A model generated the notes under the pieces. That model saw only the letters and a program-made list of their open reading frames with translations. It ran no database searches and was not told where the DNA came from. Position numbers and translations under genes: made by a program. Positions 1-64,000 of a stretch of DNA of 64,000 bases are shown piece by piece (within the stretch, counting starts at the first letter, position 1; every line of letters begins with the position of its first letter). The stretch comes from Pedobacter polaris. GTDB taxonomy: Bacteria; Bacteroidota; Bacteroidia; Sphingobacteriales; Sphingobacteriaceae. The stretch spans positions 186,001 to 250,000 of the forward strand of contig NZ_SWBR01000005.1 in NCBI RefSeq assembly GCF_005116505.1, in the 5' to 3' direction.

Positions 1-977
1 TATAAAATTGTTCTATCCTTATCAAATAAATATAAGCCTGTCATATACAAACAGCCCAAATCTACCAAGTCCCAATTGTTAATTCGATCATGGCGGCGCA
101 TATAAAGTTCAAAAAATTCTGCCAACCTTACTGGGTTAATTTTTTTATCTCGTGCGGCTTTATCCATAATACTCATAGCACCAGTTCGAGCTTCGTGAAT
201 CGGACTTTCTAATAATAACTCGATTTCTTCAATTGGCATTTGATTGCATTGTTTGGCCAATTCGAAAATGAAACCCATTTTTACGCCAATAAATTCGTCG
301 CCAAAGCCATAATCTCCTTCTTCTGATTTAAAATAGCGAAGAATCTTTCTCAACTCTTCATTAGATTGATTCGCTTTTAAGATTTCAATAAAAGATTTGG
401 CGGTTAATTCCATCTTATTCTTTAAAAACTCATCAGTAAAATGTTGTTTGTGTTTTGGGTGAGTAAATTTCTCATCATTAAAAGTTTTGGAATCTCCTTT
501 TGGGATAGAAAGCGATTTCCAGTTTTGATTACAGAGCATTTTGCCCAAAAACACGATTTGCCCAACATGGTAAGGATAGTGGGCCAATTGTCTATTTATT
601 GCTTCGGCAACTGTATGTCCTTGATTTCGGATATAGATCTCTTTTGCTAAGTCTTCGCTTGTTAGCGAAGTTATTGCGTTAAATAAACATTGCCAACCTG
701 AATCCCATTTTTCTAAAAGTTCTTCTTTGCTGCCAATGTCATTTTTAAATTCTTCATCTCTATTGCGCCATTCTTTTTCGCCGTCAGTAGTTAAAAAATT
801 GGTCCAACGAGAAAGCATATTGCCCCAAAGGTGTTTTACAACCATTGCGATGCTATTGCTCTCTTCGTTAAATTGCCAAAATAACTGCTCTTCGTTTAGT
901 TGAGCAAAGGTTTTATCGCCGAGCATTTTGTAATATTCAAACTGCTTTTTAACGCTTTCTAGGTAATCATTGGTCAT
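1..977 (-). CDS. DinB-like (DUF1572) protein fused to an AlkD-like DNA alkylation repair domain, partial
   Basis: The frame is open from the ATG at 977 to the window edge, so the C-terminus is missing (325 codons visible). Residues 1-188 match the DUF1572 branch of the DinB-like four-helix fold: an N-terminal helix pair, the AMVVKHLWGN segment and a His-rich HYPYHVGQI segment, the usual metal-site pattern of DinB proteins. The frame then continues without a stop into MELTAKSFIEILKANQSN (from residue 189), which looks like the start of a HEAT-type DNA alkylation repair (AlkD-like) protein. The internal ATG at 413 could be a separate start, but no stop codon divides the halves. DinB-like proteins are often thiol-dependent metalloenzymes; AlkD removes alkylated bases. 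The exact role here is unknown. It is the last gene visible in a minus-strand run with the dehydrogenase and HEAT genes. Confidence 0.75.
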   Translation of the reverse strand, partial: MTNDYLESVKKQFEYYKMLGDKTFAQLNEEQLFWQFNEESNSIAMVVKHLWGNMLSRWTNFLTTDGEKEWRNRDEEFKNDIGSKEELLEKWDSGWQCLFNAITSLTSEDLAKEIYIRNQGHTVAEAINRQLAHYPYHVGQIVFLGKMLCNQNWKSLSIPKGDSKTFNDEKFTHPKHKQHFTDEFLKNKMELTAKSFIEILKANQSNEELRKILRYFKSEEGDYGFGDEFIGVKMGFIFELAKQCNQMPIEEIELLLESPIHEARTGAMSIMDKAARDKKINPVRLAEFFELYMRRHDRINNWDLVDLGCLYMTGLYLFDKDRTIL

Positions 978-987
978 TGTAATTTGT

Positions 988-1709
988 TTATTCATCAACA
1001 CGAATGATAGTTCCATTTTCTATAGCTTCATCTTGGTCTATCGCAAATATCTGTTGTCCGACAGTTGTTGCATTAGCTAATGAATTTGTAGCCTTAAGTT
1101 CTAAAAACCTGTCAATTGAGGCAAAGCTTTCTTTATCACTTTGGCGTATTTTCGCCTGCATCTCTGTATCTACAACGCCAGGATAAATGGCAATGATTTT
1201 AGTGCCATTTATTACGCTGTCCTGTTCAAGTGCAACTGTTTTTGTCATCATGTCTATTGCTGCTTTCGTAGCGCAATAAACTGTCCAGCCGTAATAAGGT
1301 TTTGGGCGGCACCAGAAGAGATGTTGATGATATGTTTTTCACATGCCCAATCTTTCGTTAAACTAATCCATATTGAAGTTAATATTAAAGGTGCAACGGT
1401 GTTCAATTGAACAGATGCCTCAATGTCTTTTATATCCTCAATCCTTCCAATTTGCCCTAATGTTCCGGCATTATTGATAAGTGTTATTTGCTGTAAATCT
1501 TGCTGTTTAATATCGTCAAAAATGCCCGACAGTAAATCTCTAATTCCATCAGTTTTACTAAGGTCAAATTCAACCTGTTTAACGTTTTTAAAAGTTTCGT
1601 TTTTAGTTCTGGCAATTGAGAAAATCTGATAGCCATGGCTTTGGTAAGTTTCAATTATTCCTTTGCCTATTCCCTTACTTCCACCAGTGATGATAAGTAT
1701 TTTACTCAT
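988..1709 (-). pseudogene. Short-chain dehydrogenase/reductase, frameshifted
   Basis: Two abutting frames together make one SDR of about 242 residues. The N-terminal part (from the ATG at 1709) has the Rossmann glycine motif TGGSKGIG, the NNAG motif and the NISSGAAQ catalytic-serine strand, then runs out of frame and stops at about 1254. The other frame supplies KPYYGWTVYCATKAA, which contains the catalytic Tyr-x3-Lys, and the C-terminal half ending at 988. The switch is at a run of four T (1300-1303 on the plus strand). One extra base there would restore an uninterrupted SDR. As written, the first product lacks the catalytic Tyr and Lys and should be inactive. It follows the HEAT gene by 2 bases, so they were probably cotranscribed. 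A sequencing error in the homopolymer is a real alternative. Confidence 0.8.
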
Positions 1710-1711
1710 TA

Positions 1712-2470
1712 TCAAATGTAATGATTATCAATATACTGTTTAGCTTGTTCTTGCGTTAGCGCAGAAAAATCGCGATATCGAAAATGTACATCTATAATTT
1801 CCTCAAGTGCTTGGCTAACAAGTTTTTTATTCTCCCAATTTTTAAGACTTGAAATTACTGTTGCCAAGCATCCTTTTTTATAAGCAATTTGACCAATTAC
1901 ATGCACCAAGGTATTTCTAACCCTTGCTGTTTTGTCATATTGTAATTCTTTTAGTAAAGGTAATATGTCTTGTGGGTATTTGCGACCCCTAAGCTCAATG
2001 CCGTGGCAAATTTCTCTTCTAACTTCTTTATCTGAATGATGGAGGTATTGCCTTGCCCAATCTAATACAGAAGTTGGATTTACCTCGCCCATTTTTTTAA
2101 TGCAACCAATTACAGCATTTCTTGGAGAATGGTGTTTGTCAAATAAGCCTTCATCAAAAAATGATTTTACGGTTTCGAAATCATTTTTACCAATTTCTCC
2201 GGCTGCATTAATAACAGTTTGTCTTATTTTAAAATCGTTATGCTGCAAGAGCGTTTTTAATGTTGCAATAATTTTCGTTTTTAAAGAATCATCTGAGAAA
2301 TAGAGTCTCCCACAACTTAAATAGGCAGATTTTCTGATGTATGTATCTTCGCTACTAAAATATTGGATAATTTGGTTTAATAAATTTTGTTCCAATTCTT
2401 GCCGAATATTGGTTTTTATATCTTCTACAAGATTTAGGCGTTCTGCTTTTGTTAAATCATAAAAAGCCAT
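1712..2470 (-). CDS. HEAT-repeat protein
   Basis: 252 residues from the ATG at 2470 (MAFYDLTKAERLNLV); an upstream non-ATG extension is possible but less likely. The protein is a run of paired helices of about 30 residues with HEAT-like spacing, for example RKSAYLSCGRLYF, RQTVINAAGEIGK, RNAVIGCIKKMGE, RREICHGIELRGR and RNTLVHVIGQIAY. Such solenoids bind proteins or nucleic acid; the AlkD DNA glycosylases are built the same way, but I see no clear AlkD catalytic signature. There is no signal peptide, so it is probably cytoplasmic. It sits directly upstream of the frameshifted dehydrogenase (2-base gap) and near a gene with an AlkD-like domain. Function unknown. Confidence 0.75.
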   Translation of the reverse strand: MAFYDLTKAERLNLVEDIKTNIRQELEQNLLNQIIQYFSSEDTYIRKSAYLSCGRLYFSDDSLKTKIIATLKTLLQHNDFKIRQTVINAAGEIGKNDFETVKSFFDEGLFDKHHSPRNAVIGCIKKMGEVNPTSVLDWARQYLHHSDKEVRREICHGIELRGRKYPQDILPLLKELQYDKTARVRNTLVHVIGQIAYKKGCLATVISSLKNWENKKLVSQALEEIIDVHFRYRDFSALTQEQAKQYIDNHYI

Positions 2471-2546
2471 TTTAAATAAATTGAAATTTAACACATTCAC
2501 TAAAAGGGGAGATTGTGTAAATAAGTTTTAATGATTTATCTATTTA

Positions 2547-2999
2547 TTATCTCAATACCTTTTCAAAGCAAACGCTGTTTTCAACACCAATATATTGGCC
2601 ATAATTTGGAATTGATTTATATCCAAGTTTCTGATACAATGAAATGGCATCAGCTTGTCTAATTCCCGTTTCTAGCATGCATTTTTCATAACCCATTTCT
2701 TTAGCCCAGCTTTCTAGTTCATTTAAAATTGTAGTAGCAACTCCTTTTTTTCTACCATCAGGTGAGGTATACATTCGTTTTACTTCCATAGCAGTTGGCG
2801 AAAGTTCTTTAATTGCTCCACAGCCTATTGGGTTATCATTTTCATAAGCCACTACAGCATGTTTTATTTTGTCAATTTTATTGAACTGCGCATAAAAAGC
2901 ATGTTCATTCCCGTCTATTACAGCGAGGTAGGCATCTAAATCTTTAACAAGTGCAATAAAAGCTAAGTTATCTGAATCGGTTCTAATGGTATTGATCAT
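2547..2999 (-). CDS. GNAT family N-acetyltransferase
   Basis: 150 residues. The acetyl-CoA binding motif A is seen as VKRMYTSPDGRKKGVATTIL (R/Q-x-x-G-x-G/A type) with the following helix, and the C-terminal TGIRQADAISLYQKLGY segment is the typical GNAT motif B in which the conserved Tyr lies. Family knowledge: it transfers an acetyl group from acetyl-CoA to an amine. The substrate cannot be read from the sequence. Cytoplasmic, complete length for the family. It is separated from the downstream HEAT gene by about 75 bases, so it may be its own unit. Confidence 0.85.
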   Translation of the reverse strand: MINTIRTDSDNLAFIALVKDLDAYLAVIDGNEHAFYAQFNKIDKIKHAVVAYENDNPIGCGAIKELSPTAMEVKRMYTSPDGRKKGVATTILNELESWAKEMGYEKCMLETGIRQADAISLYQKLGYKSIPNYGQYIGVENSVCFEKVLR

Positions 3000-3072
3000 G
3001 ATGATGAAATTATATCATTCAATATTATGTTCTTTTTAAATTAAAGCATAATTATTCGATAATATATTTTTT

Positions 3073-3435
3073 TCATAACAATAAACTTTGACCGAAAGTA
3101 AGTGAATTGTGATCAGGGTCAAGTAAAGCAAATTCTTTTTGCCCCCAGGGTTTTACATGTAAATGGCCAGCGGTTGGTATATTTAATTTTTGAAGTAAAA
3201 TCATATCATACCATTCCTCAATATGGTCAGTTCGGATATAAACTTGCCCATAGTTTTCTAGCGGATTAAGTTCTTTAAATTCAAAGAAGTGAATCTCTAT
3301 ATTTTCTTTTTGCACCATTAAGTATTCAGCATAGTCTGCAGAACCTAGTTCTTTAAAGCCAAGTTTATTGATATAAAAATCTTTCGTAATAGCTTTATTG
3401 CGCATGGGAAGTTTGGGGTTGATAGCAGTAAGCAT
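3073..3435 (-). CDS. VOC family protein (glyoxalase/bleomycin-resistance type)
   Basis: 120 residues with the two beta-alpha-beta-beta-beta halves of the vicinal-oxygen-chelate fold: LPMRNKAITKDFYINKLGFKE at the N-terminus and FALLDPDHNSLTFGQ at the C-terminus. It looks most like bleomycin-resistance-type proteins (IEIHFFEF strand). Family members either chelate a metal for catalysis or sequester drugs. The usual metal ligands are not all obvious, so a specific reaction is not claimed. Small, cytoplasmic, single gene. Confidence 0.8.
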   Translation of the reverse strand: MLTAINPKLPMRNKAITKDFYINKLGFKELGSADYAEYLMVQKENIEIHFFEFKELNPLENYGQVYIRTDHIEEWYDMILLQKLNIPTAGHLHVKPWGQKEFALLDPDHNSLTFGQSLLL

Positions 3436-3515
3436 GGGATATAATTAAAAAAGAGTTAGCCTTAAGAAAATGTTTCTTAAAGTTAACTCCTTTTGTTTGC
3501 TAATGCAATAGGTTT

Positions 3516-4280
3516 TTACAACATCATTCCGCCAGAAACCTCGATGCGTTGCCCGTTGATCCATCTTGCCTCGTCAGTACATAAAAAGGCAACAACACCA
3601 CCAATATCATCTGGCAAACCAACGCGACCTAAAGCGGTAGCACTGGCGATATGGGCATTGATATCCTTATCATCTCTTGTTCGTCCACCACCAAAATCGG
3701 TCTCAATTGCTCCAGGAGCAACAACATTTGCCGCAATTCCTCTAAAACCTAGTTCTTTAGCTAAGTATCTTGTTAAACCTTCAACAGCACCTTTCATTGA
3801 ACCATAAGCAGACGAGCCTGGGAATGAGAAACGTGCCAAACCCGACGAAATATTGATGATACGACCACCATCATTTAAAAAAGGTAGCGACTTCTGAGTT
3901 AAGAAAAATACACCCTTGTAATGAATATTTAGGGCAGTGTCAAATTGCTCTTCTGTTGTTTCAGCAAAAGGAGCGTACAAAGCTGTGCCAGCGTTGTTAA
4001 TTAAGAAGTCGAAATTTGTACTTCCAGTGTTTTCTTTTAAATGTGAAGTTACTTGGTTAAGGAAACTATCAAATGATTTAATGTCCCCTGCATCAAGCTG
4101 AAGCGAAAGTGCCTTTTGTCCAAGAGATTCGATTTCTGCAACTACCTTATCAGCTTCAATTTTGTTGCTATGATAGGTAAGTACTACATCAATTCCTTTT
4201 TTGGCAAGAGCGATTGCCATATTTTTGCCTAGTCCGCGGCTACCACCGGTTACCAAAGCTATTTTGTTTCTTGTATTCAT
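3516..4280 (-). CDS. SDR family oxidoreductase
   Basis: About 254 residues from the ATG at 4280 (MNTRNKIALVTGG). Classical SDR signatures are all present in order: cofactor motif TGGSRGLG near residue 11, LINNAGTAL, the catalytic serine strand INISSG, the active-site Tyr-x3-Lys as YGSMK, and VAPGAIETD after it. The C-terminal RWINGQRIEVSGG is typical of NADPH-dependent members. Substrate unknown. Unlike the SDR at 988-1709 this one is intact. The AraC regulator just upstream (4419-5342, same strand, about 140 bases away) may control it; in many genomes such pairs are linked, but no operator is visible. Confidence 0.9.
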   Translation of the reverse strand: MNTRNKIALVTGGSRGLGKNMAIALAKKGIDVVLTYHSNKIEADKVVAEIESLGQKALSLQLDAGDIKSFDSFLNQVTSHLKENTGSTNFDFLINNAGTALYAPFAETTEEQFDTALNIHYKGVFFLTQKSLPFLNDGGRIINISSGLARFSFPGSSAYGSMKGAVEGLTRYLAKELGFRGIAANVVAPGAIETDFGGGRTRDDKDINAHIASATALGRVGLPDDIGGVVAFLCTDEARWINGQRIEVSGGMML

Positions 4281-4418
4281 ATCTTTATGTTTTTGATAAA
4301 ACAAAGATCATACAATTTGAAGAGGAGCACTTGTAAACATCAATCCATTGTTTGCAAGAATCAAATATTGGTTTCTTAGGTGCTCAACAGGTTCAGAAAG
4401 GTAAACTGGATTGAAAAT

Positions 4419-5342
4419 TTAAGTACGAAAGGTTAGGGGAGAAACCTTTGCTTGCTTTTTAAAGAAATTAGAAAAGTGAGCCACCTCTTCAAAACCTAAC
4501 GTATAAGCAATTTCAGAGATGTTCCAATCAGTTTGTTTGAGGAGTATTTTTGCTTCTTGTGCAATGCGACTGCCGATGAAATCTGTTGTTGTTTTGCCGG
4601 AATGTTCTTTTAAAACTTTATTTAAGTGGTTAACATGGATGTTTAGTCGCTCTGCGTAATCTTTTGCAGTACGTAATATTAATTGTTGTCCTAATGCTGT
4701 AATTGGAAATTGACGCTCTAGTAATTCTACAAATAAACCCACAACTCTAGTGGTTGCATTGTGTGCTGTATATTGGGCAATATCAGGCTGTAATTTTTGT
4801 CCATAGTGAATCAATTCTAAAACATAATTTCGCAATAAATCATATTTAAACGCATAATTTGATGCCATTTCTTTGAACATCTTTTCAAATAGGTATTCTA
4901 TTTCTTTCACTTGATTTTCATCTAGTTGAAAAACAGGATAGCCGCCAGCTTTAAATATAGGAAGGTTATCTAATACAATTCCACTTTGTGAAGAGGTTAA
5001 GAATTCATGAGAGAAGATACAGAAATAACCTGATTGCTCTTCATCTTGGGGAATGTAATGGTATGGTACTTTTGGTGAGGCAAATAACAAACCATTCTTT
5101 TTAATTTCGATAACCTTATCTGCGTATTCAGCCCGATTGTGCCCGTTAATTAAACTGATTTTATAATAAGTGCGCCTGTTATAAGGCATTGTCTTTGTTT
5201 CTTTTACCTTTTTTCTTACGCTTGCAATATTGAAAACATTGAAATGGCCAATGTCTTTGTTGATGCCTTCTGGTAAAATGGTTTCTAGCTCATTGTCAAA
5301 ACCCATTTCTCTATAAAAATCTTTTAGTGAAGTGATTTCCAT
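4419..5342 (-). CDS. AraC family transcriptional regulator
   Basis: 307 residues from the ATG at 5342 (MEITSLKDFYREMGFD). The N-terminal ~190 residues are a sensory domain of beta-strand type. The C-terminal ~100 residues are the double helix-turn-helix of AraC/XylS proteins: AERLNIHVNHLNKVLKEH for the first HTH, and ISEIAYTLGFEEVAHFSNFF followed by FKKQAKVSPLTFR for the second. Probably a cytoplasmic DNA-binding activator. The likely target is the downstream SDR gene on the same strand, by position only. Ligand unknown. Confidence 0.88.
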   Translation of the reverse strand: MEITSLKDFYREMGFDNELETILPEGINKDIGHFNVFNIASVRKKVKETKTMPYNRRTYYKISLINGHNRAEYADKVIEIKKNGLLFASPKVPYHYIPQDEEQSGYFCIFSHEFLTSSQSGIVLDNLPIFKAGGYPVFQLDENQVKEIEYLFEKMFKEMASNYAFKYDLLRNYVLELIHYGQKLQPDIAQYTAHNATTRVVGLFVELLERQFPITALGQQLILRTAKDYAERLNIHVNHLNKVLKEHSGKTTTDFIGSRIAQEAKILLKQTDWNISEIAYTLGFEEVAHFSNFFKKQAKVSPLTFRT

Positions 5343-5484
5343 GATGGTTGCAAAATTCAAATCTAAGGAATTTTAGCTATTAATGAAATTCAGATCAGTA
5401 AGAAAAAATTTGGTTCTTAATTAATGCTTTCTACTAAGTAAAAAAGAAATTTAGAACTGGCAGGTATATTGCTATATATAAATT

Positions 5485-5988
5485 ATGAATACATATAAAA
5501 TTATTTTACCCGCTTTACTAATCGTTGCGGTTGCTGCATGTAGTCCTTCTACTCAAAATGCTAAAGAAGTTGTGGCAACAGATAGTGCTACTAATCAAAT
5601 TGATACGGCACTGGTTACGAAAATATCAATTCCTGCTAATTTAAGCGTAGGAACTCCAATTGAAATGACCTTTACTGTGTACAATCCAACTGATTCTGTT
5701 AAAACATTTTGTAAATGGCATACTCCATTTGAGCCATTAATGAGTAAATACCTGGATGTAACTTCCGCTGAAGGAATAGAAGCAGCTTACAAAGGGCCAA
5801 TGGCAAAAAGAATAATGCCACCTCCGACAGATAGTTACCTAAGCATTAAGCCAAAAGATAGCTTGTCTGTAAAAGTAGATTTAACAAAAGCTTATGATAT
5901 AAAGGCGGGAAATTATACCGTTAAATATAATTCGGCAGGTATAAGTGGTTTGAAATTAACTGATAGTGTTCAGTTTGCTATTAAATAA
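5485..5988 (+). CDS. Putative lipoprotein
   Basis: 167 residues. The N-terminus is a short charged start, a hydrophobic stretch and the lipobox-like VAVAAC followed by SPST, so it is probably cleaved before Cys and lipid-anchored. The mature part has a Thr/Ser-rich linker and then a beta-rich domain with LSVGTPIEMTFTVYNPTDS, which resembles immunoglobulin-like protease-inhibitor-type folds. No catalytic residues recognised. It stands between a minus-strand AraC gene and a convergent histidine kinase gene, with only 9 bases between its stop and the kinase stop. Confidence 0.75.
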   Translation: MNTYKIILPALLIVAVAACSPSTQNAKEVVATDSATNQIDTALVTKISIPANLSVGTPIEMTFTVYNPTDSVKTFCKWHTPFEPLMSKYLDVTSAEGIEAAYKGPMAKRIMPPPTDSYLSIKPKDSLSVKVDLTKAYDIKAGNYTVKYNSAGISGLKLTDSVQFAIK

Positions 5989-5997
5989 TAATCCTAT

Positions 5998-8079
5998 TTA
6001 ATTTTGTGTATGCTTTAAGGGGATTGAAACATGAAAGGTAGTGCCTTGGCCTAAATTGCTATCTACTGTTATGCTACCATGATTTTGAAGTATTAGATCT
6101 TTACATAGGGTTAAACCAATATGATATCCTTTTTCTCCAGCTGTACCAGTACTAATGGTATGGGATAAGTTGAAAAGATTTTCTTGGTCCTTGTTGCTAA
6201 TTCCTGGTCCTGAATCGCTAATAGAGCATATCACTTTATCCTTATGTAATTTTGCCTCAAAAGTAATTTTATCGTCTAAATCACAAAATTTAATAGCATT
6301 AGAAAGCAAGTTTCTTACCACAGTATCAATCATATTAGAATCGGCAAAGGCTGTAATGTCTTTGTCAATTCTATTTTCTACTGTGAGTCCCTTTAACTTA
6401 ATCTGTGAATCCATTAATTTGATGTTCTCACTTACAATGTCACTAATCTTAATTAATGAAGGTTTTACTACCATGCCATCTAATTGACTTTTAGACCATT
6501 CCAATAGATTATCTAAAAAATTTGCTGTAGAATAAATGGTATCCTCTAATTTGATTAATAATTCACTCAACTCTTTCTTATTTAAAACACCTGTATGGTA
6601 CAATTCGAAAAGCGTTTTTAAGTTATTTAATGGACTTCTTAAATCGTGAGACACGATAGAGAAAAATTTATTCTTAACTGAATTTAGCTTCTCTAACTCT
6701 ATGTTTTGTGTAGAAACAATATCCATATGTGTAGTGAGCTCTTCATTGACTTCGGCAATATGTTGTTTTTGGGCTTGCAACAAAAGATTAGTGGCCTTCT
6801 TTTCTAAGTTTCTCTTGTAATAAAGGGCAAGTAATATGGCCAAGAAAATCAATAGTATCGTGATAATGGAAATCACTGCAACATATTCAGAATTTTTAGC
6901 GGTGATGGTTTTGTTATCCTTTACTAAATTTTTATTATCAGAATTAATTCTATGGAGATCGCTGATGATTACATCTTTTGTAGTTTCATTGGTATTCAAA
7001 CTATCGTTAATGGCTTTATAGGCGGCTTGGAAGATTAGTGCTTCATCAAATTTCTTTTGTGCTGAATTTATCTCTGCCAATAATTCTAATGCATCAGCAG
7101 TTAGCCCTTTTGAATTGCTCTCTTTAGCTCTTAACAAAGCTAAATTTGCTGTTTCTTCGGCTTTTTTATAATCTTTTAAACCCAATTGAGCATGAGATAG
7201 AGATATTAGCACCACACATTCATGGTATAAATTTTTTAATGCTCTATTGTTTTTTAGAGCTATTTCTAAATGTCTTAATGCTTTTTTGTAATTTTTTGCA
7301 TCGATGTATGTCTGGCCAATTCCCCAATTGCTTAGCGCAATGCCATTCAAATCGCCAATCTTTTCTCTAATAGCTAAGCTCTGTTGGTAATATGCCAGTG
7401 ATTGTTTAGGCTTACCCAGTTTTCTGTTCGAATTACCCAATGAAAAAAGAGCATTACCAAGACCAATTTCATCTTTAGGCGTTTCTTTAACATTTTCTAG
7501 CACTTGTTGGAAATAACTATCCGCAGTTTTGTACTCGCCCAAATCAAAATAAATAGATCCTAAATTGGTTATCATTTGATTAATAGGTTTTTTATTACCA
7601 AGTTTTTTATAAATATTTAAAGCCTCTTCATAACTTTTTACAGCTTCTTTTTTTCTATCTAATCGGTCATAGGCAAAACCAATATTTGCATGACTTCTTG
7701 CTATACCAACCACATAATTACTTTCTTTCGCTTTTTGAAAGCCTAAATTAAAATAATACAAAGCACTATCTAGATTACTTCTTATGCCATAGGAAATACC
7801 CATGTCTAGGTATGCACTTGCTACTAGAGAATCTATTCCATTTTTTTCGGCTAATAATTTATACTGGTTGGCATAATAGAATTTTTTTAGTGGATCAACT
7901 GCAGAGTAGGCTGTAGATAATTTTCTCATGATTTTGATCTGAGCAGTATCCGGACTGTTTTTATTCAGTTGACCAAGTAACTCATCTACCTTGGTAGTTT
8001 GGGCAATAGTTGTAATGCTAAGAAAAGATATAAAACAAAAGAGTGAGAACTCTTTAAGTCGTTTTATTAAATTGAGCAT
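5998..8079 (-). CDS. TPR-repeat sensor histidine kinase
   Basis: 693 residues. An N-terminal signal sequence or anchor (about 8-26) is followed by at least six tetratricopeptide repeats, for example NIGFAYDRLDRKKEAVKSYE and NLGSIYFDLGEYKTADSYFQ (about 30-360). A transmembrane helix follows (IITILLIFLAILLALYY, about 400-420), then a coiled coil, then HisKA with the phosphoacceptor H478 in SHDLRSPLNN. The HATPase domain shows the N box NAIKFC and the G boxes DSGPGIS and KGYHIGLTLC. No HAMP and no receiver domain. This arrangement, periplasmic TPRs sensing and cytoplasmic kinase, is common in Bacteroidota. No response regulator gene is adjacent, so its partner is unknown. Confidence 0.93.
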   Translation of the reverse strand: MLNLIKRLKEFSLFCFISFLSITTIAQTTKVDELLGQLNKNSPDTAQIKIMRKLSTAYSAVDPLKKFYYANQYKLLAEKNGIDSLVASAYLDMGISYGIRSNLDSALYYFNLGFQKAKESNYVVGIARSHANIGFAYDRLDRKKEAVKSYEEALNIYKKLGNKKPINQMITNLGSIYFDLGEYKTADSYFQQVLENVKETPKDEIGLGNALFSLGNSNRKLGKPKQSLAYYQQSLAIREKIGDLNGIALSNWGIGQTYIDAKNYKKALRHLEIALKNNRALKNLYHECVVLISLSHAQLGLKDYKKAEETANLALLRAKESNSKGLTADALELLAEINSAQKKFDEALIFQAAYKAINDSLNTNETTKDVIISDLHRINSDNKNLVKDNKTITAKNSEYVAVISIITILLIFLAILLALYYKRNLEKKATNLLLQAQKQHIAEVNEELTTHMDIVSTQNIELEKLNSVKNKFFSIVSHDLRSPLNNLKTLFELYHTGVLNKKELSELLIKLEDTIYSTANFLDNLLEWSKSQLDGMVVKPSLIKISDIVSENIKLMDSQIKLKGLTVENRIDKDITAFADSNMIDTVVRNLLSNAIKFCDLDDKITFEAKLHKDKVICSISDSGPGISNKDQENLFNLSHTISTGTAGEKGYHIGLTLCKDLILQNHGSITVDSNLGQGTTFHVSIPLKHTQN

Positions 8080-8218
8080 AATTGAGCGTTAATTAGGGTA
8101 TGATGCTAATTGCAGAATACCCGATTAAAGTTAAGGATTTATGTTTAAATAAGTTTAGTTTTCATTCTTGCTTTTTAGCTAAAGATGCTAACGCACAAGG
8201 CTTACTTGACTTATATAT

Positions 8219-8503
8219 TCATTTGTCATGCTGAGCCTGTCGAAGCACCTTTATTAAGGGCAACGCTCAGCCTTGCCTCGGCTCATGGGCGCCGAAAGCC
8301 CTAGTCCTTTTTTCTTGATGAAAAAAGTACCAAAAACATCAAGAAAGAACGATGCTTCCGCCCACAGGCCTACACATGGCCCGCCGTTCTTTCAGCCCTA
8401 CGCTCTTTGGTGCAGTGGTGAATAGGAAGGGTTGAGGTTTTGAGGAAAGGTTTGGTTACCGTCATTGCGAGGGCGATATTTCATCGGCTGTGGCAATCTC
8501 CTT
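8219..8503. repeat. Intergenic repeat, copy 1
   Basis: About 285 bases, starting with TGTCATGCTGAGCCTGTCGAAG and ending with CATCGGCTGTGGCAATCTCC. It contains the segments AACGATGCTTCCGCCCACAG, GGCCCGCCGTTCTTTCAGCC and GTGGTGAATAGGAAGGGTTG that recur in the same order in copy 2. It is clearly richer in GC than its flanks. No coding potential seen. Confidence 0.85.
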
Positions 8504-8514
8504 CTTGCTTTTAT

Positions 8515-8800
8515 CATTTGTCATGCTGATCCTATCGAAGCATCTGTTATTTATAGTGCCAACGCTCGGGCTTGCCTCGGCTCATCGCCGCCGAAGGGCT
8601 CCTTCTTTATCCTTGATGATAAAGAAGCAAACAATCAAGAAAGAACGATGCTTCCGCCCACAGGCCTACGCATGGCCCGCCGTTCTTTCAGCCCCACGCT
8701 CCTTGGTGCAGTGGTGAATAGGAAGGGTTGAGGTTTTTGAGGAAAGGTTTGGTTACCGTCATTGCGAGGAGATATTTCATCGGCTTTGGCAATCTCCTTT
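8515..8800. repeat. Intergenic repeat, copy 2
   Basis: Second copy of the element at 8219-8503 in the same orientation, separated by about 11 bases. Substitutions and small indels have accumulated (for example TGATCCTATCGAAG for TGAGCCTGTCGAAG), while the AACGATGCTTCCGCCCACAG and CCGCCGTTCTTTCAGCC blocks are unchanged. Confidence 0.85.
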
Positions 8801-8870
8801 GCTTTAGCTTCCTTGACTTACAATATTAAATTGCTATTGCTGAGCTTGTTGAAGTACTTTTTATATAATT

Positions 8871-9635
8871 CTAATGTTTAATCATCAAATCAATTAGATA
8901 TCCTATTCCAAGAGCTAGCATACTAAAAGTTATCATGCCTATCATGTAGGCAGCAAAGGCTTTTACGTAACTCAATACTTTTTCAGCATTAAAAAACTGC
9001 CCAATTGCCCAAGTAGCGTAAATGTAAAAAATAATGCCAGAAGCTTGCATTACATTGATATGTGTTAAACCCCTAAAAAGTACTGCCAATGAAAATATTA
9101 ACATGCCAATGCCCATCACAAAACACAGCAGGATAACGATTTCAAAAAAGTTATAACCACTTTTCCAAAAGAATAATTTTAACCAAAAACCAATTAAAAG
9201 ACCTTCTAAGATATTTGAATAGCCATAGTTGCTATGTATCCAATTGTTAATTGCTTTTGTAGCAACCCCTTTACTGCCTTCTATTTTAATAAAACTATCA
9301 TCTATATGAAAAAAGTGCGTGAGTAAGGTGTAAACCAAAGAAGTGATAATGATAAATATAACTGGTTTAACTAGCCTGCTTCGATCTGTAGAAATAAACT
9401 TCCTAATGTTTTGGCCTGGTCTAATTAACAGTTCTTTAATGGTATAAAAAATTCCTTTTTCGAAATGCAGTACATGCACAATTTCGTGTTGGATATAATG
9501 TCCATCAATCCTCTTTAGCTGTACAGGGTTTCCGCAGTTGGCACAGTAGTTTTGGATTACTTCACTGTTGCAATTTCCGCAAGTGGTTATTGTTTTGGTT
9601 AATTCTTCTATAGTTTGTGCTGAGCGTTGTTTCAT
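8871..9635 (-). CDS. DUF3667 zinc-ribbon membrane protein
   Basis: 254 residues. The N-terminus carries a zinc ribbon with two CxxC pairs (CGNCNSEVIQNYCANCGNP, about residues 19-37). Then comes the RPGQNIRKFISTDRSRLVKP segment that marks DUF3667 proteins, followed by four or five hydrophobic helices (for example PVIFIIITSLVYTLL, GYLIDLM at the end). A membrane protein of unknown function with a cytoplasmic zinc finger. Single gene on the minus strand directly after the repeat block. Confidence 0.8.
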   Translation of the reverse strand: MKQRSAQTIEELTKTITTCGNCNSEVIQNYCANCGNPVQLKRIDGHYIQHEIVHVLHFEKGIFYTIKELLIRPGQNIRKFISTDRSRLVKPVIFIIITSLVYTLLTHFFHIDDSFIKIEGSKGVATKAINNWIHSNYGYSNILEGLLIGFWLKLFFWKSGYNFFEIVILLCFVMGIGMLIFSLAVLFRGLTHINVMQASGIIFYIYATWAIGQFFNAEKVLSYVKAFAAYMIGMITFSMLALGIGYLIDLMIKH

Positions 9636-9833
9636 CGGCTAAAGTTGTAAAGCAAATCTAGTAAATGATTTTTCTAAAGAAGCTGATGAAATAAATTTAA
9701 CAAGAAGATAATTTAAAGGTGAAATAAAGATTTTTGTTTCTTGGATCGTTATCGAAGTAGGAATAGTCCTTTTTATTATCTAAATACCTTGTGCGAAGAG
9801 TTGTTACTGAACGCACAAGGTTTAGTTTTGATT

Positions 9834-10214
9834 TTATTCTTCTATTAATGGTGCATATTTAGCTCTGTTATCATAAATGATCCAAAGTAAAACAGCGGTA
9901 AATACTGCAGCAATAGGAAATCCGCTAGCATCCGTAACTGTATTTGTTAATAAAATACCAACCATTATAGGTACAATAATTAAAGCACCTAATGCCCTTG
10001 TTTTTGGGAAGATGATCAATAAGCCTCCTAAAATTTCAGCAACTGCAATTAATGGCATTAACCAAGTCACGGCCATCATCCCTGTCATCGCTTTCATCAT
10101 GTCATCCGATATTTTGTCGGGCATGGGCATGTAATGGAAAAATTTGTCTAAGCCTGCATTGATAAAGAAAAGTCCAAATAATAGACTTAAAACGAATGTG
10201 ATTTTCTGTTTCAT
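9834..10214 (-). CDS. DoxX-like membrane protein
   Basis: 126 residues with four transmembrane segments: FVLSLLFGLFFINAGLDKFF, VTWLMPLIAVAEILGGLLII, ALGALIIVPIMVGILLTNTV and AAVFTAVLLWIIYDNRAKY. The pattern GLDKF in helix 1 and AEILGGLLI in helix 2 is typical of the DoxX/DoxD family. It is the last gene of the run 12186 to 9834 (ArsR, SRPBCC, VOC, SRPBCC, DoxX), a set often seen together in Bacteroidota. Biochemical role unknown; some DoxX proteins affect redox or sulfur homeostasis. Confidence 0.8.
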   Translation of the reverse strand: MKQKITFVLSLLFGLFFINAGLDKFFHYMPMPDKISDDMMKAMTGMMAVTWLMPLIAVAEILGGLLIIFPKTRALGALIIVPIMVGILLTNTVTDASGFPIAAVFTAVLLWIIYDNRAKYAPLIEE

Positions 10215-10344
10215 GTATTTTTGATTTATAATTTAGGAATGGTTTTGTATTTAAAGCTAGTCAAAAATATACTAAAATCAATTCAAAATTGAGGTGCAGA
10301 CGCGACAAGTTAAATGGGCATTTGAGATGGAATTTATTTTATTC

Positions 10345-10857
10345 TTAATAAGTTGTCCATTTTTTAGATAAAGTTTCTAACAGCGTATCTAAGTAGTTCA
10401 ATGTCATTGTAAATCCACCTTGGAAACCCATTTCAATCATTTGCTCAAAACGTTCAAGCGAATCGTTTTTAATTGTAATGCTAACTTTTGTTGTGCCGTT
10501 TTCTTCACTGAAATTAAAATCCCAATCAGAGCCTGGCAATTGAGGATTTTCATCTGCGTCTGCAAAAGCACTCAGCATTTTGAAATTGCTTGTTGGGCTT
10601 ATAGCAATATATTTCTGAATAGACCAATGTTCATCACCTTCTGGACTTACCATGGCATAAAACCTTCTACCACCAACTTCAAAATTCATAACCTTTGTTT
10701 TTGAAATCCAAGGTTTTGGAGCCCACCATTGATCAAGAATTTCTTGTTTTGTAAAAGCATCCCATACTAAAGAAAGGTCTGCATCAAATTCTCTATTTAC
10801 AACTACTGTTTTTGCTGGCTTGTCTACGATAAAATCGAATAATAAATTACTTTTCAT
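10345..10857 (-). CDS. SRPBCC (AHSA1-like) domain protein
   Basis: 170 residues covering one START-like hydrophobic-cavity domain: the N-terminal [18 protein letters not shown] helix, the WWAPKPW motif, and the C-terminal long helix [20 protein letters not shown]. These are activator-of-Hsp90-like (AHSA1) family hallmarks. It is a paralogue of the product of 11367-11870; the first 15 residues differ by only a few positions. Proteins of this group probably bind small hydrophobic ligands; the ligand is unknown. Confidence 0.85.
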
Positions 10858-10895
10858 CTTTTCTATTTTTAATTGATAATTATCTTGTTTTTAGT

Positions 10896-11321
10896 TCAGC
10901 TGCGCTTGGTTAAATCTATCATCCATTCTATGCCAAACTTGTCTCTAAGCATTGCAAAATAAGAGTCCGAAGAACTATCATCATTTGGTATTTCAATACT
11001 TCCACCTACTGAAAGCCCGTTAAATAATCTGTCTGCTTCTTCAAAACTTTCGGCACTAATAGCTATTTTAGACCTGTTTTCATTTTCATTTACTTGCCCC
11101 ATACTTTCTGGAACATCATTGCCCCTTAAGGTATTATTACCAATTGATAAAGCAATGTGCATGAGCTTATTTGCTTCTTTTTCTGCTACTGGGAATTCGT
11201 CGTTTGCTATGTCTTTAAAGCGCATAATCTTTGTGAACTCTCCACCAAATACTGATTTGTAAAAATTAAATGCTTCTTCGGCATTTCCGTTGAAGTTAAT
11301 GTGTGGGTTAATAAGTGCCAT
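10896..11321 (-). CDS. PhnB-like VOC family protein
   Basis: 141 residues. It begins with ALINPHINFNGNAEEAFNFY, the usual start of the PhnB/3-demethylubiquinone-methyltransferase-like VOC branch, and ends with DKFGIEWMIDL. The central HIALSIGNNTLRGND strand is also characteristic. It is probably a small cytoplasmic dimer. Despite the family name, methyltransferase activity should not be assumed. It lies between the two SRPBCC paralogues in the ArsR-led run. Confidence 0.87.
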   Translation of the reverse strand: MALINPHINFNGNAEEAFNFYKSVFGGEFTKIMRFKDIANDEFPVAEKEANKLMHIALSIGNNTLRGNDVPESMGQVNENENRSKIAISAESFEEADRLFNGLSVGGSIEIPNDDSSSDSYFAMLRDKFGIEWMIDLTKRS

Positions 11322-11366
11322 AATTATTTGTTTTTAATTGAACTCGTGTTTTCACTTTGTTCTTGT

Positions 11367-11870
11367 TTATTTTTTAAGATTTAATAATAATTCATCAAGA
11401 TTTGCTAGAGCGGATGACATGCCTTCTTTGAAACCATTTGTTACCATGTATTCAAGAACCTCAAGGCTTCCGTATTGGGCTGTAACAGTTACGAAAGTAT
11501 TTCCGTTTGTTTCGTTAAAAATATTTGTGCATAAGGTGCGGGGAAAATCTGGATTAACAATTCCATTTTCATTGCTAAATCCCCTCAATTCAGTAATGCT
11601 TTTTTGAAACTCTATTTTTTGGTAATCATATCTGCTCCAATGCTTTTCGCCTTGCGGACTTATCATTGCATAGTGCCAAAATCCACCTTCTTTAAAATCC
11701 ATTGTTTTAGTTTCTGCCCTCCAAGGTTTTGGTGCAATCCATTGTTCAAGAAATTTTGGTGTTGTCCATGCTTCCCAAACCAATGCAAGTTCTGCGGCAA
11801 ACTCACGTTTAATGAGAATGGTTTTGTCTTCTTTGTTTACGATAAAGTCAAACAATAAATTACTTTCCAT
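11367..11870 (-). CDS. SRPBCC (AHSA1-like) domain protein
   Basis: 167 residues, the same domain as 10345-10857: [17 protein letters not shown] at the N-terminus, then [15 protein letters not shown], and a terminal helix ending in [12 protein letters not shown]. Its start at 11870 overlaps the end of the ArsR-type regulator by 11 bases, so translation is probably coupled. The ArsR-SRPBCC pair is a common arrangement in which the regulator is thought to control the SRPBCC gene. Confidence 0.87.
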
Positions 11871-12186
11871 CTTTTCTGTTTTTAAGCGTTAATAATACTT
11901 CGTCAAGTTGATTGAATCTAGTTTCCCAGATTTTTCTGAATTGCGCTATCCATTTGTCGATCTCTTTCATTTTTTCAAGTTCCAGTAGGTAATAAATCTC
12001 TCTACCTTTTTGTTCTTGTTTCACCAATTCACACTCTGTAAGTATTTTTAAGTGTTTAGATACCGCTTGTCGGCTGGTGTCAAAATGTTCTGCCAATGCA
12101 TTAGGTGTCATTGCTTGCAAGGCAATGAGTGTAATAATTGCTCTTCTGGTAGGATCTGCTATGGCCTGAAAAATATCTCTTCTCAT
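11860..12186 (-). CDS. ArsR family winged-helix transcriptional regulator
   Basis: 108 residues. The winged helix is plain: [40 protein letters not shown] as the HTH, and [14 protein letters not shown] as the wing. No Cys-rich metal site (CxC in helix 3) is present, so it is not a classic metal sensor. It is the first gene of the run ending with the DoxX gene, and is likely an autorepressor of that run. A gap of about 300 bases upstream would hold its promoter. Confidence 0.9.
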
Positions 12187-12429
12187 TTTTTAGTGTTGTT
12201 ATGAAACTAATTGGTTGCAAATATATATGCAACTGTTCGGTTTCGCAAGTTTATTTTAAAAAAAATAGATTTATTTTTCTAATTCAAAAATAGTTGCAAT
12301 GAAAATAACGCTTGTGGTGTAGATACGACAATTTAGCAGGGCATTTGTGCAAACTGCAGTTGGCCTATAATTTAAGATTACAAAATTAGGATAGCTTTGC
12401 CCTTTTTATGTCTTGGGGGGCTAAATAAC

Positions 12430-12465
12430 AAAATCCCTGTCCAATTTAATTTGAACAGGGATTTT
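12430..12465 (-). terminator. Hairpin terminator after 12486-12980
   Basis: AAATCCCTGTCC and its near complement GAACAGGGATTTT enclose an AT loop. It lies just beyond the stop codon of the minus-strand membrane protein gene and before the ArsR promoter region. Nothing else was recognised between 12187 and 12429 apart from AT-rich sequence. Confidence 0.6.
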
Positions 12466-12485
12466 CTATTATTGCAAAAAATAAC

Positions 12486-12980
12486 TTATTGATTAGTGCT
12501 TATGTTTATTTTCTTTTGCTTCAAAAACTGAAAAATAGACCCCACAATAAATAATACTAAAAGAACAAGTAGTGTTTTGCCAATTATTGGATCACTTGGG
12601 CCATTTGCCAGCGGATGACCGATTGGAATGCGGGTAAAGGTTTCATTAACTGTAGGAAGCCATGATAGCAAGAAACTGAATGAAAGGAAAAAATTTTCAA
12701 AATATCTACTTCGATTATTTCCTTTTTTTCTTGAATGAAGAAAATAGGCAACAGCTACTAAAATCGCAATTAATATGGAGAAAGCATGGCCTGGGTTAAA
12801 CCCACCATGCTTTGAAATACCCAAGGCTGTTAATGCTGTGATTATGGTACCATAAAAATATATTTTTCCGGATAATTCGTCCAAATTGATTTTACTGTAT
12901 TTTATATAGGATACTATTGCCGCAACAATGGCCAATACACCAATAACTGTATGAAAGATTCCTAAATTTGAGAGTCCCAT
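12486..12980 (-). CDS. Polytopic membrane protein of unknown function
   Basis: 164 residues with about four transmembrane helices: HTVIGVLAIVAAIVSYI, YGTIITALTALGI, FSILIAILVAVAYFL and LLVLLVLFIVGSIFQFL. No catalytic motif recognised. The RSRYFENFFLSFSFLLSWLP and GHPLANGPSDP segments may be conserved loops. It lies 28 bases after the OsmC gene on the same strand and could be cotranscribed with it. Confidence 0.65.
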   Translation of the reverse strand: MGLSNLGIFHTVIGVLAIVAAIVSYIKYSKINLDELSGKIYFYGTIITALTALGISKHGGFNPGHAFSILIAILVAVAYFLHSRKKGNNRSRYFENFFLSFSFLLSWLPTVNETFTRIPIGHPLANGPSDPIIGKTLLVLLVLFIVGSIFQFLKQKKINISTNQ

Positions 12981-13008
12981 AATTTTAAGATTTTAAAATT
13001 AATTTGAA

Positions 13009-13425
13009 TTAAGACACAAAATGAGCTTCTGAACTGATAGGGATATTCAGGACTTTAGAAATAAGACAATTCTGTTCTGCGCCTTTGGTAATAGCCTCAA
13101 ACTCTGCTTCACTTATGCCAGGTACTGTACCAGTAATAGTAAGATGTACCGATGTGATAGCTAAACCTTCCATTTTTACCGCAGCTTCAGTATCCAATGC
13201 TGTTGGATTAAATCCTTTTTCTGTTAATGCAGCACTAACAGCCATTGTAAAACAACCTGCATGTGCGGCTGCCAACAATTCTTCTGGATTTGTACCGGTT
13301 TCTTCACCCGTAAAACGAGTTTTAAAACTGTAGTTTGTTTGATTTAAAATTCCGCTTTGTGTAGTTATTTCGCCTTTACCTTCTTTTAGGTTACCTGCCC
13401 AATGTGCTTTTGCTGTACGTTTCAT
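13009..13425 (-). CDS. OsmC family peroxiredoxin
   Basis: 138 residues, the usual length. The two redox cysteines of OsmC are present: Cys in AAHAGCFTMAVSAAL and Cys in GAEQNCLISKVL. The order of strands and helices (GTNPEELLAAAHAGC, VHLTITGTVPGISEAEF) is that of OsmC proper rather than Ohr. Family role: thiol peroxidase that reduces organic hydroperoxides. Cytoplasmic. An AraC regulator gene lies about 85 bases upstream on the same strand and may control it. Confidence 0.93.
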   Translation of the reverse strand: MKRTAKAHWAGNLKEGKGEITTQSGILNQTNYSFKTRFTGEETGTNPEELLAAAHAGCFTMAVSAALTEKGFNPTALDTEAAVKMEGLAITSVHLTITGTVPGISEAEFEAITKGAEQNCLISKVLNIPISSEAHFVS

Positions 13426-13510
13426 GTTTTCTATGTTTAATATGTGATGTCGTTATTGACAATGCAAATATTGGATAGAAAAAAGGAAAGCTTTTTGCGA
13501 ATTGGTTCAA

Positions 13511-14362
13511 TTATTTGGCAATTTGGTTCAGCCTATAATTGCTTGGTGTAACACCGTATTTATCATGAAAACTTTTGGTGAAATTTGCCAAATCATTAAA
13601 GCCACATTCAAAGGCAATATCGGTGATGCGCTGATTGGAAACTACTAACAATTCAGTAGCTTTTTCCAATCTTTTGGTTTTGATGTAATTGGCAGGGGTA
13701 TCATTGTAGTGTTTTGCAAACTCTCGTTTAAATGACGATAAGCTCAGGTTACAATAATCGGCCAATTCGTCGAGTGTAATTGCCGAAAAAAGATTGGCAG
13801 TTATGATTTGTTTGAAACTATAGATGGTAGGGGAGAACAATTGAGATAAGATCATTTGAATGGCTTCGGCATTTTTAGTTTGCGAAAGCAGAATTATGAT
13901 CTCTTTTAGTTTTAATACCAGAATGTCTTCATTCACCAAAGACGGATTTTCAAAATAGAACAAAAGTCCTTCAATATATTTTTGAATTAAAAAATCGTTA
14001 TTAATTCTCTCACTTGTTTTATTGGAAATTGGATTTTTGGGTTGCTGCAATAAGGTTGGCATTTCCCTGTCATAAATCTTCTTTAAAATATCTGGGTGAA
14101 AATGTACAATAACAACCTTATTGTTATTTGCTGTAACATTGCTCATGTTATTGCCAACGGTTCTACAATTGAGTAATAACGAGTCGTTAGCTGAAATTTT
14201 TACTTGTTTCTCATCAATGTTGTAATGCATTTCACTTTCTAACATATAATGAAAACAAGCATTTTCTGCCGCAGGCATTTCAAATTTAAAAGGTGGCTTT
14301 AACACCAATATTTCTAAAAGTGTTTTGCCGAATAAATCATATCTTTTGTGGTCGCCTATCAT
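13511..14362 (-). CDS. AraC family transcriptional regulator
   Basis: 283 residues. The N-terminal sensory part is beta-rich (MHYNIDEKQVKISANDSLLLN, a cupin-like strand pattern, shown here in part). The C-terminal HTH pair is clear: LDELADYCNLSLSSFKREF and ITDIAFECGFNDLANFTKSF, ending with KYGVTPSNYR. Its ATG follows the stop of the upstream acetyltransferase gene with no spacer, so the two are cotranscribed. By position, the downstream OsmC gene is a candidate target. Confidence 0.88.
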   Translation of the reverse strand: MIGDHKRYDLFGKTLLEILVLKPPFKFEMPAAENACFHYMLESEMHYNIDEKQVKISANDSLLLNCRTVGNNMSNVTANNNKVVIVHFHPDILKKIYDREMPTLLQQPKNPISNKTSERINNDFLIQKYIEGLLFYFENPSLVNEDILVLKLKEIIILLSQTKNAEAIQMILSQLFSPTIYSFKQIITANLFSAITLDELADYCNLSLSSFKREFAKHYNDTPANYIKTKRLEKATELLVVSNQRITDIAFECGFNDLANFTKSFHDKYGVTPSNYRLNQIAK

Positions 14363-14932
14363 TTATTGTTGATTTTCAAAGGTTGGGTTGTTCGTTAGCA
14401 TCAAATGATTAAGTTTAAAGAGAACGTATGGGCTGTCTGAATTACTATCAATGTTTTCTTGTTTCTTGAAGTTATTTTTCTCTAGAAGTTTTGTTGACTT
14501 TACGTTTTCTATATGTGTATATGCTTCAATTGTTTTTAGTCCGATAACCTGAAGTCCAAAGCCAATAACTTTTAATATAGCCTCTTGCATAATTCCTTGT
14601 CCTTGAAAAGTTGGCAATAATTCATAACCGATTTCGGCTTGGTCATTTTCGGCTAAAAAATTAAATAAGCAAATTGTTCCTACTAAATTGTCGTGATTAG
14701 TTAGCGTAATTGCCCAATAGATTCCTTTGTTTTCCCTAACTACTTCCTCAATTTTATGGATAAATTTTCTTGCGTCTTCAATCGTATTACTTGGGGCTCT
14801 GTCAATGTATTTATTTACTTGTTGATCTGAACGAAGTGCAAATATTTCTTTGTCGTCATTAACAGAAAGTTGTCTTAGGGTTAAACGCTCTGTTATTAAA
14901 ACTGGAAATGGGGTAAATGTAAGGGTTAGCAT
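14363..14932 (-). CDS. GNAT acetyltransferase (RimJ/RimL type)
   Basis: 189 residues. The start TERLTLRQLSVNDDKEIFAL is typical of ribosomal-protein-alanine-acetyltransferase-like GNATs. Motif A appears in EIGYELLPTFQGQGIMQEAI (Q-x-x-G-x-G variant) and the last motif in NVKSTKLLEKNNFKK. Substrate unknown. The reading frame stays open upstream of the ATG for about 45 codons of what seems to be another, broken gene (see 14933-15160), so this gene may have lost its own leader. Confidence 0.85.
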   Translation of the reverse strand: MLTLTFTPFPVLITERLTLRQLSVNDDKEIFALRSDQQVNKYIDRAPSNTIEDARKFIHKIEEVVRENKGIYWAITLTNHDNLVGTICLFNFLAENDQAEIGYELLPTFQGQGIMQEAILKVIGFGLQVIGLKTIEAYTHIENVKSTKLLEKNNFKKQENIDSNSDSPYVLFKLNHLMLTNNPTFENQQ

Positions 14933-15160
14933 ATTGGCTTTTTTCTGTTCGTTTCTTGTAGCATGACTTCTGAAATAGGATTTTTTATTTTCTTTCCAAT
15001 CGTCTATAGCCGCTTGTGAATAATCATAAATTTCTTCAGTCTCGCCAATATACTTAACAGTTCCGTTTTTAATGGATTGTCAACTGTTTTTAAATAGTGA
15101 TAGGTTTTGATGCCCACCGAAACCAAGTATTCTCCATCAATTCCACTGTCAAAGTTAAAA
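14933..15160 (-). pseudogene. Frameshifted gene remnant upstream of the acetyltransferase
   Basis: Minus-strand translation gives protein-like sequence split over two frames: IDGEYLVSVGIKTYHYLK then TVDNPLK in one frame, and NGTVKYIGETEEIYDYSQ then AAIDDWKENKKSYFRSH in the next. They join at an A run near 15068-15080, where one added base would fuse them. There is no start codon in the second frame, and it runs in frame into the acetyltransferase ATG. I do not recognise the family. A small decayed gene is the best reading; chance is possible. Confidence 0.5.
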
Positions 15161-15398
15161 CATCAATGCTATTGGTTATGTATTAGTTCCTATCATCAAG
15201 CTTATGTTACAGTAATAAAACTAAAATATAGTTATAATTTATCCAAGTTTTTATGAAAATACTTGGACTCATATTGGACTCACTTACTATTTGATACGTC
15301 TGAGATATTAGGCAGGTGGAAGCAATTCACCGCCAACACCAACTGATTTCAATTGTGTGTTTGATTAATCAACATGTTAAGGGCCACTGCACTCGGTA
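15161..15398. other. Intergenic, nothing recognised
   Basis: AT-rich sequence without a supported frame. It includes a short direct repeat, TTGGACTCA twice near 15264-15282. Together with the remnant to its left this makes 466 bases without an intact gene. Confidence 0.5.
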
Positions 15399-16658
15399 TT
15401 AGCGGCTGTTGTTCTTCTCGCTGATACGTTCTATTTCTTTTGACAAGCTTTGTTTTTCTATCTTGGATTTTGTCAGCCCAATAGCTTGAGTATAATGGAA
15501 AATGGCTTTGTTAATGTCTATATCTACATACAAGTAGCCTAATAATTTGTGATAGTAATTACTTTCTTCCAGCTTTAGTTTTTCGGCTTCGTGTATTGCG
15601 TTATTGTGTCCGTAAACTTTGGCATATGCAAATGTCCTATTCAATGCAGTTATAGGCGAATATTCAATAAGAATAAGTTGATTGTAAAGTTGTAAAATGT
15701 GTTGCCATTTATCCTGGTCTGTCGGTGTAGTATGCCAATAAGCAATTCCCGCTTCTAAATGATATTTTGAAATTTCGTTTCCATTGCAGGCATTCACTAA
15801 ATAATAATTTCCTTTTTCAATCAACGTTTTGTCCCACAAGTTTTTGTTCTGTTCATCAAATAAAACAGCTTCCCCTTGGTCGTTTGTTCTTGCTTCAAGT
15901 CGCGAGCTTTGAAAACACATTAAGGCAAGTAATGCGTTTGTTTGTGGTGTGTTCGTGAAATTATTTTCCGTTAACATTAAAGTTAGTCTTACTGCTTCTG
16001 AACAAAGTTCTTGTCTGATTAACTGATTATTAGTTTTGGAAAAATATCCTTCGTTAAACAGCAAGTATAAAGTTTTTAGAACGCTATTTAACCTTAATTT
16101 TGTTTCCTTCTCGTTTAATATTTTTATTTGAAAACTGTCATTGCGAAGATTAGTTCTGGCTCTTTGCAAACGCTTTTTAATGGTTTCAGGTTTTGTAAGA
16201 AAAGCATTGGCAATTTCTTCCACACTGAAACTGCAAAGAATTTGAAGTGCTAAACAAATTTGACTTTCCGTTGAATTACTGGGGCTACAAACTGCAAAAA
16301 TCATTGCTAACTGACTGTCCGCAATGTTTTGACTGCTAAATTCAAAATCTTGTTCTATGTCAAATTCATTCGGCTTTATAACTTCTTTGATTTGTGTTTC
16401 AAAAACCACAATGTGTTTAAAATAATCTTTGGTCTTGTTTTTAGCAACCGTATAAAGCCAAGCTGTTGGGTTTTTGGGTATTCCATTAATTGCCCAATTT
16501 TCAGACGCTTTTAAGAAAGTGTCGCTGACAATGTCTTCGGCAATTTCAACATGCTTTAAACCGAAATGACGACATAAAACAGCCGTCATTTTAGCATATT
16601 CCTGTCGGAATAGATGAGGTAAGAGTTCTTTATGTGATTGCTGATTTTCTGTCATCAA
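15399..16658 (-). CDS. ECF RNA polymerase sigma factor with C-terminal DUF6596 region
   Basis: 419 residues, much longer than ordinary ECF sigma factors. Region 2 is seen as YAKMTAVLCRHFGLKHVEIA with DIVSDTFLKASENWAINGIP, region 4 as LQILCSFSVEEIANAFLTKP plus ETIKKRLQRARTNLR. The remaining ~230 residues are helical (TPR-like) and match the C-terminal extension of the YciI-linked sigma group. Family role: directs RNA polymerase to stress genes. There is no anti-sigma gene. Its ATG overlaps the stop of the YciI-domain gene by 4 bases, and that pairing is a hallmark of this ECF group. Confidence 0.92.
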   Translation of the reverse strand: MMTENQQSHKELLPHLFRQEYAKMTAVLCRHFGLKHVEIAEDIVSDTFLKASENWAINGIPKNPTAWLYTVAKNKTKDYFKHIVVFETQIKEVIKPNEFDIEQDFEFSSQNIADSQLAMIFAVCSPSNSTESQICLALQILCSFSVEEIANAFLTKPETIKKRLQRARTNLRNDSFQIKILNEKETKLRLNSVLKTLYLLFNEGYFSKTNNQLIRQELCSEAVRLTLMLTENNFTNTPQTNALLALMCFQSSRLEARTNDQGEAVLFDEQNKNLWDKTLIEKGNYYLVNACNGNEISKYHLEAGIAYWHTTPTDQDKWQHILQLYNQLILIEYSPITALNRTFAYAKVYGHNNAIHEAEKLKLEESNYYHKLLGYLYVDIDINKAIFHYTQAIGLTKSKIEKQSLSKEIERISEKNNSR

Positions 16659-16996
16659 TCTCTTTTTAGAACCTCTCTAATTTCGATGTTGCCGCCAATT
16701 TTGAAAATCGGATTTCCCTTTGCAATTTCTACAGCTTCATCAATGGTTTCACTTTTTATAATAATATAACCAACTATAAACTCTTTGATTTCTGTATATG
16801 GGCCATCGGTTACTATATGATCAGGCTTCACCGTTTTGGCACTCCCAATACCAGGTAAAAGTGTATTTCCCTTGTCTACTAATTTATTTTGAGCAGCGAT
16901 GCCTGCTAGCCAATTCATTCTTTCCTGCATTTGTTCAGGCGAAGGTTTGAAATCGGCAATATCTTTTAACCTAAAGATTAATGTAAATTCTTTCAT
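16655..16996 (-). CDS. YciI-like (DGPF) domain protein
   Basis: 113 residues. The VTDGPYTEIKEFIVGYIIIK segment is the DGPF-type motif that names this family (here DGPY), and the C-terminus GNIEIREV is typical. It forms a small ferredoxin-like fold with no proven activity in this branch. It is genetically linked and translationally coupled to the sigma factor gene downstream, and is thought to act with it, but the mechanism is not known. Confidence 0.9.
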   Translation of the reverse strand: MKEFTLIFRLKDIADFKPSPEQMQERMNWLAGIAAQNKLVDKGNTLLPGIGSAKTVKPDHIVTDGPYTEIKEFIVGYIIIKSETIDEAVEIAKGNPIFKIGGNIEIREVLKRD

Positions 16997-17008
16997 TTTT
17001 GGAGTCTT

Positions 17009-17602
17009 TTATATGTTATGTATAAATGTTTGGTAATCTATTTTTAGGTTGGTATTGGCCGTGCTTTCAACTCTAAATGTATAAATATCTGAAATTCCCA
17101 TGTAAGCATTAAAAACAGTTTTTATATACGATTCTATGTATTCATTTTGATTGGGCCAATCAGATAATTTACCACCCGATGCAATTGCTAAATATACCTT
17201 CTTACCTTTAAAAACACCCGTTCTTACTCCATCAGAATCATATCGATAGGTTATGCCAAATCTAATGAGTTGATCAATCCATGCCTTTAAAGGAGCGGAA
17301 ATTCCTAGATTATGCATTGGAGTGCCGATAACAATAATATCTGCATCATTAATTTCATTAAAAATTGTATTAGCATAGGTAAATAATTGCTTACCATCTT
17401 CTAAGATAGAATCTGGATGTTTGTAAAACTCTCCTATTAATTCTGGGTCTATAAAGGGAGGAAACTCTTTTGTTAAGTCTTTTTCAACGACTGTTTTAAT
17501 ATCGTTTTTGTCCATTAACTTTTTAACAATGGCTGAACTTAATCCTTTACTGTGAGATAGGCTTCCTCTTGCACTCGAGATAATATGCAAAACATTTTTC
17601 AT
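17009..17602 (-). CDS. azoR: FMN-dependent NADH-azoreductase
   Basis: 197 residues, the normal length for AzoR. The flavodoxin-like FMN site is seen as ISSARGSLSHSKGLS at the N-terminus, and GTPMHNLGISAPLKAWIDQL matches the conserved P-M-x-N motif of azoreductases. The Ala-Ser-Gly-Gly loop IASGGKLSDWP is also present. Family role: two-electron reduction of azo compounds and quinones by NADH. Cytoplasmic homodimer. It lies 12 bases upstream of the YciI gene on the same strand, so the sigma factor module may be cotranscribed with it. Confidence 0.9.
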   Translation of the reverse strand: MKNVLHIISSARGSLSHSKGLSSAIVKKLMDKNDIKTVVEKDLTKEFPPFIDPELIGEFYKHPDSILEDGKQLFTYANTIFNEINDADIIVIGTPMHNLGISAPLKAWIDQLIRFGITYRYDSDGVRTGVFKGKKVYLAIASGGKLSDWPNQNEYIESYIKTVFNAYMGISDIYTFRVESTANTNLKIDYQTFIHNI

Positions 17603-17767
17603 CTTTTAAATTTTGTTGTTTTGCCTTATAACGATTAATATTTCAGGACGGGGACAAAAGTCTCAACTTTTATTATGTGCTGGTTTAAAATAGGCGAAAT
17701 CCATTTACTAATTTATTAAAGGGCTATAGTATGTATTTTTAAAACCAAATATAATTTATTTCGACAT

Positions 17768-18121
17768 TCATTTCTCCTCCCTTTTCACCAACAAAACTTC
17801 TTCATTTTCTAGAGAGAGGTAACCATATTCATAGCAAAATATATAGGTTGTTCCTTTTTGGGTGGCATAAGTGTGCGTATGGTAATTGAAGTCGAAGCCT
17901 TTACGAAGCAGAACTTCTCGTTTTACCTTGGTCTTGCCTTCTGGATTTTTCAATTTTAAGATCTCTCGGTTCTTCTTTAAAGCTCGATTAACCTCATTTA
18001 AAAAACTGTTGTCTTCAGTTCTTAAATGATTGTTGTAATTGGTGCGACATTGGTCGTCACAGAATTTTTTATCAGCCCTGCCGTTAACAACAGCGTTGCA
18101 GTCTAGACATAAACGTTCCAT
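17768..18121 (-). CDS. Small zinc-ribbon protein of unknown function
   Basis: 117 residues. The first 30 residues carry two cysteine pairs, CLDCNAVVNGRADKKFC and DDQC, a zinc ribbon of the type found in DUF2116-like proteins. The rest is basic and includes an aromatic-rich strand THTYATQKGTTYIFCYEYGY. It is transcribed away from the ssb gene at 18358, and the 236 bases between them are likely a shared control region. Possible nucleic-acid binding is an inference from the zinc ribbon and basic charge only. Confidence 0.7.
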   Translation of the reverse strand: MERLCLDCNAVVNGRADKKFCDDQCRTNYNNHLRTEDNSFLNEVNRALKKNREILKLKNPEGKTKVKREVLLRKGFDFNYHTHTYATQKGTTYIFCYEYGYLSLENEEVLLVKREEK

Positions 18122-18232
18122 AAGGTTTGGTTTTTATCAGGGATGATCATTAAATCTACAAAAAAAATGAAATAGCAAAGAATTTTAAATATGCCTTTTT
18201 AGCCCAAATAACCTGTTTTATCCGTGTTTAAA

Positions 18233-18244
18233 CGTTTATAAACG
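18233..18244. promoter_or_regulatory. Palindrome between divergent zinc-ribbon and ssb genes
   Basis: CGTTTATAAACG is a perfect 12-base palindrome. It overlaps other near repeats (GTTTAAAC just left, ATAAATGTTTA just right). It lies 111 bases before the zinc-ribbon start and 114 bases before the ssb start, so it could be an operator for both. Inference only. Confidence 0.35.
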
Positions 18245-18357
18245 ACTATAAATGTTTAAAATCCGACTAAGTTGACGAGCTCTCTGCACCTTTGTACTGT
18301 CGGTAGTCGTGGTGACTATTGTTCGTTAAACATTCAGAAACTTAATTTTTAAACATC

Positions 18358-18702
18358 ATGGAAAACGTAGTAAACAAAGTAGTATTGAGCGGTTGTGCAG
18401 GTAGCGATGCAGAAGTAAAAGCAGTAAGTGGTAATCAAAAATTAGCTCGTGTAAATATGGCTGTAAATGAAAGCTACAGAAATGGAGCTGGTGAGGAAGT
18501 GAAAAAAACACAATGGGTTTCGCTTACCTTTTGGGGAGCAAAAGCTGATATTGCAGAACTAAAAATTAAAAAAGGCACACGTTTTACAATTGAAGGCAGG
18601 TTGCAAAATAACAACTATGAAGCTAAGGATGGTACCAAACGTTATACTACTGAAATTGTTGTAGACCAGGTTACCTTTAAAGAGGTAGAAGCAGAGGCTT
18701 AG
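18358..18702 (+). CDS. ssb: Single-stranded DNA-binding protein, short form
   Basis: 114 residues: one OB fold and almost nothing else. NKVVLSGCAGSDAEVKAVSG, then QKLARVNMAVNESYRNGAGE and KTQWVSLTFWGAKADIAEL are the standard SSB core. The C-terminal flexible region and acidic DDDIPF-like tip that recruit partners are missing; the protein ends in VEAEA. This suggests a second, specialised SSB (for example for competence, repair or mobile DNA), with a full-length SSB elsewhere in the genome. It has a terminator hairpin just downstream. Confidence 0.9.
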   Translation: MENVVNKVVLSGCAGSDAEVKAVSGNQKLARVNMAVNESYRNGAGEEVKKTQWVSLTFWGAKADIAELKIKKGTRFTIEGRLQNNNYEAKDGTKRYTTEIVVDQVTFKEVEAEA

Positions 18703-18714
18703 CTCAATCTACTT

Positions 18715-18755
18715 AATGTCTTACATGGTTTGTTTTTAGAACTATGTAAGACATT
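18715..18755 (+). terminator. Terminator after ssb
   Basis: Perfect 12-base arms AATGTCTTACAT and ATGTAAGACATT around a 17-base T-rich loop, starting 13 bases after the ssb stop codon and followed by TTA. Confidence 0.75.
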
Positions 18756-18862
18756 TTAATGCCTTTGATAAGACAGTTTTGTTTTTATGAGTTTGATTAA
18801 ACTTAGATCTGTCATATCTTCTGATTCTTATAGGTTCATCGTATTTAAAGAAATCTAAAATT

Positions 18863-20920
18863 TTATAAGGTAATTCCTAAACTTGCATAATAATTCCTTT
18901 TCATAGCTGTATTAAAATAGCGATTGTTGGCCGCATTTAAATCGTTGCCCAAGCTGTAACTTTGGTTGAAAAGGTTATTAGCTCCCAAGGAAATGTCTAT
19001 TGCAGTCTTTCCGATGTTCAAATTTCTAATCCCTGCTTTAAGGTCTGCTAAATGATATTTTCTTGCAAATACCGTATTCGCATCATTTAATGGAATTGCT
19101 GAGGTGTAGTTATGTTGAGCAAACAAATAGATTCCTTTTTGAAAGTTGAATTCCAAGCCGCTGATGATTGTATGTTTTGGAACTCCAGTTAATTTATTGC
19201 CCCCATAATCGGCACCTGCATTTTTAAAATCCTGAAATTTAAAGTGGCTATAGGTAAAACTATTGCTAATCAATAAACCATTTAAAAATTGACTATGATT
19301 AGCTTTAATTAACCAAAAAGCAGTTTGAAGTTCTAAGCCTAATTGTTTTGTTCCACCCGCATTGATAAAATATTCAACATCACCGGTATTTAATCTTCTT
19401 ACAATAGCATCCCTTAACTGGAAGTAGAATATAGTTCCGTCGGTAAAGAAGCGTTTGTTCTTAGTCTGATACCGTAAACCACTTTCATAATTCCATCCTG
19501 CCTCTGCTTGTAAGTTGTTATTGATGATATTGTCTGAAGAACGAACCTCAGCTAAAGTAGGGGGAGAGTAACCCTTGCTTACCGAAGCTCTAAAGGTAAG
19601 GTTAGAATCGATTAAGTAAGAGGCAGCGATTTTAGGCATTAACCTTGTTTTAAAACTTCTCTGCTTTTCTGCTACGGCTATAGGGAAATAGCTTTCGTAA
19701 TCATAACTAAAGAAATTTAAGCTTGAGCCTAACTCTACTAAAAGCTTTTGCTTAATGTCGAAGTTAACCCTCAAAAAGCCAAAATCTTGATGTGCTTTTA
19801 AATCGTCTGATGCTGTTAAACTTGTAGCTACGCCTTGTGCATTTCCATAATTTTTGATGTCGCTTTTTGTACTCGAACTTTCTAAACCGGCTTGTATATT
19901 ATACTTTATATTATGGCTAATAGTAGCAAACTCTATGAATGTCCGTAACCCAACTGTGCTTTCTTTTCGCTTTTCATAATTGGTAATGAAAGGATTTTTA
20001 AAATCGGTATTGGAAGTAAATAAGGCAATTACATGTTTAAAATGCTGATTGAAACTATAGTTATGAGACAAGCCAGCAAAAAAAGATTTGTTGTAAATGG
20101 CTGCTTTTTGTTGTATTGCTCCTGGTAAAGTTGGTGTTGCTGGTCGGGCAGCTTTTGGATTAGCAGTAAATTGTGCTACGGTTAATCCGCCTGGTGTTTG
20201 GTAATCTAAATCACTATAAAAAAGAAAAGCTTTCAATTGACCTTTTATACTATAGTCCCATAGGTGCGAAGTTTGGATATATCTTCTTTTTAAGGCGCTA
20301 TTTTCTCTATAACCATCACTTTGCTGGTAAGCTCCAGTAATATTGAAATTGTAATTTTTGGTTACTTGGTTTAAGCTTGCAGTTTGCTGAAATAAACCAA
20401 AAGACCCAGCTGTTGCAGTGAGATTTAGGTCATTCGCTTTTTTTAAGGTGGAATTGATCAACAAAGCGCCTCCTGTATTGGCACCAAAAATACTGGCTTC
20501 TGGACCTTTGTAAATTTCTAGATTTCCTACTGCTGCTACGTCTAAAGCATTAAGGTAGGTATTGCCTCCTGCATCAGTTAGAGGGAAATTATCTATATAA
20601 ATTTTTACATTTCGAATTCCGAAAGGAGAACGCAACAAACTGCCACGTAAAGATAAACGGTAACTGCCAGGTGAACGTTCTTCCATTCTCACACCCGGTG
20701 CTGTGTTTACTAAACTCACCAAAGAAGTGCTTGGCTGGTTTTTAATCTGATTGCTATCTAACATACTAACCGAACCTACTGCCCTTAATAATGGCTGAGG
20801 ATTGTAATAGCCTTTTACAGTAACTTCGTTTAGCTTTTTAACAGTATCTGTTTGTGCGCTTGCACTCAAAGAGATTAGAAGGGTAAGCGCAAATAATGTT
20901 TGTTTCAAATTTTTAGCCAC
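18863..20920 (-). CDS. TonB-dependent outer membrane receptor
   Basis: 685 residues from the GTG at 20920; a TTG at 20908 giving a start at the signal peptide (KQTLFALTLLISLSASAQ) is an equal candidate, and no ATG is available. After the signal peptide comes the plug: VNTAPGVRMEERSPGSYRLS, LRGSLLRSPFGIRNVKIYID, and GPEASIFGANTGGALLINS. The rest is a 22-strand-type barrel with a C-terminal aromatic strand (NYYASLGITL). No carboxypeptidase-like N-terminal domain, so it is not SusC-like; the shape fits siderophore or metal-complex uptake, but the ligand is unknown. The start lies at the edge of a repeat (20912-21057), which makes the native start and promoter doubtful. Confidence 0.9.
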   Translation of the reverse strand: MAKNLKQTLFALTLLISLSASAQTDTVKKLNEVTVKGYYNPQPLLRAVGSVSMLDSNQIKNQPSTSLVSLVNTAPGVRMEERSPGSYRLSLRGSLLRSPFGIRNVKIYIDNFPLTDAGGNTYLNALDVAAVGNLEIYKGPEASIFGANTGGALLINSTLKKANDLNLTATAGSFGLFQQTASLNQVTKNYNFNITGAYQQSDGYRENSALKRRYIQTSHLWDYSIKGQLKAFLFYSDLDYQTPGGLTVAQFTANPKAARPATPTLPGAIQQKAAIYNKSFFAGLSHNYSFNQHFKHVIALFTSNTDFKNPFITNYEKRKESTVGLRTFIEFATISHNIKYNIQAGLESSSTKSDIKNYGNAQGVATSLTASDDLKAHQDFGFLRVNFDIKQKLLVELGSSLNFFSYDYESYFPIAVAEKQRSFKTRLMPKIAASYLIDSNLTFRASVSKGYSPPTLAEVRSSDNIINNNLQAEAGWNYESGLRYQTKNKRFFTDGTIFYFQLRDAIVRRLNTGDVEYFINAGGTKQLGLELQTAFWLIKANHSQFLNGLLISNSFTYSHFKFQDFKNAGADYGGNKLTGVPKHTIISGLEFNFQKGIYLFAQHNYTSAIPLNDANTVFARKYHLADLKAGIRNLNIGKTAIDISLGANNLFNQSYSLGNDLNAANNRYFNTAMKRNYYASLGITL

Positions 20921-21057
20921 AGATTAGCAGATTATAATTTTGTGTGATATCGAGCGAGAGTTAAATTTTTAGAAAGCAAATTTATAAAATTATGTCATGT
21001 TGAGCCTGTCGAAACACTTGTTAATATCCTTCGACAAGCTCAGGATGACAACAAGCT
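20912..21057. repeat. 146-base direct repeat, copy 1
   Basis: Starts TTTAGCCACAGATTAGCAG at the 5' end of the TonB receptor gene and runs to the CAACAAGCT after the hairpin. It differs from copy 2 at only about three positions. Its right part is an imperfect hairpin (20993-21050) with arms TGTCATGTTGAGCCTGTCGA and TCGACAAGCTCAGGATGACA. Confidence 0.9.
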
Positions 21058-21092
21058 AGGGATGACATGAAGCTGAAGGGTAACAAGAACTA

Positions 21093-21238
21093 TTTAGCCA
21101 CAGATTAGCAGATTATAATTTTGTGTGATATAGAGCGAGAGTTAAATTTTTAGAAAGCAAATTTATAAAATTATGTCATGTTGAGCCTGTCGAAACACTT
21201 GTTAATATCCTTCGACAAGCTCAGGATGACAGGAAGCT
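21093..21238. repeat. 146-base direct repeat, copy 2
   Basis: Same orientation as copy 1, 35 bases further on, including the same hairpin (21174-21231). Its first bases AACTATTTAGCC recur at 21251-21262, at the end of the sugar dehydrogenase gene. The 332 bases between the two genes consist almost only of these repeats. Confidence 0.9.
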
Positions 21239-21252
21239 CCGGGCAACTTCAA

Positions 21253-22566
21253 CTATTTAGCCGCTACTCTCCAAATAATGCCGCTCACGTCATCTGCAAC
21301 AAGTAAAGCCCCGTCTTGTGCAACTGCAACACCAACTGGTTTACCATAAACTTCTTTCTCGTCTTTAATAAAACCAGTTAAAAAATCTTGCATTTGCCCA
21401 TTTGGTTTGCCATTTTTAAAAGGAATAAAAGTTACTTTATACCCTACAAGTTGTGAACGGTTCCAAGAGCCATGTTGACCAATAAAAACACCACCTTGAT
21501 ATTTTGCAGGGAATTTTTTAGCGGTGTAAAAAGCCAAGCCTAATGATGCAGTATGTGCACCAACGGGAATATCAGGAACAATTGCTTTTGCTACTAATTC
21601 TGGATTTTGACCTTTTAAACGAGGATCTTCATTTTGACCAAAATAAGAAAACGGCCATCCATAAAATGCACCTTCTTTTACACTGGTAATATAATCTGGC
21701 ACTAAATCATCACCTAAACCATCACGTTCATTTACTGCAGTCCATAAGGCATTTGTGCCCGGTGCCCAAGCCATTCCAACAGGATTGCGCAAACCACTGC
21801 CATATATTTTTTCTCCAGTACCGTCTGGATTAAATTCTAATATGTTTGCTCTTCTAATTTCATTTGGTAAACCGCGTTCGGCCACATTACTACCAGAACC
21901 TACAGTTACATAAATTTTAGTCTGAGCAGGATTAACAATCAAATTTCTTGTCCAATGGTTATTGTACCCGCCTGCTGGTAATTCTAATATTTTTTTGCCA
22001 GCTGCTTTAATTTCAGTGTCGCCTGCTTTGTAAGGATACATCCAAACACCATCTGTGTTGGCAACATAAAATGAATTGCCTATAAATGCGGCGCCATAAG
22101 GCTGATTTAATCCTGTTAAAAAAGTAAATATTACTTCAGGTTTCCCATCTTTATCAGCATCTCTAAATAACATTATTGTATTTACACTTTTGCCCTGAAC
22201 TTCAGATTTCGCTTTGCCACTTATCTCATTGGCAGCTTGCTCCACCTTGGTTCTTTGCGAGTTAGAAAGCACTACAATCACATCTCCATTTGGGGCAATT
22301 ACAATATTTCGAGGGCTTTTCATGCCTTCGGCAAATTTGGTCACCACAAACCCTTCAGGCGCAGTTGGTGTTTGGCCTTCTGGCCAAGCTACAACCTTAC
22401 TAAAATTAGTTTTGCTTGTTTTGGTATCTGCCTCTGGTAGCTCTATTATTTTACCAGCACCTGTTTTTACTTTTGCAGCAGGTGTAGTTTGACTGTGTGA
22501 ATTGCTGTAATTAACCAATAGAATGGCACTTGATAATAAGGTTAGGCGAAGGAATTGATTTTTCAT
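21253..22566 (-). CDS. PQQ-dependent sugar dehydrogenase / L-sorbosone-dehydrogenase-like
   Basis: 437 residues with a signal peptide (about 1-26), so exported. From residue ~70 it shows the six-bladed propeller: LAPEGFVV-type entry as PEGFVVTKFAEGMKSPRNIV, then GLNQPYGAAFIGNSFYVANT, TRNLIVNPAQTKIYVTVGSG, IYGSGLRNPVGMAWAPGT, GAFYGWPFSYFG and GVFIGQHGSWNRSQLVGYKV. These are the hallmark blades of soluble-glucose-dehydrogenase-like proteins, including the W-x-x-R/GWP motifs around the active site. Family role: oxidation of sugars in the periplasm, often with PQQ. No PQQ synthesis genes are nearby, and substrate is unknown. Confidence 0.88.
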   Translation of the reverse strand: MKNQFLRLTLLSSAILLVNYSNSHSQTTPAAKVKTGAGKIIELPEADTKTSKTNFSKVVAWPEGQTPTAPEGFVVTKFAEGMKSPRNIVIAPNGDVIVVLSNSQRTKVEQAANEISGKAKSEVQGKSVNTIMLFRDADKDGKPEVIFTFLTGLNQPYGAAFIGNSFYVANTDGVWMYPYKAGDTEIKAAGKKILELPAGGYNNHWTRNLIVNPAQTKIYVTVGSGSNVAERGLPNEIRRANILEFNPDGTGEKIYGSGLRNPVGMAWAPGTNALWTAVNERDGLGDDLVPDYITSVKEGAFYGWPFSYFGQNEDPRLKGQNPELVAKAIVPDIPVGAHTASLGLAFYTAKKFPAKYQGGVFIGQHGSWNRSQLVGYKVTFIPFKNGKPNGQMQDFLTGFIKDEKEVYGKPVGVAVAQDGALLVADDVSGIIWRVAAK

Positions 22567-22687
22567 TTAATAACAATTTAAGGATGTGTATGGCTAACAC
22601 TCAAATTTAGAAGTTGTTTTTCTGTTTACTGCATTAATAAGTGATGTATTCATTTTGTTGCGAAATAAACGAACTGAGAGGGTAGGT

Positions 22688-23170
22688 CTACAAATTAGAT
22701 TTTTTAAATATTTCGCGAAGTGCTGAAATTTGTTCCTCTTTTAGTGCTTTTTTTGTGATTAAATTTGAAGAACCTTTTGCTAGATGTATGATGAACCAAT
22801 CATTAAGTTCTTCTACTTTATAAAGAGAGTTTAATTTAATTTCGGAATTAAAGTTAGACCCAATTATTCTTAAATTTTCATTGTCAAATTGATATTCATT
22901 TGCACCATTTAGAACTTCATAATTCTTAAAATTCTTTTTGGCTGTAAAATATATTGCCAAAGGCATTAAAAAAACAATAGCTAAACCCAATATCGGTTGA
23001 TAAGTTGGATAGCCTTCTATAATGTCATAAATTCCAAAAAAATCAATTATTGAAATAGTAATAAACACAATTCCAAGAAGTAATGTTAGTATTGATCCAA
23101 TCTTTTTGTAAAATATTACATAATTCAATTTCAAATAATCATTGAATTCAATTTTGTTGTAAAAGGTCAT
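22688..23170 (-). CDS. YcxB-like membrane protein
   Basis: 160 residues. Two transmembrane helices (IGSILTLLLGIVFITISII and PILGLAIVFLMPLAIYFTA) precede a C-terminal cytoplasmic beta domain with NEYQFDNENLRIIGSNFNSE and KLNSLYKVEELNDWFIIHLA. This arrangement matches the YcxB-like family. Function unknown. It lies 23 bases after the acetyltransferase gene on the same strand. Confidence 0.7.
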   Translation of the reverse strand: MTFYNKIEFNDYLKLNYVIFYKKIGSILTLLLGIVFITISIIDFFGIYDIIEGYPTYQPILGLAIVFLMPLAIYFTAKKNFKNYEVLNGANEYQFDNENLRIIGSNFNSEIKLNSLYKVEELNDWFIIHLAKGSSNLITKKALKEEQISALREIFKKSNL

Positions 23171-23193
23171 TTTTATTTTTAATTACAAATCTA

Positions 23194-23697
23194 TTAAAAC
23201 TTTAATCGCCAACTCAATAAGTTTCCATCCTCATTTACTTTTTCGAAATTATTTTTCTCTAAAATGTGCCAAGAAGCTGGATTATCTTTAGCCGTTTGGG
23301 CGAAAATAGATTTTACATTATCTTGCCTTTTTGCCCAGTCAATGATACAAGCTACGGCTTCGGTCATGTAGCCTTTTCCTCTAAAATTTTCATAGGTGCC
23401 ATAGCCTATTTCTATTTCTCCATCTTCCGTAGGCTCACCTACAAAGCAAATATCGCCAACCATTCTGCTTTCTGCTTTTAGAATAATTGTCCACAAAGTA
23501 GAAAAGAGATGGTTTTTGCCTGTATCAGCTACATTTGGCAAAATGGTTTCGGCTAATGCTTCCCTGAGCTCTGGAGAAATTACTTTTTTTGTTGGGTTTA
23601 ACTTGAGTTCTCTTTCTAATGAATCATCATTTGCAATATATTTGATCAGCTGATTGTGAGAAAGAGGTTTTAAAATAAGATTTTGACTTGAGATCAT
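23194..23697 (-). CDS. GNAT family acetyltransferase
   Basis: 167 residues. Motif A is seen in EIGYGTYENFRGKGYMTEAV (R-x-x-G-x-x-T/M-E), preceded by a beta-bulge strand RMVGDICFVGEP, and followed by AKDNPASWHILEKNNFEKV. It belongs to the RimJ/RimL-like branch. Acyl acceptor unknown. Confidence 0.85.
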   Translation of the reverse strand: MISSQNLILKPLSHNQLIKYIANDDSLERELKLNPTKKVISPELREALAETILPNVADTGKNHLFSTLWTIILKAESRMVGDICFVGEPTEDGEIEIGYGTYENFRGKGYMTEAVACIIDWAKRQDNVKSIFAQTAKDNPASWHILEKNNFEKVNEDGNLLSWRLKF

Positions 23698-23749
23698 TTG
23701 ATCAAAAATAACAAATATCTTGAACCAAAATAGGATTTAAAAAATTAGA

Positions 23750-25045
23750 CTACCTTTTGCCAATCTTTCTATCAATTAGCCATTTTTCTAGTCTATCCCA
23801 AAACCCTGCAGCATATTCAAAGCTTAAAGGTTCGTTATAGTATCCACTTTTTGCAACCATTCCATTATGTGCCATATTAGGAACAATAGAAACTGTGAAG
23901 TCGTTATTATGCGCCAATTGCAAGGCAGATTTAATTTTAGGATAGCTTTTCTGCGAATTTATGTTCCAATCTTTTTCTCCCATTAACCATAAGGTAGGGC
24001 TTTGGATGGTTTTTAGATAGGTAAAACTGTCATAACCTAAATTTTTGTTTAACCATGCCCACCATTTTAATGCACTTTCAGTTGGCGTTCTTTCTGTTGG
24101 ATATACTTTTTTGAACCAATCTTTATGTTTATAGCTAGTTATTTGTTGGTTGCCTTCTTGCCATGTTTTGCCATTAGCAGCCAGCTCCCAATTGTCATGG
24201 TACATTTTCATAATCTCTTGTATGGCTGCGGGATCAAAACCATCGGCTATTAAGGAGCCTTTGTATTCATGGCTAATTGTTTGGCGTACATTTTCTCCTG
24301 ATCCAACCCTCATTACCATAAAAGCAAGATCTTTTATTTTGGATGCAGCCATACTTCCGGTCCACCCACCTTGGCTATTTCCCATTATTCCTATCTTTTT
24401 CTGATTGATATTTTTTTGACCGTTTAAGAATTTAACACCAGCAACTAGGTCATTGGCTAATTCGTCGAAGCTAGCAGTTTCCCAGTCGCCTGTTGATTCC
24501 CCAGCGCCCTGTTTGTCGAATGTGAGTACACCAATTCCTAGTTGCAGAAAAAAGGTGGTAAAAAATCCTACACCTCTTGTTGATGGGCCTGAGCCATGGG
24601 CAAATACAACAACAGGATGCTTACCTTCTCCTTGTGGCAAGTAAAGATCTCCTTTGATTATATTTTTGCCACTTTGAAATGATATTGATTCTACTTGATG
24701 TGGAGCTACTCTTTTACCCGAAGATCTTATAGTATGCTCGACTATCTCTAAACCATCAATTTGGCTGTTTTTTGAAGTGAAAGCAAATGTTTTCGTGCTA
24801 TCATTCATATCCCTAAATGTATTTGATGAAACAGGAATAAGCACTCCAATTTTTAAAGTTTTAAGGTCTAGATAAACCAAGCTTTGATTTAATTCATCGA
24901 AAATTCCAAGCGTAATGCGCTGTCCATTCCCAAAATCGTAAGTACCTTCATATTGATATAATTCATTCCTCTGAATTGATTTTAGCTGCGCAGAACTTAT
25001 CTCAGTTACAAAGAAGACAAGCACAAAAAGATATTTATAAAACAT
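23750..25045 (-). CDS. Exported alpha/beta hydrolase
   Basis: 431 residues with a signal peptide (FLVLVFF-type core in MFYKYLFVLVFFVTEISSAQ). A ~120-residue N-terminal beta domain is followed by an alpha/beta hydrolase domain: oxyanion strand HPVVVFAHGSGPSTRGVGFF, nucleophile elbow GNSQGGW, acid in LWLMGEKDWNIN and the histidine in IVPNMAHNGMV. Family role: hydrolysis of ester or peptide bonds at the cell surface or periplasm. It resembles acyl-peptide-hydrolase/dienelactone-hydrolase-like members. Substrate not readable. Confidence 0.87.
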   Translation of the reverse strand: MFYKYLFVLVFFVTEISSAQLKSIQRNELYQYEGTYDFGNGQRITLGIFDELNQSLVYLDLKTLKIGVLIPVSSNTFRDMNDSTKTFAFTSKNSQIDGLEIVEHTIRSSGKRVAPHQVESISFQSGKNIIKGDLYLPQGEGKHPVVVFAHGSGPSTRGVGFFTTFFLQLGIGVLTFDKQGAGESTGDWETASFDELANDLVAGVKFLNGQKNINQKKIGIMGNSQGGWTGSMAASKIKDLAFMVMRVGSGENVRQTISHEYKGSLIADGFDPAAIQEIMKMYHDNWELAANGKTWQEGNQQITSYKHKDWFKKVYPTERTPTESALKWWAWLNKNLGYDSFTYLKTIQSPTLWLMGEKDWNINSQKSYPKIKSALQLAHNNDFTVSIVPNMAHNGMVAKSGYYNEPLSFEYAAGFWDRLEKWLIDRKIGKR

Positions 25046-25228
25046 ACAATAGATTTGATTGTACTATAGGACGACTAGCTTTAAATTAAGGTTACATCTT
25101 ATTATTAAATTAGAATATCTTTTACTCAAAATGCTTAATTAACAAATCAATGTCTTTAATTTCATCTGATTATTTTATCTTTATGCGATTTTAAGAAAAG
25201 GGTTAATTTCATGCCCAGTTCCACCTAA

Positions 25229-27463
<2,235 letters not shown>

Positions 27464-27487
27464 GGTAAAACAAATTACTTATCATAG

Positions 27488-27589
27488 CAATTACTAGTCG
27501 TAGCATCTCGCTACGACTTTTTTATTTTCAATTTTTAACCAGATACGAATGGATTACCATAAGATTTTTTATCTGTGGTTAAATTTTCC
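27488..27589. repeat. Twin terminator repeat, unit 1
   Basis: Begins CAATTACTAGTCGTAGC, contains the terminator 27497-27524, then TTTTCAATTTTTAACC and ends with TTTTTTATCTGTGGTTAAA. The same order of blocks recurs in unit 2, so the region downstream of icd has been duplicated. Confidence 0.75.
27497..27524 (+). terminator. Terminator 1 after icd
   Basis: Stem GTCGTAGC / GCTACGAC with a 5-base loop, followed by TTTTTTTA. It is 34 bases after the icd stop codon. Confidence 0.85.
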
Positions 27590-27591
27590 AA

Positions 27592-27697
27592 CAATTACTA
27601 GTGGTAGCTTCTCGCTACGACTTTTTTTGTTTTCAATTTTTTACCCACAGATACGCACAGATTACCACAGATATTTTTTATCTGTGGTAAAATTTCT
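27592..27697. repeat. Twin terminator repeat, unit 2
   Basis: Second unit starting CAATTACTAGTGGTAGC. It holds a second terminator (27601-27628, stem GTGGTAGC / GCTACGAC then TTTTTTT) and a further perfect inverted repeat TACCACAGAT / ATCTGTGGTA at 27663-27689. The unit 1 copy of the last palindrome is degenerate. Confidence 0.75.
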
Positions 27698-27750
27698 AAA
27701 AACAAATTTCCAATCCCTTTCGTTATATTCATACAAATAATCGAAATACC

Positions 27751-28170
27751 ATGAGTACAGAAAATCAAAATCATAAACCATCAAATGATAAATTACATCC
27801 AAGCGATTTGGGGGAGACCAAAGATTTTAACGACTTGTCTTTTGATGAGGTAAAGCAAAGTTATGAGTTAGATGTAAAAGGTGATGAAAAGGATTACGAT
27901 CATCCTATGCCTTATGAAACTGTTGCAGCTGGCTCCGTAGATGATAATTCTACTTTCGATGAAGCAAACCCGTATGTTGGAGATGAATATGCAACTGATG
28001 TCGAAAAAGTGAATGATAAATTAGAAGAGTTGGGAATGCATATCGATAATAGAGGCGAAAGCGTTTTGTTAAGTCCAGAAGATGAGCTTTTAGCCCGTAC
28101 AGAAGAAGATTTTAGAGATGACTTAGATGAAGAAGGTTATCCTAAAAATGATGCGCCGAATGCAGGTTAA
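27751..28170 (+). CDS. Acidic protein of unknown function
   Basis: 139 residues, strongly acidic (many Asp and Glu, few hydrophobic clusters), so probably soluble and partly disordered. No signal peptide and no known motif. Segments such as PSDLGETKDFNDLSFDEV and SPEDELLARTEEDFRDDLDE give it a likely helical second half. The gene sits after the icd terminators with its own upstream region, and converges with the response regulator gene, sharing the hairpin at 28243-28279. Function not inferred. Confidence 0.7.
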   Translation: MSTENQNHKPSNDKLHPSDLGETKDFNDLSFDEVKQSYELDVKGDEKDYDHPMPYETVAAGSVDDNSTFDEANPYVGDEYATDVEKVNDKLEELGMHIDNRGESVLLSPEDELLARTEEDFRDDLDEEGYPKNDAPNAG

Positions 28171-28242
28171 AACTGGATTATAAAAATTGATGATAAATTA
28201 GCTGAAAGTTTAAAATAGGTAACTGCTTGTTTTATAATGCAT

Positions 28243-28279
28243 AAATGGGTTCAACAGCTTAACTGTCGAACCCATTTTT
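28243..28279. terminator. Bidirectional terminator overlapping the response-regulator stop
   Basis: Arms AAATGGGTTC and GAACCCATTT flank a 15-base loop that contains the minus-strand stop codon of the regulator gene (28259-28261). It can serve the acidic-protein gene from the left (T-tract after it) and the regulator gene from the right. Confidence 0.7.
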
Positions 28280-28903
28280 AATTGCATACACTGCTAAACC
28301 TACACGTGTTTTTAGTTCTAATTTTTCAAATAAACTATCTCTGTAACCTTCAACAGTTCTTGTACTACAGTTCATTTGGTTTGCAATTTCTTTGTAACTC
28401 ATTTCGGTTACTGTAAATCGTAAAAATGTTTTTTCTCTATTATTAAAAAGATCTTTTTTATCAGATTGCTTGTCTTCGTTACAAATACTGGAAAATACTT
28501 TGCTTGCAGCCCATTCTGGATAATAATGTCCATTTTTAACTAAATGATTTAGGGCATCGGCCAATACTGTTGGATGTACATTTTTTAGTAAATACCCCTT
28601 AGCACCACTTTTTATCATTTTAATAAGGCTATGCTCATCGTCTTGCATACTTAATGCCATAATTAACACTTCAGGATAGGTTTCTTTAAGCCAAGCTGCA
28701 GTTTCAAAACCATCCATTATTGGCATGCTAATATCTAACAATACCACGTTGGGTACATTTTTAGGGTGCTGACATCTTTCTTGCAATTCTTTACCGTTCT
28801 CACATTCGTAAAGCACCTCAAATTGCTCGAAATTCGCTAAAATACCGCTCAATGCCTTTGCAATTAAAATATGGTCATCAACAATTACAATACTAGTCTT
28901 CAT
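28259..28903 (-). CDS. LuxR/NarL-type response regulator
   Basis: 214 residues. Receiver domain: IVDDHILIAKALSGIL at the start, phosphoacceptor D57 in VVLLDISMPIMDG, Ser/Thr in IMALSMQDDE and Lys in GYLLKNVHPT. The C-terminal LuxR HTH has TVTEMSYKEIANQMNCSTRT and VEGYRDSLFEKLELKTR. It follows the kinase gene after 1 base, so it is its cognate regulator. It may act on the palindrome TTAAACAACGGTAAA seen upstream of this operon and of the 31722 gene (inference). Confidence 0.93.
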   Translation of the reverse strand: MKTSIVIVDDHILIAKALSGILANFEQFEVLYECENGKELQERCQHPKNVPNVVLLDISMPIMDGFETAAWLKETYPEVLIMALSMQDDEHSLIKMIKSGAKGYLLKNVHPTVLADALNHLVKNGHYYPEWAASKVFSSICNEDKQSDKKDLFNNREKTFLRFTVTEMSYKEIANQMNCSTRTVEGYRDSLFEKLELKTRVGLAVYAIKNGFDS

Positions 28904-28904
28904 T

Positions 28905-29681
28905 TTATATCGAAATTTCGATGGTTAATTTTGTTCCATTCCCTTCTTTACTTAACATATGGTAACTACCTCCAATTAAGGCTATTCTTTTTTTTATATT
29001 AATTAAGCCAATACCCTTGCTTATCAATTTTTCGGTATTAAAGCCTTTGCCATCATCACTTAAAGTTAGTGTTAATTGATTATCATTTTTAACTAAACTT
29101 GTCGAAATTGTTTTACAGGAAGCATGTTTAATGCTATTTTGTATAAATTCTTGTACTATCCTTAACAGTAAACTTTTAGTTTGATAATTTAGCAGTACCG
29201 ACTCAAAATTAACCGTTAAATTAAGTTTATATTTTTTTAGCACCTTAATTTTAGCAAATTCTTCTTTCAGTAAAATAGAAATATCATTTGTATCTATATG
29301 GTCATCCGTCAAAGACTTAGATAAATGCCTTAATTCAGACAAAGCATCATTTATTAATTCTCCAATTCCAGTAATTTTATCATTTATTGGTAAAGCTTCG
29401 TTTTCAAAAACCAATTGTTGGGTGTATAAACTTGCCAAAGTAAGTTTTTGGCCAACATTGTCGTGTATTTCTCGGCCAATGTGCTGCATGGTTTGGGTTT
29501 GTATTTCTATTTGTGTAGCCAACAATTCCTTTTGATGCAAAACATGTTGTTGCTGTAATTGGTTTACACTCTCTTTTTTTTTGTTTTTATATTGAACCAC
29601 AAAGGAGATAACAGCCACAATAAATGCAACCAAAAAAACATTAAATAAAATAATAACTAATAAATATTCGGTTTGCCCCAT
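28905..29681 (-). CDS. HisKA_3 sensor histidine kinase
   Basis: 258 residues. One N-terminal transmembrane helix (VIILFNVFLVAFIVAVISFV), a coiled coil, then the HisKA_3 phosphorylation helix with H73 in GREIHDNVGQKLTLASLY. The ATPase domain has QEFIQNSIKHASC (N box), DDGKGFN and KGIGLINIKKRI. It has no sensory domain of its own, so input may come from the membrane protein encoded just upstream, whose 3' end overlaps this gene by 25 bases. Confidence 0.92.
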   Translation of the reverse strand: MGQTEYLLVIILFNVFLVAFIVAVISFVVQYKNKKKESVNQLQQQHVLHQKELLATQIEIQTQTMQHIGREIHDNVGQKLTLASLYTQQLVFENEALPINDKITGIGELINDALSELRHLSKSLTDDHIDTNDISILLKEEFAKIKVLKKYKLNLTVNFESVLLNYQTKSLLLRIVQEFIQNSIKHASCKTISTSLVKNDNQLTLTLSDDGKGFNTEKLISKGIGLINIKKRIALIGGSYHMLSKEGNGTKLTIEISI

Positions 29682-30316
29682 ATAAAAGCTGCGGTAAATA
29701 ATAGGTACATCAACTGGTTAGCGATCAGGAAAAAAGTATAGTAGTTGCTCCATAAATTCGGTTCGTTTAGCAATAAATTATAAAATGAAAAAAATGGTAA
29801 GGTTCCTACATAAAACAGTATAATACCAATATTAATATAGAACATATAATTTGTACGGAATAAGAGTATTTTGTCTGATTTTATTTGTTTAAAAATTTCT
29901 AAAATAACTAAAAACATCAGTAGTACCGTACCAACTGTATAGCTTAAAGACAGCATCATGCTTGGCTTATGAATAATTGTAAAATATGGTAAAAACGAAA
30001 TGCAAAATAAACCTGTAATAATCCAAAACAACTTTTGTCTATTTAACGATTTTATTGCATATAGCCAATAAAAAAACACAAACTCAATTGGTATAACAAA
30101 AAAATCATAGTACTTACTTATGTACGATGGATAATTTTTTAGTCCTAATTTTGCAAATACCTCCATAAGAAAAATAGCACAACAATAAACAATAAACCAT
30201 TTCCAATAACTTTTTTTGAGTTTAGGGTAATGAAATAAAGCAACAAGAGCTGTTAAAAATTGAAGCCAAATCAGTGTTTCGCTCAATATTTTTTGGGTAT
30301 TGCTAATTAATACCAT
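29657..30316 (-). CDS. Polytopic membrane protein of the signalling operon
   Basis: 219 residues with about six or seven transmembrane helices, such as WLQFLTALVALFHY, VIPIEFVFFYWLYAI, LFWIITGLFCISFLPYFTII and LIANQLMYLLFTAAFIWG. No enzymatic motif. It lies between an exported anchored protein (5-base gap) and a histidine kinase (25-base overlap), so a sensor or co-sensor role is plausible. I have the impression that this four-gene order is common in Bacteroidota, but cannot confirm it here. Confidence 0.7.
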   Translation of the reverse strand: MVLISNTQKILSETLIWLQFLTALVALFHYPKLKKSYWKWFIVYCCAIFLMEVFAKLGLKNYPSYISKYYDFFVIPIEFVFFYWLYAIKSLNRQKLFWIITGLFCISFLPYFTIIHKPSMMLSLSYTVGTVLLMFLVILEIFKQIKSDKILLFRTNYMFYINIGIILFYVGTLPFFSFYNLLLNEPNLWSNYYTFFLIANQLMYLLFTAAFIWGKPNIY

Positions 30317-30321
30317 TGTGA

Positions 30322-30960
30322 TTAAAAAGCTTGCCCCTCCCTCGATACTGGAGGTATTATTTGTCCATGATTTAATGACATCACTTCTATATCATCTCTT
30401 TCATCTTTTACCATCAAAAAACTCATTTGCTTTGCGGGTTTCTTTATAAATCCTTCGTAAGTATTAATATCTAAAGGATTAAAATCAGCATAAATGCCTC
30501 TCGCATTTTTAATTACTGGCAATAGAATTAAAGTGTGTTTTCTTTCGTAAAGTCTAGTAATATCATTGCTTAGTAGTTTTTCCAAATTTTCATACCCCGG
30601 TCTAGACCACTTTGTATTTAATGGATATGCTGCATAGTACATTCTTATAGCCAGTTTGTTATTTACCCCTGGTTGGTTATGTTTTACATTACTTTCAATG
30701 TCATTAATGAATTTTTTGAGCGTAGGTATATCGAATAAAATAGAATTTGCATCGTTTTCCACAACGTTATCTATGGCTTTAAGTTGGGTTTGCCTATAAT
30801 TATTAGTCATTTCTTGTATTAAACTAACCCGTAATGTACTTGGCTTAGAACTGGGTGGATTAGGGTTGGAATCTGTTTTTTTTGGTGGATAGTAGTAAGC
30901 ATATACACCAAAAGCGATAATAAGTACCACAATAATGAGAGTTAGATGTTTCTTTTCCAT
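30322..30960 (-). CDS. Membrane-anchored exported protein of unknown function
   Basis: 213 residues from the ATG at 30960 (MEKKHLTLIIVVLIIAF). A longer frame reaches 31068, but its extra N-terminus would overlap a 31-base palindrome, so the shorter start is preferred. After one N-terminal helix and a Pro/Ser linker comes a soluble domain with LFDIPTLKKFINDIESNVKH, IRMYYAAYP and YERKHTLILLPV. I recognise this as a recurring Bacteroidota protein of unknown role. First gene of the operon 30960 to 28259. Confidence 0.7.
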   Translation of the reverse strand: MEKKHLTLIIVVLIIAFGVYAYYYPPKKTDSNPNPPSSKPSTLRVSLIQEMTNNYRQTQLKAIDNVVENDANSILFDIPTLKKFINDIESNVKHNQPGVNNKLAIRMYYAAYPLNTKWSRPGYENLEKLLSNDITRLYERKHTLILLPVIKNARGIYADFNPLDINTYEGFIKKPAKQMSFLMVKDERDDIEVMSLNHGQIIPPVSREGQAF

Positions 30961-31060
30961 TTTATTGATTTGAATTATATAATAAATATACTTTTTAATT
31001 ATACAAAATAGAGAAGGTTTAGTTAAGAAAACTAGGGGCATTAACTCGTTTTTACTATCG

Positions 31061-31091
31061 TTAAACAACGGTAAATTTTACCGTTGTTTAA
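31061..31091. promoter_or_regulatory. Palindrome upstream of the signalling operon
   Basis: Perfect 15-base arms TTAAACAACGGTAAA and TTTACCGTTGTTTAA with a single central base. It is 101 bases upstream of the operon's first ATG (30960). The left arm recurs exactly at 31512-31526. A dimeric regulator site is the likely reading. Confidence 0.5.
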
Positions 31092-31511
31092 ACATCAAAA
31101 TTCAGTTTTATACACTTTGGTAGAGACCTCACAGTATTGCAGCTTTGTAAAGTATAATACGGTTTACAAATTTTAGTAGTACAGTTTTTATAAAATAGAA
31201 TTGATGAAAAAAAACTTGAGGCGAATGAAACAGTTTATGAACTTGGTGCAAATGAAAATAGAATTTTGCAAAACCATATTTTATAAACTATAAAATATTA
31301 TACCTACCAAAGATTATCCCTGAAAAGTTGGCTATACTTTATCTCATGCTAAACTCCTTCTTCTCTATTTCAGAAAGCTCTGTCAGAACCGATTAAAATA
31401 AGGTTTTTATAAACTTTCCAATTGAGGTTTTTCTTTTCAATAAGCGTATTTAAGCTTTATTGATTAAGCCCATTTTATGCTTTCGATGCTTATTAATACT
31501 CTTTAATGCAG

Positions 31512-31536
31512 TTAAACAACGGTAAAATTTACCGTT
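31512..31536. promoter_or_regulatory. Second palindrome of the same family
   Basis: TTAAACAACGGTAAA (31512-31526) is followed by a one-base-spaced complement TTTACCGTT, giving 9-base arms at 31518-31536; the outer part of the right arm has decayed. It lies 186 bases before the ATG of the repeat protein gene (31722). Confidence 0.5.
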
Positions 31537-31721
31537 AAGCAAACAAAAAAATACAGCTTTATGCACATTGATTACGAATGAATAGTGGTGCAGATTTGTG
31601 ATAAGCAATCATTTATTCTTTAGGCGATGCTTTTATAAATGAACTCATAAATATATTATAACTAAAAGGAGTATTCCGAAAATCCTTAAAAGAGTAGGAG
31701 TAAAAATTAAATCTAAATAAA

Positions 31722-32399
31722 ATGAAAAAATCAATTCTACTACTAATCGCATTGGCTTTTAGTACAGTTGCATTTTCGCAAAGAGGAGTAAAATTTACTA
31801 AAGCGGAGCAACAACAAATGCAAAGAATTCTGGGTAATGATTTCACAGCAGTATTAGGTGAGAAGGGACAATTGGCAGTTGTTACACCAGACAAAGTTGG
31901 ACAATTGACATCTACATCAAAGGGTAGTTTTAAGGGGATGCCTGGGCTTGCTGCTAATGCAATTTTGGCTGCTAACGAAAAATGGTGGGTTTACAAACAA
32001 AGTGGCGATTTGCTTAAGTCAAAATTGGGAGAAGAACGTTTTAACCAATTAAATAAAATCCTTACCAAAAAAGGATTAAATATCAATGCGGTTGAAAAAA
32101 CAGTAGCATTTACTAGAGCAGAGCAACAACAAATGCAGAAAGTTTTGGGTAGAAACTTTACAGCAGTATTAGGTGAGAAGGGACAATTGGCAGTTGTTAC
32201 GCCAGACAAGGTTGGACAATTGAAATCTACAGCAAGGGGTGGTTTTAGCGGGATGCCTGGACTTGCAGCTAATGCAGTTTTGGCTGCTAACGAAAAATGG
32301 TGGGTTTATAAACAAAGTGGTGATTTGCTTAAGTCAAAATTAGGAGAAGAACGTTTTAACCAATTAAATGCAATCCTTGCTAAAAAAGGATTGAACTAA
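31722..32399 (+). CDS. Secreted protein made of two near-identical 97-residue repeats
   Basis: 225 residues: signal peptide 1-19 or 20 (MKKSILLLIALAFSTVAFSQ), then repeat 1 (24-120) and repeat 2 (129-225), joined by INAVEKTV. The repeats agree at 83 of 97 positions; the stretch from FTAVLGEKGQLAV to VGQL and the block AANEKWWVYKQSGDLLKSKL are unchanged. Each has a GMPGLAANA-type small-residue hydrophobic segment. There are no cysteines. I do not recognise a family. Directly followed by a hairpin and by genes resembling SdpB and SdpA, so it could be the precursor of a secreted peptide or toxin (inference). Base composition is like its neighbours. Confidence 0.8.
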   Translation: MKKSILLLIALAFSTVAFSQRGVKFTKAEQQQMQRILGNDFTAVLGEKGQLAVVTPDKVGQLTSTSKGSFKGMPGLAANAILAANEKWWVYKQSGDLLKSKLGEERFNQLNKILTKKGLNINAVEKTVAFTRAEQQQMQKVLGRNFTAVLGEKGQLAVVTPDKVGQLKSTARGGFSGMPGLAANAVLAANEKWWVYKQSGDLLKSKLGEERFNQLNAILAKKGLN

Positions 32400-32407
32400 A
32401 ATTCGCC

Positions 32408-32439
32408 AATATAGTGTAGATGCAACTCTACACTATATT
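32408..32439 (+). terminator. Hairpin between the repeat protein and HTTM genes
   Basis: Perfect 13-base arms AATATAGTGTAGA and TCTACACTATATT with a 6-base loop, 8 bases after the stop codon. There is no T-tract, so it may be a partial terminator or an mRNA-end stabiliser that lets the first gene be expressed more than the two that follow. Confidence 0.6.
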
Positions 32440-32470
32440 AATGTTATTTAACTAATATAAAATACTAAAA

Positions 32471-33385
32471 ATGAACTCATATAAAATTAAAAGTGTTTTG
32501 AAGGATAATGTTTTTTATAACATTACCTATTGCTATAGTGCTAACCAATTAGAGGTATTTAGAATTTTAGTAGCAGCTTTTGCAATTATTTCGATGTTTA
32601 CTTTGGTGTTAGATTACGATGTTTTTTTTGCGCCAAACGGTATAGTTAACTGGGAGGTTTCTAATGCAAATGCACTTTGGTTTGAGTGTCATCCACAAAA
32701 AATAGCCGATTTTTTAAATGTCCCGCCCCAATATGTAATGATTACAATTCTTACACTATATTTTTTAAGCCTTATTACATTATTGTTGGGGGTTTGGACA
32801 AGGTTATCAGCTATTGTTTGCCTAATTACCTTTACGCTAATTACCAATGTAATGTCTTCTTTCGCATTTGGGGTAGATATTTATCAATCAGTCTGTTTTT
32901 TTTTCCTTACCATATTTCCAACGGGTTATAGTTTATCGTTAATCAAAAAAGATAGTTACCATAGCCTTAGCGAGATTAAGCAAATTTGTGTCAGGGTATT
33001 GCAGCTATATTTAATTATAACCTATATGTCGGCTGGGTTTGAGAAAGCATTTATGCTAAACTGGTGGAATGGAAGATTTATTTATTTCCTTAGCAACGAC
33101 CCAACCATAATGACAACAAATTTTTTCCCAAAAGATCAAAGTATTCTCTTCTATGCCTTTTTTGGAATTATGGTGGTATTTATGGAATCATTATATTTTA
33201 TACTCGTGTGGTTTAAGAAAACTAGATTATATATAATAGTCATAATCATATCAATGCATTTGTTTATTGGACTTTTTATGGACTTGTTATTTTTTGGAGT
33301 GCTACTAATTATACTAAATATAGTTTGCTGGTATCCAGCAATTTTTGTTGATTTTAAAATTAAAGAACATGATAAAAGCATATAA
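32471..33385 (+). CDS. HTTM / SdpB-like membrane protein
   Basis: 304 residues with at least six transmembrane helices. The N-terminal ANQLEVFRILVAAFAI, the central LTLYFLSLITLLLGVWTRLS and the LIITYMSAGFEKAFMLNWWN with GRFIYFLSNDP are features of the HTTM family, to which the vitamin-K-carboxylase membrane domain and SdpB of the Bacillus Sdp system belong. SdpB (about 320 residues) is needed to mature the SDP toxin. No carboxylase C-terminal domain is present. The next gene starts within this one (17-base overlap at 33369), and the gene before encodes a secreted repeat protein. Confidence 0.7.
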   Translation: MNSYKIKSVLKDNVFYNITYCYSANQLEVFRILVAAFAIISMFTLVLDYDVFFAPNGIVNWEVSNANALWFECHPQKIADFLNVPPQYVMITILTLYFLSLITLLLGVWTRLSAIVCLITFTLITNVMSSFAFGVDIYQSVCFFFLTIFPTGYSLSLIKKDSYHSLSEIKQICVRVLQLYLIITYMSAGFEKAFMLNWWNGRFIYFLSNDPTIMTTNFFPKDQSILFYAFFGIMVVFMESLYFILVWFKKTRLYIIVIIISMHLFIGLFMDLLFFGVLLIILNIVCWYPAIFVDFKIKEHDKSI

Positions 33386-33884
33386 AATTACTTTTCGAAT
33401 AATATTGTTAATCGTTTTTTTATCGATAATGAAAGTTAGTGTCTGGATTGATAAAAATATTAACTGCTATGAACTTTCAGTTGCCCAATCTTTTGTTTTT
33501 AGAGTAACAAGATTAAACTGGCAGTATGGGTTTTTTACAAGTAAATCTAATAATTATCAATTTATTAAAAGCGATATTAGCTTAGTAGAACCTGCTAACC
33601 CCTCGAGAAATACAATAATTGCAAAGGATTCAGGTTTGGAGAAACTAGTTTTACCCATAAATGCAGTTAGGGTTAACTCTTCAATTCAACAAATGGTTAG
33701 AGATACGCTTTATTTAGAAGCTGGGTCTAGATCCATTGCTTTATACTTATTTAAACAATATCCATCTTATAGAAATATTGATTTTTCTATACAAACGTAT
33801 AATAGAAAAATAAAAACTGATGGTACTAGATTTGCACTTACAACTAAGCTTGATACATTATTTAACCGTAGAATTAGTTATTAG
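33369..33884 (+). CDS. SdpA-like membrane-anchored protein
   Basis: 171 residues from the ATG at 33369 (MIKAYKITFRIILLIVFLSI); an earlier ATG at 33345 would add 8 residues. One N-terminal transmembrane helix, then an extracytoplasmic domain. The segment RLNWQYGFFTSKSNNYQFIK resembles, from memory, the P-Q-x-W-x-F-F-T motif of SdpA proteins, and the length (SdpA is about 158) and position next to an SdpB-like gene agree. The rest (SRNTIIAKDSGLEKLVLP and so on) is not recognised. It overlaps the HTTM gene by 17 bases, so the two are translationally coupled. Confidence 0.5.
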   Translation: MIKAYKITFRIILLIVFLSIMKVSVWIDKNINCYELSVAQSFVFRVTRLNWQYGFFTSKSNNYQFIKSDISLVEPANPSRNTIIAKDSGLEKLVLPINAVRVNSSIQQMVRDTLYLEAGSRSIALYLFKQYPSYRNIDFSIQTYNRKIKTDGTRFALTTKLDTLFNRRISY

Positions 33885-33943
33885 TAGAGAATACTATGGG
33901 ACTTGCTCTGGAGTTGCTTTATTAAAGTTAAACTTTAAACTGT

Positions 33944-35800
33944 TTAAGGGTTAATATCTAGGTTAAATCTTCTTCTCAATTCTTCCAACTGCGGATTTTT
34001 ATCAACCATGTGAGTGTACTTGTCTTTGTTGGTATAAATTCGCTTTTTAGCGGTACTCTCAGCTCTTTTGGTGGTGATCTGAAGATCAAAATTCTTTAGT
34101 GCACTTCTTAAAAAGTTAAGTAATTCTACTTTTTCATTTTGTAAGGTACTTTCTAAAGCAGAATTTTCAACCAATACCGTAATTTCAGTTCCTTCTATAA
34201 TTGGATCATTATTCATCAAAGTAAACAAATGAATCTTATGTTCATCATTTGCCTTTTGTGTATAAACTTTCCATAGTTCTAAAAGTTTTTCTGGCGTAAA
34301 CTCTTGCTTCTCGTTTCCTGAAATATATTGAGGGCCTTTATCTTCTTCAGCGGTAGCAATTCTTTCTAAGTCTGTAAGTGAAGGAATTAAAGAAGTAACA
34401 TTTTGTGTATTTAGTGGCTGAATTTTAATGGAGCCTGTGGTTGCTTTTAAGGGGGTAAGGGGTTTGGTATTAACTGGAGCTTGGGTAGGAAGTGGAATAT
34501 CTAAATGATCTGGCAAATCATGTAAATCTTCTTTTTCAACAAAATCTTTTAGATCGGTAATGGTCGCACTTTCAACACTCAAGCTTTCCAACCTTCCGCC
34601 TTCCAGACTTTCGGTCTTCCGGACTTCTTTGCTTTCAGACTTAATTAAAGTTTTTTTTTTATCCTGATCTAAGTCAGTTGCTGTGGATTGATTTGCAAGT
34701 TGGATTACCGAAGGAATATGGCACATTTTAATGAGCGATAGTTCTACTTGCAACCGTTGGTTTTTACTGTTTTTATAAATTAGATCGCACTGATTGGCTA
34801 AATTTAAAGCCGTAAGAATAAAACCTAGGTCAGCAGACTTACTTTGTGCAAGGTATTTTTGTTTAATATTCTCGCTTACTTCTAAAAGTTGAATAGTTTG
34901 TGCGTCTTTACCAACTAATAAATTTCTAAAATGGCTAGCTAATCCGTTAATGAAATTGTTGCCATCAAAACCATTATTTAAAATCTCATTAAATAATAAT
35001 AAAGCTTTGCTAACATCGCCACTACTTAAATAGTCAGTTAGTTTAAAATAGTAATCATAATCTAAAATATTTAGGTTGTCGATTACTGATTTATAAGTTA
35101 AATTTTTGTTGGTATAACTTACAATTTGGTCGAACATAGAAAGCGCATCACGCAAACCGCCATCCGCTTTTTGAGCAATAATATGTAAACCATCAGCTTC
35201 TACAGCGATGTTCTCACGAACTGCAATTTTGTTTAAGTGAGATGCAATATCTTCTACCTGAATTCTGTTGAAATCAAAAATCTGACAACGTGATAAAATG
35301 GTTGGCAAAATCTTGTGCTTTTCGGTAGTTGCCAATATAAAGATGGCGTAGCTTGGCGGTTCTTCCAGCGTTTTCAAAAATGCATTAAAAGCATTTGCCG
35401 AAAGCATGTGAACCTCATCTATGATATAGATTTTATACTTGCCTGCTTGCGGAGGTATCCTAACCTGTTCAATTAAACTTCTAATGTCATCAACAGAGTT
35501 GTTAGAAGCGGCATCTAATTCATGGAAATTAAAAGAATGCCCGGTCTGAAAAGAAACACAACTTTCACAAGTACCACAGGCTTCTTGTTCTGGTGTTAAG
35601 TTTGTACAGTTAATTGTTTTGGCAAGGATACGGGCGCAAGTTGTTTTACCTACACCACGTGGTCCACAAAACAAAAATGCCTGGGCCAATTGATTATTCT
35701 TGATGGCGTTTTTTAAAGTTCCCGTAATATGCTGTTGTCCAACTACGGTTTCAAACGTAGCAGGGCGATATTTACGAGCCGAAACAATAAAATTTTCCAT
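33944..35800 (-). CDS. dnaX: DNA polymerase III subunit gamma/tau
   Basis: 618 residues. Walker A GPRGVGKTT (46-54), the four-cysteine zinc module C-x8-C-x2-C-x2-C around INCTNLTPEQEACGTCESC, Walker B YIIDEVHMLS, sensor-1 ILATTEKHKILPTILSRC and the DAASNNSVDDIR loop are all present. Reaction and role: ATP-dependent clamp-loader motor of the replisome. The C-terminal third is a low-complexity linker and a ~140-residue tau-like region with coiled helices. No frameshift signal for a gamma product was identified; a run of nine T at 34650-34658 (A run in the mRNA) could allow slippage but is untested. Confidence 0.97.
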   Translation of the reverse strand: MENFIVSARKYRPATFETVVGQQHITGTLKNAIKNNQLAQAFLFCGPRGVGKTTCARILAKTINCTNLTPEQEACGTCESCVSFQTGHSFNFHELDAASNNSVDDIRSLIEQVRIPPQAGKYKIYIIDEVHMLSANAFNAFLKTLEEPPSYAIFILATTEKHKILPTILSRCQIFDFNRIQVEDIASHLNKIAVRENIAVEADGLHIIAQKADGGLRDALSMFDQIVSYTNKNLTYKSVIDNLNILDYDYYFKLTDYLSSGDVSKALLLFNEILNNGFDGNNFINGLASHFRNLLVGKDAQTIQLLEVSENIKQKYLAQSKSADLGFILTALNLANQCDLIYKNSKNQRLQVELSLIKMCHIPSVIQLANQSTATDLDQDKKKTLIKSESKEVRKTESLEGGRLESLSVESATITDLKDFVEKEDLHDLPDHLDIPLPTQAPVNTKPLTPLKATTGSIKIQPLNTQNVTSLIPSLTDLERIATAEEDKGPQYISGNEKQEFTPEKLLELWKVYTQKANDEHKIHLFTLMNNDPIIEGTEITVLVENSALESTLQNEKVELLNFLRSALKNFDLQITTKRAESTAKKRIYTNKDKYTHMVDKNPQLEELRRRFNLDINP

Positions 35801-35896
35801 CGCAACGAAAATAGGAAAATTTTAGTTGTTGTAAGGGTTCAAATTTGGAATGTTGAAAAATTACTACCAGATAAGTAGTTCCAAAATTTGTTGCTT

Positions 35897-36769
35897 TTAT
35901 TTAATCATAGATTTCAATTCCTTTCGGTATTGAGAAGCGCTTTTCCCTGTAAACTCTTTAAATAGCTTGTTAAAGTGACTAAAGTTATTGAAACCGCTTT
36001 CGTAGCTAATATTTGCGATGCTAATTGGTTTTTCGGCTAACAATTTAGAAGCATGTACAATTCTATATTCGTTTACAAATTTGGTAAAGGTTTTTTTGGT
36101 GATCTTTTTAAAATACCTACAAAACGAAGGCACTGTCATGCTTGACATCTCTGCAATGTCTTCTAGGCTAATTTCTTCTAAAAAATGATCCTTAACATAG
36201 TTGAAAACCATGTTAATTCTGTCATTGTCTTGAACTTGCATTTCTAAAGAGAAATTTTGAGCATTTAACAAGGTATAATCAGAAGCTTGTTCAAGTTCTC
36301 GTAGTACACTTAAAAGCGCTAGTAATTTCTCGAATGACCATAAACTATTCATTTTTTCTAAGGTATGTCCAACAAGTTTCATGGTGTCTTTGCCAAAAGC
36401 AATACCATATTTAGCTTTTTCGAATAAGTTGGCAATACCTTTAGTTTCTTTAAGTGATAGAAAGTCGGTGCCTAAAAAATCCGGTTTCATTTGTATTACA
36501 ACCTCATTTTTGTTACCAGTGGTTTCATCGGTAAAACCACAATGAGGCAAATTAGTGCCTATTAATATCAAATCGCCTTCGGTATAGTATGAAATATGAC
36601 TCCCAATTTGGCGTTTGCCAGCACCGCCATTTACAAATACCATCTCAATTTCTGGGTGATAGTGCCATAAATGAGCCTTATTGTTGGCGTTAGTTACGTA
36701 TTTAGAATAAGAGAAAGAACTCCCAAAAGAAGGTTCAACAATTTCGAAACTTGGCCTTATCTTTTTCAT
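35897..36769 (-). CDS. AraC family regulator with cupin domain
   Basis: 290 residues. The N-terminal cupin is seen as LWHYHPEIEMVFVNGGAGKR with GDLILIGTNLPHCGF. The C-terminal double HTH has LEDIAEMSSMTVPSFCRYFK and IANISYESGFNNFSHFNKLF, with FTGKSASQYRKEL at the end. This architecture is that of sugar-responsive AraC regulators, but no sugar genes are next to it. It is divergent from the exported protein at 36943, with about 170 bases between. Confidence 0.88.
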   Translation of the reverse strand: MKKIRPSFEIVEPSFGSSFSYSKYVTNANNKAHLWHYHPEIEMVFVNGGAGKRQIGSHISYYTEGDLILIGTNLPHCGFTDETTGNKNEVVIQMKPDFLGTDFLSLKETKGIANLFEKAKYGIAFGKDTMKLVGHTLEKMNSLWSFEKLLALLSVLRELEQASDYTLLNAQNFSLEMQVQDNDRINMVFNYVKDHFLEEISLEDIAEMSSMTVPSFCRYFKKITKKTFTKFVNEYRIVHASKLLAEKPISIANISYESGFNNFSHFNKLFKEFTGKSASQYRKELKSMIK

Positions 36770-36942
36770 ATTCTAATGCAAAATTAACTTAAAAATTATG
36801 GTCTATTGTTAATTTAACGTAAACAAAATAGTTATTGGGGTAATTTTGCATAGATATTGGAAAATATGCCATAAAATTAGCGTGATAATCAGTAGTATTT
36901 TTGTTTAACAATTATTTATTAACTCTTTTAAGCAATCATATT

Positions 36943-37536
36943 ATGAAAAATTTATTAAAAACTAGTCTTTTAGCAGTTATCTTATTAACTTCTACTGTTG
37001 CATTCGCAAATTATGATGATTTTTCACTAAAAGTGAAGAATGGAGATGAAAAGTCAATTGTTTTTTTAATAGAAGAGGCTCAGGATGTTAATTTATCCAT
37101 TCATAGTTTGTACGATGGGGTAATTTATGAACAAAAAATTCATGCAGTAAGACCTTTAACGAAAGTTTATAATTTAGAAGCTTTTCCTGATGGAAATTAT
37201 ACTGTGAAAATTGAGAATGATAAAAAACTAATTGAATACCAAGTTACTATAGAAAATGGCAAAACATTAGTTTCTGATGCCGTAATTACAGAGTTTTTTA
37301 AGCCTGTTTTAACTAAAGAAAATAATGTGATTACACTTAATATGGATAATGCGCCAAGTGGACCAATTGAAGTTAAAATCTTAAACGAGTACAATGAAGA
37401 ACTTTATGCTAAAGTTTTTGCAAGTAAAGCTAAGTTTATGAAAAAATTCAATACTGAGAAGAGTGAAGCAAAAGAACTTACATTTATTGTTAGAGCTAAA
37501 GATCAAGAATTTATTGAAACGCTTTCGATAAAATAA
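36943..37536 (+). CDS. Exported protein of unknown function
   Basis: 197 residues from the ATG at 36943 (MKNLLKTSLLAVILLTST), a better start than the one 42 bases upstream because it begins directly at the signal peptide. The mature protein has two beta-sandwich-like repeats: VKNGDEKSIVFLIEEAQDVN with NLEAFPDGNYTVKIEND, and VITLNMDNAPSGPIEVKILN with LTFIVRAKDQEFIETLS. This is the shape of small periplasmic Ig-like proteins found near regulators in Pedobacter. Function unknown. A strong terminator follows. Confidence 0.75.
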   Translation: MKNLLKTSLLAVILLTSTVAFANYDDFSLKVKNGDEKSIVFLIEEAQDVNLSIHSLYDGVIYEQKIHAVRPLTKVYNLEAFPDGNYTVKIENDKKLIEYQVTIENGKTLVSDAVITEFFKPVLTKENNVITLNMDNAPSGPIEVKILNEYNEELYAKVFASKAKFMKKFNTEKSEAKELTFIVRAKDQEFIETLSIK

Positions 37537-37555
37537 GCTACTACACTTAGTTTTA

Positions 37556-37588
37556 AATGTCTATTTCTTACGAGATAGACATTTTTTT
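37556..37588 (+). terminator. Terminator after 36943-37536
   Basis: Stem AATGTCTAT / ATAGACATT with a loop TTCTTACGAG, then a T run (nine T). Confidence 0.85.
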
Positions 37589-38113
37589 TTGCTTTTTCTT
37601 TAGTATGATGCAGCATACCTAATAGTAGGTATTTTTCACAAATACGTGCTACCACTGATGTTTAATTGAAAATTGTTATCGACCTTTGATGTATAATTAA
37701 TTAAACATGAGTAAGATAAGAGTGTTTTTTAGGCTGATGGGTGGTTTTGCCATATACTTATATAAACTATCTAAATAAGTGTTGCTTTAAATTATCCAAA
37801 GAAAGACGATAAGGCCTAAAGAAAAGCCTTGATAAATTTTGTTAGGAGCTAAAAATAAGAACTTGGCAAAGTTCATTCCAAGGACAACCGCCTTTGTTAA
37901 ATAAACCCGATTTAACGGAAATCCTTTTTGTTAAGCTGAGCTTGTTGAAGCACAAAAAGATTGAAGTGAGAGCGGGACTGAAATTGCCGATTGCCACCGA
38001 CAAACTTTTACCAATCGTTTAAATTGATGGTCAATAAGTTATGTAATTATCTCCCAGAATTTCCTACTCTTGGACTTTTCGATATCATTCACTAAATTTT
38101 TCTCATTAACCTT

Positions 38114-38143
38114 TTGATTTTAAGAATAATCTCACTACATTTG
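38114..38143 (+). promoter_or_regulatory. Promoter of the rpsF operon
   Basis: The Bacteroidota consensus is TTG-N19-TAnnTTTG. TTG at 38114-38116 and TACATTTG at 38136-38143 are separated by 19 bases. The start codon of rpsF is 53 bases further. Confidence 0.75.
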
Positions 38144-38195
38144 CAACCCGTTTTAAAGCGGAAATTAAATTTTAAATAACAATTAAATAACAAAG

Positions 38196-38558
38196 ATGAA
38201 TCAGTACGAAACTGTTATCGTTCTTACCCCGTTGTTATCAGAAGATGTTGCGAAAGAGGCATTAGCTAAATTCAAAAGCATTATTACTGATAGCGGAGCC
38301 GAAATTGTCGCAGAAGACAATTGGGGTTTGAGAAAATTAGCGTATCCGATTGCAAAAAAAGCAAGTGGATTTTTCCACCTTACAGAATACAAAGCTGAAG
38401 GGGAATTAATTAACAAGTTAGAACTAGCGTTGAAACGTGATGAGCGTGTTTTACGTTTCTTAACTGTAAGATTAGATCGCCATGCGATTGCTTATAGCGA
38501 GAAAAAACGTAGTGGTGCTTTTAACAAAAAACCTAAGAAAGAGGAGGCTGGAGCATAA
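38196..38558 (+). CDS. rpsF: 30S ribosomal protein S6
   Basis: 120 residues with the standard S6 ferredoxin-like core: [40 protein letters not shown] and [17 protein letters not shown]. The C-terminus is a lysine-rich tail. S6 binds S18 on the 30S platform. First gene of rpsF-rpsR-rplI; its TAA stop overlaps the rpsR ATG by one base (TAATG), a sign of coupling. A clear TTG-N19-TAnnTTTG promoter lies upstream. Confidence 0.98.
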
Positions 38559-38821
38559 TGGCAAAGGATCAAATACAATATGTTACCGCTCCAAAAGTGG
38601 ACGATAACAGAAAAAAATATTGCCGTTTCAGAAAAAACGGAATTAAATATATTGATTACAAAGACGCAAACTTCTTGTTAAAATTCATCAATGATCAAGG
38701 TAAAATTTTACCTCGCCGTTTAACTGGTACTTCATTGAAATTTCAACGTAAAGTTGCACAAGCTGTTAAACGTGCTAGACACGTAGGTTTGTTGCCTTTT
38801 GTTACTGACCAATTAAAATAA
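38558..38821 (+). CDS. rpsR: 30S ribosomal protein S18
   Basis: 87 residues. The signature [40 protein letters not shown], and [20 protein letters not shown] is canonical, so the assignment is secure. S18 pairs with S6 in the small subunit. Single cysteine in KYCRF. Translationally coupled with rpsF. Confidence 0.98.
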
Positions 38822-38830
38822 GCGCAGAGA

Positions 38831-39274
38831 ATGGAAATTATTTTAAAGCAAGATATCAAATCACTAGGTGAGAAAGACGATATCGTTAATGTAAAACCAG
38901 GTTACGGTCGTAATTATTTAATTCCTCAGGGATTTGGACAATTGGCTACGCCATCTGCTAAAAAAGTGTTAGCAGAAAACTTAAAGCAAGCTGCTTTTAA
39001 ACAAGATAAAATTAAGAAAGATGCTGAAGGTATTGCTGAGCGTTTAACTGATGTGAAATTAAGCATTGGTGCTAAAGCTGGTGAAACTGGTAAAATCTTT
39101 GGAGCTGTAAATACAATCATGATCGCTGATGCTTTAAAAGCTAAAGGCTTTGAAGTTGATCGTCGTCGTATTACTTTCGAAACTGAACCTAAAATGGTAG
39201 GCGAGTATATCGCAAACTTAAACTTACACAAAGAAGTGAAAGTTAAAGTTCCTTTCGAAGTTGTAGCTGAATAA
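38831..39274 (+). CDS. rplI: 50S ribosomal protein L9
   Basis: 147 residues. N-terminal RNA-binding domain with MEIILKQDIKSLGEKDDIVN and VKPGYGRNYLIPQGFGQLAT, then the long connecting helix and the C-terminal domain KIFGAVNTIMIADALKAKGF, ending in NLHKEVKVKVPFEVVAE. It is the third gene of the operon, 9 bases after rpsR, and is followed by a terminator. Role: stabilises the L1 stalk base in the large subunit. Confidence 0.97.
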   Translation: MEIILKQDIKSLGEKDDIVNVKPGYGRNYLIPQGFGQLATPSAKKVLAENLKQAAFKQDKIKKDAEGIAERLTDVKLSIGAKAGETGKIFGAVNTIMIADALKAKGFEVDRRRITFETEPKMVGEYIANLNLHKEVKVKVPFEVVAE

Positions 39275-39323
39275 TCTTACTTTGTTATCCTGAACTAGTC
39301 GAAGGATCTCAAGTATAAAATTT

Positions 39324-39357
39324 AACCGCTTCCGATTTTCGGGAGCGGTTTTTTTAT
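39324..39357 (+). terminator. Terminator of the rpsF operon
   Basis: AACCGCTTCC GATTTTC GGGAGCGGTT followed by TTTTTTAT, about 50 bases after rplI. Confidence 0.85.
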
Positions 39358-39359
39358 GT

Positions 39360-39615
39360 CTTTAATAACCGTCATTTCGAACGAGTTCTTCAGGAGGAGA
39401 AATCTCTAAGTTAGTGAGCACATGATCATTGAAAGCATAAGCCAGAAGAAATAGGAAAGAGATATCTCGTCGCTCCGCTCTGTCGATATGACGCAAACCA
39501 CATCGTCACTTCGATACGGAACACGGTGTAGTGAGAAGTCTCTTGTCTTTCATTTCAGTAAGCCAGCAGTTTTTAGGAAGGAAGATACCTCAGCCGTTCC
39601 TTCTTCGATATGACG
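39360..39615. repeat. Intergenic repeat of the GTCATTTCGA type
   Basis: Paired ends CGTCATTTCGAACGAG (near 39370) and CTGTCGATATGACG (near 39480-39493) and a second set, CGTCACTTCGATACGG and CTTCGATATGACGG, to 39615. Between them run purine-rich GAGAAATCTC and GAGATATCTCG. It is a palindromic repeat type common in intergenic DNA of this phylum. No coding signal. Confidence 0.65.
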
Positions 39616-39622
39616 GTTGATT

Positions 39623-40027
39623 TTACTTCTCTACCATAGCTAACCAATCTTTAATTACCTGTTGTAAATCCTTTTGTTTTGTCTTTACATCCGCTAAACC
39701 ATTTATAGTAATGATTTTCCTTCCATCAGGGTAATCTTTGCCTTTTAGCTTATCTTTAACTTTTGCTCCTGTAGGAAAAACTAACAAAATTTTACCTCGA
39801 TGTAAGTTACAAACCACAATGTCTCTTTTGTATTCTTTCGGATCAAATGGTTTCATCGCTCCGGTATAGTAAAAACTTGGACTATTCCATTTTACCTGTT
39901 CATTAATTTCTGGATCGGTAGCTAAAATGATAGCTCTAATGGTTTGAACAGTTTCTCTTATATCTAAATCTAATTTCGAGATAAGTTCTTCAACTTGTTG
40001 GGTATCGCTTAATGTAGATTTTGCCAT
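39623..40027 (-). CDS. DUF1801 family protein
   Basis: 134 residues. Typical segments: IRETVQTIRAIILATDPEIN, EQVKWNSPSFYYTG, and ILLVFPTGAKVKDKLKGKDY. This is the YdhG-like fold with an invariant K-W-N/G-x-P-S/x-F motif. Function unknown; not membrane bound. It follows the DUF1080 gene after 1 base, so the two are cotranscribed. Confidence 0.85.
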   Translation of the reverse strand: MAKSTLSDTQQVEELISKLDLDIRETVQTIRAIILATDPEINEQVKWNSPSFYYTGAMKPFDPKEYKRDIVVCNLHRGKILLVFPTGAKVKDKLKGKDYPDGRKIITINGLADVKTKQKDLQQVIKDWLAMVEK

Positions 40028-40028
40028 A

Positions 40029-40832
40029 TTATTTCTTTCTAGCTGTGCTTAGGTCTTTAATTTCTATTTTTCTAAAATCAATAGGCTGCCCTTCACTTTG
40101 CAAGGCGATAAAACCACTTTTTAATAATTTGCCATCTATTTTAATTTTAGGATCATAACGATTGGCAACATCTCCACCAATTTGGGGTTTTGAATATTTT
40201 AATACTGTATCGCCATTAATGATGTGGGTAATTAGCGAATCGCCTAATACAATTAGTTCTGCTTTTACCCATTGATCGCCATCATAGGTTTTTGAGGTAG
40301 AATTGATGCAGTGGTCTGCTGCAATTTTTCCATTGTAGACTACGTTTGTACCTGGTGAACACATGTTGCCTGTTGGTCTGGCTTTACCATCACTTAAGCC
40401 TCCTAAAAACTGCATTTCAATAGAAATTGGCCAATCTTGCTCTTTAGGCATTGTTTTAGGGTCTTGAGAATGAAACATCACGCCGCTATTGCGCAAAGTA
40501 TAACTAGGGGCTCCATTGTGTAATTGACCAATAAAACGATATTCTAACTTTAAATGATAATAGGAGAAAGGAGTTTTATAATAAAGATGTCCAAATTGAT
40601 CATCAAAATCTCCATATTGATCGTATCTTACTTTAATCAATCCATCTTCAACCCTAAAAGTATTACCGAAATTCTTGTTGTACTCATGACGATGTATTTT
40701 TACATTCCAGTCCTTAATATCCTTACCATTAAATAAAGAAACCCATTCAGGTTTTTCATTTTCTTTAGCTAGGTTAGCAGACGCAAAGATGATTAGGGTA
40801 ATTACAGCAACGCAATAAGCAAGGATTTTCAT
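40029..40832 (-). CDS. DUF1080 (3-keto-disaccharide hydrolase-like) exported protein
   Basis: 267 residues with a signal peptide (MKILAYCVAVITLIIFASAN). The DUF1080 signatures are seen: WVSLFNGKDIKDWNVKIHRH, YYHLKLEYRFIGQ, GVMFHSQDP, EMQFLGG and the C-terminal SGFIALQSEGQPIDFRKIEI. This concanavalin-like jelly roll is named for 3-keto-disaccharide hydrolase activity in related enzymes. The real substrate here is unknown. Periplasmic or surface, upstream of the DUF1801 gene. Confidence 0.9.
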   Translation of the reverse strand: MKILAYCVAVITLIIFASANLAKENEKPEWVSLFNGKDIKDWNVKIHRHEYNKNFGNTFRVEDGLIKVRYDQYGDFDDQFGHLYYKTPFSYYHLKLEYRFIGQLHNGAPSYTLRNSGVMFHSQDPKTMPKEQDWPISIEMQFLGGLSDGKARPTGNMCSPGTNVVYNGKIAADHCINSTSKTYDGDQWVKAELIVLGDSLITHIINGDTVLKYSKPQIGGDVANRYDPKIKIDGKLLKSGFIALQSEGQPIDFRKIEIKDLSTARKK

Positions 40833-41089
40833 GATGTGTTATTTTATGTCCAAAATAAGTATAAATTCAATTGAAACAAATGGTTTATCGTTTAGGATCT
40901 AATCAAAAGATAAGGAAGACTGGATGACAGTTTAAATTCACTCGAATAAACCCAGAATTTTCATCCTGAGCTTGTAGGTTTTGACTGGCTAGACTGCAAG
41001 AAAATTTATCAATCGGTGAGAACCCGCTAATAGATTAAACTTAATATGCCCATGTATCTATGTAATTAAAAACTACTACCTTTGGTCTA

Positions 41090-41809
41090 ATGGCCAAACG
41101 AACAAGCAAAACCACTAGTAAACCTTCTTTATTTAAACGCATTGCCATTGTTACTGGCAAAGTTATTTTGTGGTTTGTGCTGTTGAGTGTGATTTGGGTT
41201 TTAGCCTATCGGTTCATTAATCCGCCAATTACGCCATTAATGGTGCAAAGAAATTGGGAGCGCAAAGCTGAGGGTAAAGTAGCCAAAGCTGATCGCAAAT
41301 GGGTTAAGTTTGAAGACATCTCTGATAACATGAAACGTGCTGCGGTATCTGCAGAAGACCAGCTTTTTTTGCAGCACATGGGTTTCGATATTAAAGCAAT
41401 TGAAAAAGCTTATGCTAATAATGCAAAAGGCAAAAAGATAAAAGGGGGAAGTACCATTTCTCAGCAAACTGCTAAGAATGTATTTCTTTGGCCAGGCAGA
41501 TCTTATATTAGAAAGGGTTTTGAGGCTTATTTCACCTTGCTGATAGAATTATTATGGAGTAAAGAGCGCATTCTTGAGGTTTATTTGAATGTAATAGAAA
41601 TGGGTGATGGCATTTATGGTGCTGAAGCCGCATCGCAAGCTTACTATGGTAAATCTTGTGCTAATTTAAGAAGGGGTGAGGCGGCATTAATCGCTGCTTG
41701 TTTCCCTAACCCCCGTCGCTGGACACCAAAACACCCAACGGGTTACATTAGGCATAGGCAGTACCTCATCATGAGGAATATGAGAAGATTAGGTCCGCTT
41801 GATTTTTAA
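41090..41809 (+). CDS. mtgA: Monofunctional peptidoglycan transglycosylase
   Basis: 239 residues. One N-terminal transmembrane helix (about 24-40), then a GT51 domain: catalytic glutamate E89 in AVSAEDQLFLQHMGFD, GGSTISQQTAKNVFLWPGRS, YIRKGF, LLWSKERILEVYLNVIEMGD with GIYGAEAASQAYYGKS, and PNPRRWTPKHPT at the end. No transpeptidase domain, so this is MtgA rather than a class A PBP. Reaction: polymerises lipid II into glycan strands at the outer face of the cytoplasmic membrane. Confidence 0.96.
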   Translation: MAKRTSKTTSKPSLFKRIAIVTGKVILWFVLLSVIWVLAYRFINPPITPLMVQRNWERKAEGKVAKADRKWVKFEDISDNMKRAAVSAEDQLFLQHMGFDIKAIEKAYANNAKGKKIKGGSTISQQTAKNVFLWPGRSYIRKGFEAYFTLLIELLWSKERILEVYLNVIEMGDGIYGAEAASQAYYGKSCANLRRGEAALIAACFPNPRRWTPKHPTGYIRHRQYLIMRNMRRLGPLDF

Positions 41810-41899
41810 TGTTAGTAGAGGAAGATCAAACGCTTTAATTGTCAGTCTGAGCTTGTCGAAGACACTTGATTTTATATTTACATTCCACATCTTCTAGCT

Positions 41900-44329
41900 C
41901 TAATCATGATCCTTATTCCATCGTACTTTCATTCCACCTTTACCATCATCAACTGCTTTCAGGTGTAAAACAATACCTTTCATTCTGGCTTGTTTCTTTT
42001 CTGATTTACTAGTCAATTCTTCATCTTTTTTAGGGTTCCTTAGCGGAATATCCATTGCTATATCTGTTCCAGCGCCCAAACCATAAATGCCTTTCATGTT
42101 AAAGTTAAGTACACTTGTATTCACCTGCATTGGGCTAATGGCTATCTTATCTCCATTTAAAGTTAAGGTGCCATCTAAATTATCAATTGCAATATTTGAA
42201 AAATCTCTATTGGCAAATGCGAGCTTCTGTACCTTTTGTAACGGCTCGAAATTAACTAAGGCAGCTTTGCTCAAGTTAAAAATGACTTGCCCATACATCG
42301 ATCTCGAAACAATGCTTCCATTATCAGTTATGCTGCCAGAAGCATTTACTTTAGCAGATAAATAACCTCTTAAATTCTGATTGGTAATTGAATTCTGTCC
42401 GAAATTTTCGAAACCATAAAAGAACTCCTTTACATTTACTTTGCTTACCACAGCATTCATCACAAACTTATTAATGGTGCCAGATTGTTTAACATTACCA
42501 GTCATACTTAAGTTTCCACCAGCATGACTTACGCTTAGTTTATTAAAATATATGCCGTCGGTTAGCATTGCAATGTTTGCATTCAGATTAGTCGCTACAA
42601 AGCGCTTGTAGATGGCCTTATTTACATTAAGTTGAATGTTTACTTTAGAGGCTTCTAAAACTGCACTCAGTTGATCAGAAACTTCTTTGATAGCGTTTTT
42701 ACTCACAGGTTTCCTTTTCACTTTTTTTCTAGTCCCTAAAAACGGCATAAACTCGTTTAAATATAATTGTGGACTACTTAGTTTCAGATTTACCAAAATC
42801 TTTTCTGGATCTGTATAATAGAAATTAAGGAAATTCTGTATCGAACAATTCATGTTTAATACACTTTTGCCTAATTGAAATCTACTTCCTGTTATGTTTA
42901 AATCTTTCTGATTAAAGTTTAAGGTTAATGAGCTGTTAACCAGTTTCATATTTCTAGGAATGTAGGTGATATCTGCATTTTTAATATCAACTGTTCCAGA
43001 AATAACAGGTTTGGTAAACCTAAAATTATCAATGTCTGCTTTGCAGTATAACCTTAAATTAGCGGTTCCATTTTTAAAGTCAAATGTTTCACCTCCTATC
43101 GAACTATTCAATTTTTCTAATGGAAATTGTGAAGTTACAAGTCCAGCGGCCAAAGGTCTTGCTAAATTGGTAATAGAAAATGTATCCACTTTTAAAGGAG
43201 CATTGTAATAATCTGCTGTTAAATTATAGAAGCGAATGGCAGAATTTTCATCCCCTATGGATTTGCCAACGCTATCTTTATTGGTAAAAGTGCCTAAGAA
43301 ATTGCATTTGGTTAATTGCCCTGATGGAATAGTTACCGTATTGTCTTTAACAGTCATCCTAACGTTGATATAAGGATCGGTTTTGATTTTACTACCATCA
43401 TCTATAATGTGCCCTAGAACCGCAATTGGCTCATCTATTGCAAATTTCAATAGCTTTGATGATATATTGGGGGACAGCAATAAGGCAATATTTTTATAAA
43501 GAATTTTATCAGCCCTAATATCTATAGCAAAAGCTGATTCATTTTTAGCCAAATCTATTTTTGCTCCAATAATAAACTCATCATTACCAATTGTAAGCTT
43601 TTCCGGATCAATCGTCACTGCTTTTGTTGCGTTATTGTAATGTGCAATTAAAGTGCCTTCTAATTTTTTATCTTTTAAAAAACTACCTTTTCTGGTGTTA
43701 AAAGCGAAACTCTTAACCAGCGTTTTAAGTTTCAGATTTCCATTCCAACCAGAATCTGGATAATCTATTTTTCCTTTAAGTTCGTCTATTAAAAAATGGA
43801 ATAATTTGTATCGTTTTTGATTTTCTACAATCAGGTTCACATTATTAAAGTCTACACGTTTAATCTCAAATGCTTGTTTGTCTTTTGGATCTGCAGGTTT
43901 GCCTGTATTTTTAGACTTAAACATACTAGTGTTGCTGTAACCTGTGGTATCTGTATAAATGTAAATACCTGCATTATTGATCCCAATTTTATTAATGTTA
44001 ATATTGCCCGCCATTAACGAGAACATATTTAAAGAAACGTCAATATCATCAGCATGAAGCAAATCGTGCTTGTGCTGCGACCATAAGCTATCTCTTAATT
44101 GTACTTTTTTTAGTGAAACAGATATCCCGGGGAAACCTTTTAGCAGGGTAGTCTCCATACTGGCAACTTCTATTTTACCATTCACATTAGAATTTAGTTG
44201 CGTTAAAATGGTATTTAAAATAGCTTTATTGTTATGGTTAATGTAATAAGCCGCTCCTAACCAAATGATAATGATCAGTACAAAAAGAGAAGCAAGTATC
44301 TTAAGGGAAATTTTGAGCCAGCGAGACAT
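41900..44329 (-). CDS. AsmA family protein
   Basis: 809 residues. An N-terminal transmembrane helix (ILASLFVLIIIIWLGAAYYI) is followed by the AsmA start (LTQLNSNVNGKIEVASMETT, LLKGFPGISVSLKKVQLRD) and a very long chain of beta strands, as in the chorein/AsmA-type lipid-transfer bridge proteins. C-terminal AsmA_2-like part: SRSMYGQVIFNLSKAALVNF, DGTLTLNGDKIAISPMQVNT. Family role: outer-membrane biogenesis, probably carrying phospholipid across the periplasm. Ends in a lysine-rich tail. Confidence 0.9.
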   Translation of the reverse strand: MSRWLKISLKILASLFVLIIIIWLGAAYYINHNNKAILNTILTQLNSNVNGKIEVASMETTLLKGFPGISVSLKKVQLRDSLWSQHKHDLLHADDIDVSLNMFSLMAGNININKIGINNAGIYIYTDTTGYSNTSMFKSKNTGKPADPKDKQAFEIKRVDFNNVNLIVENQKRYKLFHFLIDELKGKIDYPDSGWNGNLKLKTLVKSFAFNTRKGSFLKDKKLEGTLIAHYNNATKAVTIDPEKLTIGNDEFIIGAKIDLAKNESAFAIDIRADKILYKNIALLLSPNISSKLLKFAIDEPIAVLGHIIDDGSKIKTDPYINVRMTVKDNTVTIPSGQLTKCNFLGTFTNKDSVGKSIGDENSAIRFYNLTADYYNAPLKVDTFSITNLARPLAAGLVTSQFPLEKLNSSIGGETFDFKNGTANLRLYCKADIDNFRFTKPVISGTVDIKNADITYIPRNMKLVNSSLTLNFNQKDLNITGSRFQLGKSVLNMNCSIQNFLNFYYTDPEKILVNLKLSSPQLYLNEFMPFLGTRKKVKRKPVSKNAIKEVSDQLSAVLEASKVNIQLNVNKAIYKRFVATNLNANIAMLTDGIYFNKLSVSHAGGNLSMTGNVKQSGTINKFVMNAVVSKVNVKEFFYGFENFGQNSITNQNLRGYLSAKVNASGSITDNGSIVSRSMYGQVIFNLSKAALVNFEPLQKVQKLAFANRDFSNIAIDNLDGTLTLNGDKIAISPMQVNTSVLNFNMKGIYGLGAGTDIAMDIPLRNPKKDEELTSKSEKKQARMKGIVLHLKAVDDGKGGMKVRWNKDHD

Positions 44330-44505
44330 AGATATGGTTTAATGTTAATAAATATAACAAATTAATATATCTAATGTTTGTTAATGATTGTTAAGGTTTT
44401 TGAAAGTACTGCGGTATGTTGATCTTGCCACGTTTTTCGTTTCAAGTTTTTAAATTGTATTCGACAAGCTCAAATTGACATTGAAAAAATGTCCCTTTTA
44501 GGGGA

Positions 44506-44991
44506 TTATGCACTCAATTGCTCAGAGAAAATCATTTTATGCCAACTTTCTGCTAAGGGAACTTCCCATTTCTGCTCAAATTCTGCTAACGTTTGTACAA
44601 GGTTATTAAAAACAATGGTTTGTGGACCAATCTTTTTGATGGTAATTAAAGTCTCAAAATCTTCTTTAGTATTTACATGTACTTCATCACCTATTTTGTA
44701 AGCCATGTTAAATCTATCAAACAAATCTACCCCATAAGTGCTTTCAATCTCTTTAATTAGCCTAACAGATGAATCGATAGAACAACCTGTTGCTGACGCT
44801 GCATCCTGATCTACAGTAAGCACAATAAAGAAATTATAAAAGATTTCTCCCTTAGCTTTTAACTGATGGCCATGAGCCTTCCATTGTGCGGTGAAAGCAT
44901 CCAATTGCTGTTGAATTTCTGCAGTTTCTGTAGCTGTAAACTGACGGTTGCTTTGGTAAATCCAAACTTTAGATTGTGGAGAAAAAATCAT
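44506..44991 (-). CDS. Conserved protein, often mis-named ABC transporter ATPase
   Basis: 161 residues from the ATG at 44991 (MIFSPQSKVWIYQSNRQFT). I recall this family in Bacteroidota with the label ABC transporter ATPase, but no Walker motifs are present, so the name should not be used. Conserved-looking segments: VDQDAASATGCSIDSSVRLI, FNMAYKIGDEVHV. Cytoplasmic, function unknown. It lies between an AsmA gene and a small exported-protein gene that runs the other way. Confidence 0.75.
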   Translation of the reverse strand: MIFSPQSKVWIYQSNRQFTATETAEIQQQLDAFTAQWKAHGHQLKAKGEIFYNFFIVLTVDQDAASATGCSIDSSVRLIKEIESTYGVDLFDRFNMAYKIGDEVHVNTKEDFETLITIKKIGPQTIVFNNLVQTLAEFEQKWEVPLAESWHKMIFSEQLSA

Positions 44992-45041
44992 ATTCAAATT
45001 TATCATTTTATTTAATTTACTTCTATTAAAACTCCGCTCTG

Positions 45042-45521
45042 ATGAAAAAGTTTACATTGAACTTAAAAATTGTGTTTTCTTTTACTGCTTGCATCGCTTT
45101 TTGTGTTTTTTCTGGTTTCGATTTACCTGAAGAAAATACGGTTATTATCCAAAATATCCTAACCAAATATTATGACAATGATAGCCAGATCAAGGATATT
45201 AAACGCTTTGAAATTAATGTTACTAACACAGGTTTTTGTAGGTATCGCAAGGTATTTAACAATGGAAAACAGGAATATTTTGCTTTTAATCTCGCTCGTT
45301 TAAAAAGCATGGATTATTATGGAACTACTACAAAAGGGGAGTTGTATTTACGTACCAAAAATGATGATGTGATTGTGCAAACGAGAAATGATAGGGCCGG
45401 AGATATAGATTCAATGGGAACTTACATGGTTATTCCGCTTAAAAATATTGAGGTAAGTGAACTGAATGCCTTAGCAGAGAATTTTAAGAAAATGAATGCC
45501 ACATTGTTGGTGCATAAATAA
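45042..45521 (+). CDS. Exported protein of unknown function
   Basis: 159 residues with an N-terminal export signal (IVFSFTACIAFCVFSGFDLP). A small beta-rich domain follows with FEINVTNTGFCRYRKVFNNG, RLKSMDYYGTTTKGELYLRT and VIVQTRNDRAG. No known motif. It is divergent from the conserved gene at 44506 (start-to-start about 50 bases), so the promoters overlap. Confidence 0.6.
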   Translation: MKKFTLNLKIVFSFTACIAFCVFSGFDLPEENTVIIQNILTKYYDNDSQIKDIKRFEINVTNTGFCRYRKVFNNGKQEYFAFNLARLKSMDYYGTTTKGELYLRTKNDDVIVQTRNDRAGDIDSMGTYMVIPLKNIEVSELNALAENFKKMNATLLVHK

Positions 45522-45600
45522 TCAGTCATTGGTCTTTTTTGGTAAAATAAGTAATAAATATTTAAAGCTTAATTAATGTAGAGAGGTATCTTTGCACCAG

Positions 45601-46389
45601 ATGAATGAGAACCTAGCAAAACTTCAAAAAGCAATAGAGCCTTTAAGGAAAGAGATTATTAATCACAAAGTATATGCTGCAATTAAGAAAATAGACGACC
45701 TTAAAATTTTTATGAAATACCATATTTTTGCAGTGTGGGATTTTATGTCATTGTTAAAATCATTACAAAATAACTTGACCTGTACGTCTATTCCTTGGTT
45801 TCCAAAAGGAGCTGCTGATACAAGATATCTAATTAATGAAATTGTTGCTGGAGAAGAGTCTGATATAGATCGGAATGGTATAAGAAAAAGTCATTTTGAA
45901 ATGTATTTAGATGCCATGAAACAATGTGGAGCTGACGTTGATCAGATAGCAAAGTTTGTTGATCATTTAAAAGCAAATGGCAATTTAACCTTGGCACTCG
46001 ATATTGTTACAGTGCAGCCTAAAGCAAAAGAATTTGTTGAGCATACTTTTGAAGTGATAAATAGCAATAAGGATTATATCCAATCTGCCGTTTTTACATT
46101 TGGTAGGGAAGATTTAATTCCAAACATGTTTATCTCTATTGTGAATGATATCCATAAAAATTTTCCAGAAAGCATTTCAGATTTTAAATATTATTTGGAG
46201 AGACATATTGAAGTTGATGGAGATCACCATAGTCACTTGGCACTTGAGATGACTGCAAAGCTTTGCGGTACAGATGAACAACGCTGGGCTGAAGCCGAAA
46301 AAGCAAGCATAGAATCTCTTCAAAAACGCATCAGTTTGTGGGATGGAGTTTTAGAGGAAATTATGGATAGAAAGTTAACAGAAGTATAG
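45601..46389 (+). CDS. DUF3050 family protein (heme-oxygenase-like fold)
   Basis: 262 residues from the ATG at 45601 (MNENLAKLQKAIEPLRKEII). The signature KYHIFAVWDFMSLLKSLQNN, followed by CTSIPWFPKGAADTRYLINE and EESDIDRNG, is typical of DUF3050. The domain is all helical with conserved histidines such as HIEVDGDHHSHLALEM, which may bind a metal. Related heme-oxygenase-like enzymes oxidise diverse substrates; activity in this branch is not known. Confidence 0.87.
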   Translation: MNENLAKLQKAIEPLRKEIINHKVYAAIKKIDDLKIFMKYHIFAVWDFMSLLKSLQNNLTCTSIPWFPKGAADTRYLINEIVAGEESDIDRNGIRKSHFEMYLDAMKQCGADVDQIAKFVDHLKANGNLTLALDIVTVQPKAKEFVEHTFEVINSNKDYIQSAVFTFGREDLIPNMFISIVNDIHKNFPESISDFKYYLERHIEVDGDHHSHLALEMTAKLCGTDEQRWAEAEKASIESLQKRISLWDGVLEEIMDRKLTEV

Positions 46390-46451
46390 AGTTTTATTTT
46401 TCAATATCATCAATATCTTAGCTATATTCAAAAGCTGAGGATGAATTTTTT

Positions 46452-47240
46452 TTATAGCCCATTAGCCCTTGCTGTAATTTCAGCAATATCTAATACTTTA
46501 ACTTCTTGGTCTTTGTCTTTTAATTTAACACCATCACTTAACATGGTCATGCAAAATGGGCAACCTGCAGCAATTATTGCTGGTTGTGTTTCTAATGCCT
46601 CTTCAATTCTTTCAATATTGATGTCTTTAAAACCTTTTTCGGGCTCTTTAAACATTTGGGCACCACCAGCTCCACAGCAAAGGCCATTGCTTTTGCAACG
46701 CTTCATCTCTACCAATTGAGCATCTAATACTTCCAATGCTTTACGCGGAGCTTCATAAACGCCATTTCCACGACCTAAATAACAAGGGTCATGGAAGGTG
46801 ATTTTTTTACCTTTAAAACTTTCACCACCTTCTGCTTTAAGCTTACCTTCGTTAATCAAATCTTGGATCAATTGGGTATGGTGAATTACCTCATACGTAC
46901 CACCTAAACCTGGGTATTCATTTTTAATGGTGTTGAAGCAATGGGGACAACCAGTAACTATTTTCTTAATGTTATAGCCATTTAATACCTCAATATTAGT
47001 CATGGCTTGCATTTGGAATAGAAATTCGTTTCCAGCCCTTTTAGCAGGGTCTCCAGTACAACTTTCTTCTGTTCCCAATACGGCATATTTGATGCCTACA
47101 TGATGTAAAATCTTGCAGATATCTCTTGTGATTTTTTGTGCACGTTCATCGTAACTTCCTGCACAACCTACCCAGAATAATATTTCAGGCTCTTCGCCCA
47201 TAGCCATTAATTCGGCCATTGTTGGTACTTTGAATTCCAT
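46452..47240 (-). CDS. Heterodisulfide-reductase-B-like Fe-S protein
   Basis: 262 residues from the ATG at 47240 (MEFKVPTMAELMAMGEEPEI). It carries two cysteine-rich CCG domains: GCAGSYDERAQK ... TGCPHCFNTIKNEYP and HDPCYLGRGN ... LCCGAGGAQMF ... GCPFCMTML. Such domains hold noncubane 4Fe-4S clusters in HdrB, GlpC and lactate utilisation proteins. It follows the membrane ferredoxin-like gene (47378-48673) on the same strand, so the pair probably forms one redox complex. Confidence 0.9.
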   Translation of the reverse strand: MEFKVPTMAELMAMGEEPEILFWVGCAGSYDERAQKITRDICKILHHVGIKYAVLGTEESCTGDPAKRAGNEFLFQMQAMTNIEVLNGYNIKKIVTGCPHCFNTIKNEYPGLGGTYEVIHHTQLIQDLINEGKLKAEGGESFKGKKITFHDPCYLGRGNGVYEAPRKALEVLDAQLVEMKRCKSNGLCCGAGGAQMFKEPEKGFKDINIERIEEALETQPAIIAAGCPFCMTMLSDGVKLKDKDQEVKVLDIAEITARANGL

Positions 47241-47377
47241 TTTTAAGTATTTAGTAGTTAGTATCAAGTATTAAGACTTGAACTTCCTTAATCTTTCTCT
47301 TTGTTCTTAATCTTTCAGTCTTATGACTTTCTGATCTTTGTTCCTTGTTCCTTGTTCCTTGCTCTTTTATCCTTAAT

Positions 47378-48673
47378 CTAACTCTGCTCAGCCCAATTCA
47401 ATCTATCTGCAGGAGAATATTTCCAAGGGGCACCATTGTTTTCTACATTACCCAGCATGGCATTGATGCTTCCAGGTGCAACCGATTCTTCCATTACAGC
47501 AAATCTTCTTAACTCAACTATAATTGCCAAAGGATCTATATTGATAGGACAGGCCTCTGTACAAGCATTACAGCTGGTACAAGCCCAAATTTCTTCACGA
47601 CTGATGTAATCGTCTAACAATGCTTTTCCATCTTGGTGCTCAGCTCCATGTTTATCTATGTTCTTGCCCACTTCTTCCATACGGTCGCGGGTGTCCATCA
47701 TAATTTTGCGGGGCGATAACAATTTGCCCGTAATGTTTGCCGGACAAACTGAAGTACAACGGCCACACTCAGTACAGGTATAAGCGTTCATCAAATTAAT
47801 CCAACTTAAATCGTTCACGTCTTTAGCCCCAAATTTACCGGGTGCAGTTTCTGAGGGTACAAAAGAAGGATCAAGCATGGCTTTAACCTCATTGGTAACA
47901 CTAGCCATATTGGTAAATTCGCCTTTTGGCTCTAAATTAGAGAAGTATGTATTTGGGAAGGCAAATATGATGTGGAAATGTTTTGAATAGGGTAGGTAGT
48001 TTAAAAAAGCAAAAATACCAATGATATGGAACCACCAACACACTCGCTCTATCACAATTAAACTCGATGCACTAGCAGGTAGTAAGCCTTGCAACCATGA
48101 ACTTACTGGAAAAGAACCAGCTGTTACGTAATGTGCTTCGCCCAATGCTTGTAATTTGAAATCTGCAGCATTCATTAATAAGAAGGCAGACATCAATAGA
48201 ATTTCAGTAATTAAAATGTAGTTGGCGTCAGACTTTGGCCAAGCTTTCATTTCTACACCTCCGAAACGTTTCAGTTTTAAAATATTTCTGCGGATAAGGA
48301 AAATAGCACAAGCCAACCAAACCCCTAAGGCTAAGAACTCGAAAGAGCCAATTAAGAAATTATATAAACCTCCTAAACCATTAAATACACGGTGTGTGCC
48401 AAAAATACCATCAATCATAATCTCTAGCACTTCCAGATTGATGATCACGAAACCCAAGTAAACCACCAAGTGTAATAAAAAGGGAATTGGTCTTGCCGCC
48501 ATTTTAGTCTGACCGAAAGCCACTTTGAGCATGGTCATAAACCTTTTTGCAGGTTGATCGCTACGACCAGCAGGTCTCCCGATTTTAATATTGCGAATAA
48601 CTTTGCGCACATTAAAGCTAAATAAGGCTATGCCTGCAATGACTAAGATGATAAAGATAATTTGTGATGCCAT
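47378..48673 (-). CDS. Membrane-bound 4Fe-4S dicluster protein
   Basis: 431 residues. The N-terminal ~230 residues are membrane helices (IIFIILVIAGIALFSFNVRK, LHLVVYLGFVIINLEVLEI and others), resembling NarI/HdrE-like quinol-heme subunits. The C-terminal part has two ferredoxin clusters: CTECGRCTSVCPANITGKLL and CTSCNACTEACPINIDPLAI. So it is a fusion of an HdrE-like membrane unit with an HdrC-like iron-sulfur unit. Likely role: electron transfer between a quinone pool and the HdrB-like partner. Electron donor and acceptor unknown. Confidence 0.9.
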   Translation of the reverse strand: MASQIIFIILVIAGIALFSFNVRKVIRNIKIGRPAGRSDQPAKRFMTMLKVAFGQTKMAARPIPFLLHLVVYLGFVIINLEVLEIMIDGIFGTHRVFNGLGGLYNFLIGSFEFLALGVWLACAIFLIRRNILKLKRFGGVEMKAWPKSDANYILITEILLMSAFLLMNAADFKLQALGEAHYVTAGSFPVSSWLQGLLPASASSLIVIERVCWWFHIIGIFAFLNYLPYSKHFHIIFAFPNTYFSNLEPKGEFTNMASVTNEVKAMLDPSFVPSETAPGKFGAKDVNDLSWINLMNAYTCTECGRCTSVCPANITGKLLSPRKIMMDTRDRMEEVGKNIDKHGAEHQDGKALLDDYISREEIWACTSCNACTEACPINIDPLAIIVELRRFAVMEESVAPGSINAMLGNVENNGAPWKYSPADRLNWAEQS

Positions 48674-48909
48674 AGTTTCTTTGCTCCTTGGTTAGGCTAA
48701 GTTAAAATATTTTAAATTAATATATATTACTATGCATGCATAATTTATAAAATTTAGAATCGATATGAATAAATTTGATTTTTTTTGAGAATGTAATGCC
48801 TTGATATTTAGAGAGAATACTTCGGTGTTACTGAAATAGTAGAAATAAATTGAAAAAATATTTTAGTTTTTAAAAAAAGAAACTACATTTGCAATCCCAA
48901 ACGGGCGAT
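48674..48909. promoter_or_regulatory. Region with the tRNA-Phe promoter
   Basis: AT-rich. TACATTTG at 48884-48891 fits the TAnnTTTG element; the upstream TTG is not exact (TTT at the expected spacing). Start of the tRNA is 19 bases beyond. Confidence 0.55.
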
Positions 48910-48982
48910 GGTGCCTTAGCTCAGTCGGTAGAGCAAAGGACTGAAAATCCTTGTGTCGCTGGTTCGATTCCAGCAGGCACCA
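48910..48982 (+). tRNA. tRNA-Phe (GAA)
   Basis: 73 bases with a closed cloverleaf: acceptor GGTGCCT / AGGCACC, D-stem GCTC / GAGC, anticodon stem AAGGA / TCCTT, loop CTGAAAA with anticodon GAA at 48943-48945, T-arm GCTGGTTCGATTCCAGC. The 3' CCA is not fully encoded. A promoter and a terminator bracket it, so it is transcribed alone. Confidence 0.97.
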
Positions 48983-48989
48983 CCTTTAA

Positions 48990-49014
48990 AACCTCAACGT
49001 AAGTTGAGGTTTTT
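48990..49014 (+). terminator. Terminator after tRNA-Phe
   Basis: Stem AACCTCAAC / GTTGAGGTT with a short GTAA loop, then TTT. Confidence 0.8.
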
Positions 49015-49205
49015 GCGTTTAAGGATGTTTTGATTTGTTATACTAGGTTTCTGGTTGTTTAATAATGCTAACTATAAACCTCCTTTCGTCACATTTTTCC
49101 CTTATTCCATCACATTTGTTTGTACCTGTGTTCTGCCTGGGGTAATATTGTTTTACATTTAAATAGTATTGATAACGGGGCATCAAATCCTTTAATTTAA
49201 CAACA

Positions 49206-50096
49206 ATGAAACCATATTTATTTCTGCTACTTTGCTGTGCATGTTTTAGCGCATTTGCACAAACTACACCCGATTCTACTTACCCACCGAACTTCACCAT
49301 GGAAAATGTCGAATTCAAAAGTGTAGGAGTTTCTATTGCTGGTACTATCTTTAAACCCAAACATATTTATGCAGCAGTAATTCTTGTACACGGGTCTGGG
49401 CAGGAAATAAGAATGGTTAAAATGGCATCTTTTCTGGCTGAAAACGGAATTGCAGTATTAACCTATGATAAACGTGGGGTGGGAAAATCAGGAGGAGTTT
49501 ATGCTGGTCCAGAAGTAGGAACTAACAATATTGATTCTTCTAATCTTACCCTTTTGGCTTTAGATGCAAGCGCTGCTTCCAACACTCTTTTGGCACATCT
49601 TCCTGCTGTTCATGGGCCATTAGGCTTAATGGGTTTTAGTCAGGCAGGCTGGGTAATTCCTATTGCTGCAAAAACAAATCGCAATGTGAACTTTATGGTA
49701 TTGTTTAGTGGACCAGTCGTTACAACGCTCGAGCAATTGAGGTTTCAGTTTTATACAAATGGAAATTCTAAATTTTGGGAAACGCATACTGAAGCTGAGG
49801 CACGCGAACACATACGCAACGATGCTGATAAATATAAGTTTATCGGCACTGATCCGAACGATGTACTCACAAAGCTATCTATTCCAGGGCTTTGGATTTT
49901 TGGCGGAAAAGATATACAAATTCCAGTAGGTTTATCAATAGAACACCTCAATACACTTAAAGCGCTAGGTAAGCCATACGAGTACCAGTTATTTCCAGAT
50001 TTGGGACATAATACGGCCTCCTCAAAATCACAAGAAACGCTAAAAGCAGCTATTAAATGGATTAAATCTATTAATGGGCATGTGAAACCTCAATAA
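49206..50096 (+). CDS. Exported alpha/beta hydrolase
   Basis: 296 residues with a signal peptide ending in FSAFAQ. Motifs: AAVILVHGSGQEIRMV (oxyanion region), GVAVLTYDKRGVGKS-type AVLTYDKRGVGKSGG, nucleophile elbow GFSQAGW, acid in LWIFGGKDIQIP and His in LFPDLGHNTASS. The protein is similar in plan to the larger hydrolase at 23750-25045 but lacks its N-terminal beta domain. Substrate unknown. Confidence 0.88.
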   Translation: MKPYLFLLLCCACFSAFAQTTPDSTYPPNFTMENVEFKSVGVSIAGTIFKPKHIYAAVILVHGSGQEIRMVKMASFLAENGIAVLTYDKRGVGKSGGVYAGPEVGTNNIDSSNLTLLALDASAASNTLLAHLPAVHGPLGLMGFSQAGWVIPIAAKTNRNVNFMVLFSGPVVTTLEQLRFQFYTNGNSKFWETHTEAEAREHIRNDADKYKFIGTDPNDVLTKLSIPGLWIFGGKDIQIPVGLSIEHLNTLKALGKPYEYQLFPDLGHNTASSKSQETLKAAIKWIKSINGHVKPQ

Positions 50097-50277
50097 TCTC
50101 AATAATAAATCTTGTTAATTTAACACGTTGCGGTGAAATTCTATTTCGGCTTGCATTGTTATAAGATACAAATAATGTTTTGTGGTAATGCCAATCATAA
50201 GAAAATATCTACTATTTAAAAGGAAATAATTTAACTCTATCTTTATTGTAATCCTAGTATATCAATAATTACTTGTC

Positions 50278-52785
50278 ATGTATAAATTATTAAGTTTAAA
50301 CCTGCTTCTTCTATTTAACTTTTCCATTGCAAATTGTTTAGCACAATCGTTTCAATTAAAAAAAAGTAATGGATCATCAGACTTATTAATACCTATTGCA
50401 TTCAATAAAGTTAAACTAACAGACAAGTTTTGGAGTGAGCGTATCAGAATTCAAAAAGAAGTATTGGTGCCTGTAGCTTTCGATCGTACAAAGAATGCTG
50501 TTGAGGATTTACAAAGAACAGCAAATTATTTAAGTGGAAAAGAAGGTCCGTTACCTTCTAATAGTAGATTTTCTTCGTCAGATCTCTTTAAAGTGATAGA
50601 GGGTGCAGCCTATCTACTACAAATTGGACGCGATGCCAAACTGGAGAAAGAAATAGATGATCTTGCTACAATTATAGCGGCCGCCCAACAAAAAGATGGC
50701 TACTTTTACCCACCTCATATTACTGGTTCATATAAAAGTGCAACATTATGGGGAGAATCTGGAATGGGGGATAAACCTTATTCCTGGGAAGTGCATAGCC
50801 ATGAACTTTACAATATAGGCCATCTATACGAAGCTGCCGTTGCTTACTATCAGGCAACTGGTAAAAGAAATTTATTGGAAGTTGCAGAGAAAAGCGCCAA
50901 ACATGTTAATAAAGTGTTTTTTGAGGGAGACCCAAAATATAATAATGGAAAACCTGTAAATCAAGCACCGGGTCATGAAGAGATTGAACTTGCGCTGGTT
51001 AAATTATATCGAGTTACGGGCAACAAACTGTATCTAGATATGTCAAAGAATTTTTTAAACATCAGAGGTGTAACATACATGCCTAATGGAAAAGGACCAA
51101 TGTCTCCTGAATATGCACAACAACATAAGCCTGTTAGAGAACAGGATAAAGCAGTTGGGCATGCGGTAAGGGCAATGTATTTGTATTCAGCTATGTCTGA
51201 TGTTGGCGCATTTACTGACGATTCTTCACTTAACCCTGCGCTGAATAAAATCTGGAAAAATATCACAGATACCCGTATGCATATCACAGGCGGTCTCGGT
51301 GCAGTTCAAGGAATAGAAGGATTTGGGGATGAATTTCTTTTGCCAAATAAAGAAGCGTATAACGAAACTTGTGCAGCAGTAGGCAACGTATTCTTTAATC
51401 ATCGTATGTTCTTATTGAATAAAGATGGAAAATATATGGACATCGCTGAAGTAGCCTTATTAAATAACGTATTGGCTGGAGTCAACCTCGAGGGTAACAA
51501 GTTTTTTTATGTAAATCCACTTCAGTCAGAAGGTATGGTAGACCGTTCTCATTGGTTTGGGACAGCCTGTTGTCCAACAAACTTAGCAAGATTAATACCA
51601 CAAGTTTCGGGAATGATGTATGCCAATACCCAAACTGACATTTACTGTGTTTTCTATACTAGTAGTACAACAGTTATTCCTTTGAGTTCGGGAAACGTTT
51701 ACCTGAAACAAACGAGTAATTATCCTTTTGATGAATTAATTAAACTAGAAATAAATCCTACTAAACCTAACCAAACATTTGCTGTAAAACTTAGAATTCC
51801 AAGTTGGACCGGATTTCAATTCGTACCTGGTGGACTTTATAAATTCACGGATAATGATGCTAAACCTTGGTCCATTTGGGTAAATGGTAAGCAAATAAAG
51901 GATGATAAAGTTAATAAGGGCTTCGTTTCTATCAACCGAAAGTGGAATAAAGGAGATAAAGTTGAACTACGCTTACCTATGCCAGTACGTTATACAAAAG
52001 CAGATGAAAGAGTTGAAGCTGATCGAAACCGAATTGCAATTACCAGAGGGCCAATTGTGTATTGTGCTGAAGGTGTAGATAACAATGCAGATGTAACTCG
52101 ATATTATATTCCTGCTCAAGTAGAAAATCCTATAGTTAGCAAGGGCGATGCAAGCGAGTTGCCGAATATTGAGTTTGTAAGAAAAATACCTGCTAAATAT
52201 ATTGACCTTAAAGGAGAGGTGCATAACGCCAATTTAAATCTATTACCCTACTACGCTTGGAACAATAGGGGCGTTTCGACAATGAATATATGGTTTCCGG
52301 AAAATGAACCTACATTGAGAGAGGAATTAATATCCTTGCCTAAAGAAATTAATAATATTAAAGCTAGTTATACAAACACAGGTGAAAATGTGTTTGCCAT
52401 AGTAAATGGAAAATTCCCAAAACATTCTTTTGACAATAGCATAGCACGTTGGACATCTTATCCCCAAAAAGGGAAAGCTCAGTCTATAGAATTGAGCTTT
52501 GAGAAGTCTACAGCTATAAAATCTTTTGCTGTTTATTGGTATGATGATAAAGGCGGGGTACAAGTTCCTCAATCATGGAATTTAGAATATTCGATTGATG
52601 AATCTACAACATGGAAGCCATACCCACTTTACAGTACAGACACATACACCATTTTAAAAGATCAATTTAATTTAGTTCATAGTAATGGTGATTCATTCAG
52701 TGTGAAAAAAATTAAACTCAACATCCTGCCTAAAAATGATTCGGCAGCTGGTATTTTACAGGTTCAAGTAGATGTTAAAAGGTAG
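50278..52785 (+). CDS. Glycoside hydrolase family 127 protein
   Basis: 835 residues. Signal peptide MYKLLSLNLLLLFNFSIANC (possibly a lipoprotein). The first ~620 residues match GH127: VKLTDKFWSERIRIQKEVLV, SHELYNIGHLYEAAVAYYQA, GHEEIELALVKLYRVTGNK, RMHITGGLGAVQG. The zinc/catalytic set is visible: NETC with E363 and C365, and ACCPTN with C431 and C432, equivalent to Glu338, Cys340, Cys417 and Cys418 of the Bifidobacterium enzyme. Family role: retaining beta-L-arabinofuranosidase; specificity here not proven. The C-terminal ~200 residues are beta-rich with a discoidin-like end. No arabinan genes flank it. Confidence 0.93.
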   Translation: MYKLLSLNLLLLFNFSIANCLAQSFQLKKSNGSSDLLIPIAFNKVKLTDKFWSERIRIQKEVLVPVAFDRTKNAVEDLQRTANYLSGKEGPLPSNSRFSSSDLFKVIEGAAYLLQIGRDAKLEKEIDDLATIIAAAQQKDGYFYPPHITGSYKSATLWGESGMGDKPYSWEVHSHELYNIGHLYEAAVAYYQATGKRNLLEVAEKSAKHVNKVFFEGDPKYNNGKPVNQAPGHEEIELALVKLYRVTGNKLYLDMSKNFLNIRGVTYMPNGKGPMSPEYAQQHKPVREQDKAVGHAVRAMYLYSAMSDVGAFTDDSSLNPALNKIWKNITDTRMHITGGLGAVQGIEGFGDEFLLPNKEAYNETCAAVGNVFFNHRMFLLNKDGKYMDIAEVALLNNVLAGVNLEGNKFFYVNPLQSEGMVDRSHWFGTACCPTNLARLIPQVSGMMYANTQTDIYCVFYTSSTTVIPLSSGNVYLKQTSNYPFDELIKLEINPTKPNQTFAVKLRIPSWTGFQFVPGGLYKFTDNDAKPWSIWVNGKQIKDDKVNKGFVSINRKWNKGDKVELRLPMPVRYTKADERVEADRNRIAITRGPIVYCAEGVDNNADVTRYYIPAQVENPIVSKGDASELPNIEFVRKIPAKYIDLKGEVHNANLNLLPYYAWNNRGVSTMNIWFPENEPTLREELISLPKEINNIKASYTNTGENVFAIVNGKFPKHSFDNSIARWTSYPQKGKAQSIELSFEKSTAIKSFAVYWYDDKGGVQVPQSWNLEYSIDESTTWKPYPLYSTDTYTILKDQFNLVHSNGDSFSVKKIKLNILPKNDSAAGILQVQVDVKR

Positions 52786-52827
52786 ATGGTAAGGTTTTTA
52801 ATAGCTTCGTATAATAAAGAAAACCAA

Positions 52828-53445
52828 ATGCTTCAAAATCGTGTAGATCCTTTTGGCAATCTCATTACCACCAAAGCTCGTGGCAAATGGTTAGGTAATC
52901 GAGGGCAATTACATGGTACGGGTAAAACCATATTACGCCCTTTTAAGCATAAGGCCTGGATTAGTTGTGAGTTAGTATTTAAAGGAAGGCGTAGAGTAAT
53001 CATGTCGCCTAATTTATGGACAGAATTGTTCTTTTTAGATGAAGCAACGGCACTAGCTGCGGGGCATAGACCTTGTTTTGAATGTAGAAGAATAGCAGCT
53101 AATCTTTTTAAAGCAGCTTGGCTTAAAGGCAATCCTGAATATGGTTTTAACCTCAAAACCAAGATAGGAGCAATAGATAAAATTTTGCATAGAGAACGAA
53201 TAGATGAACAAGGTAAAAAAGTAACCTTTCAGGCTACATTAAAAGATTTACCTACTGGGACTTTTATCTCTATTGACAATGAAGCTTATCTTGTTGTTAA
53301 TGATTTGATTTATCAATGGTCGCCTTTTGGTTATGCAGCAGGTAAACAAATTGCTTTATCTACTGTGGTTAAAGTGTTAACTCCAAAGTCGATAATGAAT
53401 GCTTTGAAAAGTGGTTATCAGCCACAGTTAAGTCTAATTACTTAA
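52828..53445 (+). CDS. Conserved protein with CFECRR motif
   Basis: 205 residues from the ATG at 52828 (MLQNRVDPFGNLITTKARGK); the earlier ATG at 52786 follows the glycosidase stop directly and is less likely. The segment TALAAGHRPCFECRRIAANL has a CxxC pair and a His that could bind a metal. Also seen: RGKWLGNRGQLHGTGKTILR and RRRVIMSPNLWTELFFLDE. It looks like a widespread bacterial conserved protein with no assigned function. Its end overlaps the end of the convergent small gene at 53442-53558. Confidence 0.7.
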   Translation: MLQNRVDPFGNLITTKARGKWLGNRGQLHGTGKTILRPFKHKAWISCELVFKGRRRVIMSPNLWTELFFLDEATALAAGHRPCFECRRIAANLFKAAWLKGNPEYGFNLKTKIGAIDKILHRERIDEQGKKVTFQATLKDLPTGTFISIDNEAYLVVNDLIYQWSPFGYAAGKQIALSTVVKVLTPKSIMNALKSGYQPQLSLIT

Positions 53446-53558
53446 CCATTTGGGCAATTGTCACATCTCTTCCCTTTTAAATACTTAAAGCAGCATTCTT
53501 TCTTTTTCTTCTTCTTTTTGTCTTTATCCTTATCTTTCTTTTTGTCTTTTTTCGACAT
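53442..53558 (-). CDS. Small lysine-rich protein with a CxxC pair
   Basis: 38 residues, short enough to be missed by gene finders. It starts MSKKDKKKDK with a run of lysines and aspartates and ends ECCFKYLKGKRCDNCPNG. Four cysteines (C22, C23, C32, C35) suggest a small zinc site. I believe similar short proteins occur in other Bacteroidota, but could not check. Convergent with the gene at 52828-53445, overlapping it by 4 bases. Function unknown, perhaps nucleic-acid binding. Confidence 0.6.
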   Translation of the reverse strand: MSKKDKKKDKDKDKKKKKKKECCFKYLKGKRCDNCPNG

Positions 53559-53686
53559 GATGGTATGTTATGCGATGAATTGCGTTAACGATAGGAGCGG
53601 CATCCCCCGTTTTTCATCGGGGATATAGCGCATAGCGTGTTAAAACGCCCAAACTTATAAGCAGTTTGGTTATACAATATAATGAA

Positions 53687-53716
53687 AAAGGTACATATTG
53701 TTTAATATGCACCTTT
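53687..53716 (-). terminator. Terminator after ferritin
   Basis: Arms AAAGGTACATATT and AATATGCACCTTT (one mismatch) with a GTTT loop. On the minus strand a run of T follows. It lies 47 bases beyond the ferritin stop. Confidence 0.8.
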
Positions 53717-53763
53717 CTAAATTTTATGGCTTTCTCTGTTCTAGGAGAAGGTTGGGGGAGGTA

Positions 53764-54294
53764 TTAAGCTTCGCTATTGTAAGCAATCTGACCAACGTGT
53801 TTGTCGATCTGCCATCTTCCAGTACCTTCTTCGCCAATTACTTCGAACAATTCTAATGCTCTGCGGGCTTTGTATTCTTCTTCTCTTTGCTCTCTAAAGA
53901 ACCAATTTAAGAATTCTAACGTTACAAAATCTTGTTCTTTTTGGCAACGAGCTGCAATGTTTTTTAAAGATTGAGTTACACTAATTTCTTGATCTAATGC
54001 ATCTTCAAATACTTCTCTAAACGAATTGTATTCTAACTTAATGTTGGTAATATCTGGAGAAATAGAAGTTCCTCCCATATCTAAAACGTACTTGTATATT
54101 TTAAGTTGGTGTTCTCTTTCTTCTTCTGCCTGCTTAAAGAAATAGTCTGCAGAAAAATCGTACCCGTTTCTGTTGCACCATGAAGCCATAGACAGGTAAA
54201 TAGCCGATGAATGTGCTTCTTTTTTAATTTGTTGATTAAGTAATGTTTCTACATCTGATGATAGTAAACACTTTACACGAATGATATCTTTCAT
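53764..54294 (-). CDS. ftnA: Ferritin
   Basis: 176 residues, the normal length. The ferroxidase-site glutamates and histidine appear in order: IKKEAHSSAIYLSMASWCNR, FFKQAEEEREHQLKIYKYVL (E-x-x-H), and LDQEISVTQSLKNIAARCQK and NWFFREQREEEYKARRALEL. Family role: 24-subunit shell that oxidises Fe(II) and stores iron, protecting from oxidative stress. No heme-ligand Met of bacterioferritin type is seen, so ferritin is preferred. Single gene with its own terminator. Confidence 0.94.
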   Translation of the reverse strand: MKDIIRVKCLLSSDVETLLNQQIKKEAHSSAIYLSMASWCNRNGYDFSADYFFKQAEEEREHQLKIYKYVLDMGGTSISPDITNIKLEYNSFREVFEDALDQEISVTQSLKNIAARCQKEQDFVTLEFLNWFFREQREEEYKARRALELFEVIGEEGTGRWQIDKHVGQIAYNSEA

Positions 54295-54395
54295 GACTAA
54301 ACTTGTTAATGATACTTTAATAACAATAAAGGTACTGCTATGTTCTAATCAAAAAGAATTTAAAGGCAATATAGAAAGATTCTAATTCTAGCTAA

Positions 54396-54761
54396 TTAGG
54401 CGGTAATGCGGTGTAAACGATCGAAAATAATGTGGTTAAGCTCTAGCATGGTGAAGGTGCCTTGTAACAACTCTTTCATTTTAATGATCTGTAAAAGCGA
54501 TAAAACGTAGCAATGATCGCAAGCGCAAATGAAGATGATTTCTAAGTCGGCAGATTTAGTACTGTTTAACAAACGATCTTCAATGTCGATCTGATAAACT
54601 GCTTTTTTAAGCTTCAATAAATTTCGATAATCGAAACGAGCTAACTTTCCGGCAAAATCAATATACCAACAGCCCTCGCTGTCTGATTGATAAATAGCGC
54701 CATTTTTAGTGCTAAATACTTCGGTAAAATTGATTTTTGGTACGGTAAGCGTTTGTTGCAT
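54396..54761 (-). CDS. Conserved protein of unknown function
   Basis: 121 residues from the ATG at 54761 (MQQTLTVPKINFTEVFSTKN). A beta-rich N-terminus (SEGCWYIDFAGKLARFDYRN) is followed by a helical part (LEIIFICACDHCYVLSLLQI) with a CACDHC cluster that might bind a metal. No transmembrane helix is certain. I do not recognise a named family with confidence. It is divergent from the TlpA gene, and a palindrome lies between them. Confidence 0.6.
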   Translation of the reverse strand: MQQTLTVPKINFTEVFSTKNGAIYQSDSEGCWYIDFAGKLARFDYRNLLKLKKAVYQIDIEDRLLNSTKSADLEIIFICACDHCYVLSLLQIIKMKELLQGTFTMLELNHIIFDRLHRITA

Positions 54762-54838
54762 TTGTTTCAATTTGCTTGTTGGAAACAAATATAGGGAATT
54801 GTTTAGATTTATTCCAAATAAATATAGTGATAAATTTT

Positions 54839-54860
54839 ATGTACGAATTATTTCGTACAT
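54839..54860. promoter_or_regulatory. Palindrome between divergent genes
   Basis: Perfect 9-base arms ATGTACGAA and TTCGTACAT with a 4-base centre TTAT. It lies 78 bases before the ATG of the minus-strand gene at 54761 and 44 bases before the ATG at 54904. Candidate operator for one or both. Confidence 0.4.
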
Positions 54861-54903
54861 TGATTGTAATTTAATATCTTTATCCAACCTTTAAGCCAAC
54901 ATT

Positions 54904-56292
54904 ATGATGCAAGCACACAGAATTTTCAGTTTAACTTTAGTGTTATTATTTACGATCATAACTTATGGCTATGGAGATATAGTGGTGAAGTTTAAGCTCC
55001 CATCAGCCAAAAATTTAGCCTACAGGATAATTAGTAATCCATCTGTATTTAACGACTATAAAGGAATAATTCTGTCTACAGGTAAGTTAGACAGTGTTGG
55101 TGAATTTACTACCAGTTTAAAATTAGATAAAGAAAAGGAAGTGGTGTTATTTGTTGGCAATCAATATTATAACCTTTGGTTTGGAGAAAATGGTTCATTT
55201 AATATGGTAGAAGATCAACATACATTAAAATTTGCTGGTGCTTATGCTAGTGAAAATGAAGTTCTTTATCAAACCAAGTTAATGCAACCTTATACCTTGC
55301 CAGGATATATGGCTTTTACAAAAGCACAGGTGGAGAATCATAGTAAAATGTTAGATAGTTTAGAACAACATAGGATGGCTGTTCTTGGAGATTATAGAAA
55401 TAAACTTTCTCCTAGTTTTTATATCCAAACCATACAAGAAGTAATCAACTTTAGTCTCTATAAAAAGAGTCAATTCGTGATGATTTACGATATGAAAAGT
55501 ACAGAATTGCCAGTGAATTACTATGATTTTTGGAAGAGGTTTAAAGTTTTGCCGGATGGGGTTATTTCTAAGAATTATTTAGGCGCTATTGGCGATTATA
55601 CCCAATTTTTGGTAAAGGAAAAGTTTTCGAATACCAATGTGGATAGGGTTACGGCTATTAAAACTCAATTTAAATTGATGGATTCTTTATTTTTTGATAA
55701 GCCAAAAACATTAGAAGTTGTTCAAGGAGAGCTAATTCTATTTTATATTCAATATATGGATGAGGTGGCAATGATTAGCGCTTTAAAATCCAACTATGAA
55801 ACTAAATATCCAAATTCACCTTATACTGAACTCCTTGAAGCAAAATGGCTCAAGAAAAATGAGCAGTATTTAAAGAAACCTACATTCAGTTTAAAAAACA
55901 CGAAGGGTGAAAGTGTAAGTATCGAATCGTTTAAGGGAAATGTAGTTTATATTGACTTTTGGGGAAGTTGGTGCAAAGCCTGTTTAATAGAAATGCCTTA
56001 TGCTAAAATGCTAAGAGACAAATTTAAAAATGAAAAAGTAATTTTCCTTTACTTAGACTTTTATGATACGAAAGATTTATGGATTAAAGCTATTAAAGCC
56101 CATGAAATTACAGGAGTAAATTTAAAGGCTGAAGCTGCTGATGAAAAATATTTTAATGAATTTTTTGGAATAAAGAATGGATTTCCAAGGTACGCAGTAT
56201 TAGACAGAAATGGCTTTTTAATCTCCACAGCTGCACCTTCGCCAAGTAATGATGGAGTTGTAGATTATTTGAAAAGAATTTTACAGCAATAG
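54904..56292 (+). CDS. TlpA-type thioredoxin-domain protein
   Basis: 462 residues with an N-terminal signal sequence (IFSLTLVLLFTIITYGYGDI). The first ~300 residues are a helical/beta domain of unknown fold with no known motif. The C-terminal ~150 residues are a thioredoxin: FWGSWCKACLIEMPYAKMLR with the redox pair C357 and C360, preceded by FSLKNTKGESVSIESFKG and followed by FFGIKNGFPRYAVLDRNG, including the cis-Pro region. Exported disulfide reductase, possibly membrane anchored. Two start ATGs in tandem (54904 and 54907). Confidence 0.88.
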   Translation: MMQAHRIFSLTLVLLFTIITYGYGDIVVKFKLPSAKNLAYRIISNPSVFNDYKGIILSTGKLDSVGEFTTSLKLDKEKEVVLFVGNQYYNLWFGENGSFNMVEDQHTLKFAGAYASENEVLYQTKLMQPYTLPGYMAFTKAQVENHSKMLDSLEQHRMAVLGDYRNKLSPSFYIQTIQEVINFSLYKKSQFVMIYDMKSTELPVNYYDFWKRFKVLPDGVISKNYLGAIGDYTQFLVKEKFSNTNVDRVTAIKTQFKLMDSLFFDKPKTLEVVQGELILFYIQYMDEVAMISALKSNYETKYPNSPYTELLEAKWLKKNEQYLKKPTFSLKNTKGESVSIESFKGNVVYIDFWGSWCKACLIEMPYAKMLRDKFKNEKVIFLYLDFYDTKDLWIKAIKAHEITGVNLKAEAADEKYFNEFFGIKNGFPRYAVLDRNGFLISTAAPSPSNDGVVDYLKRILQQ

Positions 56293-56331
56293 CTTTGACA
56301 ACCATAAAAGTTGCCAAAGCTATGGGTTATG

Positions 56332-56787
56332 TTATACTACAGCAGATGGTTCTGCTAGCTCTTTTACTTTAGCTAAGGCTTTTGGCCACATGTCTGCAAA
56401 CATATCTATCATCGGTTTATTCTTTTCAGATTCATCCATTTCCATAAAAATATACAGATTGGTTTTACCATCTAAATCCGTAAGGGTATAGTTTTCTTTT
56501 GCACCTGCCCAGCTTTTTACTTCTTCACTATCATAATCTTCAATACCATTTTTAATCATCCCTAAATGTTCAATAGACATATATTCATTAGGTACATTAT
56601 CAGCAATTTTCGAAACCATTCCACTGTTACCAGAACCGAGGAATAAAGCCTTGCTTCCTTTTTGCCAATCAGTTTCTACTCTCGAACCTTCACCAAAAGC
56701 TGAGGTCCATAATGGGTAAGTTTCTTCGCCAAAAAGTACATCCCATACTTTTTCTCTAGGCGCATTGATTTCAATATTAAATTCCAT
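56332..56787 (-). CDS. SRPBCC (AHSA1-like) domain protein
   Basis: 151 residues, one complete START-like domain: MEFNIEINAPREKVWDVLFG and EETYPLWTSAF at the N-terminus, TDLDGKTNLYIFMEMDESEK, and a C-terminal helix KALAKVKELAE. It is not especially close to the paralogues at 10345 and 11367. Ligand unknown. It follows the VOC gene by about 70 bases on the same strand. Confidence 0.85.
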   Translation of the reverse strand: MEFNIEINAPREKVWDVLFGEETYPLWTSAFGEGSRVETDWQKGSKALFLGSGNSGMVSKIADNVPNEYMSIEHLGMIKNGIEDYDSEEVKSWAGAKENYTLTDLDGKTNLYIFMEMDESEKNKPMIDMFADMWPKALAKVKELAEPSAVV

Positions 56788-56856
56788 AGTATAAGTATTT
56801 AGTAGTTGGTATATAGTAATTAGTTAGATTTGAGATTAATGGCTCGCTACTTAGGG

Positions 56857-57273
56857 CTACTTAGGCATTTTACTAAAGTCCATATGCAACAGATTCCATC
56901 TGTGCCCATCAAGATCTATAAAGCCACCACCATACATCCAGCCATCTTTTTCTCCGCCTTTTGCATAAATCTTACCACCGGCGTCAGCTGCTTTTTGCAA
57001 CATTTCATCAACTTCTGCTGGGCTTTCGGCATCTATAGAAAATAGAACTTCTGTTCCTTTTAAGGTGTCTGAAATTTTATTCGCACTAAAACCCTCTAAA
57101 ATATCATTCCTAAATAACATCATCACAAATTTGCTTTTTTCGCCAATAAAAAAAGAGGCCATCGTATCTGTAAATGGGAATTTGTCATTTTTAGTAAATC
57201 CCATTTTGGTAAAGAAGTCAACTGACTTGCTGATGTCGGCAACTGGTAGGTTGGCCCAGATTTCTTTTGTCAT
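56857..57273 (-). CDS. VOC family protein
   Basis: 138 residues with two VOC halves: LPVADISKSVDFFTKMGFTK and WMYGGGFIDLDGHRWNLLHM. It belongs to the glyoxalase-like/bleomycin-resistance branch with GKIYAKGGEKDGWMY. Substrate unknown. Probably cotranscribed with the SRPBCC gene after it. Confidence 0.85.
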   Translation of the reverse strand: MTKEIWANLPVADISKSVDFFTKMGFTKNDKFPFTDTMASFFIGEKSKFVMMLFRNDILEGFSANKISDTLKGTEVLFSIDAESPAEVDEMLQKAADAGGKIYAKGGEKDGWMYGGGFIDLDGHRWNLLHMDFSKMPK

Positions 57274-57642
57274 AACTATTGTATTTAGTTTATACTAAGC
57301 TCGGAATTTTAAACTAAAAATAGGAGGGGCTATGAGACAATCTTAGGGCGTATAAGAGACATAATGGTGAAAGCTTTATGCCAGTATCCTACATGCGTTA
57401 TAAACGGATATCTTTTGGCTTAGTGTGTAGTCGTATTTAGGTCGGAGTTTACTCGGATAGAATTGTCACAGGTCCGAACCAAGTCCGAACCAACCCCGTC
57501 TAAACGCCGTTTTAAGGGTTAAGCTTTTATAACATCATTACGAACCTGAAGCGATGCGTATTTACTATGAATTTCCCTTGCTCAAACCATAGTTAAATGG
57601 TTAGATCCATAGCGTTAAAAAAAGATGAATTGTAATGGTTGG
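57274..57642. other. 369-base intergenic stretch
   Basis: No gene. One short direct repeat is present: GGTCCGAACCAAGTCCGAACC near 57471-57491. A few bases around it (TCGGAGTTTACTCGGA) are complementary-like. Nothing else recognised. Confidence 0.5.
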
Positions 57643-57840
57643 CTAACAGGTTTGGATTGTCTTTCTTACTTGGATTAGTCCACCGCCTACTAAGGCAAAG
57701 GTGAATTCCCAAAATCCATCACCATTTTCGAATTTAATATCCTCTACTTCACCAAAAGTACCGATGCCATTACTGATCGAATCGCCTACTTTAACTTCAT
57801 TTAGTTCGCCAGTTGGGGTATCTTGATTGAGGATTTTCAT
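57643..57840 (-). CDS. Small hypothetical protein
   Basis: 65 residues from the ATG at 57840 (MKILNQDTPTGELNEVKVGD); a longer frame overlaps tdk and is rejected. It is beta-rich: NGIGTFGEVEDIKFENGDGF and EFTFALVGGGLIQVRKT, a small barrel-like pattern. No motif, no signal peptide. It starts 47 bases after the tdk stop on the same strand. Confidence 0.55.
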   Translation of the reverse strand: MKILNQDTPTGELNEVKVGDSISNGIGTFGEVEDIKFENGDGFWEFTFALVGGGLIQVRKTIQTC

Positions 57841-57887
57841 AGGGGTTAAGTAAAATTGTAATCCGGTAGCTTTTGGGAGAAATTGAA

Positions 57888-58463
57888 TTAGCCTAAAGCG
57901 TTGTAACAAGCTCTGCACCTAGGTTCATAGCTGTCTTTTTCTCCTAACAATATTTTAGCATCGTTTACAACGGTACGATAAGAATACACTGCCGGACTAC
58001 CACATTGCATACAAACTGCATTTACTTTAGTTACATGCTCTGCAATGGCCAAAAGAGCTGGTATGGGGCCAAATGGTTTGCCTTGAAAATCCATATCTAA
58101 ACCAGCAATAATTACACGTATGCCTTTTAGGGCTAGCTTGTTACAAACTTCTGGCAACTCTTCATCAAAAAATTGAGCTTCATCAATACCTACAACTTGG
58201 GTATTAGCCCCTAATAATAAAATGGCTGATGAACTATCAACGGGAGTAGATTGTATGGAATTTAAATCATGAGAAACCACTGCGGTTTCATCATAACGGG
58301 TATCTGTTTTAGGTTTAAAAATTTCTACATTTAGTTTTGCTATCTGAGCTCTCTTAAGTCTTCTAATTAATTCTTCCGTTTTACCAGAGAACATGGAGCC
58401 GCAAATTACTTCGATGCTTCCACAAAATTCTCCTCTTCTAAAGTTTTGCTCGCTGAATAACAT
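57888..58463 (-). CDS. tdk: Thymidine kinase
   Basis: 191 residues from the ATG at 58463 ([20 protein letters not shown]); the longer frame would add 22 unsupported residues. P-loop GSMFSGKT at 22-29, lid region, catalytic base and DEAQFF loop in [17 protein letters not shown], and a zinc site from [14 protein letters not shown] and CRACYNALG. Reaction: ATP-dependent phosphorylation of thymidine to dTMP in nucleotide salvage; type II bacterial TK, a tetramer. Single gene with a small protein gene after it. Confidence 0.96.
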
Positions 58464-58557
58464 TTGTAAAGGTATTTTAGCCAAATATAAAAGAATTTTA
58501 TAGTACTTTTGATTGTCATTTATTAACATAAATCACCCATTTTTTCGTTAAGCAACC

Positions 58558-59583
58558 ATGATAAAGCAAGAAGATCTTTTTAATAAATTAGGTTTGATAT
58601 TAAATGAGTTGAATGAGCAATATCAATTCTTGGCTCAAAACCCCCAAAAGCTCAATGAGTTAGAACTTGAACTTTTTCATGCTAATGCAAATTTCTTGGC
58701 AGATCATGTTCAAATCATAAAAAAAATAAATGCCAATCAGCAACCGACCTTAGTTTTAACTCCAGCAGCAGAAGTAAGCGAGCCTGAAAATGTTAGTGCC
58801 ACAGGAGATGATATACAGGAGGTATCTCAAATTGAGGAGATTACTTTTGCCAATGAGCCAACAGAAATACCTGAAGTTATTGAAGAAAAGGTAGTTGAAC
58901 AAGAACCAGAATCTATGATTCATTTTGAAGAAATAGAAGAGGAGGTTTTTAAGCTAGATAATGAGCCATCAACCTTCGAGTTTATTTTAAATGACCACTC
59001 AGAGCATGAAAAGTTCGATTTTGAAGAAAAAAGTGTAGATGAGCTTTTTAACAGGCCTTTAAGTGAAGAAGAAGAACTCATTTTAGCGCAGAAAAGAGGA
59101 TTAAGAGAAGAGGGGCCCTTAACAGAAGAAACTGCGGATGATGATGAAATAGGACCAGAGCCATTCTTGGTACAAAAGGAAGAAGAGTTTCCGATAGAAA
59201 AAGAAGATTTGGAATTGGAAATAGCACCAATTGAAAATACTGTTGTAAATAAAACCGAGCCAGTTGAAGACCCAACTTACAAACCAACGTTAAATGATTT
59301 GCTAGCAAAATCTAACGCTACAAATATCAACTCTACTACCACTACCGATATCAAAGACTTAAAACAAGCCATTAATCTTAACGATAAATTGCTTTACATC
59401 AAAGATCTTTTTAATGGTTATAATTTAGCCTATGCTGAGGCAATAGATTTAGCTAATAAATTGCCAAACTTTGAAGCAGCAGATAATTTCTTTCAAAAGA
59501 ATTATGCTGCTAAAAATAATTGGGCAGAAAAACAAGCTACGGTTGATAAATTTTATTTGTTATTGAACCAACGTTTTAAATAA
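58558..59583 (+). CDS. Acidic Glu-rich protein of unknown function
   Basis: 341 residues. A helical N-terminal part (LGLILNELNEQYQFLAQNPQ) precedes a very acidic, low-complexity middle (about 75-240, for example EEITFANEPTEIPEVIEEKV) and a folded helical C-terminus (LKQAINLNDKLLYIKDLFNG ... NYAAKNNWAEKQATVDKFYL). The last ~80 residues resemble a helical domain found at the end of several Bacteroidota proteins (unconfirmed). No signal peptide. Divergent from tdk, convergent with rodA. Confidence 0.7.
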   Translation: MIKQEDLFNKLGLILNELNEQYQFLAQNPQKLNELELELFHANANFLADHVQIIKKINANQQPTLVLTPAAEVSEPENVSATGDDIQEVSQIEEITFANEPTEIPEVIEEKVVEQEPESMIHFEEIEEEVFKLDNEPSTFEFILNDHSEHEKFDFEEKSVDELFNRPLSEEEELILAQKRGLREEGPLTEETADDDEIGPEPFLVQKEEEFPIEKEDLELEIAPIENTVVNKTEPVEDPTYKPTLNDLLAKSNATNINSTTTTDIKDLKQAINLNDKLLYIKDLFNGYNLAYAEAIDLANKLPNFEAADNFFQKNYAAKNNWAEKQATVDKFYLLLNQRFK

Positions 59584-59587
59584 ACAC

Positions 59588-59670
59588 CCAACCCCTAAAG
59601 GGGAGTAGAATTTGCACTAATATCTCTGTATCATTTAGGAAAGTCCCCTTTAGGGGATTTAGGGGTTTAA
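59588..59670. terminator. Inverted repeat between convergent genes
   Basis: ACCCCTAAAGGGG near the left and CCCCTTTAGGGGATTTAGGG near the right form a long imperfect hairpin that can serve as a terminator for both the Glu-rich protein gene and rodA. It belongs to a type of CCCTAAAGGGG repeat that is often scattered between genes. Confidence 0.55.
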
Positions 59671-60926
59671 ATAAATCCCATTCTATTCGAATCGAGCTTT
59701 AAGAAGATAAACAACAGAATTGTAAAGCTCCATAAAGAAGAACCCCCATAACTAATAAATGGCAACGGAATACCAATTACAGGCATAATACCTATTGCCA
59801 TGCCAATATTGATGAATACGTGGAAAAATATAATGCAGGCAATACAATAACCATATACCCTAGAGAAAGATGAACGCTGTCGCTCTGCAATATTAATGAT
59901 TCTGAGCAATAGAAATATAAATAGGGCTATAACTACGAAACAACCTACAAATCCCCATTCTTCGCCCACAGTAGAAAAAATAAAATCGGTACTTTGCTCA
60001 GGAACAAATTTAAATTTAGTTTGCGTTCCCTGTAAAAAGCCCCTGCCTGTAACTTGTCCGGCACCTATAGCAGTTTGAGATTGAATTACATTGTATCCGG
60101 CACCTTTGTTGTCTTTTGTTAAGCCCAAAATCAGCTCTATACGGGTACGTTGATGTTGCTGTAATACATTATTAAACAAAAATTTGGCAACAAATAAATA
60201 ACCAATCGCTATTATCGTAATGATAGATATGCTAATAATTTTCTGTTGCTTTTTACGGTTGTAGTAAATAAATAAGGCCCCTAAAATTAAAATAGAGGAG
60301 ATGAGAATGGAAGGAGCAAAGTAAAGATTGAGTATAAACAAAAGTACCATTCCCCAAAAAATAATCAGTAGGTTACCAGATAGGCCCTCTCTGTATAAGG
60401 GAAACATAAATGATAAAAAAACCAACATGGAGCCGGCATCTGGTTGCAACATGATTAAACACATGGGCAATACAATAATAGCAGCACAAATTAATATTGG
60501 TTTTAAAGTAGTAAGCTTAACATTAAACGAACTGATGTACCTGGCTAGTAATAAAGCCGTACCAAACTTTGCAAATTCTGATGGTTGTAAACGAAATGAG
60601 CCAATGGCTATCCAGGCTTGGTTACCGCCTACATTTCTGCCCACTACCAAAACAATCAATAAAAGAAAAACAGTGGTGCCGTAAATTATAGGGGCAAATA
60701 CGCTGAAGAACTTGGCATCGAGTAATAAGATCACAAAGCCTATTAATAGTCCCGAACCTATAAAAGTGAGTTGTTTGATATACTTTGCCTTAGATAAGGG
60801 AATAGCTATATCTGGATTATATTCGGTAGCATAAATGTTCATGAAACCAATGGCACATAAGGCCACATAAATTAGAATGGTGACCCAATCTACATTATAG
60901 AAAAATCTATTGCTTTGCTGTTGCAT
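59667..60926 (-). CDS. rodA: Rod shape-determining protein RodA
   Basis: 419 residues with about ten transmembrane helices. SEDS family landmarks: RLQPSEFAKFGTALLLARYI, LMLQPDAGSMLVFLSF, GQVTGRGFLQGTQTKFKFVP, EQSTDFIFSTVGEEWGFVG and GIPLPFISYGGSS near the end. Role: SEDS glycosyltransferase that polymerises lipid II together with PBP2 in the elongasome. It overlaps mrdA by 20 bases, so the two are coupled. Last gene of the operon. Confidence 0.96.
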   Translation of the reverse strand: MQQQSNRFFYNVDWVTILIYVALCAIGFMNIYATEYNPDIAIPLSKAKYIKQLTFIGSGLLIGFVILLLDAKFFSVFAPIIYGTTVFLLLIVLVVGRNVGGNQAWIAIGSFRLQPSEFAKFGTALLLARYISSFNVKLTTLKPILICAAIIVLPMCLIMLQPDAGSMLVFLSFMFPLYREGLSGNLLIIFWGMVLLFILNLYFAPSILISSILILGALFIYYNRKKQQKIISISIITIIAIGYLFVAKFLFNNVLQQHQRTRIELILGLTKDNKGAGYNVIQSQTAIGAGQVTGRGFLQGTQTKFKFVPEQSTDFIFSTVGEEWGFVGCFVVIALFIFLLLRIINIAERQRSSFSRVYGYCIACIIFFHVFINIGMAIGIMPVIGIPLPFISYGGSSLWSFTILLFIFLKLDSNRMGFI

Positions 60927-62898
60927 TGTTTTTCGGTTTAATGGCTTCTTTATTAAAATTATTCACAGCTACATTCGTTTTCCCCTTTGGTGCCGCTTTC
61001 TTTATGCTATCTGCTTTTAAGCTGTCGGTTTTAGAAGTAGGTTTAATTGGCTTTATTGTTTTTGGCACCGGTAATAAATTCGCATCCTTATATTTTTGTA
61101 AAGTTGCACCATTTATCAGTCTTCCAGAAAGTGAATCTGTCAAGTATTTTTCGGTAATAAAACTAGCAATAGGTGCGGCATAAGAACCACCATAACCGCC
61201 ATTTTCTATAATTACAGCAATGGCAATTTTTGGATTATCTCTAGGCGCAAAGCCAATAAACACAGAGTGATTTTTTCCTCTGCTATTTTGTACAGTTCCG
61301 GTTTTACCACACATAATGATGTCTCTTAGCCTAGATTCTGTTGCTGTACCTGTTGCTGTATTTACTGCATCTTGCATCCCATCAATCACAGGGTCGAAAT
61401 ATTTGGCATCAATGCCTACATAGTGTTTTTCCTTGTATTTAGGGTCTATCTTTCTTCCACTTCCAATGGCTTTAACAACATGTGGTTTAATATAATATCC
61501 CTTATTTGCAATAATTGCCATGATATTAGCCATTTGCAAGGGAGTGGTGCTTATCTCTCCTTGACCAATTGCAACAGACATGATGGTTGTGTTTCCCCAA
61601 TATTTGCCGTAAATTTTACTGTAATCTTTTGCCCTATATAATTTATATGCTTTTTCACCCGGAAAATCAATACCCAACGTATCTCCAATTCCAAACTTCC
61701 TCACTTTATTTTGCCATGCTTCATAGGCCGCTTGTTGTTTGGTATTTGAGAAACCATTTTTAGTCATCATTTTGGCAAAAATGTTATAAAAGTAGGTGTT
61801 GCATGAACGAGATATTCCCCAACGTAATGCTGTATTCCCATCAACGTGCTCACATTTAAATCGTCTATTACCAGCAATGTAATAACCAGGACAGTTAAAA
61901 GTAGTATTTGGATCAACAACACCTTCACTTAGGGCAATTAGGGCATCTAGAGGTTTAAAAGCTGAGCCTGGAGAATATCCCCCTTGTATTGGCCTAACTA
62001 CAAACGCTCTGTTTGGGTTTGCAAAGATATCTCTGTAATTATTGCTAAAATTGCTACCTACCAACTTATTCGGGTCGTAACCTGGACTGCTTACAAAAGC
62101 TAAAATTTCTCCGGTATTTGGCTCTATAGCAACTACACTTCCAACTTTGTTGGCTAGTAATTCTTCGCCTAGTTTTTGTATTCTGCTATCAATTGTTGAA
62201 GTAAGTTGGTCACCAGAAATTGCCATAGAGTCTAATTTCCCATCAGCATACCTTCCTTGGGCTACATTTCTGGCATTGTAGAGCATATGGGTTACCCCTT
62301 TTGTACCTCTTAAATCAACTTCGTATTCTTTTTCAATCCCTGCCTTACCAATATAATCTCCAGATTTATAATAACCTTCGTATTTTTCGAGATCTGTTTG
62401 TGTAACTTCTCTCATGTAGCCTAAAAACTGACTTGCAATGCTATCAGGATAATACCTTATCGTTCTTTTTTGAACATCAAATCCTTGATAATTAGCCATT
62501 TTTTCCTGCAAAGCAGCGTAGGTTTGTACAGAAAGTAATTTCTGAAATATAGAAGCTTGATACCTAGATCTTACAGTTGCTTTTCTAAGTTTTTCTCTAA
62601 ATGTTGGCATATCTACCCCAATAATTTGGCATAGCGATAAAGTATCAAAAGGTTTAACCAATTTTGGAGTTACCAATAGGTCATACGTGGGCTGGTTTTG
62701 CGCTAAAACTTTATTATTTCTATCTAAAATTACACCCCTAGCCGGATAAACATAAATTTTACGAAGTGCATTACTATTGGCATTCACAAAATATTTATCA
62801 GTTGCAATTTGAATATAAAAAAGCTTGCCCAAGAGGATAAGTGCAAGTAAGACAAATAAACCTTGTATAATATATTTTCTATTAAACAACTGATCCAT
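60907..62898 (-). CDS. mrdA: Penicillin-binding protein 2
   Basis: 663 residues. N-terminal membrane helix (IIQGLFVLLALILLGKLFYI), dimerisation domain, then the transpeptidase domain: active-site serine S312 in GYSPGSAFKPLDALIALSEG, the SxN motif in SRSCNTYFYN, and the KTGT box in CGKTGTVQNSRG. It ends in a lysine/alanine-rich tail. Role: DD-transpeptidase of cell elongation, partner of RodA. Position between mreD and rodA is the canonical order. Confidence 0.97.
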   Translation of the reverse strand: MDQLFNRKYIIQGLFVLLALILLGKLFYIQIATDKYFVNANSNALRKIYVYPARGVILDRNNKVLAQNQPTYDLLVTPKLVKPFDTLSLCQIIGVDMPTFREKLRKATVRSRYQASIFQKLLSVQTYAALQEKMANYQGFDVQKRTIRYYPDSIASQFLGYMREVTQTDLEKYEGYYKSGDYIGKAGIEKEYEVDLRGTKGVTHMLYNARNVAQGRYADGKLDSMAISGDQLTSTIDSRIQKLGEELLANKVGSVVAIEPNTGEILAFVSSPGYDPNKLVGSNFSNNYRDIFANPNRAFVVRPIQGGYSPGSAFKPLDALIALSEGVVDPNTTFNCPGYYIAGNRRFKCEHVDGNTALRWGISRSCNTYFYNIFAKMMTKNGFSNTKQQAAYEAWQNKVRKFGIGDTLGIDFPGEKAYKLYRAKDYSKIYGKYWGNTTIMSVAIGQGEISTTPLQMANIMAIIANKGYYIKPHVVKAIGSGRKIDPKYKEKHYVGIDAKYFDPVIDGMQDAVNTATGTATESRLRDIIMCGKTGTVQNSRGKNHSVFIGFAPRDNPKIAIAVIIENGGYGGSYAAPIASFITEKYLTDSLSGRLINGATLQKYKDANLLPVPKTIKPIKPTSKTDSLKADSIKKAAPKGKTNVAVNNFNKEAIKPKNNATAKQ

Positions 62899-63414
62899 TT
62901 AGTTCGATTTTCTATTGTGGAAAATTAATTCAACCAACAACACAACAAACATAGTGAATACCACACTAAGCAAAGCTCTGCCCAATGTATAAGCAATTTC
63001 ATTAAACTTAAATGCTTCTAATAAAAATACTACAATATGATGTACCAAAGTGCACAATACGGCATAAAGCGTAAACCACTTGAAGCCCATATTACCCAAA
63101 GAAGGTTCAGGTTCATCAAATGCATCTCTGTTTACACTCACGGAGATAAATAGTATTCTTACAAAGGCAAGTGCAACGCAAGCGCTCGTATGTACACCTA
63201 ATGTATCATAAAAAGCATCCATTGTTAATCCAGTTCCAAAAGCTATTAGAAAGAGCAAAAAGTTGGGCGTTCTAAAGGGAAGAACTAAAATGAATAAAAT
63301 ATATAGGAACGGTGTAGATAGGTTATAGTAATTTAGGTTACGCAGAAGAAAGATCTGTACAAACAAAAGTACAATCCATCTAAATATATTGATAAATATT
63401 ATTCTACTGCTCAT
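62899..63414 (-). CDS. mreD: Rod shape-determining protein MreD
   Basis: 171 residues with five transmembrane helices: IFRWIVLLFVQIFLLRNLNY, FLYILFILVLPFRTPNFLL, FLIAFGTGLTMDAFYDTLGV and others. The helix pattern, with G-x-x-x-D-A-F, is that of MreD. It overlaps mreC by 11 bases. Role: membrane component that links MreC and MreB to the elongation machinery. The mreB gene should lie beyond the window. Confidence 0.92.
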   Translation of the reverse strand: MSSRIIFINIFRWIVLLFVQIFLLRNLNYYNLSTPFLYILFILVLPFRTPNFLLFLIAFGTGLTMDAFYDTLGVHTSACVALAFVRILFISVSVNRDAFDEPEPSLGNMGFKWFTLYAVLCTLVHHIVVFLLEAFKFNEIAYTLGRALLSVVFTMFVVLLVELIFHNRKSN

Positions 63415-64000
63415 TGGGTAATTGCGTTTCGAGTGCTTTTTGTTCTATTGCTAACCTATCTTTAATTACATACACATATTGTAATGTGCTAAAATCGTTA
63501 AAGAGACTAATTTCTAAAGTCATAAAACTATCACCTGTACTTATACCAGTTTTACTTACTTTGCCAACCTCTATTCCTTTCGGGAAACTACCTACACCAG
63601 AGGTAATCACCGTGTCGCCAACATTAACTTTAAAGTGGTTTGGAATTTCTTTAATATAAGCTTTTCGGAAATCGAAATTTCCATCGCCCCACACCAATGA
63701 TCCAAAAGCATTATTCTTTTTAATAAAGATACTAATAGCTGTATTTTTATTCAATAGAGACCTAATTGTTGCCAAATGTTCAGACACATCTTGTACAAAC
63801 CCAACTACACCTTTTTGAGGAGAAATAACTGCCATATCTTTTACAATACCATCTGCACTGCCTCTGTTTATGGTAATGTAGTTATTGCGCATGCTAATGG
63901 AGTTCTTAATCACCTTAGCTGCAAATAATGTATATTGTTGTCTATTTACAGTGTCATTAACTTTAATTGCATGGCTAGTGTCTACGTTTTGCAAAGATAA
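63404..64000 (-). CDS. mreC: Rod shape-determining protein MreC, partial
   Basis: The frame is open to the window edge, so the N-terminal part (membrane helix and coiled coil) is missing; about 198 residues are visible, family length about 280. The two periplasmic beta domains are seen: YITINRGSADGIVKDMAVIS, PQKGVVGFVQDVSEHLATIR, NFDFRKAYIKEIPNHFKVNV, GDTVITSGVGSFPKGIEVGK. Role: periplasmic scaffold of the elongasome. First visible gene of the minus-strand operon mreC-mreD-mrdA-rodA. Confidence 0.93.
   Translation of the reverse strand, partial: LSLQNVDTSHAIKVNDTVNRQQYTLFAAKVIKNSISMRNNYITINRGSADGIVKDMAVISPQKGVVGFVQDVSEHLATIRSLLNKNTAISIFIKKNNAFGSLVWGDGNFDFRKAYIKEIPNHFKVNVGDTVITSGVGSFPKGIEVGKVSKTGISTGDSFMTLEISLFNDFSTLQYVYVIKDRLAIEQKALETQLPNEQ

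Follow-up and report, generated by a model that had tools for sequence, protein, structure and literature searches.

Two related palindromes lie between divergent operons in the genome of Pedobacter polaris, and their placement raises the question of what they control and which protein might act through them. On the minus strand of the window (the whole 64-kb stretch of DNA that was analyzed), an operon of four signaling genes begins with M212 (30322-30960), whose product combines an N-terminal helix with a domain that matches no PDB structure (best E 0.81). It continues with M219 (29657-30316), a membrane protein of no known family with hydrophobic segments visible by eye, a histidine kinase with HisKA_3 and HATPase_c domains (28905-29681), and a NarL/LuxR-type response regulator with Response_reg and GerE domains (28259-28903). 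On the plus strand, a repeat protein (31722-32399) with two copies of a domain of ~100 aa and, by eye, a start resembling a signal peptide is followed by a membrane protein, likewise judged by eye (32471-33385; no family or PDB match), and by a third gene (33369-33884) with no credible family match. A likeness of this rightward operon to SdpA/SdpB/SdpC was noted by eye only; none of its three genes has a credible match in Pfam or NCBIfam. The repeat protein is present in 6 of 145 genomes of the genus, and a structure prediction for it (pLDDT 50, 3 sequences) was too poor for use. Directly after its gene lies a perfect 13-bp inverted repeat with a 6-nt loop (32408-32439), which is possibly a terminator or processing hairpin.

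The preliminary description of this DNA had placed a perfect 31-nt palindrome at 31061-31091 and a recurrence of its arm at 31512-31526, and both are present. The first palindrome, P1, reads TTAAACAACGGTAAA-T-TTTACCGTTGTTTAA, with 15-nt arms, a 1-nt spacer, and its center at 31076. The recurring arm is an exact copy and belongs to a second palindrome, P2 (31512-31536), which has a perfect 19-bp core at 31518-31536. Neither palindrome is assigned to a strand, and nucleotides 31067-31091 and 31512-31536 are exact reverse complements over 25 nt. Perfect inverted repeats with arms of at least 11 nt and gaps of at most 8 nt number four in the window. P1 exceeds the others in length and alone has 15-nt arms, which did not arise in any of 20 windows simulated with a first-order Markov model.

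A search of the genome (15 contigs, 4.57 Mb) recovered the exact 15-mer three times, always at this locus. Up to two mismatches yielded 38 matches versus 98 for a reversed control pattern, and this lack of an excess argues against a dispersed repeat; both one-mismatch matches fall within coding ORFs and have no -7 element nearby. Scattering of the motif over unrelated intergenic regions was not found, which rules out a general dispersed repeat. Across the 145 genus genomes, the 19-bp core AACGGTAAANTTTACCGTT is exact in two, P. polaris itself (twice) and G022 (once), both of which also carry the signaling operon. With one mismatch it occurs in nine genomes, at a locus of the same kind in G000, G088, G022, and G114, and inside open frames of 497-1006 codons in the other five (G023, G049, G122, G073, and G018). 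The 15-mer search found no further regulon members in the genome of P. polaris. A composite pattern of site plus -7 element had 0 matches there, and its spacing excludes P1 and P2 too.

The palindromes are embedded in a direct repeat of 98 nt that is 72% alike between its copies (31051-31148 versus 31502-31599) and that also contains a plus-strand promoter-like element, which had previously gone unseen. Both copies run on this strand into a Bacteroidota-like promoter, in which TTTG or ATTG is followed after 20 bp by CAGCTTTG or CAGATTTG. Downstream of P1, TTTG at 31116-31119 is the -33 candidate and CAGCTTTG at 31140-31147 (last G 31147) the -7-like element; downstream of P2, the -7-like element CAGATTTG lies at 31591-31598. 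Given that both copies have a plus-strand promoter, the P1 module faces right, away from the signaling operon. It leads to a small plus-strand gene absent from the annotation (31204-31293), which encodes the 29-aa peptide MKKNLRRMKQFMNLVQMKIEFCKTIFYKL. The earlier picture of palindromes simply preceding two divergent operons thus had to be revised, because the P1 module has a rightward promoter for this missed gene and P2 has a separate promoter of its own. Relatives show other layouts. In G042, the genes for the peptide and the repeat protein stand in a row behind a single promoter copy, which suggests that the two promoters of P. polaris probably arose by duplication. In G022, the leftward operon and the peptide are present and a rightward operon of the repeat-protein kind is missing.

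To compare this region more widely, we used the best 80 of 116 relatives from an M219 alignment scan, drawn from Pedobacter, Chryseobacterium, Flavobacterium, and a few others. The four signaling genes are present at all 80 of these loci by tblastn, and a set of 82 adds to them the window and L061 of G037. What is conserved across these loci appears to be a 16-bp inverted repeat in which a 4-bp spacer separates two hexamers (6-4-6), a geometry of the ComA type. In P1, this unit would be ATCGTTAAACAACGGT at 31057-31072 (plus strand; unit 1), a 6-4-6 repeat with 5 of 6 pairs that we propose as the regulator site for the signaling operon. A 6-4-6 palindrome scoring at least 6.5 occurs between -140 and -60 of M212 at 42 of the 80 loci, against a mean of 4.66 and a maximum of 10 over 100 shuffles. 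At a score of 7.5, there are 16 loci in this interval versus 2, 5, 3, and 3 in four other upstream intervals, which overlap in part and one of which is shorter. The pattern (CCGT or GGGT)-N6-(ACGG or ACCC), composed after inspection of the same loci, is found in 40 of the 82; as written it is absent from 42, with the window and L142 matching only with a mismatch. Each lineage has its own form of the site, namely ACCGTT-N4-AACGGT in Pedobacter with the peptide, TCCGT-N6-ACGGA in Chryseobacterium, AGGGTT-N4-AACCCT in Flavobacterium, and ATGGGG-N4-CCCCAT in Pedobacter with a subtilase. The arms therefore vary between lineages while symmetry is kept, and changes on both arms are what a site for a dimeric protein predicts.

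Twelve homologous copies of the rightward promoter (two each from G000, G088, and G037, and one each from G042, G022, G131, G124, G027, and G114) help to delimit the unit. Unit 1 has 5 or 6 of its 6 pairs in seven copies and 3 or 4 in the other five; it is perfect in only two, and unit 1 of P2 (GCAGTTAAACAACGGT; 31508-31523, plus strand) has 4 pairs here and 3 in G088. The inner 19 bp of the 31-mer are perfect in just three copies, and the right half drifts. For this reason we prefer the 16-bp unit as the conserved operator over the 31-mer or its 19-bp core, which have weaker support.

Unit 2 was assigned at the mirror position, 23 bp further on, so this spacing is not an independent finding. 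In P1 it is ACCGTTGTTTAAACAT (31080-31095, plus strand), the mirror of unit 1, with one good half-site and 3 of 6 pairs; in P2 it is ACCGTTAAGCAAACAA (31531-31546, plus strand), with 2 of 6. In 11 of the 12 copies, only 1-3 of its 6 positions pair, which makes it a poor palindrome, mostly with one good half-site. The exception is G131, in which unit 1 is poor, the -7 elements are 123 bp apart, and a perfect palindrome sits exactly at the unit 2 position, providing independent backing for it. Further backing comes from Pedobacter loci of the subtilase kind, where the palindrome ATGGGGAAAACCCCAT lies one 23-bp step to the other side. This palindrome replaces the CCGT site and is 37.5 bp from the signaling -7 element at 12 of 12 loci (L155, L157, L158, L159, L162, L167, L176, L183 with one base off, L189, L206, L211, and L213).

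The site also keeps a set distance from the promoter of the signaling operon. The -7-like element of the signaling operon, CTATTTTG, lies at 31004-31011 on the minus strand (last G 31004), 60.5 bp from the center of unit 1. This position upholds the choice of the ATG at 30960 as the start of the first gene, since the element falls within the longer ORF that begins with TTG; the closest orthologs also align from residue 1. We examined 42 sites, comprising the 40 pattern matches and two imperfect ones, in the window and in L142, that were entered by hand. TTTG is found 59.5-61.5 bp from the site center in 31 of these and 69.5-71.5 bp from it in the remaining 11, such that two bins hold all 42, and there are only 3 other TTTG in the same stretches. 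After base shuffling of the stretches (300 rounds), these bins captured 1.05 of the 42 on average and never more than 6. The distance to the ATG varies from 86 to 113. Because many of the loci are closely related, they were collapsed by identity into 24, 16, and 8 clusters at 80, 70, and 60%, and all representatives are in either bin. The spacing between the site and the promoter of its operon is thus fixed and in phase with the helix, as would be anticipated for autoregulation. A step of ~10 bp, or one helical turn, suggests an activator that keeps to the same side of the helix, and the signaling operon is probably activated by its own regulator. A scan for sigma70-type promoters found 5, versus 5.1 expected, and this promoter type was rejected.

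A second fixed distance ties the two promoters of P1 to each other. The last G residues of the leftward and rightward -7 elements (31004 and 31147) are 143 bp apart, and their midpoint, 31075.5, is at most 0.5 base from the center of the 31-mer. Both -7 patterns (leftward CAAA; rightward CA/GA-NN-TTTG, in the ranges searched) are present in 28 of the 82 loci, and 24 of these pairs are separated by 141-145 bp (143 in 17, 144 in 5, 145 in 1, and 141 in 1). Such pairs occur in both Pedobacter kinds, Flavobacterium, and Spongiivirga. When partners were swapped among the 28 loci (1000 rounds), a mean of 7.2 and a maximum of 14 fell in this range, and exactly 143 bp was reached by a mean of 2.9 and at most 7 rather than the 17 observed. 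The four outliers (L144, L181, L202, and L205) have patterns 109-123 bp apart; three are Chryseobacterium loci (109-112 bp), and the fourth, L144, is the peptide-bearing G131, in which a second right-hand pattern gives 215. From unit 1, the rightward -7 element is 82.5 bp away in 11 of the 12 copies, P2 among them, and 83.5 bp in G022; a further candidate in G124 lies at 97.5. Taken with G131 and the subtilase-kind palindrome, these distances suggest that the 31-mer represents two facing units, each ~60 bp from a promoter.

Which protein would occupy these units? The GerE domain of the response regulator is the only recognized DNA-binding domain among the four proteins of the leftward operon. 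D9, D10, D57, and K107, which correspond to the acidic pocket, the phosphoacceptor Asp, and the Lys, are invariant in 11 regulator sequences, and its closest solved relatives, the three profile matches in the PDB at E ≤1e-20, are VraR (5hev), NarL (1a04), and DevR (3c3w). Two features of a NarL/FixJ regulator with a dyad operator are found here: Response_reg and GerE with a conserved pocket, and a 6-4-6 inverted repeat at the target promoters (5 of 6 pairs in the window copy). The GGGT operator goes with the recognition helix ENYRDSLF in five loci (L148, L151, L186, L201, and L212), and L165 and L180 have this helix without a GGGT site. A recognition-helix code was rejected, as helix follows operator in only 5 of 7 Flavobacterium-type loci. 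Moreover, Chryseobacterium and most subtilase-kind Pedobacter have the common helix ESYRDQLC and different palindromes, which speaks against any simple code.

Sequence comparison shows conservation, geometry, spacing, co-occurrence, and selection on the peptide; we infer the identity of the regulator, its binding, activation rather than repression, and a role for unit 2. P1 and P2 are likely to be sites of the two-component regulator, a NarL/LuxR-type protein that would activate the operon encoding it as well as the rightward peptide gene and repeat-protein operon. P1 would be the control center for two divergent promoters. The phosphorylated regulator (28259-28903) might bind unit 1 as a dimer and, from a position ~60 bp ahead of the -7 element, activate the promoter of its own operon; if it also binds the mirror unit 2 or close to it, the rightward promoter might be activated in the same way, with the 29-aa cationic peptide as its output. 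The 31-nt palindrome would then be the joint appearance of two facing units. P2 could be a duplicate of the rightward module, through which the repeat-protein operon, also equipped with a DUF805b leader, would join the same regulator. The proposal made earlier that one regulator controls both operons, most simply the LuxR-type regulator of the leftward operon, survives in part: by comparison, a site appears to act on both sides, with this protein as the one that likely binds it. What does not survive is the 31-mer itself as the conserved element.

Another dimeric regulator, for example, a different LuxR-type response regulator, might use a site that merely adjoins the operon. The genome encodes many related response regulators (29 matches; 30 candidates scored), and the sites in G027 and G114 outlive the local regulator. 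Nevertheless, we consider such a protein unlikely, given that the site recurs before the operon in several genera at set distances, that the GGGT form accompanies one recognition helix in most Flavobacterium-type loci, and that both genomes with exact 19-bp cores have the operon. Repressors often use palindromes located between divergent promoters, and a protein bound there could in principle block both. This is quite improbable here because in the 42 sites the center lies clear of the -7 element, ~60 or 70 bp ahead of it, these distances differ by about one helical turn, and the -7 elements (CAnnTTTG, CTATTTTG) deviate from TAnnTTTG.

The perfect 15-bp stem might instead act in RNA, as a hairpin or terminator. 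This was rejected as very improbable: the palindrome is upstream of both predicted -7 elements, a terminator scan of 30900-31800 found none, Rfam matches in 25000-37000 are confined to DUF805b, and the stem is not conserved. Least of all do we expect a mobile dispersed repeat or a chance palindrome, an idea that could draw on the 98-nt repeat being present twice. The genome has no third copy (the next DNA match has an E of 0.05), and the five one-mismatch cores found away from such loci among the 145 genomes lie in long open frames. Activation by the regulator of the operon thus continues to be the explanation that we favor.

The peptide gene that this promoter would serve has equivalents at the same place in G088, G037, G042, and G022. 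A five-sequence profile run against the 145 genus genomes at E ≤0.001 added G131 (4e-13), G124 (5e-7), and G010 (8e-4). The peptides of G131 and G124 adjoin an orthologous signaling operon and that of G010 does not, and we judge this weak eighth match to be chance. Matches up to an E of 1 occur in 108 of the 145 genomes and are taken as chance; the one weak match inspected, in G077, is not beside the operon. All seven peptide-bearing genomes have the operon alongside. Among the seven sequences, all 21 pairs (which are not independent) have a pN/pS below 0.6 across the final 24 codons, and differences number 253 at third codon positions versus 160 and 106 at the others; by these measures, the gene is under purifying selection. 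In a family-level scan of 399 genomes, six peptide matches at E ≤0.001 were all from this genus, with the weak G010 match included; G042 and G131, both with the peptide, are outside those six, having been not drawn or missed. Outside the five peptide loci of the 80-locus set, the best match to the peptide model has an E of 0.085, and inspection of 15 Chryseobacterium loci by eye gave no convincing conserved small divergent ORF.

It is tempting to speculate that the peptide is a signal. Perhaps it is sensed by M212, M219, and the kinase, such that the regulator boosts the peptide and itself and switches on an exported, bacteriocin-like operon. We regard this autoinduction circuit as doubtful, and propose it tentatively from the linkage, the shared promoter layout, and the co-loss of the genes. 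Like ComX or Agr peptide genes, this one is linked to a kinase/regulator pair and lost with it. In G027 (L084) and G114 (L085), where kinase and regulator have decayed and the repeat-protein operon and, for the most part, the promoter site are kept, the ORF at the peptide position has no likeness to the peptide (the remnant in G114 has an E of 0.3); G027 has a second, intact operon of the same kind elsewhere (L073). Neither a processing or export gene nor a pheromone-receptor kinase of a known family was found among nine neighbors searched in Pfam and seven in NCBIfam. The peptide could equally well be antimicrobial or regulatory.

The operon divergent from the signaling genes differs among relatives. 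It may encode a subtilase (Pfam 8e-43), in most cases together with a 67-aa protein, or, as in L151, a DUF2589 protein (3e-28); in L148 (Flavobacterium jejuense), a class I lanthipeptide precursor (NF038153, 2.6e-12) lies upstream of M212 and divergent to the operon. This variety suggests that one switch may be used for different products that are exported or antagonistic. A DUF805b-like leader is found in the subtilase and DUF2589 kinds. In P. polaris, the DUF805b RNA (RF02914; 31666-31700, plus strand) is a candidate cis-regulatory leader of the repeat-protein operon. Its genome has four copies above the cut-off; two precede small ORFs adjoining a DUF2589 gene (L087 and L089) and one is near a short ORF (L088). 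A literature search for the term DUF805b found nothing relevant among the listed papers. Matches to Flavo-1 RNA also occur near the locus in relatives (L059, L061, L063, and L085).

If our reading is correct, the comparison supplies an exact operator, together with its two promoters, for a family of two-component systems that occurs in Pedobacter, Chryseobacterium, and Flavobacterium, genera in which, to our knowledge, few regulator sites have been mapped. It has also uncovered a conserved peptide gene outside the families of Pfam and NCBIfam. A literature search on peptide quorum sensing in Bacteroidetes found nothing relevant among the listed papers. Should the peptide prove to be a signal, it would exemplify peptide autoinduction in a phylum where that search found none, and the circuit of these Gram-negative Bacteroidota would run through one mirror-symmetric operator.

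Several known systems resemble parts of this arrangement. PMC7366714 and PMC5682007 give the -7 consensus of Bacteroidota as TAnnTTTG, and the former adds a -33 element of approximately TTTG that was not identified in F. johnsoniae. The promoters described here share TTTG at -7 and, at P1 and P2, TTTG or ATTG 20 bp before it. However, their -7 elements begin with CA or CT, and no -33 element is visible by eye on the signaling side, which might be as expected of activator-dependent promoters. The DUF805b motif recurs as a 35-nt match ahead of the repeat protein here and also in the divergent leaders of relatives, with the difference that these operons adjoin this two-component system. The regulator shares its receiver and GerE domains with NarL and the VraR/LiaR family; it differs in having a short cognate kinase, whose gene follows those of two proteins of unknown family.

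A further close parallel is ComP-ComA of Bacillus subtilis, in which a small peptide gene, ComX, is linked to the kinase/regulator pair, as the peptide gene is here. Unlike in that system, no recognized modifying enzyme or known signal is alongside, and the peptide has no family. According to PMC4797271, ComA, a NarL/FixJ-type regulator of the same family, binds inverted repeats of a hexamer with an optimal spacer of 4 nt, and a second element is close to the first. Both features of the ComA box have counterparts at P1, where they are found in Bacteroidota, with another hexamer, and in a site held between divergent promoters at set spacing.
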